From Spirochaetales bacterium (GTDB taxonomy: Bacteria; Spirochaetota; Spirochaetia; DSM-2461): a DNA stretch of 33,522 bases. The position numbers and the translations under genes are program-made. Numbering within the stretch: position 1 is the first letter of the stretch; every line of letters begins with the position of its first letter. Shown here piece by piece: positions 1 to 33,522 of the stretch. The stretch covers positions 1 through 33,522 of the forward strand of contig JAFGXR010000015.1 of NCBI GenBank assembly GCA_016936555.1. Reading direction: 5' to 3'. The notes below the pieces were generated by a model. The model made no database searches. It was given only the letters and a program-made list of their open reading frames with translations, and was not told the origin of the DNA.

Positions 1-4
1 TCGT

Positions 5-97
5 GGGAGAGGGGACGGGGGTGAGGGTTGGTAAAGGCAATATCCTAGTTTTCACACAGTCTGTCCGGGAGAGGCCCGGTGAGGGTTGTGGAAATGG
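5..97. repeat. Two imperfect G-rich direct repeats
   Basis: Two units, 5-37 and 67-97, share GGGAGAGG and GTGAGGGTTG with a few inserted bases between the blocks. The period is about 62 bases. The second unit also contains a CCGGG/CCCGG stem (66-80). They lie beyond the 3' end of the sugar-binding protein gene. No gene is visible in 1-136. Function is unknown; dispersed intergenic repeats of this flavour occur in many genomes. Confidence 0.45.
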
Positions 98-120
98 ACT
101 TATGCAACAACCCCTTTTTT
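83..120 (+). terminator. Terminator-like hairpin, rightward
   Basis: GGGTTGT (83-89) pairs perfectly with ACAACCC (107-113), followed by C and six T (115-120). The 17-base loop is long. The orientation suits a rightward transcript entering from the left of the window; leftward transcripts from the binding-protein gene would not meet a T-run here. Confidence 0.4.
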
Positions 121-136
121 AAATCTGATTCAGATA

Positions 137-1243
137 TCAGTCGTAAAGGAGTCCTTTGATATCGTCATTGTTCATGTTGGATTTGTCGTAGAACTTCGCA
201 CCTGTGTCAACATCCATAACAGGCTCGCCTTTATAGGCTTTGAAAGCGAGCTCGACAGCTTTGAAACCGATCTGGTAGGGGTCCTGGGTTATGGAACCGA
301 GGAAATACTGGTTTCTTACGGCATTTTTCTGGCCTTCTCCGGCATCGAATCCTATGACGACGAGTCCGGCATATTTCGCGGGAAGATCGGCGCCGTCGTT
401 CGTCGCGGCGAGAAGACCTTTAACTGTCGCTTCGTTAGAACAGAAAACACCCAGAACTTTATCGCCGGCAACTTTGTTGAGAACAGCTGTCGCAGCGGCT
501 GCTGAATCTGTAGCGGAAGCGGAAGCGGGAACGACCATTTCGATCATAACCTTTTTTCCGCCGGTGGGATTGCTGCTGTCTACATAGGCGGGGTTGCCCA
601 TGACTTTGATATCATTCATGGAGAGAGAGGATTTCTCGGCAATAAGCTGAACCATTGTATCCCTGAATCCTCTTCCGCGGCTCAGGAGAGATTCTCCCGC
701 TGCGTCCTGGTTCATGACAACGATTTTAACGGGGCTGGCTTCGGTTGCCGCTTCGATGTCGGCTTTGATGACAGCAAACATTTTTTCTGCCGCTAGTCCG
801 GCCGCCGCGTAGTTGTCAGTCGATGCGTTGGCATAGATTGATCCTCTGGGAGCATTGGGAACACCGGAGTCGAAACCGATTACGGGGATGCCTTTGCTGA
901 GAGTCTGGGAAAGCTGGTCCATGACGGAATTGGTATCCAGTGCGGCCAGAGCTATGGCGACGGGATTCTTGGCCATAGCGTTGTTTAGCATCTCAACCTG
1001 ATCCTGTACATCGCTTTCAGAAGCGGGTCCTTCGAATGTGATATCCACACCGTACTGACCGGCTGCCGCATTGGCGCCTTTCTTAACCTGCTGCCAGAAG
1101 TCATGCTGTTCACCTTTAGATACGACAGCGATATAAGGAGTGCCGCCTTCGCCACCCTGCTGTCCGCCTGCGAACAGAGGCATAGCCACAGCCATCATAA
1201 CCAGTGCCAGAACGATTACACTTACATTTCTCAAAGATTTCAT
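137..1243 (-). CDS. Secreted sugar ABC transporter substrate-binding protein (RbsB/XylF-like)
   Basis: Periplasmic binding protein of the sugar family (Peripla_BP_4 type), 368 residues, expected to hand a monosaccharide to the permease and ATPase encoded just upstream. Residues 1-25 form a typical signal peptide (Lys/Arg, then a hydrophobic stretch, ending AMPLFA) with no lipobox cysteine, so it should be freely periplasmic. The body has the family pattern DFWQQVKKGANAAAGQYGV near residue 50 and GIPVIGFDSGVP near residue 120. The ATG at 1243 is preferred over the TTG at 1246 because AGGAGG ends seven bases upstream. It is the last gene of the importer operon and follows a hairpin at 1265-1284 that could raise its expression. 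Its sequence resembles the anchored protein at 4136-5119 in both motifs, so the two probably bind the same or related sugar. The sugar itself cannot be read from sequence. Confidence 0.93.
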   Translation of the reverse strand: MKSLRNVSVIVLALVMMAVAMPLFAGGQQGGEGGTPYIAVVSKGEQHDFWQQVKKGANAAAGQYGVDITFEGPASESDVQDQVEMLNNAMAKNPVAIALAALDTNSVMDQLSQTLSKGIPVIGFDSGVPNAPRGSIYANASTDNYAAAGLAAEKMFAVIKADIEAATEASPVKIVVMNQDAAGESLLSRGRGFRDTMVQLIAEKSSLSMNDIKVMGNPAYVDSSNPTGGKKVMIEMVVPASASATDSAAAATAVLNKVAGDKVLGVFCSNEATVKGLLAATNDGADLPAKYAGLVVIGFDAGEGQKNAVRNQYFLGSITQDPYQIGFKAVELAFKAYKGEPVMDVDTGAKFYDKSNMNNDDIKGLLYD

Positions 1244-1264
1244 CAAAAATCCTCCTATTTTTTA

Positions 1265-1284
1265 TCCGGAACATACGTTCCGGA
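1265..1284 (-). promoter_or_regulatory. Intercistronic hairpin upstream of the binding-protein gene
   Basis: Perfect 8-base inverted repeat TCCGGAAC-ATAC-GTTCCGGA between the permease stop and the binding-protein start. There is no T-run after it in the leftward direction. In binding-protein operons such hairpins often protect or process mRNA so the binding protein is made in excess; that role here is inferred from position. Confidence 0.5.
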
Positions 1285-1313
1285 ATATTCACATATTTAA
1301 CCGGAAGTACTGC

Positions 1314-2519
1314 TCAGTCCTCCGCCAGACCGTGTTTCAGGTTCTTTTCTTCCTGTTTCAGATGGGCATAGCCCTTCTTCATCTCTCTTTTCGCTGCGTC
1401 GATCTCAGCCCGGAGACTCCCGGCTTTCACCCCGTCGGCACCGGAGAGAGAGCTTTTCAGTGTCCTGATCTTCTCCAGCATTTCGCTTTTGTAAAGGTCC
1501 GATTTCGAGGGGATCTTCACCTCCGATGCTTTCTTGTTTCTGTAGATATCGAGGAGTACGGCTCCGATGACCACGACACCCGTAAAGAAAGTCTGGTAGT
1601 GGGCCTGCAGGTCCATGGAAGGAAGACCGGTTCTCAGGACGCTCATGATATAGACACCGATCAGCGTACCGAATACAGACCCGACCCCGCCGGAAAGAGA
1701 GGTTCCTCCGATAACGGCACCGGCGATGGCGTAGAGCTCAAACCCCTGTCCCTGAGCGGGCATGACAGTGGTGTAAACGGCCGCGAAGGCGATCCCGCCG
1801 ATACCGGCGAGGAAACCGCTGACCACATAGGCCATCATTTCCCATTTCTGAACATTGACACCGGAGAGCCGGGCCGCTTCCTTGTTGCTTCCGATGGCGA
1901 AGATGTAGCGACCCATTTTTGTTCTGGTCAGAATGACCCAGGCGACGATAGCGACGACCAGCAGAACCAGCGCTCCCGTGGGGAAAGATGTCCCGTCTTC
2001 GCTGATATGTTTGAAAATGCTCTTGAACCAGCCGTCGGCGTTGGATCTGGTCGGGTAAGTGGCGCTTCGGACGTTGGAAACAATGGACCCGACGCCCATG
2101 GAAATCATCATGGTTCCGAGAGTGGCGATAAAGGGGGGAAGACTGAGGCGGGAAACCATTATCCCGTTGAAAAAACCGAATGCCGTCGCTATGACCAGAA
2201 TGAGAATCAGGGAGAGCCACATGGGCCAGTCCCAGCTTTTATAGGCCGTTCCGCCGATGATGGCGGCGCACATCATAACCGTACCGACCGAGAGGTCGAT
2301 TCCGCCCGTAATGATGACGAAGGTTACGCCGATTGCGATAAATCCGATGTAATAGGATGAATCGAGAATGTTGATCAGCGTGGAGTAGGAAAAGAAATTC
2401 CTTCCGAATATTCCGAAAAATACGTAGAGGATAACCAGAGCGGCGGGGGCCAGGAATTTCTGAAGCCCGATATCTCTGATATTCTTCATGATGGTCTTGT
2501 TGTCCTTGGTATCACTCAT
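1314..2519 (-). CDS. Sugar ABC transporter permease (RbsC-like) with long C-terminal tail
   Basis: Inner-membrane permease of the BPD_transp_2 / ribose-xylose-galactose importer family, 401 residues. A cytoplasmic N-terminus is followed by multiple hydrophobic segments from about residue 25 to 325, including the conserved GGIDLSVGTVM (about 71-81) and RLSGVNVQKWEMMAYVVSG (about 218-236). The tail from about residue 326 to 401 is hydrophilic, rich in Lys and Glu and probably helical or coiled coil; usual family members are about 320-350 residues, so this tail is unusual. AGGAG lies just upstream of the ATG at 2519, three bases after the ATPase stop, so the two are translationally coupled. It forms the channel with the ATPase at 2523-4031 and the binding protein at 137-1243. 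Confidence 0.93.
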   Translation of the reverse strand: MSDTKDNKTIMKNIRDIGLQKFLAPAALVILYVFFGIFGRNFFSYSTLINILDSSYYIGFIAIGVTFVIITGGIDLSVGTVMMCAAIIGGTAYKSWDWPMWLSLILILVIATAFGFFNGIMVSRLSLPPFIATLGTMMISMGVGSIVSNVRSATYPTRSNADGWFKSIFKHISEDGTSFPTGALVLLVVAIVAWVILTRTKMGRYIFAIGSNKEAARLSGVNVQKWEMMAYVVSGFLAGIGGIAFAAVYTTVMPAQGQGFELYAIAGAVIGGTSLSGGVGSVFGTLIGVYIMSVLRTGLPSMDLQAHYQTFFTGVVVIGAVLLDIYRNKKASEVKIPSKSDLYKSEMLEKIRTLKSSLSGADGVKAGSLRAEIDAAKREMKKGYAHLKQEEKNLKHGLAED

Positions 2520-2522
2520 TTA

Positions 2523-4031
2523 TCAATTCTCCTGATTCCGCATTGTCGCGTATTTCATGATCGTTTCCTGACTGGCTTCGCTGATATCCAGCTCTCCGGT
2601 TATCCGCCCTTCACACATGACCAGAACCCGGTCGCTCATGCGGAGGATTTCCGTCAGCTCCGAAGAGATCATGATGATCGATTTGCCTTCTCTGACCAGT
2701 TCGTTCATCAGCGTGTAGATTTCGCTTTTAGCCCCCACATCGATGCCTCTTGTGGGTTCATCGAAAATGAGGATGTCGCTGTTTTTTATCAGCCATTTGG
2801 CAATGACAACTTTCTGCTGGTTTCCACCGGAAAGGTTTTTAAGAAGCTGTTCGAGAGTCGGCGTTTTGACCTTGAGCTTGTCCACATAATCTCTGGTGAC
2901 ATTGTCAATCTTTGCCTTGTCGATCATCATCCCTGCCTGGAAATCGTCGTACGATGCCAGAACCGCATTTTCCTTGACGCTGAGATTGACAGCCAGCCCG
3001 TAACGTTTCCGGTCTTCCGACAGGTAACCGATACCATGGGAAACGGCGTCCATGGGACCGTGGATCTTTACGGTCTCCCCGTGGATTTCGACATGTCCGC
3101 TTTCGGTTTTATCGGCGCCGAAAAGAGCTCTGGCCGTTTCGGTCCGACCGGCGCCCATCAATCCGGCAAATCCGAGGATCTCTCCCTTCTTAAGCTCAAA
3201 ACTCACATCCTTGACCATTTTACCGGCATTCAGGTGCTCCACTTTCAAAACGGTCGGCGCATCGGCGGGAACATTGTTCACCGTTTTGGGCTTCTCGTAG
3301 ATGACCCGTCCGACCATCATGTTGATAATCTCTTCCTTCGTAAGTTCCTTTGTTAAACCGGTTCCCACATATTCCCCGTCGCGCATGACCGTAACGCGGT
3401 TGGTGATTCTGTTGATTTCATCCATCCTGTGGGAGATGTAAATCATGGCTACGCCTCTGGAGGCCAGATCTCTCATAATGTTGAAAAGCTCGTTGATCTC
3501 CGTTTCCGTAAGCGCCGCGGTTGGCTCGTCGAGGATCAGAATCTTCAGGTCGTGGGATACGGCTTTGGCGATTTCCACCATCTGCTGCTTGCCGACGGTC
3601 AGGCGGCCGAGCCTGGCTGTGGGATCGATGTCCATATTCAAGCGCTCCAGCAGTTCGGCGGTCCGTCTGTTCAGGGCTTTATCGTCAAGAAGCAATCCCG
3701 ATCTGCCGACCGATTCCCGGCCGATAAAAATATTCTGGGCAACCGTAAGGTGCTCCATCATATTCAATTCCTGATGGATGATACCGATTCCCTTTTTCAG
3801 AGCCTGTTTGGGACTGGTGGGGTTGAAGACTTTCCCGTTCAACCGGATCTCCCCGGAATCTTTGGGGAATATACCGGTCAGAGCTTTCATCAGAGTCGAT
3901 TTTCCGGCTCCGTTCTCACCGACAAGAGCGTGTATCTCTCCGGGGAACAGGTCGAAATTGACACCCTTCAGAGCGTGGACCCCCGTAAAGCGCTTGTCGA
4001 TATTCCTCATCGTTAGAATTTCTTCTTTCAA
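2523..4031 (-). CDS. Sugar ABC transporter ATPase, tandem nucleotide-binding domains (RbsA/MglA-like)
   Basis: Double-domain ATPase of 502 residues that powers monosaccharide uptake. Domain 1 has Walker A GENGAGKST (about 38-46), a diverged signature LTVGKQQ and Walker B LILDEPTAALT. Domain 2 has a degenerate Walker A (GLMGAGRTE), a canonical signature LSGGNQQKVVIAKW and Walker B LIFDEPTRGIDVG; this asymmetry is normal for RbsA, XylG and MglA. The start is a TTG at 4031, chosen because AGGAG lies seven bases upstream; the next ATG is seven codons later and has no suitable ribosome binding site. It is the first gene of the transporter part of the operon, separated by 104 bases from the sensor part, and this gap holds a dyad at 4071-4089. 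Confidence 0.94.
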   Translation of the reverse strand: MKEEILTMRNIDKRFTGVHALKGVNFDLFPGEIHALVGENGAGKSTLMKALTGIFPKDSGEIRLNGKVFNPTSPKQALKKGIGIIHQELNMMEHLTVAQNIFIGRESVGRSGLLLDDKALNRRTAELLERLNMDIDPTARLGRLTVGKQQMVEIAKAVSHDLKILILDEPTAALTETEINELFNIMRDLASRGVAMIYISHRMDEINRITNRVTVMRDGEYVGTGLTKELTKEEIINMMVGRVIYEKPKTVNNVPADAPTVLKVEHLNAGKMVKDVSFELKKGEILGFAGLMGAGRTETARALFGADKTESGHVEIHGETVKIHGPMDAVSHGIGYLSEDRKRYGLAVNLSVKENAVLASYDDFQAGMMIDKAKIDNVTRDYVDKLKVKTPTLEQLLKNLSGGNQQKVVIAKWLIKNSDILIFDEPTRGIDVGAKSEIYTLMNELVREGKSIIMISSELTEILRMSDRVLVMCEGRITGELDISEASQETIMKYATMRNQEN

Positions 4032-4070
4032 ACTTAAACTCCTGTTTTATTTGACAAGAAGAATTATCCC

Positions 4071-4089
4071 ACGGGAATTTTGATCCCGT
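4071..4089 (-). promoter_or_regulatory. Inverted repeat in the sensor-transporter gap, possible operator or internal promoter
   Basis: ACGGGA (4071-4076) and TCCCGT (4084-4089) form a perfect 6-base dyad. On the minus strand GATAAT (4063-4068) could be a -10, with only a weak -35 (TTACGG, 4086-4091) 17 bases away, so the dyad would lie largely in the promoter spacer. This is the natural place for the YesN-like regulator to act on the importer genes, but that link is inference. Confidence 0.3.
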
Positions 4090-4135
4090 AATCGAGGATA
4101 TTGCGGAGAATGTTGAATATTTTACGGAATATTTT

Positions 4136-5119
4136 CTACTGGCCGAAGGGAAAGAGCAGTTCCTGATATTCCCGGCGGAACATATTTTCCCGGGTGATGA
4201 GAATCGAGCCTGTATCGATAAAGGGTTCAGGAGCATGGCCGGACAGATATTCCACGGCGGCTTTTACGACCAGATATCCCATATTATAGGGGCGCTGTAC
4301 GACCGTGGCCTTCAGCACGCCGGACTCGAGATAGGAGAGTTCCTTCATGGCATTATCAAAACCGACCACGAGAACCTCTTCCTGAAGTCCCAGTTCTTCA
4401 ACCGCCTCTGTTACACCCAGGGTCGCCACTTCATTGAGAGCCACAATGCCGCCGAGCTTTTCATTTTTCAGGAGCTCCAGAGTTATTTTATAGGCTTTTT
4501 CCTGTTCCACATCGCAAAACCATGTGCCTATGATATTTTCCCCTTCCAGAGCGGAACGAACTCCCGCTTCCCTGTCTATTGCCGTCGCCGTTTCCCGAAT
4601 GTGGCTCATAATAACCACGTCTCTCCGTTCACGGCCGGCCAAAAGCCTTTTCATTTCGGTGCCGGCCTTTTTTCCCGCTTCGATATTGTCCGTAGCGATA
4701 AAGGAAACGGGAATATCCGAGTCGACTCCCGAATCCACCGTAATCACAGGGATATCCAGCTTCTGCGCTCTTCTGATCGGCTCGACCAGTTTCCTGAAAT
4801 CCGTTGCGGCGACGATAAGCAGCGGCGGCGATAATTCGATGGCCCGGTTGACGATATCGATCTGGGCGTTGATCTCCTTTTCAAACCGCGGCCCCGTCAC
4901 GACGACCTGGACGCCGAACTCCCGGGCCGCTTCCTCTATGCCGCGATTGACCACGTCCCAGAAATCCATGGGATCCCCGTCCATGGATTTGAGAACGATG
5001 CGGATGGGATCGTCGATATCGGGACTTTTCTGGGTGTTCTGTCCGTAAAACAGAGAGAGAATGAGAAAGAGAGCCAGCGCGGCCATCAGGCTGATGAGCA
5101 GCAGATACCAGTTTTTCAT
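4136..5119 (-). CDS. Membrane-anchored sugar-binding protein, probable sensor co-receptor
   Basis: A 327-residue periplasmic-binding-protein fold (sugar type) with an uncleaved-looking N-terminal hydrophobic segment (about residues 4-26, no lipobox Cys), so it is probably tethered to the inner membrane. It shares DFWDVVNRGIEEAAREFGV and IPVITVDSGV with the secreted binding protein of the same cluster. It starts one base after the stop of the histidine kinase gene, so both are made together. In Clostridium beijerinckii the XylFII-LytS/YesN system uses an anchored binding protein of this kind to present xylose to the kinase and switch on xylFGH; the gene order here matches that arrangement. I therefore infer a sensing rather than a transport role. 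An alternative is a second substrate-binding subunit of the same importer. Confidence 0.82.
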   Translation of the reverse strand: MKNWYLLLISLMAALALFLILSLFYGQNTQKSPDIDDPIRIVLKSMDGDPMDFWDVVNRGIEEAAREFGVQVVVTGPRFEKEINAQIDIVNRAIELSPPLLIVAATDFRKLVEPIRRAQKLDIPVITVDSGVDSDIPVSFIATDNIEAGKKAGTEMKRLLAGRERRDVVIMSHIRETATAIDREAGVRSALEGENIIGTWFCDVEQEKAYKITLELLKNEKLGGIVALNEVATLGVTEAVEELGLQEEVLVVGFDNAMKELSYLESGVLKATVVQRPYNMGYLVVKAAVEYLSGHAPEPFIDTGSILITRENMFRREYQELLFPFGQ

Positions 5120-5120
5120 T

Positions 5121-6899
5121 TTATCTCTCCCATTCCTTCAGGGGCAGACGGACTGTTATAACCGTTCCGGAGGAGAGAGAACTTTCGCAGGACAGTCCGT
5201 AGCCGGTGCCGAAGTACAGTCTGATCCTCTGATGGACATTGCGGAGTCCCATTCCCTGGCGGGAGAGCTTCGGACGGTTTTCCGGTGCGGTTTCAATGCC
5301 CGAAACCAGTTCCTCCAGCTCTTCAGCTGTCATACCCTTTCCATTGTCCTTAACCTTGATCATGATATCATCATCCCCGGCCTGTCCGCTTATATGGATA
5401 AATCCCCTCCCCTCCGATTCCTTGATGCCGTGATAGATGGCATTTTCTACAAGCGGCTGAAGAGTGATCTTAAGTATGGGGTATTCATGGAGATCGGGAT
5501 CGATATCGATGAGGTAGGAAAATTTATCCTGATACCGCATCCCCTGTATGGTGAGGTAGGACTGGACATGGGCGATTTCATCGCGGATGGGGATGATCTC
5601 CTGCCCTTTGCTTATGCTTATACGGAACAGCTTCGACAGAGCCGATGTCATTTTGACCACTTCGCGGTTCTGCCCCATTTCTCCCATCCAGATGATCGAA
5701 TCGAGGGTGTTATAGAGAAAGTGGGGATTGATCTGGGCCTGCAGCGCCTTCAGGTCGCTTTTCCTTTTAAGTTCCTGCTCCCTCGTATTGGCGGCGACGA
5801 GCTCCCTGATGCGGCCTACCATGATATCGTAATCCCTGGCCAGCTCGCGGATTTCTTCCGTGGCTTTAATCTCGCCGACCAGATGGAACTCCCCGCTTTC
5901 GACTGTTTTCATAATATCCTGCAGATGCCTCATCGGTTTGGTAATCCCCGATGAGATCCGGTTTGTCGCCAGACCGACTACGAGAAAGAGAATGAGGCCG
6001 ATAAAGCCGTAGATGATCTGAACATACTTCCAGTCGGTTATCATATCGCTGTCATGGCTGACCCCGACAATATGCCAATCGGTCAGACCGGAAGTCTCCA
6101 CCATGAAATAGCGGTCCTCCTCTCTGTATGTATTTCCTTCCCGGCTCTTCAGCAGCGATAGTATTTCAGGAACCGGTTCACTCCTGAGGTTACTGTAAAC
6201 CAGCTGCTGCGTGGGATGAAAAACATAATTGCCCTCTCTGTCGATTATGAAATCATAGCCTTTCGCGCCGACGACAAGGGAGCGGCAGAGCTCTTCAATC
6301 CGGTTGAATTTCAGATCGACCAGCAGCACCCCCAGAGAATCGCCGGTCAGCCCGGAAATGATCTCCCTGCTGAGAGAAACGACCCAGGTGTAACGCCCGG
6401 CTATTATATTCTGGACATGGGACGAAGATACGAATGTCTGCCCGCCTCTCTCCAGAGCCCCCCTGTACCAGTCCATATCCAGAACGGAAACCCAGGGGTT
6501 GACCCGGGCCTCCAGATCACCGGAAATGACCGTGCCGTCGTGGTAGACGATGAGAATATCCGAAATGTCTTCGCGGGCTTTTATGTAATTATTGAGGCTT
6601 TTCCTTATCTCCCGGAACTCTCCGGGATCGGCATCGCCCTCATTCTCAAGGAAGTTCTGGATATCCAGGTCTCCCGAAATGGTTCGGGAAATCCGCTCGA
6701 CGCTGCTGATATAGAAATCGATCTGTACAACGAGCTGCCGGAGCAGAGTGTGATTGTTTTCCAGTGTGGAGGAGCGGACCGTATCCATGGTGAACCGGAA
6801 AAAAACCATCTGCATAATGAATATGGCGGCAAAAACCATTATGGTGAATATGGTATAGATACGGGCTTCCAGAGTTCCCGGAATGATATTGAATTTCAC
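5121..6899 (-). CDS. Sensor histidine kinase, YesM/LytS type
   Basis: Transmembrane kinase of 592 residues. TM1 is about residues 15-35, followed by an extracytoplasmic sensing region of about 255 residues (Cache/PDC-like, with WYRGALERGG and a YDFIIDREGNYVFHP segment), TM2 about 293-312, HAMP about 314-366, then the His_kinase dimerisation motif LQAQINPHFLYNTLDSIIW containing the phospho-acceptor His. The HATPase domain has the N-box PLVENAIYHGI, G1 DNGKGM and G2 GMGLRNVHQRI. It overlaps the upstream response regulator by ATGA (6896-6899) and is followed after one base by the anchored binding protein. It probably phosphorylates that regulator in response to sugar-loaded binding protein, to a direct ligand of its own Cache domain, or to both. 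Confidence 0.93.
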   Translation of the reverse strand: MKFNIIPGTLEARIYTIFTIMVFAAIFIMQMVFFRFTMDTVRSSTLENNHTLLRQLVVQIDFYISSVERISRTISGDLDIQNFLENEGDADPGEFREIRKSLNNYIKAREDISDILIVYHDGTVISGDLEARVNPWVSVLDMDWYRGALERGGQTFVSSSHVQNIIAGRYTWVVSLSREIISGLTGDSLGVLLVDLKFNRIEELCRSLVVGAKGYDFIIDREGNYVFHPTQQLVYSNLRSEPVPEILSLLKSREGNTYREEDRYFMVETSGLTDWHIVGVSHDSDMITDWKYVQIIYGFIGLILFLVVGLATNRISSGITKPMRHLQDIMKTVESGEFHLVGEIKATEEIRELARDYDIMVGRIRELVAANTREQELKRKSDLKALQAQINPHFLYNTLDSIIWMGEMGQNREVVKMTSALSKLFRISISKGQEIIPIRDEIAHVQSYLTIQGMRYQDKFSYLIDIDPDLHEYPILKITLQPLVENAIYHGIKESEGRGFIHISGQAGDDDIMIKVKDNGKGMTAEELEELVSGIETAPENRPKLSRQGMGLRNVHQRIRLYFGTGYGLSCESSLSSGTVITVRLPLKEWER

Positions 6900-8461
6900 G
6901 ATTCCAGTTTCCTCCGGTACTCCATGGCCGTAAGGCCTGTCTGTTTGCGGAAAATCAGAGAGAAATACCGGGCATCCTGGTATCCCACCTTCTCGGCAAT
7001 CTCATAGGCTTTCAGATCGGTGCTTTTCAGAAGCTTTTTCGCCTCCTCCACCCTGTAGGAAGTGAGAAACTCGATGAATGTCTGCCCCGTTCCCTCTTTG
7101 AAGAGAAAACTGAACTGGCTCGTGGAGAGATAGAGCTCGTTACACATATCCTGAAGGGAGAAGCGGCTGTCCGAGTACCGCTCGGCGATAATTTCCCTGG
7201 CTTTATCGAGACGGGAGAGAATGGCATCGTTCCGCCGTCTGTCGATCTTTCCTTCTATATCGCTGATCATGGCCGCGAAAGCATCCCGGGCTTCATTGAG
7301 CGTGGGATAATAACCCGGCTTTTGGGGGAACGCGCTGTCGTCGGAACTGAGAAGTCCCATCTCCTTGAGAAAATTGTAAATGACCATATGGATCCGGGTA
7401 TAGTAGGAGAATACATCGTCCCGCGATAGATAGTGCTGTTCGATAAAAGTGAAAATCTCATCGAGAGCCCTCAGGGAATCTTCCTTCCTCCTTTCTTTCA
7501 GAGCCTCCAACAGTGTGTCGAGTTTCAGATAGAACTGCCCGGGAGTCACCTGCCGGGAATCTCTGATATCTTCGATGAATACGATACGGGTCAGACCGAG
7601 GATGCGGGAGTACTCGACCGCTCCCGAGGCGCCCCGGTGTGATTCCGGCAGGGATTCGACCTTATCGACTATCTCGCCGCATCCGGCATAGATCTGCTCC
7701 TTCTCGCGGCTGCCCGTATACTGAAAGATCTGCTCCAGAACCGTTTGGCTTCTCTTATGAAGAACGGTTTTATCCCTGCCCTGGAAAATTAGAACCAGAT
7801 TCTCGCTGAAGTTGAAAAAGACCTCGTCGCATTCGTCCGCAATAGCTTTAATCTGCTCCTGCAGGGTCAGCCTTTCCAGCTCATCCCAGCTTTCCGGAAC
7901 GACGATAAGAGAGACTCTGTAGAAAGCTCCCCAATCGGTCCACTGGAAATATTCCCGCCTTCTCACAATGTCATCGCCGGTCAGTCGGCCTGAAATAAGG
8001 CGGTTGAAGAAGCGCTCCCGGAGGAGCGGGAAACTCTTTTTCAGTTTTTCCCGCATCTCCTCCTGCCGGATTTCCTTTTCCTTCCGGGCATCCAGTTCGT
8101 CACGGACCGTTTCCAGGACCAGACTCAGCTCTTCGGCGGTTATGGGTTTCAACAGGAATTCCCGGACCTGGTTCTGAACCGCCTGTCTGGCATATTCGAA
8201 GTCATCGTATCCCGTGAGGAGGAGGACCATTGTGCCGGGATACTGCTCCGCGACAATTCTACTCAGAGTCAGGCCGTCCATTCCGGGCATGTTTATATCT
8301 GTAATGACCACATCGACGGGATTGTCCTGCAGGTAGTTAAGGGCTTCCTGTCCGTTCTCGAACATGCCGGCCAGTACGAACCCGTTACTTCCCCAGTTTA
8401 CGCATTGCGATATGCCGTTGCGGATTATGGCCTCATCATCAACAAAGATCAGTCGAAACAT
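6896..8461 (-). CDS. Response regulator, REC plus AraC-type HTH (YesN-like)
   Basis: Cytoplasmic DNA-binding regulator of 521 residues. The receiver domain (about 1-120) has the acidic pair in FVDDEA, the phosphorylated Asp in VVITDINMPGMDG (about residue 56) and the conserved Lys in FLLKPI. A middle region of about 280 residues is typical of YesN proteins. The C-terminal 100 residues hold two helix-turn-helix units of the AraC family (SLQDMCNELYLSTSQFSFLF, then AYEIAEKVGYQDARYFSLIF). It is the first gene of the sensor-importer cluster and probably activates it. No Shine-Dalgarno precedes the ATG at 8461; TATAAT sits six bases upstream, so the message may be leaderless. Confidence 0.93.
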   Translation of the reverse strand: MFRLIFVDDEAIIRNGISQCVNWGSNGFVLAGMFENGQEALNYLQDNPVDVVITDINMPGMDGLTLSRIVAEQYPGTMVLLLTGYDDFEYARQAVQNQVREFLLKPITAEELSLVLETVRDELDARKEKEIRQEEMREKLKKSFPLLRERFFNRLISGRLTGDDIVRRREYFQWTDWGAFYRVSLIVVPESWDELERLTLQEQIKAIADECDEVFFNFSENLVLIFQGRDKTVLHKRSQTVLEQIFQYTGSREKEQIYAGCGEIVDKVESLPESHRGASGAVEYSRILGLTRIVFIEDIRDSRQVTPGQFYLKLDTLLEALKERRKEDSLRALDEIFTFIEQHYLSRDDVFSYYTRIHMVIYNFLKEMGLLSSDDSAFPQKPGYYPTLNEARDAFAAMISDIEGKIDRRRNDAILSRLDKAREIIAERYSDSRFSLQDMCNELYLSTSQFSFLFKEGTGQTFIEFLTSYRVEEAKKLLKSTDLKAYEIAEKVGYQDARYFSLIFRKQTGLTAMEYRRKLES

Positions 8462-8467
8462 CTGATA

Positions 8468-8500
8468 ATTATATATATGAGACTTTCAAAAAAGAAAGTC
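8468..8500 (-). promoter_or_regulatory. Promoter region of the response regulator with overlapping hairpin
   Basis: On the minus strand TATAAT occupies 8473-8468 and would place the transcription start at or beside the ATG at 8461. No good -35 is seen. The -35 region is covered by a perfect stem, GACTTTC (8481-8487) and GAAAGTC (8494-8500) with an A6 loop, which could also act as a weak 3' hairpin for the GGDEF gene ending at 8539. Confidence 0.35.
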
Positions 8501-8538
8501 TTTTCCGCCTTGAAGGATTTCGGCCGCCGGGTATCTGT

Positions 8539-9237
8539 TCAATCCCACAATGTAATATCGCTTTTATGCTTCACCTGGACTTCTATCTTCCCTTCCCGGA
8601 CAAGAGATTCATAGAACAGGACTATATTGCGGCCATGCTCCTTGGCGTAATACAGAGCTTTATCGGAATTGGAAGAAGTTTCGTACAGATTTGCCGTCCC
8701 GCTTATGGTGCTGAATCCTATGCTTACGGTCAGGTTTCCGATTCCCGGGAAATTGTAAGCCTCGACTTTTTTTCTGAAACGATTAAGCAGTTCTTCGACA
8801 GCCCGGGATTCAGTCTCTTTGATAATGACCAGAAATTCTTCTCCTCCGTACCGGATTTTAAAATCCTCTCTTCTGAAGCTGTTTTTCAGTATCCCGGAAA
8901 AATGGATGAGGACCTCATCGCCTATCAAATGTCCGTAGGTGTCATTAACACTTTTGAAATGATCAATATCCAACATGGCCAGATGGGAATACGCCCGACT
9001 GTCCATGGTGGTCATGATTTTAATAAAATACATTCTGTTATGGAGCCCTGTCAGAAAACCCCTGTCCTTCTCCTGGATCAGAAGCAGCACATTACTGAAA
9101 ATTCCTATGATCCTGTCCACATCGGAGTCCATTAGCCTTTGATTATCGCAAAGAATAACTTTAAGGACATATAAAACCTCTCCGTCCTTTGCCACAGGGA
9201 AGTAACAGGCAGTCTGACCAGGATCTTCACTTTCCAT
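8539..9237 (-). CDS. Diguanylate cyclase with short N-terminal region
   Basis: GGDEF-domain protein of 232 residues expected to make c-di-GMP from two GTP. The first 65 or so residues (FPVAKDGEVLYVLKVILCD, then a helix) look like the C-terminal part of a GAF-type sensor domain, not a complete one. The GGDEF domain follows: LTGLHNRMYF, DIDHFKSVNDTYGH and the active-site loop YGGEEF. The inhibitory I-site RxxD is present as RRED five residues before GGEEF, so product feedback is expected. It begins two bases after the stop of the ureohydrolase gene. The N-terminus may be a truncated sensor, or the protein may simply use a minimal domain; no signal peptide or membrane segment is seen. Confidence 0.88.
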   Translation of the reverse strand: MESEDPGQTACYFPVAKDGEVLYVLKVILCDNQRLMDSDVDRIIGIFSNVLLLIQEKDRGFLTGLHNRMYFIKIMTTMDSRAYSHLAMLDIDHFKSVNDTYGHLIGDEVLIHFSGILKNSFRREDFKIRYGGEEFLVIIKETESRAVEELLNRFRKKVEAYNFPGIGNLTVSIGFSTISGTANLYETSSNSDKALYYAKEHGRNIVLFYESLVREGKIEVQVKHKSDITLWD

Positions 9238-9239
9238 AA

Positions 9240-10136
9240 CTACAATCTATTATAAAGCACTCCACCCATGATATCTATGGCAAGCCGCGCGGCAGTTTTG
9301 GCAGTTATGCCTGCTGGATCGGTTTCCCCGGAAAGCTCGACAATATCGCAGGAAGACAGATGGGGCGCCAGACGGTTTACGAGATAGAGCAGTTCGCGGC
9401 TGCTCAAACCGCCCGGTTCGGGGTTTTCCACTCCCGGAACTTCGCAGCCGTTCAGGACATCGAGATCGAGGGACATGTAGAGAGGATCCCCGTTTATCAG
9501 TTTTTCAATTTCCTTCCAGACGTAGGCAATACCCCGCTCGAGAACATCCTCCGGAGTTATGACTTTGAGCTTTTTCTCCCGGATATAGTCGCGCTCTTCC
9601 GCTTCGGGGACACGGATTCCGATCAGCAGCGTTCTCTCCCTGTCGACAAGGTTCTCATCAATCAGCCTCCGGAGAACTGCCGCATGGGAATAGGGGTTTC
9701 CGTTGACCTGATCCACCGTATCGGGATGGGCATCGAAATAGACAAGTCCAGGGGGAGCGTTGTTTTTTGAAACGATGGATTTAATTACGGGATAGGTGAC
9801 CGAATGATCGCCGCCCAGAGTCAGAAGAAAACGATCCCACGAATCTGAGGGGCAGTTGCGCCGGATTTCATCCATCAGAGAGGAACCGCTGAAGTCCTGA
9901 AGAGGCAGATTTCCCAGATCGCAGATCTTACCGGAATTCTCGAACTGATATCCCGATGATGTTCTGAGCGTATTCCAGATACGGGATGCGATGCGGATCT
10001 GATCGGGGCCTTTTTCCGCGCCGAGCCGCCCCGTACCGCCTCCCGCCGATGTGGGCAGACCCCAGACGGCGATCCGGCTCTCATCGAAGCTTAAATCCTC
10101 AGCTCCTGCGATTTTAAGTTCTGAATCTTCCATCAT
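9240..10136 (-). CDS. Arginase/agmatinase/formimidoylglutamase-family ureohydrolase
   Basis: Binuclear manganese ureohydrolase of 298 residues that would hydrolyse a guanidino or formimino substrate (agmatine, arginine or formiminoglutamate). Metal-binding motifs are visible in order: LGGDHSVTYP, YFDAHPDTVD, YSHAAVLR and SLDLDVLNG, followed by VELSGETDP. The third block usually reads SHG, and the fourth usually has DP after the DxD pair; here it reads NG, so the member is somewhat diverged and the substrate cannot be assigned. The ATG at 10136 has AGGAG six bases upstream. It lies between signalling genes in one operon, 43 bases after the HDOD gene and two bases before the GGDEF gene. Confidence 0.87.
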   Translation of the reverse strand: MMEDSELKIAGAEDLSFDESRIAVWGLPTSAGGGTGRLGAEKGPDQIRIASRIWNTLRTSSGYQFENSGKICDLGNLPLQDFSGSSLMDEIRRNCPSDSWDRFLLTLGGDHSVTYPVIKSIVSKNNAPPGLVYFDAHPDTVDQVNGNPYSHAAVLRRLIDENLVDRERTLLIGIRVPEAEERDYIREKKLKVITPEDVLERGIAYVWKEIEKLINGDPLYMSLDLDVLNGCEVPGVENPEPGGLSSRELLYLVNRLAPHLSSCDIVELSGETDPAGITAKTAARLAIDIMGGVLYNRL

Positions 10137-10179
10137 GTCGTTCTCCTGATTTCAGTATGATAGCCCGATTCAGTTTGAG

Positions 10180-11670
10180 CTACATAAACAGACCTTCGTT
10201 CTTCAGCTCTCCGATCAGCTCTTTGAATTTCTTCTCATCATCGAGCCTGAAAAACGAGAGGACGATATGATTGATATCGTTAAAATCCCGCTCGCCAGCT
10301 TCAAAGTGAAAGATCTCATTGGCCAGATAAACCGTATAACTCAGCGCTTTGAATTCCTCATCAGCTTCGAGAGGCATATGATGATACCTGATGGGGACGA
10401 TTAGCCTCCGGGGGAAATCCCATTTCTCGGCAACCTGGGCACCTATAAGAGCGTGATTGTACCCCTCTGTCAGATCATCGAGAAGGGACATGGGAATGTG
10501 TTTCTCCCGGCAGAGATCGGAGATCTTCTTCTCCAGCTCCCTGTTCAGTCCCGCCACGATAATCCGTCCCATATCGTGGAGGAGAGATGCGATATAGACA
10601 TCTTCCGCAATCTTTCCTATTTTCATATGTCTGGCGATAAAACTGCCTATAAGCGCGACCATAAAGGAATGATGGCTGATTTCGTTGACAATGCTCTCCT
10701 TGAAGCGCTGCCGCATGACTTTCAGCATCCCGTAGTTGTAAAGAATGGATTTTACACCGAGCATGCCCATGACCCGGACAGCCGAAGCGACATCGGTCAC
10801 TTCATGTCTCGTCCTGTAGACAGGCGAGTTGGCTATGCGCAGTATTTCCGCCGAGAGGATCGGGTCGGAGTTGATCGATTCGGCAATGGAAAGGAAATTG
10901 CAATCGGGATTGCTCAGCTCTCTCTGGAGGGTCTGGATGCTGGCGGGGAACTGGGGCATCTGTTGCAGTTCCGCCGCTATGGTGTCGGCGATTATCAGAC
11001 TCTGGTCAACCGACAGCAGGTTGAGGGGGATTTCCAGCCTCGTGAGACTTCCCGATCCACTGTTCTCAAAAGAGATGGCTTTCTCATCGAGATTGACTTT
11101 CCGCAGCATGAGAAGAACGATGATGAGCCCGAAGCCGGCCCCTTCCGTCGAGTCGAATCCATAGGTGAAAACTTCGCCCAGATTATCGAATTTTTTCGCC
11201 ATTTCCATCCGCTCACGGATCCTGTGAAGTTCCTTTTCGATGAAGGGGGTCGGGCTGGAAACGTCCAGCCTGAAGAACTGGTCGTCCAGGGAGAAGCGGA
11301 TACCGACAAAAGTGTTCCGTTTGCGGTGTTCCTCCTCCATGGCGGAAAAATCGAGAAAAACTTCTTCCTTGAAACTCTTCATGGCCTCTTCGTATTGTTC
11401 GGGATCGAGAATATCCATCCCTTTCATCTCGAAATAGATCCTTTTCGAATTGGCCTTGCTCGCATTGGTGGACAGCTCGTTCACCACATATTCCAGATGG
11501 GAATGGAGGTGTTCCTGATTGATAATTTCCAGTATGTTTTTCAGGACTCTGGAACAGTAGAGATCTGTTTCCCGGCTCGTATAGGGAAAAGTGCAGGACA
11601 ATTCCCTTTTTTCTTCGAGTTCCCTTCTCAGCGTTTCGATGTCGACATCATGTATCTCGGTGTAATTCAC
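10180..11670 (-). CDS. HATPase-like plus HDOD domain signalling protein
   Basis: Cytoplasmic protein of about 496 residues with two recognisable modules. Residues about 60-215 resemble a GHKL ATPase: N-box VVNELSTNASKAN and a glycine-rich lid STEGAGFGLIIVLLMLRK, but no phospho-acceptor His domain. Residues about 220-440 are an HDOD domain (MPQFPASIQTLQREL, SILSAEILRIANSP-type helix, then IASLLHDMGRIIVAGL and AEKWDFPRRLIVPIRYHH). HDOD proteins generally act as signalling scaffolds without enzyme activity. The GTG at 11670 makes a GTGA overlap with the stop of the upstream GGDEF gene and has AGGG seven bases before it; a TTG at 11676 is the alternative. Its partner is probably the two-receiver GGDEF protein encoded upstream. 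Confidence 0.85.
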   Translation of the reverse strand: MNYTEIHDVDIETLRRELEEKRELSCTFPYTSRETDLYCSRVLKNILEIINQEHLHSHLEYVVNELSTNASKANSKRIYFEMKGMDILDPEQYEEAMKSFKEEVFLDFSAMEEEHRKRNTFVGIRFSLDDQFFRLDVSSPTPFIEKELHRIRERMEMAKKFDNLGEVFTYGFDSTEGAGFGLIIVLLMLRKVNLDEKAISFENSGSGSLTRLEIPLNLLSVDQSLIIADTIAAELQQMPQFPASIQTLQRELSNPDCNFLSIAESINSDPILSAEILRIANSPVYRTRHEVTDVASAVRVMGMLGVKSILYNYGMLKVMRQRFKESIVNEISHHSFMVALIGSFIARHMKIGKIAEDVYIASLLHDMGRIIVAGLNRELEKKISDLCREKHIPMSLLDDLTEGYNHALIGAQVAEKWDFPRRLIVPIRYHHMPLEADEEFKALSYTVYLANEIFHFEAGERDFNDINHIVLSFFRLDDEKKFKELIGELKNEGLFM

Positions 11671-12920
11671 AGACAAACCCTGTTCTTCCCCTTCTCTTTC
11701 GCTTCATACAGTTTGGCATCGGCGGCATTAATCATATCGGTCAAGCTGTTTTTCTTCTCGATGCACAAACCGAAACTGGCTGTAACTGTTATTTTTTTCC
11801 CCTCGTGGCTGAAATCGTAATCCTCAATCTTTTTGCGGATTGATTCAAAAAGCAGGATGGCATCTTTCGGATCCATATTATTCCCGATAATGCAGAACTC
11901 CTCGCCTCCGTAACGGGTCAGAATATCCGTTGATCTCAAACTCCCCTGGAATATTCTGGCCAGAGTTTTGATAACATAATCCCCGGCATCGTGGCCGAAG
12001 CTGTCGTTGACATTTTTGAAATTATCTATATCGATCATGGCGACGGCCATATAGCTGCCCGTCCGTTTGGCCGTGTTGAACACGAGGTCCCCCGTATCGA
12101 AGAGATAGCGCCTGTTGTGTATTCCCGTCAGATGATCGATCAGTGCCACTTCCCGGAGCGATTCGAAGTTCTCGATCAGCCTGATATTCTGATTGATCCG
12201 GGTATAGAGCAGCTCGCTGACAAAGGGCTTGGTGATAAAGTCGTTCGCCCCGTATTTGATGAATTTTATGAGCATGGCGTGGCTGCCTTTGGCTGAAATT
12301 CCGATTATGGCCAGCTTTTCCATGGGAAAATTCTTTCTGGCTTTGGTCGTGAACTCGAAACCGTCGCAGACCGGCATCTGATAATCGACCAGGGCCAGTT
12401 TTATATCGGAATTGTGTTCGAGAATCTCCAATGCGACCAGGCCGTTCTCCGCTTCATAAACTTTAAAATGGTGGACATTGAGCAGCCCTTTAAGATGCTT
12501 TCGGCTCACGGTGGAATCATCAATGACCAGAACCCCTATATCCCTGTTTTTATTAAACCGGTTGATCATGCCGAGGATATAACCGACGGAATGAGACCCT
12601 TCCTTTATGACATAGTCGATGACTTTTTTTGACCAGATAACTTCCTGAATATCCGGAGAAAAGGTCGATGTCATAACCAGGGAGGGAATATTCAGAGAAA
12701 GACAGAGATCCACGATGGCTCCGTCCATGGCATCGGGAAGGTGATAATCGAGAATGGCCATCAGAATATCGCCGCTTTCGGCAAGAGGGGTCAAACCTTC
12801 TTCCGCTTCTTTGTAACTCTTGAACCAGGTTACATGAAACCCCAGGGAATGGCTTATGCTGTGCTTGAGAAGTTTACCGTAGAACTCACTCCCTTCGACG
12901 ATGATGATTTTGTGATTCAT
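11667..12920 (-). CDS. Two-receiver response regulator with GGDEF output
   Basis: Diguanylate cyclase of 417 residues with REC-REC-GGDEF architecture, like PleD in outline. The first receiver (about 1-120) keeps a possible phospho-Asp (AILDYHLPDAMDG) but its acidic pair is replaced (IIVEGSEF), so it is probably not phosphorylated. The second receiver (about 128-245) is complete: VLVIDDSTVSRKH, ALVDYQMPVCDG and ITKPF. The GGDEF domain has LTGIHNRRYLFD, DIDNFKNVNDSFGHDAGDYV and RYGGEEF, with the I-site RSTD five residues earlier. It overlaps the HDOD gene, which points to a joint pathway. No Shine-Dalgarno precedes the ATG at 12920; TATAGT lies only three bases upstream. Confidence 0.92.
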   Translation of the reverse strand: MNHKIIIVEGSEFYGKLLKHSISHSLGFHVTWFKSYKEAEEGLTPLAESGDILMAILDYHLPDAMDGAIVDLCLSLNIPSLVMTSTFSPDIQEVIWSKKVIDYVIKEGSHSVGYILGMINRFNKNRDIGVLVIDDSTVSRKHLKGLLNVHHFKVYEAENGLVALEILEHNSDIKLALVDYQMPVCDGFEFTTKARKNFPMEKLAIIGISAKGSHAMLIKFIKYGANDFITKPFVSELLYTRINQNIRLIENFESLREVALIDHLTGIHNRRYLFDTGDLVFNTAKRTGSYMAVAMIDIDNFKNVNDSFGHDAGDYVIKTLARIFQGSLRSTDILTRYGGEEFCIIGNNMDPKDAILLFESIRKKIEDYDFSHEGKKITVTASFGLCIEKKNSLTDMINAADAKLYEAKEKGKNRVCL

Positions 12921-13045
12921 ATAACTATATCTTATTGTTTTTTAACTCAGAATACAAAGGATAGAAATTATTTTTTATCCGCCTTTTCTTTAATTTCAGC
13001 GCTTTTTCAGGTATATTGAGAGAAGTACAAAATAGAGGAAAAAGA

Positions 13046-14107
13046 ATGACGGCGAAAATGGACGTTACCGCTCTGATGGAGTGGTTTGACAGAGAGAAGA
13101 GAGATTTTCCCTGGAGCCGGGACAAGACTCCCTACAGGGTCTGGATTTCCGAAATCATGCTCCAGCAGACTGTCGCGTCGACAGTCATCCCCTATTTTGA
13201 AAGGTGGTGCCGCGATTACCCCGGTATAAAGGATCTGCGCGAAGCATCGATAGAGGAAGTGTTATCGCACTGGGAAGGACTTGGATATTACAGCCGCAGC
13301 CGGAATATTCATAAAGCGGCGCAGTATCTGATGGAAAACTGCGGTGGAGAGCTGCCCCAAACATACGGCGAATTGAGAAAAGTCCCGGGAATTGGCGACT
13401 ATACGGCAAGAGCAGTACTGAGCATTGCCTATGGCAAACCCTATCCTGTCCTCGATGCGAATGTGAGGCGGATTCTCCAGAGACTGGAGGCGAAAACCGA
13501 TTGGCAGAAAGCCGATGATGTCCGCGCTCTCGAATATCTGTCGGGAATCATCCCGGCCGGGAGACCGGGAGATTTCAACGAAGCGATGATGCAGTTCGGC
13601 CAGCAGGTTTGCACGACCGGTTCACCTCTCTGCGACAAGTGTCCTGTTCAGGGAAACTGCTTGGCTTTCAAAAAAGGGATTGCGGCGGAGATACCGGCGA
13701 AAAAGGTAAAAAAGATAAAGATGAGCGAGAAAACAGTTCTTCTGTTTCATTCCGATGGCAAAATACTTTTACGGAAAAAGAAAAAAGGGTTGTTTCACGA
13801 TATGTGGATGCTTCCGACAGTGGAGGAAGACAGCTGTCAGAGAATGGAACGCATCAATAATGAATGGTCCATACTTCACACCAGGCTGCTGACCCAGCGC
13901 AATCATTTTTATACGGAGAATAAGGATACCCTCTCTCCCTGTCTTATAACTTCAGATGAGATTGATCTGTCTCACATGACTCCCGGCGATGATGAAAATT
14001 ATGAGCACAAATGGGTCGAAATTTCCGAACTGGACAGATATCCCTGTCCCTCTGTTTACAGGAAAATACTCGATGAGCTGATCGAAGGACTCAAAGAGAT
14101 TCAGTGA
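13046..14107 (+). CDS. mutY: A/G-specific adenine DNA glycosylase MutY
   Basis: Base-excision repair enzyme that removes adenine opposite 8-oxoguanine; 353 residues, normal length. The N-terminal HhH-GPD domain has EIMLQQTVASTVIPYFERW and the helix-hairpin-helix VPGIGDYTARAV followed by the catalytic Asp in PVLDANVRRI. The [4Fe-4S] cluster motif is C-X6-C-X2-C-X5-C at about residues 188-204. A NUDIX-like recognition domain (about 225-345) follows. I chose the ATG at 13046 (AGAGGA about eight bases upstream); an in-frame TTG at 13016 lies within a possible -10 (TATATT) and lacks a ribosome binding site. It is divergent from the GGDEF operon and its last seven bases overlap the end of the DHH gene on the other strand. 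Confidence 0.95.
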   Translation: MTAKMDVTALMEWFDREKRDFPWSRDKTPYRVWISEIMLQQTVASTVIPYFERWCRDYPGIKDLREASIEEVLSHWEGLGYYSRSRNIHKAAQYLMENCGGELPQTYGELRKVPGIGDYTARAVLSIAYGKPYPVLDANVRRILQRLEAKTDWQKADDVRALEYLSGIIPAGRPGDFNEAMMQFGQQVCTTGSPLCDKCPVQGNCLAFKKGIAAEIPAKKVKKIKMSEKTVLLFHSDGKILLRKKKKGLFHDMWMLPTVEEDSCQRMERINNEWSILHTRLLTQRNHFYTENKDTLSPCLITSDEIDLSHMTPGDDENYEHKWVEISELDRYPCPSVYRKILDELIEGLKEIQ

Positions 14108-15078
14108 TAGGTTCTCTCGACAAAACTGATAGCCCTGTGGCGCACGAAGGTATGCAGGCTTTTGTCCTTATCGAGGTTTCCGTTGGGGAGAAAGCCTCCC
14201 GCCATACTGTCATGGCCCCCGCCGAATCCGATGCCCTCCAGAATATTCCGGATTAAACCGTTGGCCTTGATATTGTTATTGATACTGCGGGTCGAGAATT
14301 TAATACCCCCTTCCCGGGGCGAATAAGCGACCACGACATTGACCCCGGCTATGGTGACGACAATATCGCTGGAAGCGCCGAGCAGGGAATCGTTTCCGCT
14401 CTCCAGATAAAGAAAACCGATTTCCCCGTAAACTTCCACATTGTCAAAAGCTTTTGCATAATCCTTCAGGTCCTGCTGGCTGATCTGGTTCCCTTTGAGT
14501 GCCGTTATCATGTCGATGTCCGAATGGGTGTAGAGATGGTAGAACATATTGATATCCAGTTCCGATACGCCTCTTGTCAGATTGTCCGTATCCATGAAAA
14601 TCCCGTACAGGAGGGCCGTGGCGACAGCTTTGGGTATGGGGATGTCATTCTCGATAAAATATTCGGTAATGATGGTCGAACAGGCACCGACTTCGGGACG
14701 GACATCGGTCAGCCTGTAGCCGTTATCGCCTCCCCATTCGTGGTGGTCGATGACGGCGACTTCGTCGGTAACCAGATCCGTCATATTGGAATTGCCTTTC
14801 TGGCCGTCCACCAGAACCGTCCAGTCCTCGGCGCCCAGAGTCGAAACGTTTTCCGCCAGAGACAGCCTGATATTGAACAGCTCCAGCATTTTGGAAGAGT
14901 TTGCCTTCTCGATTTCATTCTCATAGACAATCTCCGCATGAACGCCCCGGATCTCCAGCAGATATTTGAGCCCGAAAGAGGAGGCTATGGCATCGGGGTC
15001 GGGAACATTGTGGGGCTGGATGAAAACCTCATCGGGCGCCTGTTTCAGCAGTTCTACCAGTTCGTCGAGCTTTGTCAT
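14101..15078 (-). CDS. DHH-family phosphoesterase (NrnA-like)
   Basis: Manganese-dependent phosphoesterase of 325 residues, of the bifunctional oligoribonuclease/pAp phosphatase type by overall layout. The DHH domain has HNVPDPDAIASSFG near residue 23 (HxxPDxDAxxS), TVLVDGQ near 107 and AVIDHHEW near 133. The DHHA1 part contains GFGGGHDSMAGGF near residue 295, the usual substrate-binding glycine motif. Possible substrates are nanoRNA, pAp or pGpG; pGpG would connect it with the nearby c-di-GMP genes, but that is speculation. AGGAGG precedes the ATG at 15078 by seven bases. It lies 45 bases after the beta-barrel-like gene and could share its transcript. Its 3' end overlaps mutY convergently by seven bases. 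Confidence 0.88.
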   Translation of the reverse strand: MTKLDELVELLKQAPDEVFIQPHNVPDPDAIASSFGLKYLLEIRGVHAEIVYENEIEKANSSKMLELFNIRLSLAENVSTLGAEDWTVLVDGQKGNSNMTDLVTDEVAVIDHHEWGGDNGYRLTDVRPEVGACSTIITEYFIENDIPIPKAVATALLYGIFMDTDNLTRGVSELDINMFYHLYTHSDIDMITALKGNQISQQDLKDYAKAFDNVEVYGEIGFLYLESGNDSLLGASSDIVVTIAGVNVVVAYSPREGGIKFSTRSINNNIKANGLIRNILEGIGFGGGHDSMAGGFLPNGNLDKDKSLHTFVRHRAISFVERTYH

Positions 15079-15123
15079 GATTTTTCCTCCTCTTAAATAT
15101 TGTAGACCGCGGATTCATCAGCT

Positions 15124-16449
15124 TCAATAACTGAAAATGAAGACCGTGCTGATGATATGTTTGACCGGCAGGGCCGAAACTTCAGAGAAATCATCATTGT
15201 AAAGATCGAACATTCCGGCATAATCAATCCGTCCTGAAAAATTCCCCGAGAAATTATAGGATACCGATGGGAGAATCATGAGAGCTCCCGAATCGGGGGA
15301 GAAAATGGCTGTCAGGATCAGGTCCGTATTGATGGTGTACAGAGGCTGCATGAGAGAGAGCATAATGTAGTGTTTTGCGAAGTATCCGCTTCGATACATA
15401 CCGAATAGATCAGAGGTCGGTCCGCCAAGAGCTCCTGCCTGTTCAAGGGCTGTTTCCATATTATCCCTTTCTCCCGAATCTAATCCTTCTCCATTATAGA
15501 AGTATTCCGCTATGGCATAGAGTTCATTGGGAAAGGTATACTCAAGCCCGGCCAGAGCCGAGAAAGTCCAATCGGTTTTACGACTCAAACCGTCATAAGT
15601 ACCGTCTGTAAAATAGTTCCGGCTGCCCTTTCTGATAGCCGCTTCTCCATAGAATCCCAGACCGGACAGATCGGCCATAAACCCGGCCCCCAGTGACGGA
15701 ACATAGGCATCGCTGCCTTCCGCCGCGTCGTAATCGTACAATCCTGTCAGTTTCACCTCGAATCCCGGCAGATAAAAAGTCAGTTCGCCTCCCCCCTTTA
15801 TCTCTTCGAAATCGATTCCCGAAGCCAGCAGATCATCGGGAAGAATTCCGTAGACTTTCAGATTGGCGATATAACCGAAATCCGCCGAGAAAGTCAGGGC
15901 GTCGACTCCGCGGAGATCTGCATCGGGATCGGACGGATCTTTCAACGGATTGGCGAAGTCCATGGGGTTCCAGCCGTAGCCGTAGCCGGTGAGCATACTC
16001 TGCCTTCCCGCAATGAGGGAGACATAATCGCCCAGAGCTACATTGACGGAAAACCGCATGATATCGAGTGAGAAAATCGTATCTCCTGCCAAAGCGATTA
16101 ACTCTCCGGTGAGCAAAGCATCCATTGTCGATGTATCACCGCCGATCATCGCTTCATAAGAGTCATAAGTTCCCGCCAGCAGAGCCTGACCGATGGGATA
16201 CTCCTTCAGACTGAACCAGGCGGAGAATGTCGTTTTCTCATCGCCCGCATCGAGCCGGGCAATGAGAGATGTGTTCATGGATAGGTCTTTCATCTCCATC
16301 ATATTGCCGGGGTTGAGAAGACTGTCGAAATCGCCGTCGGTAATATTGGCGGAAAAGCCGATCTCCGCAGTTCCGGAAAAATCAGCCTGCGCCGCAAGGG
16401 TTATCAGACTCAGCAGGGTAGCCGCCGCAATCGCTATTATCTTTTTCAT
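15124..16449 (-). CDS. Probable outer-membrane beta-barrel protein
   Basis: Exported protein of 441 residues that I cannot place in a named family. Residues 1-22 form a signal peptide (MKKIIAIAAA, then a hydrophobic stretch ending AAQA). The remainder alternates aromatic and polar residues with many short Gly/Asp turns, and ends in VFIFSY, an aromatic C-terminal residue typical of proteins inserted by the BAM machinery. It overlaps the LolA-like gene by ATGA (16446-16449) and is the third gene after the MMPL exporter. This suggests an outer-membrane partner of that exporter, as seen for other RND/MMPL-LolA-like-porin gene sets. Barrel topology is inferred from composition, not demonstrated. 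Confidence 0.78.
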   Translation of the reverse strand: MKKIIAIAAATLLSLITLAAQADFSGTAEIGFSANITDGDFDSLLNPGNMMEMKDLSMNTSLIARLDAGDEKTTFSAWFSLKEYPIGQALLAGTYDSYEAMIGGDTSTMDALLTGELIALAGDTIFSLDIMRFSVNVALGDYVSLIAGRQSMLTGYGYGWNPMDFANPLKDPSDPDADLRGVDALTFSADFGYIANLKVYGILPDDLLASGIDFEEIKGGGELTFYLPGFEVKLTGLYDYDAAEGSDAYVPSLGAGFMADLSGLGFYGEAAIRKGSRNYFTDGTYDGLSRKTDWTFSALAGLEYTFPNELYAIAEYFYNGEGLDSGERDNMETALEQAGALGGPTSDLFGMYRSGYFAKHYIMLSLMQPLYTINTDLILTAIFSPDSGALMILPSVSYNFSGNFSGRIDYAGMFDLYNDDFSEVSALPVKHIISTVFIFSY

Positions 16450-17201
16450 CGGATTGTCTCCAGATAGCGGGTCGTAAACATGCGGTCCTGCACTTTGGGA
16501 CTGTCCACTTCGAACTCTTCGATCACCACTTCGGTCCGCGATGGTTTCGTGTGGTTGAACATGGTGTAGGCGAAGGGATAATCCTTTCCGTTCACCGTCC
16601 TGTAATCATAGAAACTCATGCTTTTGATATTGGCACCGCTCTCGTAGTAATCGATTTTCAAATAGCGGTACGTATCTTTTGTGATGTAAACCACCATTTT
16701 CTCATAGGGAGCATCGGAACCGGAAGCGGTCAGCTCTATGACATGACAGAGATCTCCTTCGACCTTTTCCTCGCCCATAAGCCGGGATGTGTATTTCCCG
16801 GCGAGACCCGATCCCCCCTCTCCCATATCGGCATAGGAAAAATCGGATCCGCCCGCTGAATTCTTTTTGGCGGAGCTGCTCAATTTCCGGACCCGCCCCG
16901 TTGAACTGAAACGAACCCAGAGATCGTCTTCGATCATCAGATTGGCCGTCCCCTTCATGCGGCGCGGTTCCACATAAATGGAGAGGGAATAGCTCTTTCC
17001 ATCCTTCTCCATTGTATAACCTTCTATCTTCTGGACCGGCTGAGCCTCATCGGACAGATAGACGGTCATAGTGCTGGTGCTGTAGATCCTGTTGCCTTTG
17101 AACGCTTCATCGGCGCGGCTGACGATCTCCTGAGCCGTCTGAGCGGCTGCCAGAGATGACAGTAAAATCAGGAATAATCCTGCGATTACTGATTTTTTCA
17201 T
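16446..17201 (-). CDS. LolA-like outer-membrane lipoprotein-sorting family protein (Tp0789-like)
   Basis: Periplasmic protein of 251 residues. A signal peptide covers about residues 1-20 (ending LAAAQ). The body matches the LolA-like family exemplified by Treponema pallidum Tp0789: AQEIVSRADEAFKGN at the start of the mature part, MKGTANLMIEDDLWVRFSSTG in the middle, and repeated beta strands ending in KVQDRMFTTRYL. The LolA/LolB fold is a half-barrel that carries acyl chains. It overlaps both neighbours by four bases, so its job is probably to shuttle a lipid or lipidated cargo between the exporter in the inner membrane and the predicted outer-membrane protein. The cargo is unknown. Confidence 0.87.
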   Translation of the reverse strand: MKKSVIAGLFLILLSSLAAAQTAQEIVSRADEAFKGNRIYSTSTMTVYLSDEAQPVQKIEGYTMEKDGKSYSLSIYVEPRRMKGTANLMIEDDLWVRFSSTGRVRKLSSSAKKNSAGGSDFSYADMGEGGSGLAGKYTSRLMGEEKVEGDLCHVIELTASGSDAPYEKMVVYITKDTYRYLKIDYYESGANIKSMSFYDYRTVNGKDYPFAYTMFNHTKPSRTEVVIEEFEVDSPKVQDRMFTTRYLETIR

Positions 17202-19960
17202 TTTTCACTCCTGTTCCAGGGTTTTATTTTCAGATTCAGTTTTTCCCTCATGATGATGAGCATGCCGGGATGGAAGAGCACGGAAAAACAGAAGGCGATC
17301 GCCATGGCTATGGACAGAACGATGCCCGTGCTTCTCATGGCTCTCATGGGCGAGGGAACAAAGGAGACGAAACCGACAATTGTCGTGAGCGAGGTTATGA
17401 GAAGAGCCGTTCCCGTTTTGCCGATTACCGATTTCATTTTCCCTTTCCCCTCTCTCAGATAGCGGTGATTGATATGGACCGCGTCATCCACTCCGATTCC
17501 GATCAGGAGCGGCACGACAATAATATTGATAAAGTCGAACCTGATGCCCGCCAGGGCCATAAAGCCGAAGAGAGTCAGAAAGGAGAGAAGCAGCGATGCC
17601 ATGGTCAGAACGACCAGTTTGATATTCCTGAAATCGGCCAGAAGGATGAGGAACACGACGATGATAGCCACTATAGCCGCTTTGACGCCGTCTTTTTCCG
17701 CCATATAGGTCAGCTGGTCTCCGGCGAGAAGCATCCCCGTCGCTTTATCGGTCACAGTGCTGATCTGCTGTGTATAGATACCGCGGAATTCCTGTTCCCA
17801 GGGATTCTGTGTGGGCATGATATTCATCAGAAACTGTTTCCCGTCCCGGGAGATGTAGGAGTCCTTCAGACTGTCGGGCAGGACATCGAAAGAAACCGGT
17901 TCATCGTTGGCCATCTTCATCAGCTTTGAACCCAGTTGATCCTGTAGGCGATTCTGAAGACCGGCCAGAGCTTCCCGATCGATATCCCCCTCTTCCAGCA
18001 TGGCGAAAAGCCTGTCGAACCGGCTCTCCCCGATTTTTTCGCCGTCCTCATTGAGGCCTGTAATGCGGTTTATCGTATTGAGCAGCTTGTCCAGATTGCC
18101 CAGATAAGCCATATCGCCCATTTCCATGACATTCATTTCAAGCCGGTAAAGCTCTTCGAGAAGGGCATCGCTGTCCACATCTGTTCCCGCTTTGCGGTTT
18201 TCGAGAGCAGACGCGAAATCCCGGATCAGTTTCCCGCGCCTTTCGGCATCATCAGGCGACAGGTAATAAGCCCCCAGGGAGTCGACCATTTTAACAGACG
18301 AGAGATCATCGAGCCGGTCACTGAAATCCCTGACTTCCGCCGGATCATCTGAAATGATCGACAGGCTGTCGGGAGCCATCCCGAACTCATCGACGAGAGT
18401 GTCCTGAAGCTCTATCGATTCAAGCCCTTCAGCCTCCATTTTCATAAGATTGGTTTCAAGCTGGACGCCGGGAGCTTTCAAACCGAAGAAGATGCCGATC
18501 GCCAGCATAATCAGAGAGAAAAGGACCGGAGCTTTTACCAGCACCTTTCCAATCCCCGAAGCGGCATCGGAGCGGATCTTCACCTTATCGAAAACGCTGT
18601 GTTCGACTTTCCCCTTTTTTGTCCGGCGGTAGTCCCGGAACCCGAGAAGCGGCGGTATGAAGAGAATCATGGCGATTAGCTCGCAGACGATCCCCATGCC
18701 GGCCACGATGCCCAGTTCCCGAATCATCTGCGTATCGGCCAGAACCAGAGCGAAGAAGGCCGTCGCCGTCGTCAGTCCTCCTGTGAGAATCCCGGGACCG
18801 CTTTTAACCAGGGATTGCCTCATGGCGTCTGAGAATGAGTCCCCTTCGTCAAGTTCCTGACGGTAAGCCGTCAGCAGATGAATGGCGAAATCGATCCCCA
18901 GCCCCAGAAGCGCCACGAGATACATGGCCGTCATAATATTGAGCCTGTGGATGACAAAGCCGCTCATTCCCATGGTCCAGAAAATTCCCGTAACAAGGGG
19001 GATCCCGGAAATAAAGGGAACGGAAAACATACGGAATGTGAAAATCATGATCAGAAGGATAGCTATCAGGGCCAGAAGAGAGGAAAGAACGATCCCCTGC
19101 TCCGAAGTGGCCATCTCATCACGGCCCACTACGACCATGCCCGTAAGGCCCATGGGCAGTCCCATCTCGCGGCCCAGATCCTTGACGGCGCGTTCGATGG
19201 CGTTGACCCCGTTGGTCATATCCATAATATCTTCCATGGTAAAAGTCGGCTGGATGATGGCGATTCCCATCCGGCTGTCATTGCTGAGAATATAGGATTC
19301 TCCAAAGAGCCAGTCATCCAGGGCGGAATCGACATTCCGGTCGGAAGGAGCCTGTCCTTTCGCGGAGCTCTCGATCAGCCCGAGGACCTCATCGAGGCCG
19401 CGGAACATTCCCACGGCCAGCTGTTCCTCATCGGCGAGCTTTTCTCCGTCACCGGAATACTCTCTCTCGAAATCATCATTGACCGCCCGGATCAGAGGTA
19501 CCAGATCCAGATTTCCGTACATTCCGGCACTACGCTCGATATCTTTCTCTTTGGAGAACATCAAACCGTGTTCTTTATAGAAATCCATATCGGTTTTTCC
19601 GGTGACGCGTACGACGTACCGGCTGAATTCCGGCTCGGAAATGCGCTCAACGATAGCATCGATTCCCTCTTTTACCTTCTTCTCCGCTTCGAGAGGATCC
19701 CCGATGGAACGGGCGTCGACAACGGCCATAATAGATGAGGCGGCGGGAAATTCCTCCATAATCATCTTCATATCCCGGACCTGGGTTGTGTTATCGGGAA
19801 GGATCGAGTAGAAAGTCATCTCCATTTTAAGCATGGACATTCCCACAGCCATAACCGCGGTTATTCCCGCTATTATGAGAAAAGCTTTTCCCCAGTTGCG
19901 CGAGGACCAGGAAGCCCAGGTCCCGAGAATCCGCTCTCTGAAATTTTCCTTTTTCTGCAT
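17198..19960 (-). CDS. MMPL/RND-superfamily exporter
   Basis: Large inner-membrane protein of 920 residues with the duplicated RND plan: TM1 near residue 28, a periplasmic domain of about 240 residues, a five-helix bundle, then TM7 near residue 475, a second periplasmic domain of about 260 residues and another five-helix bundle. Sterol-sensing/MMPL-type motifs are clear in both halves: LLGLGIDFAIHLLTAYR in the first and LLIGIGVDDAVHINHRYL in the second, containing the Asp residues used for proton coupling. The HpnN/MMPL group moves hydrophobic molecules rather than soluble drugs. AAGGAG precedes the ATG at 19960. It is co-transcribed with the LolA-like and barrel genes, and an ACTTTG-type palindrome sits 30 bases upstream. 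Confidence 0.92.
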   Translation of the reverse strand: MQKKENFRERILGTWASWSSRNWGKAFLIIAGITAVMAVGMSMLKMEMTFYSILPDNTTQVRDMKMIMEEFPAASSIMAVVDARSIGDPLEAEKKVKEGIDAIVERISEPEFSRYVVRVTGKTDMDFYKEHGLMFSKEKDIERSAGMYGNLDLVPLIRAVNDDFEREYSGDGEKLADEEQLAVGMFRGLDEVLGLIESSAKGQAPSDRNVDSALDDWLFGESYILSNDSRMGIAIIQPTFTMEDIMDMTNGVNAIERAVKDLGREMGLPMGLTGMVVVGRDEMATSEQGIVLSSLLALIAILLIMIFTFRMFSVPFISGIPLVTGIFWTMGMSGFVIHRLNIMTAMYLVALLGLGIDFAIHLLTAYRQELDEGDSFSDAMRQSLVKSGPGILTGGLTTATAFFALVLADTQMIRELGIVAGMGIVCELIAMILFIPPLLGFRDYRRTKKGKVEHSVFDKVKIRSDAASGIGKVLVKAPVLFSLIMLAIGIFFGLKAPGVQLETNLMKMEAEGLESIELQDTLVDEFGMAPDSLSIISDDPAEVRDFSDRLDDLSSVKMVDSLGAYYLSPDDAERRGKLIRDFASALENRKAGTDVDSDALLEELYRLEMNVMEMGDMAYLGNLDKLLNTINRITGLNEDGEKIGESRFDRLFAMLEEGDIDREALAGLQNRLQDQLGSKLMKMANDEPVSFDVLPDSLKDSYISRDGKQFLMNIMPTQNPWEQEFRGIYTQQISTVTDKATGMLLAGDQLTYMAEKDGVKAAIVAIIVVFLILLADFRNIKLVVLTMASLLLSFLTLFGFMALAGIRFDFINIIVVPLLIGIGVDDAVHINHRYLREGKGKMKSVIGKTGTALLITSLTTIVGFVSFVPSPMRAMRSTGIVLSIAMAIAFCFSVLFHPGMLIIMREKLNLKIKPWNRSEK

Positions 19961-19989
19961 ATTGACTCCTTAGGTCGCATAGGCGAGCA

Positions 19990-20004
19990 GTATACTTTGT
20001 ATAC
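19990..20004. promoter_or_regulatory. Palindrome before the exporter gene, candidate regulator site
   Basis: GTATACTTTGTATAC is a perfect 6-base dyad around TTT in the 51-base gap between the winged-helix regulator gene and the exporter. Its core TACTTTGTA is the reverse complement of TACAAAGTA at 20976-20984 in front of the first gene of the operon, and it resembles the dyad at 20949-20965. Shared sites suggest binding by the adjacent regulator. Confidence 0.5.
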
Positions 20005-20011
20005 GACCAGC

Positions 20012-20311
20012 CTATCGGCTCTCTCTGAGCATCTGCTCCAGAAAGGCCAGGTATTCTTTAAAGAGGGTTCGGCCCTCTTTCGTAATCTTGTAAACCGTCT
20101 GGACCGCGCTTCCGGCCAGTTCCTTTCTCTTCTCCACGTAACCGGCTTTGATCAGCTTTTCCATATGGGTGTAAATGGATCCGTCAGTCCCGCCCAATAG
20201 CGATTTGAGCTGGTTGAAAGACACCATTTCATCCTTGTAAAGCACGGTCAGAATGGACAGCCTGGTCTTCTCGAAAAAGACGTTGTCAAACCGCGTATAC
20301 AAATCATCCAT
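20012..20311 (-). CDS. Small winged-helix transcriptional regulator
   Basis: DNA-binding protein of 99 residues resembling the PadR/MarR-like HTH_34 group. The helix-turn-helix is in SFNQLKSLLGGTDGSIYTHM and the wing follows (GYVEKRKELAGSAVQTVYKI), then a C-terminal dimerisation helix. The start is the ATG at 20311, because GGAG lies seven bases upstream and ATGGATGA overlaps the stop of the preceding membrane-protein gene; the longer frame from 20338 has no ribosome binding site. The operon contains repeated ACTTTG/CAAAGT dyads at both candidate promoters, so autoregulation and control of the exporter are likely. No ligand-binding domain is visible; the inducer may be sensed through the winged-helix domain itself or the membrane partner. 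Confidence 0.86.
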   Translation of the reverse strand: MDDLYTRFDNVFFEKTRLSILTVLYKDEMVSFNQLKSLLGGTDGSIYTHMEKLIKAGYVEKRKELAGSAVQTVYKITKEGRTLFKEYLAFLEQMLRESR

Positions 20312-20915
20312 TGCGTCTCCTTTCCAGATAGAGAACATGGAAGCCGGTCAGAACAAAGGTTATTCCCGCAACGATTCCCGCAATAGCCGAACCCTGCAGC
20401 GACGAAACCTGGTTGATGATGAAGAGGAAACCCATTCCCGTGAGGACCCAGGCTTCTATCATGAGCGAGGAATAGGTGATCTGACTGTACATGAACAGAG
20501 GCATGGCCGCGGCCATAAGATAGATCCCCGCATGGGGAATATCGGTCTGCAGAAGATAGTACATCATGATGCCCAGGATAACCATCGGCCCCAGAAACCC
20601 CACAGCCAGCTTTGTGAAACGGTTCGATAATAAGGGGGCGGACATCTTATCCATGCGCTTCACCCAGCCTACTGTCTCCGTGACACCGGCCAGAAAAAGG
20701 GTCGGAAGCCAGACAGACATAAAGAGAGTCATCCGTCCCAGTTCCCGCGAGGCGACCAGATAATAAGACAGAACCGATGAGGCTATGATCAGAATGCCGT
20801 AAACCCAGTAAACCCAGGTCTCGATGATCCCGTAGTTCTCGGCCTGATCCATCACTTTTTTAATTTCCTTCAGATCTTTCAGATAATCTTCGATTTCCCT
20901 TTTTCCTTCTTCCAT
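20304..20915 (-). CDS. Six-span membrane protein paired with the winged-helix regulator
   Basis: Unrecognised inner-membrane protein of 203 residues. A charged, helical N-terminus (about 1-30, EGKREIEDYLKDLKEIKKVM) is followed by about six hydrophobic segments near residues 36-54, 64-83, 93-113, 120-140, 147-165 and 172-192, ending in a basic tail ERRRNG. It overlaps the regulator gene by eight bases; small winged-helix regulators are often encoded with such membrane proteins, so it may modulate or sense for the regulator. AAGG lies at a suitable distance from the ATG at 20915. It is the first gene of the export operon. Function is unknown. Confidence 0.75.
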   Translation of the reverse strand: MEEGKREIEDYLKDLKEIKKVMDQAENYGIIETWVYWVYGILIIASSVLSYYLVASRELGRMTLFMSVWLPTLFLAGVTETVGWVKRMDKMSAPLLSNRFTKLAVGFLGPMVILGIMMYYLLQTDIPHAGIYLMAAAMPLFMYSQITYSSLMIEAWVLTGMGFLFIINQVSSLQGSAIAGIVAGITFVLTGFHVLYLERRRNG

Positions 20916-20930
20916 AGAACTTCCTTTTCC

Positions 20931-20986
20931 ACTTTAGTCCTTAAAGCTACTTTGCAATACAAAGTGACTTCTAATTACAAAGTAAT
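20931..20986. promoter_or_regulatory. Cluster of ACTTTG/CAAAGT dyads upstream of the export operon
   Basis: Three dyads lie side by side: CTTTA-gtcct-TAAAG (20932-20946), ACTTTG-caata-CAAAGT (20949-20965) and ATTAC-aaa-GTAAT (20974-20986). The last contains TACAAAGTA, which also occurs inverted at the site before the exporter gene. The spacing of about 20 bases between centres suits cooperative dimers. Binding by the operon's own winged-helix regulator is inferred from position and repetition. Confidence 0.55.
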
Positions 20987-21116
20987 AGAATGGCATTTTT
21001 CTGTCAAGGGAATTGATGAGAATCTACAGGGAAAGTCACTATCCCTTGCTGGAAGCTATGAACAGCAGGTCCCGCCCCGAAGACTTCTACTTTAGCAATT
21101 GAACTTATTGAAAAAC
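20987..21116. other. Intergenic stretch without a recognisable gene
   Basis: Part of the 282-base gap between the divergent export and oxidoreductase operons (20916-21197). Apart from the dyad cluster on its left and the promoter with palindrome on its right, I see only a short AGGGA/TCCCT dyad near 21038-21056. No ORF with a ribosome binding site was found. Confidence 0.5.
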
Positions 21117-21145
21117 TTGACAGTATGTAAAAATCCTTTTAACCT
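21117..21145 (+). promoter_or_regulatory. Promoter of the oxidoreductase operon
   Basis: A perfect -35 TTGACA (21117-21122), 17-base spacer and a weaker -10 TAACCT (21140-21145) predict a start near 21152, inside the palindromic region at 21148-21170. A GGAG ribosome binding site follows before the ATG at 21198. Confidence 0.55.
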
Positions 21146-21147
21146 AC

Positions 21148-21170
21148 TAATATACCTGTAATATATTACA
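21148..21170. promoter_or_regulatory. Palindromic operator candidate at the oxidoreductase promoter
   Basis: TGTAATATATTACA (21157-21170) is a perfect 14-base palindrome, and TAATATA/TATATTA (21148-21154, 21162-21168) adds a second overlapping dyad. It covers the predicted transcription start. The core GTAATATAT recurs at 24080-24088 in front of the GntR-family gene of the same cluster, so that regulator is the likely binder. Confidence 0.5.
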
Positions 21171-21197
21171 TGGATATCAACAGAGAAAGGAGATTGT

Positions 21198-21722
21198 ATG
21201 CTGAAAGAGATACGCTGGCACGGCCGGGGCGGACAGGGCAGTTTTACGGGAGCCAAGCTTCTGGGAACCGCCGCCTCACTTCACGATGGGCGTTTCGCCC
21301 AGGCTTTCCCCTCCTTCGGTCCCGAGAGACGGGGAGCGCCCGTTCTGGGATTCAACCGCATAAGCGACAACCCCATTACCGACAGAAGCGAAATCAGCCT
21401 GTGCGATTTTATAATTTTCCTCGACGATACATTGTGGAACGAGCGCTATTACGATGATTTGAAAAAGGAGGCGTTGATTCTCATCAATACGGCAGATTCA
21501 TCGCTCGCCAATGAGAGAATCCGGACCATCGACGCGACGGGACTGGCGCTCGACGTTCTCGGCCTTCCCATAGCCAACACGGCCATGCTGGGGGCCCTGG
21601 CGGCGCTTTCCGGGGAGACGGTTACACGCGAAGCTCTCGTGGAAGCCCTCAAATCCTCCCTGAAGCCCTCTGTTCTCGAAAAAAACCTCATTCTCCTGGA
21701 GAAAGCTTATGAAAGATTTTAA
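21198..21722 (+). CDS. 2-oxoacid:ferredoxin oxidoreductase, gamma subunit
   Basis: Catalytic-domain gamma subunit of the pyruvate/2-oxoacid:ferredoxin oxidoreductase family, 174 residues. The diagnostic HGRGGQGSFTGAKLLG is at residues 7-22, followed by FPSFGPERRGAPVLGFNRIS, both typical of PorG/VorG. The enzyme oxidatively decarboxylates a 2-oxoacid with CoA to acyl-CoA and CO2 and reduces ferredoxin, or runs in reverse. AAAGGAG precedes the ATG at 21198. It is the first of four subunit genes in the order gamma-delta-alpha-beta, and overlaps the delta gene by 14 bases. The substrate (pyruvate, branched-chain or other 2-oxoacid) cannot be decided from this subunit. Confidence 0.93.
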   Translation: MLKEIRWHGRGGQGSFTGAKLLGTAASLHDGRFAQAFPSFGPERRGAPVLGFNRISDNPITDRSEISLCDFIIFLDDTLWNERYYDDLKKEALILINTADSSLANERIRTIDATGLALDVLGLPIANTAMLGALAALSGETVTREALVEALKSSLKPSVLEKNLILLEKAYERF

Positions 21723-22014
21723 GATGAGCCCCCGTCCCCTATGGAAATCGCTCTCCGATGTTCCCATGGGTTCCAGCTGTTCCTCCTTCCATATATGCGA
21801 TACCAATGCCGCCTGGCGGGTTTTCCGGCCCGTCATGGATTATTCCCTCTGCATAGGCTGCCATCAGTGCTACCTGCTCTGTCCCGACGGAGCCATTCAC
21901 AAAGAGGACGCTAAAGTATTCCGCATTGACTATGACTTCTGCAAAGGCTGCGGGATCTGCGCCAACCAGTGCAAGCCCGGTGCCATATCCATGGTAAAGG
22001 AGGACCAGGTATGA
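21709..22014 (+). CDS. 2-oxoacid:ferredoxin oxidoreductase, delta subunit (2x[4Fe-4S])
   Basis: Ferredoxin-like subunit of 101 residues that passes electrons from the catalytic core to external ferredoxin. Two complete cluster motifs are visible: CIGCHQCYLLCP (about residues 47-58) and CKGCGICANQCKP (about 77-89), each C-X2-C-X2-C-X3-C followed by Pro or Lys-Pro. About 45 residues precede the clusters, as usual for PorD/VorD. GGAG lies seven bases before the ATG at 21709; an in-frame ATG at 21724 is possible but has no better site. It overlaps gamma by 14 bases and alpha by ATGA. Confidence 0.93.
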   Translation: MKDFKMSPRPLWKSLSDVPMGSSCSSFHICDTNAAWRVFRPVMDYSLCIGCHQCYLLCPDGAIHKEDAKVFRIDYDFCKGCGICANQCKPGAISMVKEDQV

Positions 22015-23183
22015 GCGAGTTCGCATTTCTGAACGGAAACGAAGCGGTCGCCTGGGGCGTCCGCCTGTCGCGGCCCCATGTTATAGCCGCCTACCCCATC
22101 ACGCCCCAGACGAAAGCAGTGGAAAAACTGTCGTCCTTTGTACAGAACGGGGAAATGGACTGCAAATACCTCCACGTGGAATCGGAGCACAGCGCCATGG
22201 CCTGTTCCATCGGTTCCAGTTCCGTGGGAGCCCGGACCTTTACGGCCACATCCTCCCAGGGGCTTCTCTATATGTCCGAAGGACTGCCCTACGCCTCGGG
22301 AGCCCGGCTGCCCATCGTCATGATGAACGCCAACCGGTCCATCGCCACTCCCTGGAATATCTACGGAGACCAGATGGATGCCATGCACGTGCTCAATTCG
22401 GGATGGGTCCAGCTCTTTGTGGAGGACGCTCAGGAAGCCCTCGATATGGTTATCCAGAGCTTCAAGCTGGCGGAGAACCACGACATACTGACGCCGGTGA
22501 TGATCAATGTGGACGGTTTCGTGCTGACCCATACCTATGAAAAAGTCGAGATACCAGGACAGGAACTGGTGGACAGCTTTCTTCCCGCCATTGAAAAAGC
22601 TCCCCATCTGATGAACGATCAGGATCCCATGAGCCTGTGCATTTCCGCGGGAAACCAGCACTACATGGAGTTCAAGATCAAACAGCACAGGGATATGTTC
22701 AAAGTTTTCGAACAGCTGGAAAGCATCGACCGGGATTTTGAAAAATCCTTCGGCCGGAGCCACGGAGGCGCTGCGGCAGGCTACAGGAACGAAGATGCCG
22801 ATGTGATTCTGGTCACAACCGGTTCCGTTACCGGAACGGCACGGGTTGTCGTGGACTCCCTGCGGGAACAGGGAATCAAAGCGGGACTGGTGAAACTCAG
22901 ACTGCTGAGGCCCTTCCCTTCCGATGATCTGTTCGAACTGATCGGGAAAGCAGGTGCGGTTGGCATCCTGGACAAGAATATCTCCTTCGGATTCGAAGGA
23001 ACGGTGTATACCAATGTCAATTCCTCCCTTCTGCAGAAAGGCTACAGGGGACGGACCTTCAATTTTATTGCCGGACTCGGCGGAAGGGATATCACAAAAG
23101 AGAATATCGAAGAGATGTTTTCCGCTCTTCTCGAACAGAAAGGGGAAACGGTTCAGTATTTCAATATGGGGTGCGCCTTATGA
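22011..23183 (+). CDS. 2-oxoacid:ferredoxin oxidoreductase, alpha subunit
   Basis: Alpha subunit of 390 residues. The family hallmark YPITPQTKAVEKL lies near residue 25, where the Thr contacts substrate and cofactor, followed by VESEHSAMACSIGSSSVGAR and the TATSSQGLLYMSE segment. The C-terminal half (from about residue 250) is the transketolase-C-like domain, containing VTTGSVTGTARVVVDSLREQ and LRLLRPFPSDDLFEL. The ATG at 22011 is preferred over a longer frame from 21969: it makes an ATGA overlap with the delta stop and GGAG precedes it. With the beta subunit it forms the TPP active site. The protein is close to the usual PorA/VorA length, with no truncation. Confidence 0.94.
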   Translation: MSEFAFLNGNEAVAWGVRLSRPHVIAAYPITPQTKAVEKLSSFVQNGEMDCKYLHVESEHSAMACSIGSSSVGARTFTATSSQGLLYMSEGLPYASGARLPIVMMNANRSIATPWNIYGDQMDAMHVLNSGWVQLFVEDAQEALDMVIQSFKLAENHDILTPVMINVDGFVLTHTYEKVEIPGQELVDSFLPAIEKAPHLMNDQDPMSLCISAGNQHYMEFKIKQHRDMFKVFEQLESIDRDFEKSFGRSHGGAAAGYRNEDADVILVTTGSVTGTARVVVDSLREQGIKAGLVKLRLLRPFPSDDLFELIGKAGAVGILDKNISFGFEGTVYTNVNSSLLQKGYRGRTFNFIAGLGGRDITKENIEEMFSALLEQKGETVQYFNMGCAL

Positions 23184-24073
23184 TAAAAAAACTCAACGCC
23201 CGGAACATCGATGCAAAGGAATGTTTCTACGGACATAAAGCCTGCGGCGGCTGCGGCGAGAGCCTGGCTCTCCGGCTGGCCCTGAAAGTACTGGGAGAGG
23301 AAGCCTATCTGTCCCTCCCTGCGGGATGTATGGCCGCCGTCTCCTTCATCTATCCCAATATGGCCTTTAAGAATAATGCCGTTATCACGCCTTTCGCCTC
23401 GACAGCCGCTGTGGCGACGGGGATTGCGGCGGGCCTGGAGGCTCTGGGCAAGGAAGCGCCTCTATCCGTGGGGTTCGCCGGAGACGGAGGTACCGCCGAT
23501 ATCGGGATCCAGTCTCTCTCGGGAGCCATCGACAGAGGCGAGAAGTTCATCTACATCTGTACGGACAACGAAGCCTATATGAATACGGGCATCCAGAAGA
23601 GCGGTCTGACGCCTTTCGGCGCGGCCACGACGACAACGCCCGCCGGGAAAGCCATTCACGGCTGCGTTACCGAAAAGAAAAACATGTTTGAAATCGCCGC
23701 TGCCCACGGCATAAGCTATGCGGCGACGGCCAGCATCGGCTATCCCGAGGATTTTCTCAATAAAGTGCAGAAGGCGAAGGAATGCGACGGCCCCGCCTAT
23801 ATCCATATCTACACCCCCTGCCCGACCGGCTGGGGACACGGATCGGAAATCACCGTCGATCTGGCAAAGGAAGTGGTGGATACGGGACTCTGGTTCCTCG
23901 CCGAATACGAGAACGGGGAATTCCGGCTGAATAAAAAGCCCGAAAACTTCAAACCTGTCGCCGACCATCTGAAAAGACAGGCGCGGTTCCGCCATCTCTC
24001 GGAGATTGAAATTACACAGATCGAAGAGATGCGCGACCGCAAATGGGAAAAAATGTTGAAAAACTGGGGTTGA
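23180..24073 (+). CDS. 2-oxoacid:ferredoxin oxidoreductase, beta subunit (TPP-binding)
   Basis: TPP-binding subunit of 297 residues. Cysteines for the proximal [4Fe-4S] cluster are in ACGGCGE (about residues 17-23), LPAGCM (near 49) and TPCPTGWGHG (near 214). The TPP motif starts at GDGGTADIGIQSLSGAI (near 98) and continues to CTDNEAYMNTGIQKSG, with the expected Asn and Thr. The ATG at 23180 overlaps the alpha stop by ATGA; a GTG at 23171 is the alternative. It completes a full four-subunit enzyme. The downstream GntR regulator and aminotransferase suggest use in oxidation of an amino-acid-derived 2-oxoacid rather than central pyruvate metabolism. Confidence 0.94.
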   Translation: MIKKLNARNIDAKECFYGHKACGGCGESLALRLALKVLGEEAYLSLPAGCMAAVSFIYPNMAFKNNAVITPFASTAAVATGIAAGLEALGKEAPLSVGFAGDGGTADIGIQSLSGAIDRGEKFIYICTDNEAYMNTGIQKSGLTPFGAATTTTPAGKAIHGCVTEKKNMFEIAAAHGISYAATASIGYPEDFLNKVQKAKECDGPAYIHIYTPCPTGWGHGSEITVDLAKEVVDTGLWFLAEYENGEFRLNKKPENFKPVADHLKRQARFRHLSEIEITQIEEMRDRKWEKMLKNWG

Positions 24074-24106
24074 ATATAAGTAATATATCAGAAGTATACT
24101 TATATT
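24073..24106. promoter_or_regulatory. Inverted repeat before the GntR-family gene
   Basis: AATATAAGTA (24073-24082) and TACTTATATT (24097-24106) are perfect 10-base complements, starting at the last base of the beta-subunit stop codon. The stretch also holds GTAATATAT (24080-24088), shared with the palindrome at the operon promoter, and AAGTATACTT (24092-24101), itself palindromic. It may be an operator for autoregulation or an mRNA hairpin; no T-run follows. Confidence 0.45.
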
Positions 24107-24137
24107 TAATAAACAGACCCTTTGAGAGGAGCCACCC

Positions 24138-24779
24138 TTGCAGCCGGCGAACAACCATATTTTCGAGACTTTGAAAAAGCGAATTATAAATCTGGAAATG
24201 AAACCCGGCGATGCGGTTCAGGAAAAGGTACTGGTCGAGGAGTTCGGCGTCAGCCGCACTCCCGTCAGGGAAGCCCTGATCAAACTGGGACAGATCGGAC
24301 TCGTGGAGACCCGCCCCCGCGTCGGGACTTTTGTAACACAGATCGATCTCAAATCGGTGAAAAACGCCTATGAGGTAAAGAAAAATCTTGAAGGCCTGGC
24401 GGCGGAACTGGCGGCACAGCGGGCGACGGAGGAGCAGATCAAAGAGCTTTTCGTCATAATCGGCCGCTTTGCCGGTTACGATATCGTGAAGGATTACAAA
24501 CTCTGCATCAATGATGACCAGCGCTTTCATCAGATCGTAAGGCAGGCATCGGGCAATGAAATGCTCATTGAAATACTCGACCAGCTGAATACCAAGACAG
24601 CGCGGTTCCTTCAGTCCATAGAGTACGTGATAGATGATTTCGACTGGTTTTACGAGACTCTGAAAAATATGGCCCACGCCATCGAGTCCAGAGATCCGGA
24701 ACAGGCAAAAACGACAACGGAAGAGCACACCCTGAAGTTCGTCAAACAGATGTCCAGACGCTTCTTCGGTTATTTATAG
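24138..24779 (+). CDS. GntR-family regulator, FadR/FCD subfamily
   Basis: Transcription factor of 213 residues. The N-terminal winged helix has VLVEEFGVSRTPVREALIKL and the wing RPRVGTFVTQID (about residues 33-75). The C-terminal FCD domain (about 80-205) is all-helical and shows candidate metal or ligand residues: Asp and His in NDDQRFHQIV, His in MAHAIES and His in EEHTLKF. The start is a TTG at 24138, chosen because GAGAGGAG ends six bases upstream. FCD regulators respond to organic acids, so a 2-oxoacid or amino-acid intermediate of the neighbouring enzymes is a reasonable effector. It lies between the oxidoreductase and aminotransferase genes on the same strand. Confidence 0.93.
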   Translation: MQPANNHIFETLKKRIINLEMKPGDAVQEKVLVEEFGVSRTPVREALIKLGQIGLVETRPRVGTFVTQIDLKSVKNAYEVKKNLEGLAAELAAQRATEEQIKELFVIIGRFAGYDIVKDYKLCINDDQRFHQIVRQASGNEMLIEILDQLNTKTARFLQSIEYVIDDFDWFYETLKNMAHAIESRDPEQAKTTTEEHTLKFVKQMSRRFFGYL

Positions 24780-24791
24780 GGAGATGTAAAA

Positions 24792-25973
24792 ATGAAATAT
24801 TCAAAAAGAGTAGTAGGCGTTAAAGCATCGGAAATAAGAGAGATTCTGAAGCTCGCGGCCAGACATGACATAATATCCTTCGCCGGCGGCCTGCCCGCCC
24901 CGGAACTCTTCCCCATCAGGGAAATGGAGGAGGTCTCGCGGACCGTCCTCGAAGAGATGGGACAGGAAGCCCTCCAGTACAGCCCGACTGAAGGCTATGA
25001 GCCCCTGCGGGATTTTATCGCCGGAAGAATGGCGAAAACCGGCGTCAAAACGGACCGCGATGAGATACTGATTATAAGCGGCTCCCAGCAGGGCCTCGAT
25101 TTCGCCGGAAAGATTTTTCTCGACCCCGGCGATACGGTTCTCTGCGAAAGCCCGACATACCTGGGTGCGGTCAACGCTTTCCGCGCTTATGAGGGGAACT
25201 TCCGCGAAGTGGCGACCGATAACGAAGGGATGATCCCCGAAGATCTCGAGAAAGCTCTGAAAGAGACTCCCGATGTCAAATTCATCTACGTCATCCCGGA
25301 TTTCCAGAATCCTTCGGGGCGGACCTGGTCACTCGATCGGCGAAAAGCCCTTGTCGAACTGGCGAATCAATACGGGATTCCCATAGTCGAAGACAACCCC
25401 TACGGAGAGCTTATCTACGAGGGAGAGCGGCTCCCTTCCATACGTTCCCTCGACACGAAAGGACTGGTAATGTTTCTGGGTACTTTCTCCAAAACCTTTG
25501 CGCCGGGGCTTCGGATCGGATGGATCAATGCTCCGAAGGAAATTCTGGCCAAATGCATTATGGTGAAACAGAGCTCCGATGTTCAAAGCAGTTCCATCAG
25601 TCAGAGAGAAATTGCCGTTTTCGTGGAGAAATACGATTTTGAAAAGCATGTGGAAAAAATAAAATCCACCTACAGAAAAAGACGGGATCTGATGATGGAC
25701 AGCATGGGGAAATACTTCCCCGATAGTGTGGAATGGACTCATCCTGCGGGAGGGCTGTTCACCTGGGTGATAGTCCCCGATTCCATCGATACGAAAGAGC
25801 TGATGGAGAGGACTCTCGAGGAGACGAAAGTGGCATACGTACCGGGAGCCTCCTTCTTTCCCAACGGCGGCGTCAAGAATACCATGAGGCTCAATTTCTC
25901 CAATATGCCGGAGGATAAGATTGTCGAAGGGATCAGGAGGCTCGGCGAGCTGCTGAAGAGAGAGATCGGCTGA
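24792..25973 (+). CDS. PLP-dependent aminotransferase, fold type I (2-aminoadipate/LysN-like)
   Basis: Class I/II aminotransferase of 393 residues. Visible motifs: FAGGLPAPELFP near the N-terminus, YSPTEGYEPLRDFIA, ISGSQQGLDFAGKIF, PDFQNPSGRTWS, VEDNPYGELIYEGE and the PLP-lysine site GTFSKTFAPGLRIGWI (Lys near residue 236), then RLNFSNM with the substrate-carboxylate Arg. The N-terminal pattern is that of MocR/LysN-type enzymes, which accept 2-aminoadipate, branched-chain or aromatic amino acids. It follows the regulator by 12 bases with GGGAG upstream and is the last gene before a strong terminator. It probably makes the 2-oxoacid consumed by the ferredoxin oxidoreductase. Confidence 0.92.
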   Translation: MKYSKRVVGVKASEIREILKLAARHDIISFAGGLPAPELFPIREMEEVSRTVLEEMGQEALQYSPTEGYEPLRDFIAGRMAKTGVKTDRDEILIISGSQQGLDFAGKIFLDPGDTVLCESPTYLGAVNAFRAYEGNFREVATDNEGMIPEDLEKALKETPDVKFIYVIPDFQNPSGRTWSLDRRKALVELANQYGIPIVEDNPYGELIYEGERLPSIRSLDTKGLVMFLGTFSKTFAPGLRIGWINAPKEILAKCIMVKQSSDVQSSSISQREIAVFVEKYDFEKHVEKIKSTYRKRRDLMMDSMGKYFPDSVEWTHPAGGLFTWVIVPDSIDTKELMERTLEETKVAYVPGASFFPNGGVKNTMRLNFSNMPEDKIVEGIRRLGELLKREIG

Positions 25974-25986
25974 TTCCTGTTTTCAG

Positions 25987-26021
25987 AACCGCTCTCCGGA
26001 AAATAAAACGAGAGCGGTTTT
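25987..26021 (+). terminator. Rho-independent terminator of the oxidoreductase-aminotransferase operon
   Basis: Perfect 10-base stem AACCGCTCTC (25987-25996) and GAGAGCGGTT (26010-26019), a 13-base A-rich loop, and TTTT at 26018-26021. It lies 14 bases after the aminotransferase stop and has no T-run in the opposite direction. Confidence 0.8.
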
Positions 26022-26026
26022 CAAAA

Positions 26027-26317
26027 TTACTCCCCGATATAGTCTTCAAAAATATCCGACAGATGGAAATGAAAGCCTTTCAACACTGTTGAAGTCACAA
26101 GATCATTCTGCTCATAGATTTCGGCATCGGAGAATTTTCCCTCATCTGTCTTCGTGTAAATCTGCAAAGCCCGGAACCCCGGATCGAAGACCCAGTATTC
26201 CCTGACTCCGAAGCGTTCATAAAGATTGAACTTTTCATTAAGATCCTTTTTACTGGTATAGGGTGACAGGATTTCGACCACCAGATCCGGCGCGCCGAAA
26301 CATCCTTTACCTTTCAG
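26027..26317 (-). pseudogene. Uma2-family (DUF820) gene remnant, 5' half missing
   Basis: The readable frame gives the C-terminal half of a Uma2-type restriction-endonuclease-like protein: GAPDLVVEILSPYTSKKD, then KFNLYERFGVREYWVFDP with the expected strand-turn pattern and the acidic Asp and Glu of the nuclease core. Usual members are about 180-200 residues; here only about 96 codons remain, beginning directly after the KDG kinase stop codon (TAG, 26320-26318) in the same frame. There is no usable start for the core: the nominal GTG lies in the middle of the conserved APDLVVEIL segment. The N-terminal half with its first catalytic strand is absent, so this is almost certainly a decayed, probably horizontally acquired, gene. 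Confidence 0.75.
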
Positions 26318-27346
26318 CTATCTCTGGACCCGCCCCGAACCGTCGCCTTTCAGCAGGTTCAAAACTTCAGCTTCTGTTATCAGCGCCACATCCCCGGGGA
26401 TGGAGTGCTTCAGGCACGAAGCCGCCACAGCGAACTTCAGCGCCTGTTCATGGGAATCATAGGAGGTCAATCCGTAAATAAGACCAGCAGCAAAGGAATC
26501 CCCTCCCCCGACCCGGTCGATAATATTTCTGATCTCGTATTTCTGGGAGACAATGAACTCCTTCCGATCATTCAGAACCGCGGACCAGTCGTTATGGTCG
26601 GCTGAATGGCTCTCCCTCATGGTAATGGCAATCATTTTCATTTCGGGAAATTTATCGAGTACTTTTTTAGAGATCTCTTCATAGCGTTCCAGCCCCAGAT
26701 CGGCCTGGCTCACATCGGCTTCCGATTCAATGCCGAGCGACTTCTGGCAGTCCTCCTCATTGGCAATGGCCACATCGACGAATTTAACCAGTTCATTCAT
26801 CACTTCGGGAGCGCTCTTTCCGTACTTCCAGAGTTTTTTTCTGTAATTCAGGTCGCAGGAGACGGTCAGTCCTCTTTTTTTCGCCTCTTTGACAGCCCTC
26901 ATGGACAGAGCGGCGGACGATTCGGAGAGAGCGGGGGTAATACCGGTTATGTGAAACCAGGTGGCGCCGACATATACTTTGTCCCAGTCGAAATCTTCGG
27001 GACCGGCTTCGGAGATCGATGAACCGGCGCGGTCATACACGACATTGGACGCGCGCTGGTTGGCACCGGTTTCCAGATAATAGACGCCGAGGCGCTCTCC
27101 CTGAAAAAGGACCTGAGACGTATCTACACCTCTGGCTCGAACGGCATCCCGGGCGCTTCTCCCCAGAGGATTGTCGGGAAGGGCCGTTACAAAGGAAGTA
27201 TCCTTCCCCAGAAGAGCCAGAGCCGAAGCCACGTTGGACTCCCCCCCTCCGAAAGTGGCTTCCAGCAGAGGACTCTGAAAGAATCTCTCATTGGCCGGAG
27301 ATTTCAATCTCAGCATAATTTCGCCCAGTGTGACTATTTTATTCAT
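26318..27346 (-). CDS. kdgK: 2-keto-3-deoxygluconate kinase (PfkB family)
   Basis: Ribokinase-like sugar kinase of 342 residues that should convert 2-keto-3-deoxygluconate to KDPG with ATP. PfkB signatures are clear: [25 protein letters not shown] near residue 30, [11 protein letters not shown] in the middle and the ATP/anion-hole motif [17 protein letters not shown] near residue 275 with the catalytic Asp. The C-terminus GDGSGRVQR is normal for this group, so the gene is intact. The ATG at 27346 overlaps the aldolase stop (ATGA) and has GGAG six bases upstream; the in-frame ATG at 27358 lacks one. Together with the aldolase it forms the last two steps of hexuronate catabolism. Confidence 0.9.
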
Positions 27347-27996
27347 TTGTTTCTCCATGATTTAACAAGATTGACAGCTTCGGCGCTCAGTCTTTCGATT
27401 TCATCGAACCGCCCGCTGCTGATCAGCTCGCCCTGCACCATCCAGGAACCGCCGCAGGCTGAGACATAAGGAGATTCGAGATAGCTGACGAGATTGGACG
27501 CGTTGATTCCGCCGGTCGCCATAAAGCGGACTGTTCCGTAAGGCGCGCTCATAGCGTTGATCATTTTTATCCCTCCCGATGCTTCAGCGGGAAAAAATTT
27601 CAGAACATCGAGTCCCCTCTCCAGGGCGGCCTCTATCCCCGAAGGATTATTGACACCGGGATAGACGGGAATTCCCTTGTCCAGGCAGTAATCGACAACG
27701 CGGGGATTGAACCCGGGACTGACGACGAACCGGGATCCCGCATCAACGGCAGCTTTGACCTGGTCGATCGTCAGGACCGTTCCGGCACCGGTCAGAATAT
27801 CGGGAAACTCTTTACTGATAATCCCGATGGAACGGGCCGCCGCATCGGTCCTGAACGTCACCTCCGCAGCAGGCAGTCCGGCTTTGACCAGAGCTTCGGC
27901 CAAAGGCGCGGCCTGTTCGGGGTTATCCAGTTTTATAACCGGAATAATGGCGATTTCCGCCAGCTTTGAAGCTATCTCTCGATATTCGCTATTCAT
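27343..27996 (-). CDS. eda: KDPG/KHG aldolase (2-dehydro-3-deoxy-phosphogluconate aldolase)
   Basis: Class I aldolase of 217 residues that cleaves KDPG to pyruvate and glyceraldehyde-3-phosphate. Motifs: [14 protein letters not shown] with the general-base Glu, [44 protein letters not shown], the Schiff-base Lys in [13 protein letters not shown] (near residue 132) and [11 protein letters not shown] for phosphate binding. The ATG at 27996 is chosen over a longer frame from 28074: AGAGGAAAAG sits just upstream and the coding overlap with the IclR gene is then only eight bases. It is co-translated with the KDG kinase through an ATGA overlap and controlled, by position, by the IclR regulator. Confidence 0.93.
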
Positions 27997-28774
27997 ATAC
28001 TTTTCCTCTTTCGTATCCCATGGACCGGGAGATTGAATCCGTGCAGGCTTTAAGCCTCGGCTTGTAGTTTTCAATTTTACTTTTAAAATCCCCGAAGAAG
28101 GGGATACTGACCGCTCCTGCCGTTTCGCCGAGAGAATTGAAGACGGGCATGGCTATGGCGAAAATGCCATCCGATTCCTCCTGATGATCAAAGGCGATTC
28201 TTTCCGAAGCGATTTGTTCGAGGATTTTTTCAAGTTCGTTTTTATCGGTTATTGTATGGGCCGTAAATGCCTTCAAGTCGAGTCCCGGAAGGCGTTTATC
28301 CCTGTAATACCGCCCCTCTTCAGACATAGCCAGGAGCAGTTTTCCCGCAGCGCCGATATAAGGGGGGTACACAGTTCCCGAGTCGAGGGTGATGCGGATC
28401 GCTTTACGGCATTCGAAACTTCTGAGGGGATAGACCGTGTCGCCCCTCATAATGCTCAGTTTCACCATCTCGTCAATTTCTTCCGATAGCGCCTTCATAT
28501 GAGGTGCGGCCAGAACGGCCAGATCCAGTCGTTTATTCACAATATTCCCCAGAGTCAGAAGCTTGGCGCCCAGAGTGTAGAGCCCCGAGAGGTGCAGCTG
28601 TTCCAGGTACCCCTGTTCCGTGAGACGATTGATCATGCGGGAAACAGTTGCTTTGGGTAGTTTAAGCCCGGAGGCAATAGAAGCCTGACTCATCCCTTCG
28701 GGAGACCGGGCCAGAAGATCGAAAATCTGATCCATTTTATCGAGCGCCGGTACGGCGCTGCCCTGTTTATCCAT
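27989..28774 (-). CDS. IclR-family transcriptional regulator
   Basis: Regulator of 261 residues. The N-terminal winged helix (about 10-70) has MSQASIASGLKLPKATVSRM as recognition region; the C-terminal effector domain (about 85-255) includes YIGAAGKLLLAMSEE and IAFDHQEESDGIFAIAMPVFN, with the conserved EE and AMPV pattern. IclR proteins of the KdgR type bind KDG and control sugar-acid genes, which matches the kinase and aldolase genes directly downstream. The only purine-rich sequence before the ATG is GAGG one base away, too close to serve; a promoter placed to give a leaderless transcript is visible at 28780-28809. Confidence 0.93.
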   Translation of the reverse strand: MDKQGSAVPALDKMDQIFDLLARSPEGMSQASIASGLKLPKATVSRMINRLTEQGYLEQLHLSGLYTLGAKLLTLGNIVNKRLDLAVLAAPHMKALSEEIDEMVKLSIMRGDTVYPLRSFECRKAIRITLDSGTVYPPYIGAAGKLLLAMSEEGRYYRDKRLPGLDLKAFTAHTITDKNELEKILEQIASERIAFDHQEESDGIFAIAMPVFNSLGETAGAVSIPFFGDFKSKIENYKPRLKACTDSISRSMGYERGKVYE

Positions 28775-28779
28775 GCCTC

Positions 28780-28809
28780 ATTATGTCGTCTGAATAAATA
28801 AGTTGTCAA
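28780..28809 (-). promoter_or_regulatory. Promoter of the iclR-eda-kdgK operon
   Basis: On the minus strand -35 TTGACA (28809-28804, perfect), 18-base spacer and -10 CATAAT (28785-28780, five of six). Transcription would begin at about 28774, the A of the ATG. Confidence 0.6.
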
Positions 28810-28859
28810 GATGTTTCCTAAATGATACACAGTTTCATATACGAATCTACGAAGCAAAT

Positions 28860-28905
28860 AAAAAAACAGCTTATGAAAAGCCGGAAGAGGCTTTTGCATA
28901 AGCTG
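28860..28905 (-). terminator. Strong leftward terminator after the aldose epimerase region
   Basis: CAGCTTATG (28867-28875) pairs with CATAAGCTG (28897-28905) and AAAAGCC (28876-28882) with GGCTTTT (28889-28895); one bulged G, 6-base loop. Reading leftward the stem is followed by seven T (28866-28860). It should insulate the IclR promoter from transcription coming from the epimerase. Confidence 0.85.
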
Positions 28906-29059
28906 ATGGTAAGAGGAATTCGCTTATCGGATTAAGGCTGATAGTGAAACTTTATCTCTTCTGGCATGGGGACAGCCCTTCCCGAATTCATTGAAATGGA
29001 ACCGGCCTTGACTTTCTGTTCCGCCGGAACGTCTCCGTCGCGGCGGATTTCCTGATGGC
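28906..29059 (-). other. 3' region of the epimerase transcript with an unassigned open frame
   Basis: Between the epimerase stop and the terminator, a minus-strand frame different from the epimerase frame stays open from before the epimerase stop down to TAA at 28934-28932. The about 42 codons beyond the epimerase stop have coding-like composition but no start codon with a ribosome binding site. It may be the remnant of a lost gene, or chance. I recognise no family. Confidence 0.25.
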
Positions 29060-30007
29060 TCAGAGAGATTGCAAGCTGATGCGGACAGATCCCTCCCTGC
29101 CCTCTCCCGGATTCAGCTCCAGCCTCCCCAATCCGTTTACATTGAAGGAATTCGTCGCAGCCGTAATCGGCTCGATTGCTATGGAATCCCGCTCGGGAGG
29201 GATAAAGAGCTGAACAAAAGGGAATAGCTCTCTATCAAAATCGAGAATTATTTTATGGGTCGAGTTTTCCAGTGAACAGATACCCGAGGGAGAAGCAGTC
29301 AAGGCGATATCGAGGTCCCGGTGCTCAATCTTCCGGGGAGACGTGAAATCAAGCTCAGTTCCGCCGGTTTCATGAATCTCTCCGGTAGGATTCAGCCTAT
29401 CATCAACGGCGACGAAGGAACCTCCCCCGCAATGAAGTGACCAGTCATCCACCGTGCCGTCGAGACGGAAATAGGGATGCCAGCCCAAAGCGACGGGAAG
29501 CTTAAGCGATCCGCAGTTTGCAAATTGATAGTTGACATAAAAACCTGCATCACTGATCCGATAGGTGACCTGAAGTTCAACCGGAAACGGATAGGATTCG
29601 AAATCATCTGCGCCGATCCGGTACTGGTAGGAGATTTCGCCGGAAGACTCATCCAGACGGATGCCCGTTTCCTGAAAAGATTTATTGTAGACAAGGCCGT
29701 GTATGGAGGAATGATCCGATTCATCATTTACAGGGAGAAAGTACTCCCGGTTATCGAATGAGTATCTCCCCCCGGGGATCCTGTCATTGAAAGGGAACAG
29801 GACTCTGCCGCGGTACAGGGGATTTTCCTCCAGATCCTCCGGGCTGTCATAGCGCAGGATATCGCGTCCCCGTCCCATTCCATCGGGTAGTGAAATTCTG
29901 TAAACCATGGCCCCGGAGCCGGGTATTATATCAAAAAAACTGCCCCGGTCATCACTAATGCGGACAACCTGAATCTGTCCGATCGCGTATTCCCTTTTAC
30001 TGTACAT
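29060..30007 (-). CDS. Aldose 1-epimerase family protein (galactose mutarotase-like)
   Basis: Mutarotase-fold protein of 315 residues, expected to interconvert alpha and beta anomers of an aldose. The family features are DRIPGGRYSFDNREYFLPVND near residue 75, the catalytic His in SIHGLVYNKSF, the second His in ALGWHPYFRLDG (near 172), and the C-terminal Glu in SIAIEPITAATNSFN. The ATG at 30007 is the first sensible start; a longer frame to 30073 would run into the divergent promoter. No Shine-Dalgarno is visible, so a leaderless message is possible. It is divergent from the M20 amidohydrolase and neighbours the hexuronate genes, which fits a role in sugar catabolism. Confidence 0.88.
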   Translation of the reverse strand: MYSKREYAIGQIQVVRISDDRGSFFDIIPGSGAMVYRISLPDGMGRGRDILRYDSPEDLEENPLYRGRVLFPFNDRIPGGRYSFDNREYFLPVNDESDHSSIHGLVYNKSFQETGIRLDESSGEISYQYRIGADDFESYPFPVELQVTYRISDAGFYVNYQFANCGSLKLPVALGWHPYFRLDGTVDDWSLHCGGGSFVAVDDRLNPTGEIHETGGTELDFTSPRKIEHRDLDIALTASPSGICSLENSTHKIILDFDRELFPFVQLFIPPERDSIAIEPITAATNSFNVNGLGRLELNPGEGREGSVRISLQSL

Positions 30008-30013
30008 AGTTTT

Positions 30014-30042
30014 TAAGTACAGGATCGTAAATGTTTTGTAAA
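30014..30042 (-). promoter_or_regulatory. Possible promoter of the aldose epimerase
   Basis: On the minus strand TTTACA (30042-30037) and a weak TACTTA (30019-30014), 17 bases apart, with the -10 six bases before the ATG. The -35 overlaps that of the divergent amidohydrolase promoter. The -10 match is poor, so this call is tentative. Confidence 0.3.
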
Positions 30043-30064
30043 GTCTCCCCTTCTCCTGTATAGT
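30036..30064 (+). promoter_or_regulatory. Promoter of the M20 amidohydrolase
   Basis: TTGTAA (30036-30041), exactly 17 bases, then TATAGT (30059-30064). Seven bases separate the -10 from the ATG at 30072, so transcription should start at or one base before the initiation codon, giving a leaderless mRNA. No purine-rich ribosome binding site is present. Confidence 0.6.
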
Positions 30065-30071
30065 GATTATC

Positions 30072-31256
30072 ATGGCCGATTTTTACAGCATCCTGAAGGA
30101 AGAACTGAACAGCATACTCCCGCAGATCGAGAATCTGAGACATGAACTGCACCGCCATCCCGAAACCGCCTGGAAGGAAGTGGAAACAGGGAAGCGCCTT
30201 TCTGATTTCCTGCGGGGCTGCGATATGACTCCCTTTGAACCCTACCTGGGAACGGATCTCGTCTATCAGCGCAAGGGGAAAACCGACAGAGAGGCCCTTC
30301 TGCTCCGGTCGGATATGGATGCGCTCAGGCAATGCGAAACCGGCAGCCGCTCCTGGAAATCGATCAATGACGGGGCCGCGCACAACTGCGGGCACGACGG
30401 CCATATGAGCATGCTCTGCGGGGCGGCTCTGCTCATAGACAGAATGATAAAGAGGGGATACGAGCTCCCCCGCCCCGTCCGGTTTGTCTTCCAGCCGGCC
30501 GAAGAGATAGAATGCGGCGGCTCCGATCTGGTTGATGCCGGCGTGCTCGAAGGCGTGGGCGAAGTTCTGGCCATTCACGGCTGGCCCTCTCTCCCCGAAG
30601 GGGAGTTCTTTTCCAAATCCGGTCCCTTTTTCGCAGCGGCGGCGACATTTGTCACAACCCTGAAGGGTATAGCAACCCATGGTGCCCTTCCCATGAACGG
30701 CCTGAGCCCCTTTCCCGCCACGGCCCGAATGATAGATGAGATCGAGCTCATCGCCGAGAAGTACAACGGCCGGGCAATTGTCTCATCCTGTATAATCACA
30801 GGCGGATCAAGCGACAATATCATTCCCGGGGAAATCGGGATCCGGGGAACCATCCGCTATTATCATCGCGACCATTTCAGCGAAATACAGGGACTCTTCG
30901 AAAGAGCGGGACATGCCGTATCCGATCAGACGGGATGCGGGGTCAGAACCGAATTTATATCCAGATACAAAATACCGCTCTATAACAGCGAAACCGTCCT
31001 GGAAAACCTTTCCTCCCTCCTGAAAGAGGGAAACAGCCGATACCCTGATATACCGGCCGGCATCGGGACGACAGAAGCCAAAACCGTCTCGGAGGATTTT
31101 TCCTTTTATACGGACAAACGGCCCGGTGCGCTGGTCCTTCTGGGACTGGGTGATGACGTCCCGTCTCTCCATGCCCAGGACTTCGATTTCCCCGATAAAA
31201 TGCTCAGTAAGGGGATACTGCTTTTTACCATGGCGGCTTATCAATTGAACTCTTGA
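30072..31256 (+). CDS. M20-family amidohydrolase/peptidase (M20D-like)
   Basis: Dinuclear zinc amidohydrolase of 394 residues, similar to N-acyl-amino-acid, hippurate and IAA-amino-acid hydrolases. Motifs in order: LRHELHRHPETAWKEVET near residue 20, LLRSDMDAL near 82, the metal site HNCGHDGHMSML near 106, FQPAEEIECGGSDLV near 142 with the catalytic Glu pair, AIHGWPSLPEG, and SEDFSFY near 346. A dimerisation domain is inserted between about 185 and 300. The ATG at 30072 is preferred to the GTG at 30063, which lies inside the -10. It has no signal peptide and is cytoplasmic. It probably releases an amino acid from an N-acyl conjugate; the substrate is unknown. Confidence 0.92.
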   Translation: MADFYSILKEELNSILPQIENLRHELHRHPETAWKEVETGKRLSDFLRGCDMTPFEPYLGTDLVYQRKGKTDREALLLRSDMDALRQCETGSRSWKSINDGAAHNCGHDGHMSMLCGAALLIDRMIKRGYELPRPVRFVFQPAEEIECGGSDLVDAGVLEGVGEVLAIHGWPSLPEGEFFSKSGPFFAAAATFVTTLKGIATHGALPMNGLSPFPATARMIDEIELIAEKYNGRAIVSSCIITGGSSDNIIPGEIGIRGTIRYYHRDHFSEIQGLFERAGHAVSDQTGCGVRTEFISRYKIPLYNSETVLENLSSLLKEGNSRYPDIPAGIGTTEAKTVSEDFSFYTDKRPGALVLLGLGDDVPSLHAQDFDFPDKMLSKGILLFTMAAYQLNS

Positions 31257-31282
31257 AAAGGCCGGCAGTTTCCATTTATATT
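31253..31282 (+). promoter_or_regulatory. Promoter of the acyltransferase gene
   Basis: TTGAAA (31253-31258, overlapping the amidohydrolase stop), 18-base spacer, TATATT (31277-31282), both five of six to consensus. The seven bases between the -10 and the ATG at 31290 put the predicted start at the initiation codon. The region contains no ribosome binding site. Confidence 0.55.
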
Positions 31283-31289
31283 TATTTCC

Positions 31290-32036
31290 ATGAAATCTAT
31301 ATTATCCTTTATTCTGACAATATATGAGGTGACACTGTTTGTTGCGGTATGCCTGACATTCTATCCCGTAGCCCTTCTAATATTCGTTTTCACAGCCCCT
31401 TTCGACAAACGGAGAACTCTTCTTCACAAGTTCTCCTGCGTCTGGGGAAGCATGTATATCTGGTTTCAGCCCTTCTGGAAAGTGACCTGGGAAGGAAAGG
31501 AAAACATACAGGACGATCAGGCTTACGTTCTGGTTTCCAATCATCAGTCCCTGCTGGATATCGTGGTTCTCTACGGCCTGTTCAAACACTTCAAATGGGT
31601 CGCGAAAAACTCCCTTCTGAAAGTGCCTTTCGTCGGGTGGAATATGGCTTTGAACGATTATATCATCATTAAAAGAAACGATGCGAAAAGCCAGATCGAT
31701 ATGATGAAGAAATCGGAGAAAATGCTGCGGGAAGGCAACTCCATAATGATTTTTGCAGAAGGAACGCGGTCTCCCGACGGAAATCTGGGAACTTTCAAGC
31801 GCGGAGCTTTTATCATGGCGGAAAAAGCCGAAGTTCCCGTCATTCCCATAGCGCTGGATAACATGTACAAAGCCGTTAAGAAAAATAGCCTCTGGATAAA
31901 CAAAACAACGGATATGAAAGTTAAAATTTTCCCCCCGCTCAATCCGAAAGATTTCAAAAACACAAAAGAAATATCTGCCAAAGTACAGGAAATTATCGCC
32001 GGCCAGCTGGATGAATGGCGTTCCGCAGAAAAATGA
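31290..32036 (+). CDS. plsC: 1-acyl-sn-glycerol-3-phosphate acyltransferase (PlsC family)
   Basis: Membrane acyltransferase of 248 residues that adds the second acyl chain to lysophosphatidic acid in phospholipid synthesis. A hydrophobic N-terminal anchor covers about residues 5-35. Block I is VSNHQSLLDIVVLYG (H-X4-D, near residue 75), block II FVGWNMALNDYIIIKRND, block III MIFAEGTRSPDG (near 150) and block IV EVPVIPIALDNM (near 182), all intact. It follows the amidohydrolase by 33 bases but has its own promoter and no Shine-Dalgarno, so it is likely a separate transcript. Substrate could be another lysophospholipid, as this family is broad. Confidence 0.93.
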   Translation: MKSILSFILTIYEVTLFVAVCLTFYPVALLIFVFTAPFDKRRTLLHKFSCVWGSMYIWFQPFWKVTWEGKENIQDDQAYVLVSNHQSLLDIVVLYGLFKHFKWVAKNSLLKVPFVGWNMALNDYIIIKRNDAKSQIDMMKKSEKMLREGNSIMIFAEGTRSPDGNLGTFKRGAFIMAEKAEVPVIPIALDNMYKAVKKNSLWINKTTDMKVKIFPPLNPKDFKNTKEISAKVQEIIAGQLDEWRSAEK

Positions 32037-32104
32037 TTTGATTTTAAGATTCCCTTCACAGAAACTTTATGGCAGCAGTGTAAAAATGCGGAAAGGAGAG
32101 AATC

Positions 32105-32281
32105 ATGCTTGTAAAAGAAATAAAAGAGATTGCCAAATCAATGGATATCGCCGTCGGGAAAATGAAAAAGGATGAAATTATCCACGCCATCCAGGAAAAG
32201 GAAGGCAACTTCCCCTGTTTCGGAACAGCGCAGGGCAGCTGCGATCAGATGGACTGCCGCTGGCGGGAAGATTGTCTCTAA
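32105..32281 (+). CDS. Small SAP/Rho-N-like protein with four C-terminal cysteines
   Basis: A 58-residue protein. The first 35 residues read as a SAP or Rho_N-type helix-extended-helix (VKEIKEIAKSMDIAVGKMKK followed by EIIHAIQEKEGN), a fold that usually binds nucleic acid. The C-terminal 20 residues contain four Cys (C-X7-C-X4-C-X5-C) in NFPCFGTA, SCDQMDC and WREDCL, perhaps for zinc or an Fe-S cluster. AAAGGAGAG ends just upstream of the ATG. I have seen similar short proteins in deltaproteobacteria and other anaerobes, without assigned function. It lies alone between plsC and a terminator. Confidence 0.82.
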   Translation: MLVKEIKEIAKSMDIAVGKMKKDEIIHAIQEKEGNFPCFGTAQGSCDQMDCRWREDCL

Positions 32282-32327
32282 CTGTTTTTTCCCGAGACAG
32301 TTTAAAATGATTGTGATAATTTAAAAT

Positions 32328-32360
32328 GGTGCCAGCCTCCTGAGGTCGGCGCCTTTTTTT
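32328..32360 (+). terminator. Rho-independent terminator after the small cysteine protein
   Basis: GGTGCC (32328-32333) pairs with GGCGCC (32348-32353) with one G-U pair; an inner CCT/AGG extends the stem. Seven T follow (32354-32360). It ends the small gene, or could attenuate read-through into the ABC-F leader. Confidence 0.75.
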
Positions 32361-32381
32361 GTATCTAAAGGGAGGACTAAA

Positions 32382-32438
32382 ATGCCATATATGATCAGAC
32401 GGACTGCCGGATACTTCCTGGCGAGCTTCAGCCCCTAG
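32382..32438 (+). CDS. 18-codon leader ORF upstream of the ABC-F gene
   Basis: Short ORF coding MPYMIRRTAGYFLASFSP with an excellent ribosome binding site (GGGAGGAC, spacing about six). It ends 65 bases before the ABC-F start. Its last codons lie in the left arm of a perfect 9-base inverted repeat. Antibiotic-resistance ABC-F genes are often controlled by ribosome stalling on such leader peptides; that role here is inference from layout. Confidence 0.45.
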   Translation: MPYMIRRTAGYFLASFSP

Positions 32439-32473
32439 GTTAAATCTCACCATGACCTGACCCTCTGAAGCTC
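32423..32473 (+). promoter_or_regulatory. Inverted repeat spanning the end of the leader ORF
   Basis: GAGCTTCAG (32423-32431) and CTGAAGCTC (32465-32473) are perfect complements with a 33-base loop that includes the leader stop codon and an inner AGGT/ACCT pair. A ribosome on the last leader codons would block the left arm. No T-run follows on the plus strand, so the structure would act on translation or RNA stability, not termination. Confidence 0.45.
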
Positions 32474-32503
32474 AAAAAAGGAACCAAAGAGGAGTCTTTA
32501 AAA

Positions 32504-33522
32504 ATGATCAATATTATCAATGTGTCAAAATACTACGGTTCGGAAACCGTATTTGACAATATCTCTCTCAAAATCAATCCCGACGAGAAAACAGGACTGG
32601 TCGGTCCGAACGGATGCGGGAAAACAACTCTTATCAGAATGATTACAGGCTGCGAAGAACCGTCTCAGGGCAATATTATCGTCGATAAAAATATAAGGAT
32701 CGGTTATGTTCCCCAGTACATCGAGTTCGATGAATCTCTTTCCGTTGCCGATGTCATGATGCTGCCCTATGAATCTCTGACGACGGAATTGAGAGAACTT
32801 GAGGAGGCGATGTCCACGGCCGATGAGTCGGAGCTGGAGAACGTACTGAACCGTTATCAGGAGATCCGGGACCGCTACGATGCCATTGAGGGCGATACGG
32901 CACTGGACAGAGCGGAAAAGTTACTGGATTCTCTGGGACTGGAAGGACGGCTCGGTCAACCGGTTCAAACTCTGTCGGGAGGAGAAAAGAATGTTCTGGC
33001 CATGGCTAAAGCGCTTCTGCTGAAACCGGATCTTCTTATCCTCGACGAACCGGGAAACCATCTGGATTACAAGGGGCTGGCCTGGCTGGAGCAATTTCTG
33101 TCGGACTACCGCGAGTCGGTTCTCATCGTCAGCCACAACCGCTATCTTCTCGACCGGGTCTGCGAACGGATCATCGCCGTTGAGGGAAAAAAGACCAATG
33201 ATTTTGCGGGAAATTATTCCTACTACAGAATGAACCGTCTCAAATCACTTGTAAACCAGCAGTCCGATTATGTGGCGAATCAGAAAAAGCTGAAGCGGAT
33301 TGAAGCTTTAGTCAAAAAGTTTCAGCAGATTGCCACTGTAACCGCAGATCCGGCCTGGGGCCAGAGACTGAGAGCGATGAAGAGCCGCTACAGTCAGGAA
33401 GAAAAAAACGCCGTAGATAAACCGGAGGAGTTCGAGCAGAAGATCCGTATGGATTTCCAATCGGACAAAACCAAAGCCGATATTGCCTTACGGATACAGG
33501 GATACTCCAAAGCTTTCGGAGA
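32504..33522 (+). CDS. ABC-F family ATPase, 3' part beyond the window
   Basis: Soluble, ribosome-associated type of ABC protein; 339 codons are visible and the frame is still open at the end. NBD1 has Walker A GLVGPNGCGKTTLI (near residue 35), signature LSGGEKNVLAMAKALL (near 162), Walker B LLILDEPGNHLD and H-loop VLIVSHNRYLLD. The usual ABC-F motif is DEPTNHLD; here Thr is replaced by Gly. After NBD1 comes a charged helical linker (from about 245), as in proteins that reach into the ribosomal exit site. The second domain is only beginning. AGAGGAG precedes the ATG at 32504. There are no membrane segments. It may be a translation factor or confer resistance to a ribosome-targeting antibiotic; the leader ORF favours an inducible role. 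Confidence 0.9.
   Translation, partial: MINIINVSKYYGSETVFDNISLKINPDEKTGLVGPNGCGKTTLIRMITGCEEPSQGNIIVDKNIRIGYVPQYIEFDESLSVADVMMLPYESLTTELRELEEAMSTADESELENVLNRYQEIRDRYDAIEGDTALDRAEKLLDSLGLEGRLGQPVQTLSGGEKNVLAMAKALLLKPDLLILDEPGNHLDYKGLAWLEQFLSDYRESVLIVSHNRYLLDRVCERIIAVEGKKTNDFAGNYSYYRMNRLKSLVNQQSDYVANQKKLKRIEALVKKFQQIATVTADPAWGQRLRAMKSRYSQEEKNAVDKPEEFEQKIRMDFQSDKTKADIALRIQGYSKAFG

Follow-up and report, generated by a model that had tools for sequence, protein, structure and literature searches.

The window, by which we mean the whole 33,522-nucleotide stretch of DNA analysed here, encodes a GHKL-HDOD protein whose gene overlaps that of a two-receiver diguanylate cyclase. Sequence comparison indicates that the GHKL-HDOD fusion is a Spirochaetota-wide family and not a rare one, and in other genomes its GHKL module is associated with STAS and SpoIIE genes. 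Tentatively, and with somewhat less than even confidence, we explain the protein as a partner-switch-type regulator in which the HDOD domain and the cyclase would form the working core and the GHKL module and the receivers would serve as inputs. An earlier note on this DNA had proposed an ATP-gated switch on c-di-GMP synthesis. We keep this gate as one of several options, not the best supported one, and regard the spread of the GHKL family across the phylum, together with its links to partner switching, as the more useful finding.

All window features given below lie on the minus strand unless stated otherwise. The REC-REC-GGDEF diguanylate cyclase (11667 to 12920, 417 aa) was identified as an ORF and by Pfam, and the GHKL-HDOD protein (10180 to 11676, 496-498 aa depending on the start codon) as an ORF, by Pfam and in an AlphaFold2 model. 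The overlap of the two genes (11667 to 11676) was as the earlier note had read it. The cyclase gene ends with TGA (11669-11667), and the HDOD gene starts either at GTG 11670, with a 4-nt overlap, or at TTG 11676, with a 10-nt overlap. TTG 11676 is the better guess, because the closest relative (L006, 83% identical) retains the TTG but has GTA where the window has GTG. The gene for an agmatinase-like ureohydrolase (9240 to 10136) lies 43 nt downstream of the HDOD gene and is probably in the same operon, and a second, short GGDEF protein of 232 aa (8539 to 9237) is encoded 2 nt past it. Thus, these gaps make a four-gene operon likely (cyclase, HDOD, agmatinase-like and short GGDEF genes). In a relative, G002, an extra 298-aa gene, GNAT-like by eye (L037:6679-7575), separates the HDOD gene from the agmatinase-like gene. 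Members of the window clade adjoin differing nitrogen-metabolism genes (window 8539-10136; L038:8346-9563; L136:3592-5712). An antisense ORF of 455 aa (10453-11820, plus strand) lies opposite the HDOD gene; it is probably a coding-strand shadow, the conserved domains being in the minus-strand frame.

Pfam detected GGDEF in the cyclase (E = 1.2e-41) and matched Response_reg in two stretches. The first receiver (residues 1-118; 12567 to 12920) contains the acceptor Asp and the Lys. The earlier note had described it as lacking the acidic pair; one residue is indeed lost, to Gly, but the Glu is still there, and the pair, which is Glu-Asp in L007 and L008, is half-lost as Glu-Gly in the window. In the second receiver (residues 128-243; 12192 to 12539), the DD pair, the acceptor Asp and the Lys are intact. 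The GGDEF domain (residues 257-416; 11673 to 12152) has both its GGEEF active site and its RxxD I-site (RSTD) intact, and both motifs are retained in all seven cyclases of cyclase-HDOD operons. With its REC-REC-GGDEF order and a GG(D/E)EF motif, the protein is a diguanylate cyclase of the PleD/CbrR type. The NCBIfam CbrR model spans residues 1-415 at 256 bits, under its cut-off of 600, which places the protein outside the CbrR equivalogs.

The GHKL module covers residues 20-218 in GTG numbering (11017 to 11613). Pfam HATPase_c matched the HDOD protein with E = 0.0063 and 17.4 bits, under the curated cut-off of 26.4, and PF13581 did not detect the module in a search of the window's genome. A sequence search of the PDB with the GHKL profile returned chance-level matches only, among them a weak alignment to VanS with N-T-G, i.e. 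Asn, in the G1 box. The AlphaFold2 model, built from a 57-sequence alignment (mean pLDDT 87.9, pTM 0.60), contains a Bergerat alpha/beta sandwich at residues ~20-220, so that the refuting condition set by the earlier note, no Bergerat fold in residues 60-215, does not hold. This part of the model resembles kinases of the RsbW/SpoIIAB type at Z ~12: RsbW (6m37) aligned with Z 12.3 and rmsd 2.1 A over 114 residues, SpoIIAB (1th8) with Z 12.3 and SiaB (6kko) with Z 11.8. Since these Z values tie, which of the three is nearest cannot be told from the model. As the earlier note had stated, no HisKA or other DHp phospho-acceptor domain was found in the protein by Pfam, and a reading as a histidine kinase was ruled out for lack of a DHp domain. 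Membership in the SiaB family (DUF6272, PF19788) was also ruled out, with no Pfam match and an hhalign probability of 29%, despite the structural match.

Alignment of homologues located the N-box ELSTNASK (E65 and N69; 11455 to 11478) and the ATP-lid motif DSTEGAGFG (residues 173-181; 11128 to 11154), both of which had been recognized before. Across 56 homologues, neither the N-box residues Glu and Asn nor the EGAGLG lid varied; the N-box residues and glycine lid occur together in the window and the core family and not in the genus designated g3. The G1-box position, on which the earlier note is silent, is DVSSPTPF (residues 136-143; 11242 to 11265), without the Asp. A canonical DxGxG was found neither in the window nor across the family: Asn-Asn stands at the site of this Asp in 56 of 56 homologues besides the window. 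Asn-Asn is gone from the window and from the two cyclase-linked relatives closest to it, where this site reads V-S-S-P, V-T-S-P and V-L-C-P. The window site reads V-S-S-P-T-P in full, which is non-canonical, with S-P at the Asn-Asn position, and L008 still has Asn-Asn. The G1-box Asp is missing from SiaB homologues as it is from the GHKL family, and an Asn is invariant in them, yet SiaB is an active kinase that consumes ATP (PMC7647112); by this analogy, the GHKL family may bind nucleotide. The loss of Asn-Asn makes nucleotide binding by the window copy doubtful. Therefore, we call the window module GHKL by fold and do not assume an ATPase function.

The HDOD domain (PF08668; 10372 to 10959) was detected by Pfam with E = 1.6e-45, as had been expected, and model residues 220-496 aligned with HDOD structures, SadB among them, at Z 19-21 (SadB 9qzk, Z 20.6). 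We know of no established role of HDOD domains as general c-di-GMP receptors. The T. pallidum protein TP0073 also carries an HDOD annotation (PMC7112178).

When named genomes were scanned with the GHKL module, 455 relatives emerged. The 72 ORFs obtained from the best 80 of these 455 loci were nearly all full-length GHKL-HDOD fusions, and the best 80 belong to Spirochaetota wherever the title gives a phylum or lower rank, two being titled just 'bacterium'. The GHKL profile matched 96 of 149 sampled Spirochaetota genomes, with up to 13 copies per genome, and the module was present in 61 of 83 spirochaete genera sampled, including Treponema denticola (L114). These numbers overturn the earlier description of the GHKL and HDOD pairing as uncommon. 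The GHKL proteins have two sizes, ~500 aa (that of the HDOD fusion) and ~230-260 aa (stand-alone), as checked by domain in 40 loci. The core fusion lies downstream of a LonC-like gene in at least 35 of 71 loci, and flgM, the flagellar anti-sigma gene, is within ~6 kb in at least 23 of 71, T. denticola included; contig ends shorten many loci, and both counts are lower bounds. Most GHKL-HDOD fusions adjoin no cyclase gene, and the pairing with a cyclase had been over-read in this respect. A further connection to c-di-GMP comes from L064, L078 and L082, where a 7TMR-DISM-GGDEF-EAL gene follows the core copy of the fusion. No description of the GHKL-HDOD architecture, or of its position beside a diguanylate cyclase, was found in the open-access literature, in agreement with the earlier note.

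Other copies of the GHKL module lie in settings known from partner switching. One is a CBS-SpoIIE(PP2C)-GHKL fusion of 624 aa whose gene overlaps a STAS gene (G048, L144:5510-7751). In another, 5 nt separate a stand-alone GHKL gene from the STAS gene behind it, which carries a DSSG motif (G155, L182:3562-4607), and in a third (L164) both SpoIIE and STAS genes lie no more than ~4 kb from a stand-alone copy. A switch of the RsbU-RsbV-RsbW kind is built from these components. A partner-switching role would fit better than a generic 'ATP gate', because the module occurs both as the CBS-SpoIIE-GHKL fusion overlapping a STAS gene and in a STAS operon. A STAS neighbour is missing from most stand-alone GHKL copies, and the surroundings of the window pair showed neither a STAS nor a SpoIIE gene. 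Genes for STAS proteins, for SpoIIE phosphatases and for ordinary RsbW-like kinases do exist at other places in the window's genome, and a putative STAS partner of the window protein could possibly act in trans. Several stand-alone GHKL genes have a ~255-aa neighbour, which was considered as a shared partner and rejected, since by eye these proteins looked unrelated (one dehydrogenase-like, one glycosyltransferase-like). In G029, a gene for a SpoIIE-type phosphatase is directly followed by an HDOD-only gene (L165:2955-5089).

In the tree, the window HDOD protein falls into a paralogous clade with support of 100/100. Three members of this clade come from a different genus of the same family, and they too lie directly behind a REC-REC-GGDEF gene. 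The cyclase neighbour would most simply be ancestral in the clade and have been lost twice later. Cyclase orthologues of more than 375 bits were found in eight genomes, and in seven of the eight they directly precede a member of the window HDOD clade. The cyclase of G009 (48% identity) stands alone in a ~90% complete genome with no HDOD match, and several of the sister HDOD genes are not accompanied by a cyclase. Since the cyclase partner occurs in another genus and both lone cyclase and lone HDOD copies exist, the pairing predates the genus and can be dispensed with on both sides. Among the operons of genus g3, inter-operon identity is 28-29% for GHKL, 64-72% for HDOD and 62-65% for GGDEF. 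The EGAG lid motif is gone in all three operons and the N-box Asn in two of them, and the receivers are degraded, with E-S or E-K in the first and D-N in the second. Thus, HDOD and GGDEF are the retained core. We read these changes as a cyclase-HDOD core with decaying inputs; GHKL and receivers decay together in a single lineage, which is no more than suggestive.

If ATP binding to the GHKL module gated c-di-GMP synthesis by the co-translated cyclase via HDOD, the Bergerat fold, the retained N-box and lid of the window copy and the overlapping genes would all be accounted for. Nor would Asn in place of the G1 Asp be fatal by itself, to judge from SiaB and from the VanS structure entry with N-T-G at this site. 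We nevertheless consider the gate improbable: both the Asp and the family Asn-Asn are missing from the window G1 site, a cyclase partner is absent beside most fusions, and the nearest structures are partner-switching kinases, suggesting a different mechanism. In addition, the g3 operons retain the pair after decay of the GHKL motifs; therefore, ATP gating is not essential to the pairing. It also seems doubtful to us, at a similarly low level, that the cyclase and HDOD genes are merely co-transcribed neighbours, together with the agmatinase-like gene, and have no functional interaction. The lone cyclase of G009 would suit this reading, as would the downstream genes, which are agmatinase-like in the window and G002 and nitrilase-like and diaminopropionate ammonia-lyase genes in G001, with an arginine deiminase gene adjoining the sister HDOD copy in G043. 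However, the cyclase-HDOD order is constant in seven genomes from at least three genera, with a tight spacing (overlap to ~25 nt), while the flanks change. Where they are adjacent, the GHKL-HDOD protein and the cyclase probably work together.

A further alternative would make the HDOD domain an HD-type phosphohydrolase that depends on metal and counterbalances the cyclase, with c-di-GMP, pGpG or another nucleotide as a conceivable substrate. H334, H365-D366, H406, H430 and H431 are retained in at least 54 of 56 homologues, Pfam HD and TIGR00277 HDIG score above their cut-offs on the HDOD protein, and HD-GYP and PgpH structures align to the model. Of the H...HD...D ligands of HD phosphohydrolases, the H and the HD are thus present along with three further His, but the final Asp is replaced by Asn (N451, Asn in 55 of 56), just past the HDOD domain in the C-terminal part, and the GYP motif is absent from the protein. 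DVU0330, an HDOD protein with HD residues, shows weak activity on bis-pNPP and none on c-di-GMP, and the HDOD protein GsmR has no phosphodiesterase activity (PMC4114195). We regard a hydrolase as unlikely; given these residues, the domain may still bind metal or have weak hydrolase activity.

We therefore return to the partner-switch-type regulator. The window copy would be a paralogue, and in its lineage a REC-REC-GGDEF cyclase would have been gained as operon partner. The two receivers, chiefly the intact second, would set the activity of the cyclase, and HDOD would be its constant working partner, either reading the c-di-GMP produced, as SadB does, or binding the cyclase and tuning its output. 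The GHKL module would act upstream as an input and, in most members, would bind nucleotide and a STAS-type partner as a putative kinase. This input may have been weakened or lost in the window paralogue without loss of the cyclase-HDOD pair. A broader proposal, which we advance as a long shot, is that the modules form a phylum-wide, unnamed class of Asn-Asn partner-switching kinases. Through the HDOD fusion, the phosphorylation state of a STAS protein would then feed into the control of c-di-GMP and flagella, and the window pair would be a version wired directly to a cyclase. The GHKL module scores under the Pfam cut-off, yet most of the sampled spirochaete genera have it; should it prove to be a partner-switch kinase, it would represent an unrecognised signalling layer in a phylum with poorly mapped regulation. 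The cyclase operon offers a simple pair for testing this role.

We compared the pair with known systems. The window cyclase shares the domain order REC-REC-GGDEF with CbrR and PleD. CbrR has SAEKI and KGRD at its active site and I-site (PMC8779298), whereas the window cyclase has a canonical active site and I-site, a half-degenerate first receiver and an HDOD partner. SadB of P. aeruginosa and P. fluorescens is a c-di-GMP-binding HDOD protein tied to a diguanylate cyclase pathway (PMC6543031) and thus resembles the window pair in its HDOD fold and cyclase link. Its N-terminus is a YbaK-like domain and not GHKL, and its c-di-GMP site could lie in this non-HDOD domain. In the SiaABCD system of P. 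aeruginosa, SiaB/SiaC phosphorylation switches the cyclase SiaD (PMC7278518, PMC8457831); common to SiaB and the window protein are a GHKL kinase fold without DHp and a genetic link to a diguanylate cyclase. SiaB differs in being a stand-alone protein that acts on SiaC and has no HDOD domain, and there is no significant profile match between the two. The window's genome also encodes, at another place, a genuine SiaB (DUF6272) together with SiaC, the two genes being convergent (L153, G000:C63). RsbW and SpoIIAB are the top structural matches, and relatives of the window GHKL module occur with STAS and SpoIIE genes. Unlike these kinases, the window module is fused to HDOD and has two added helices (residues 90-118), and its family carries Asn-Asn in place of DxGxG.
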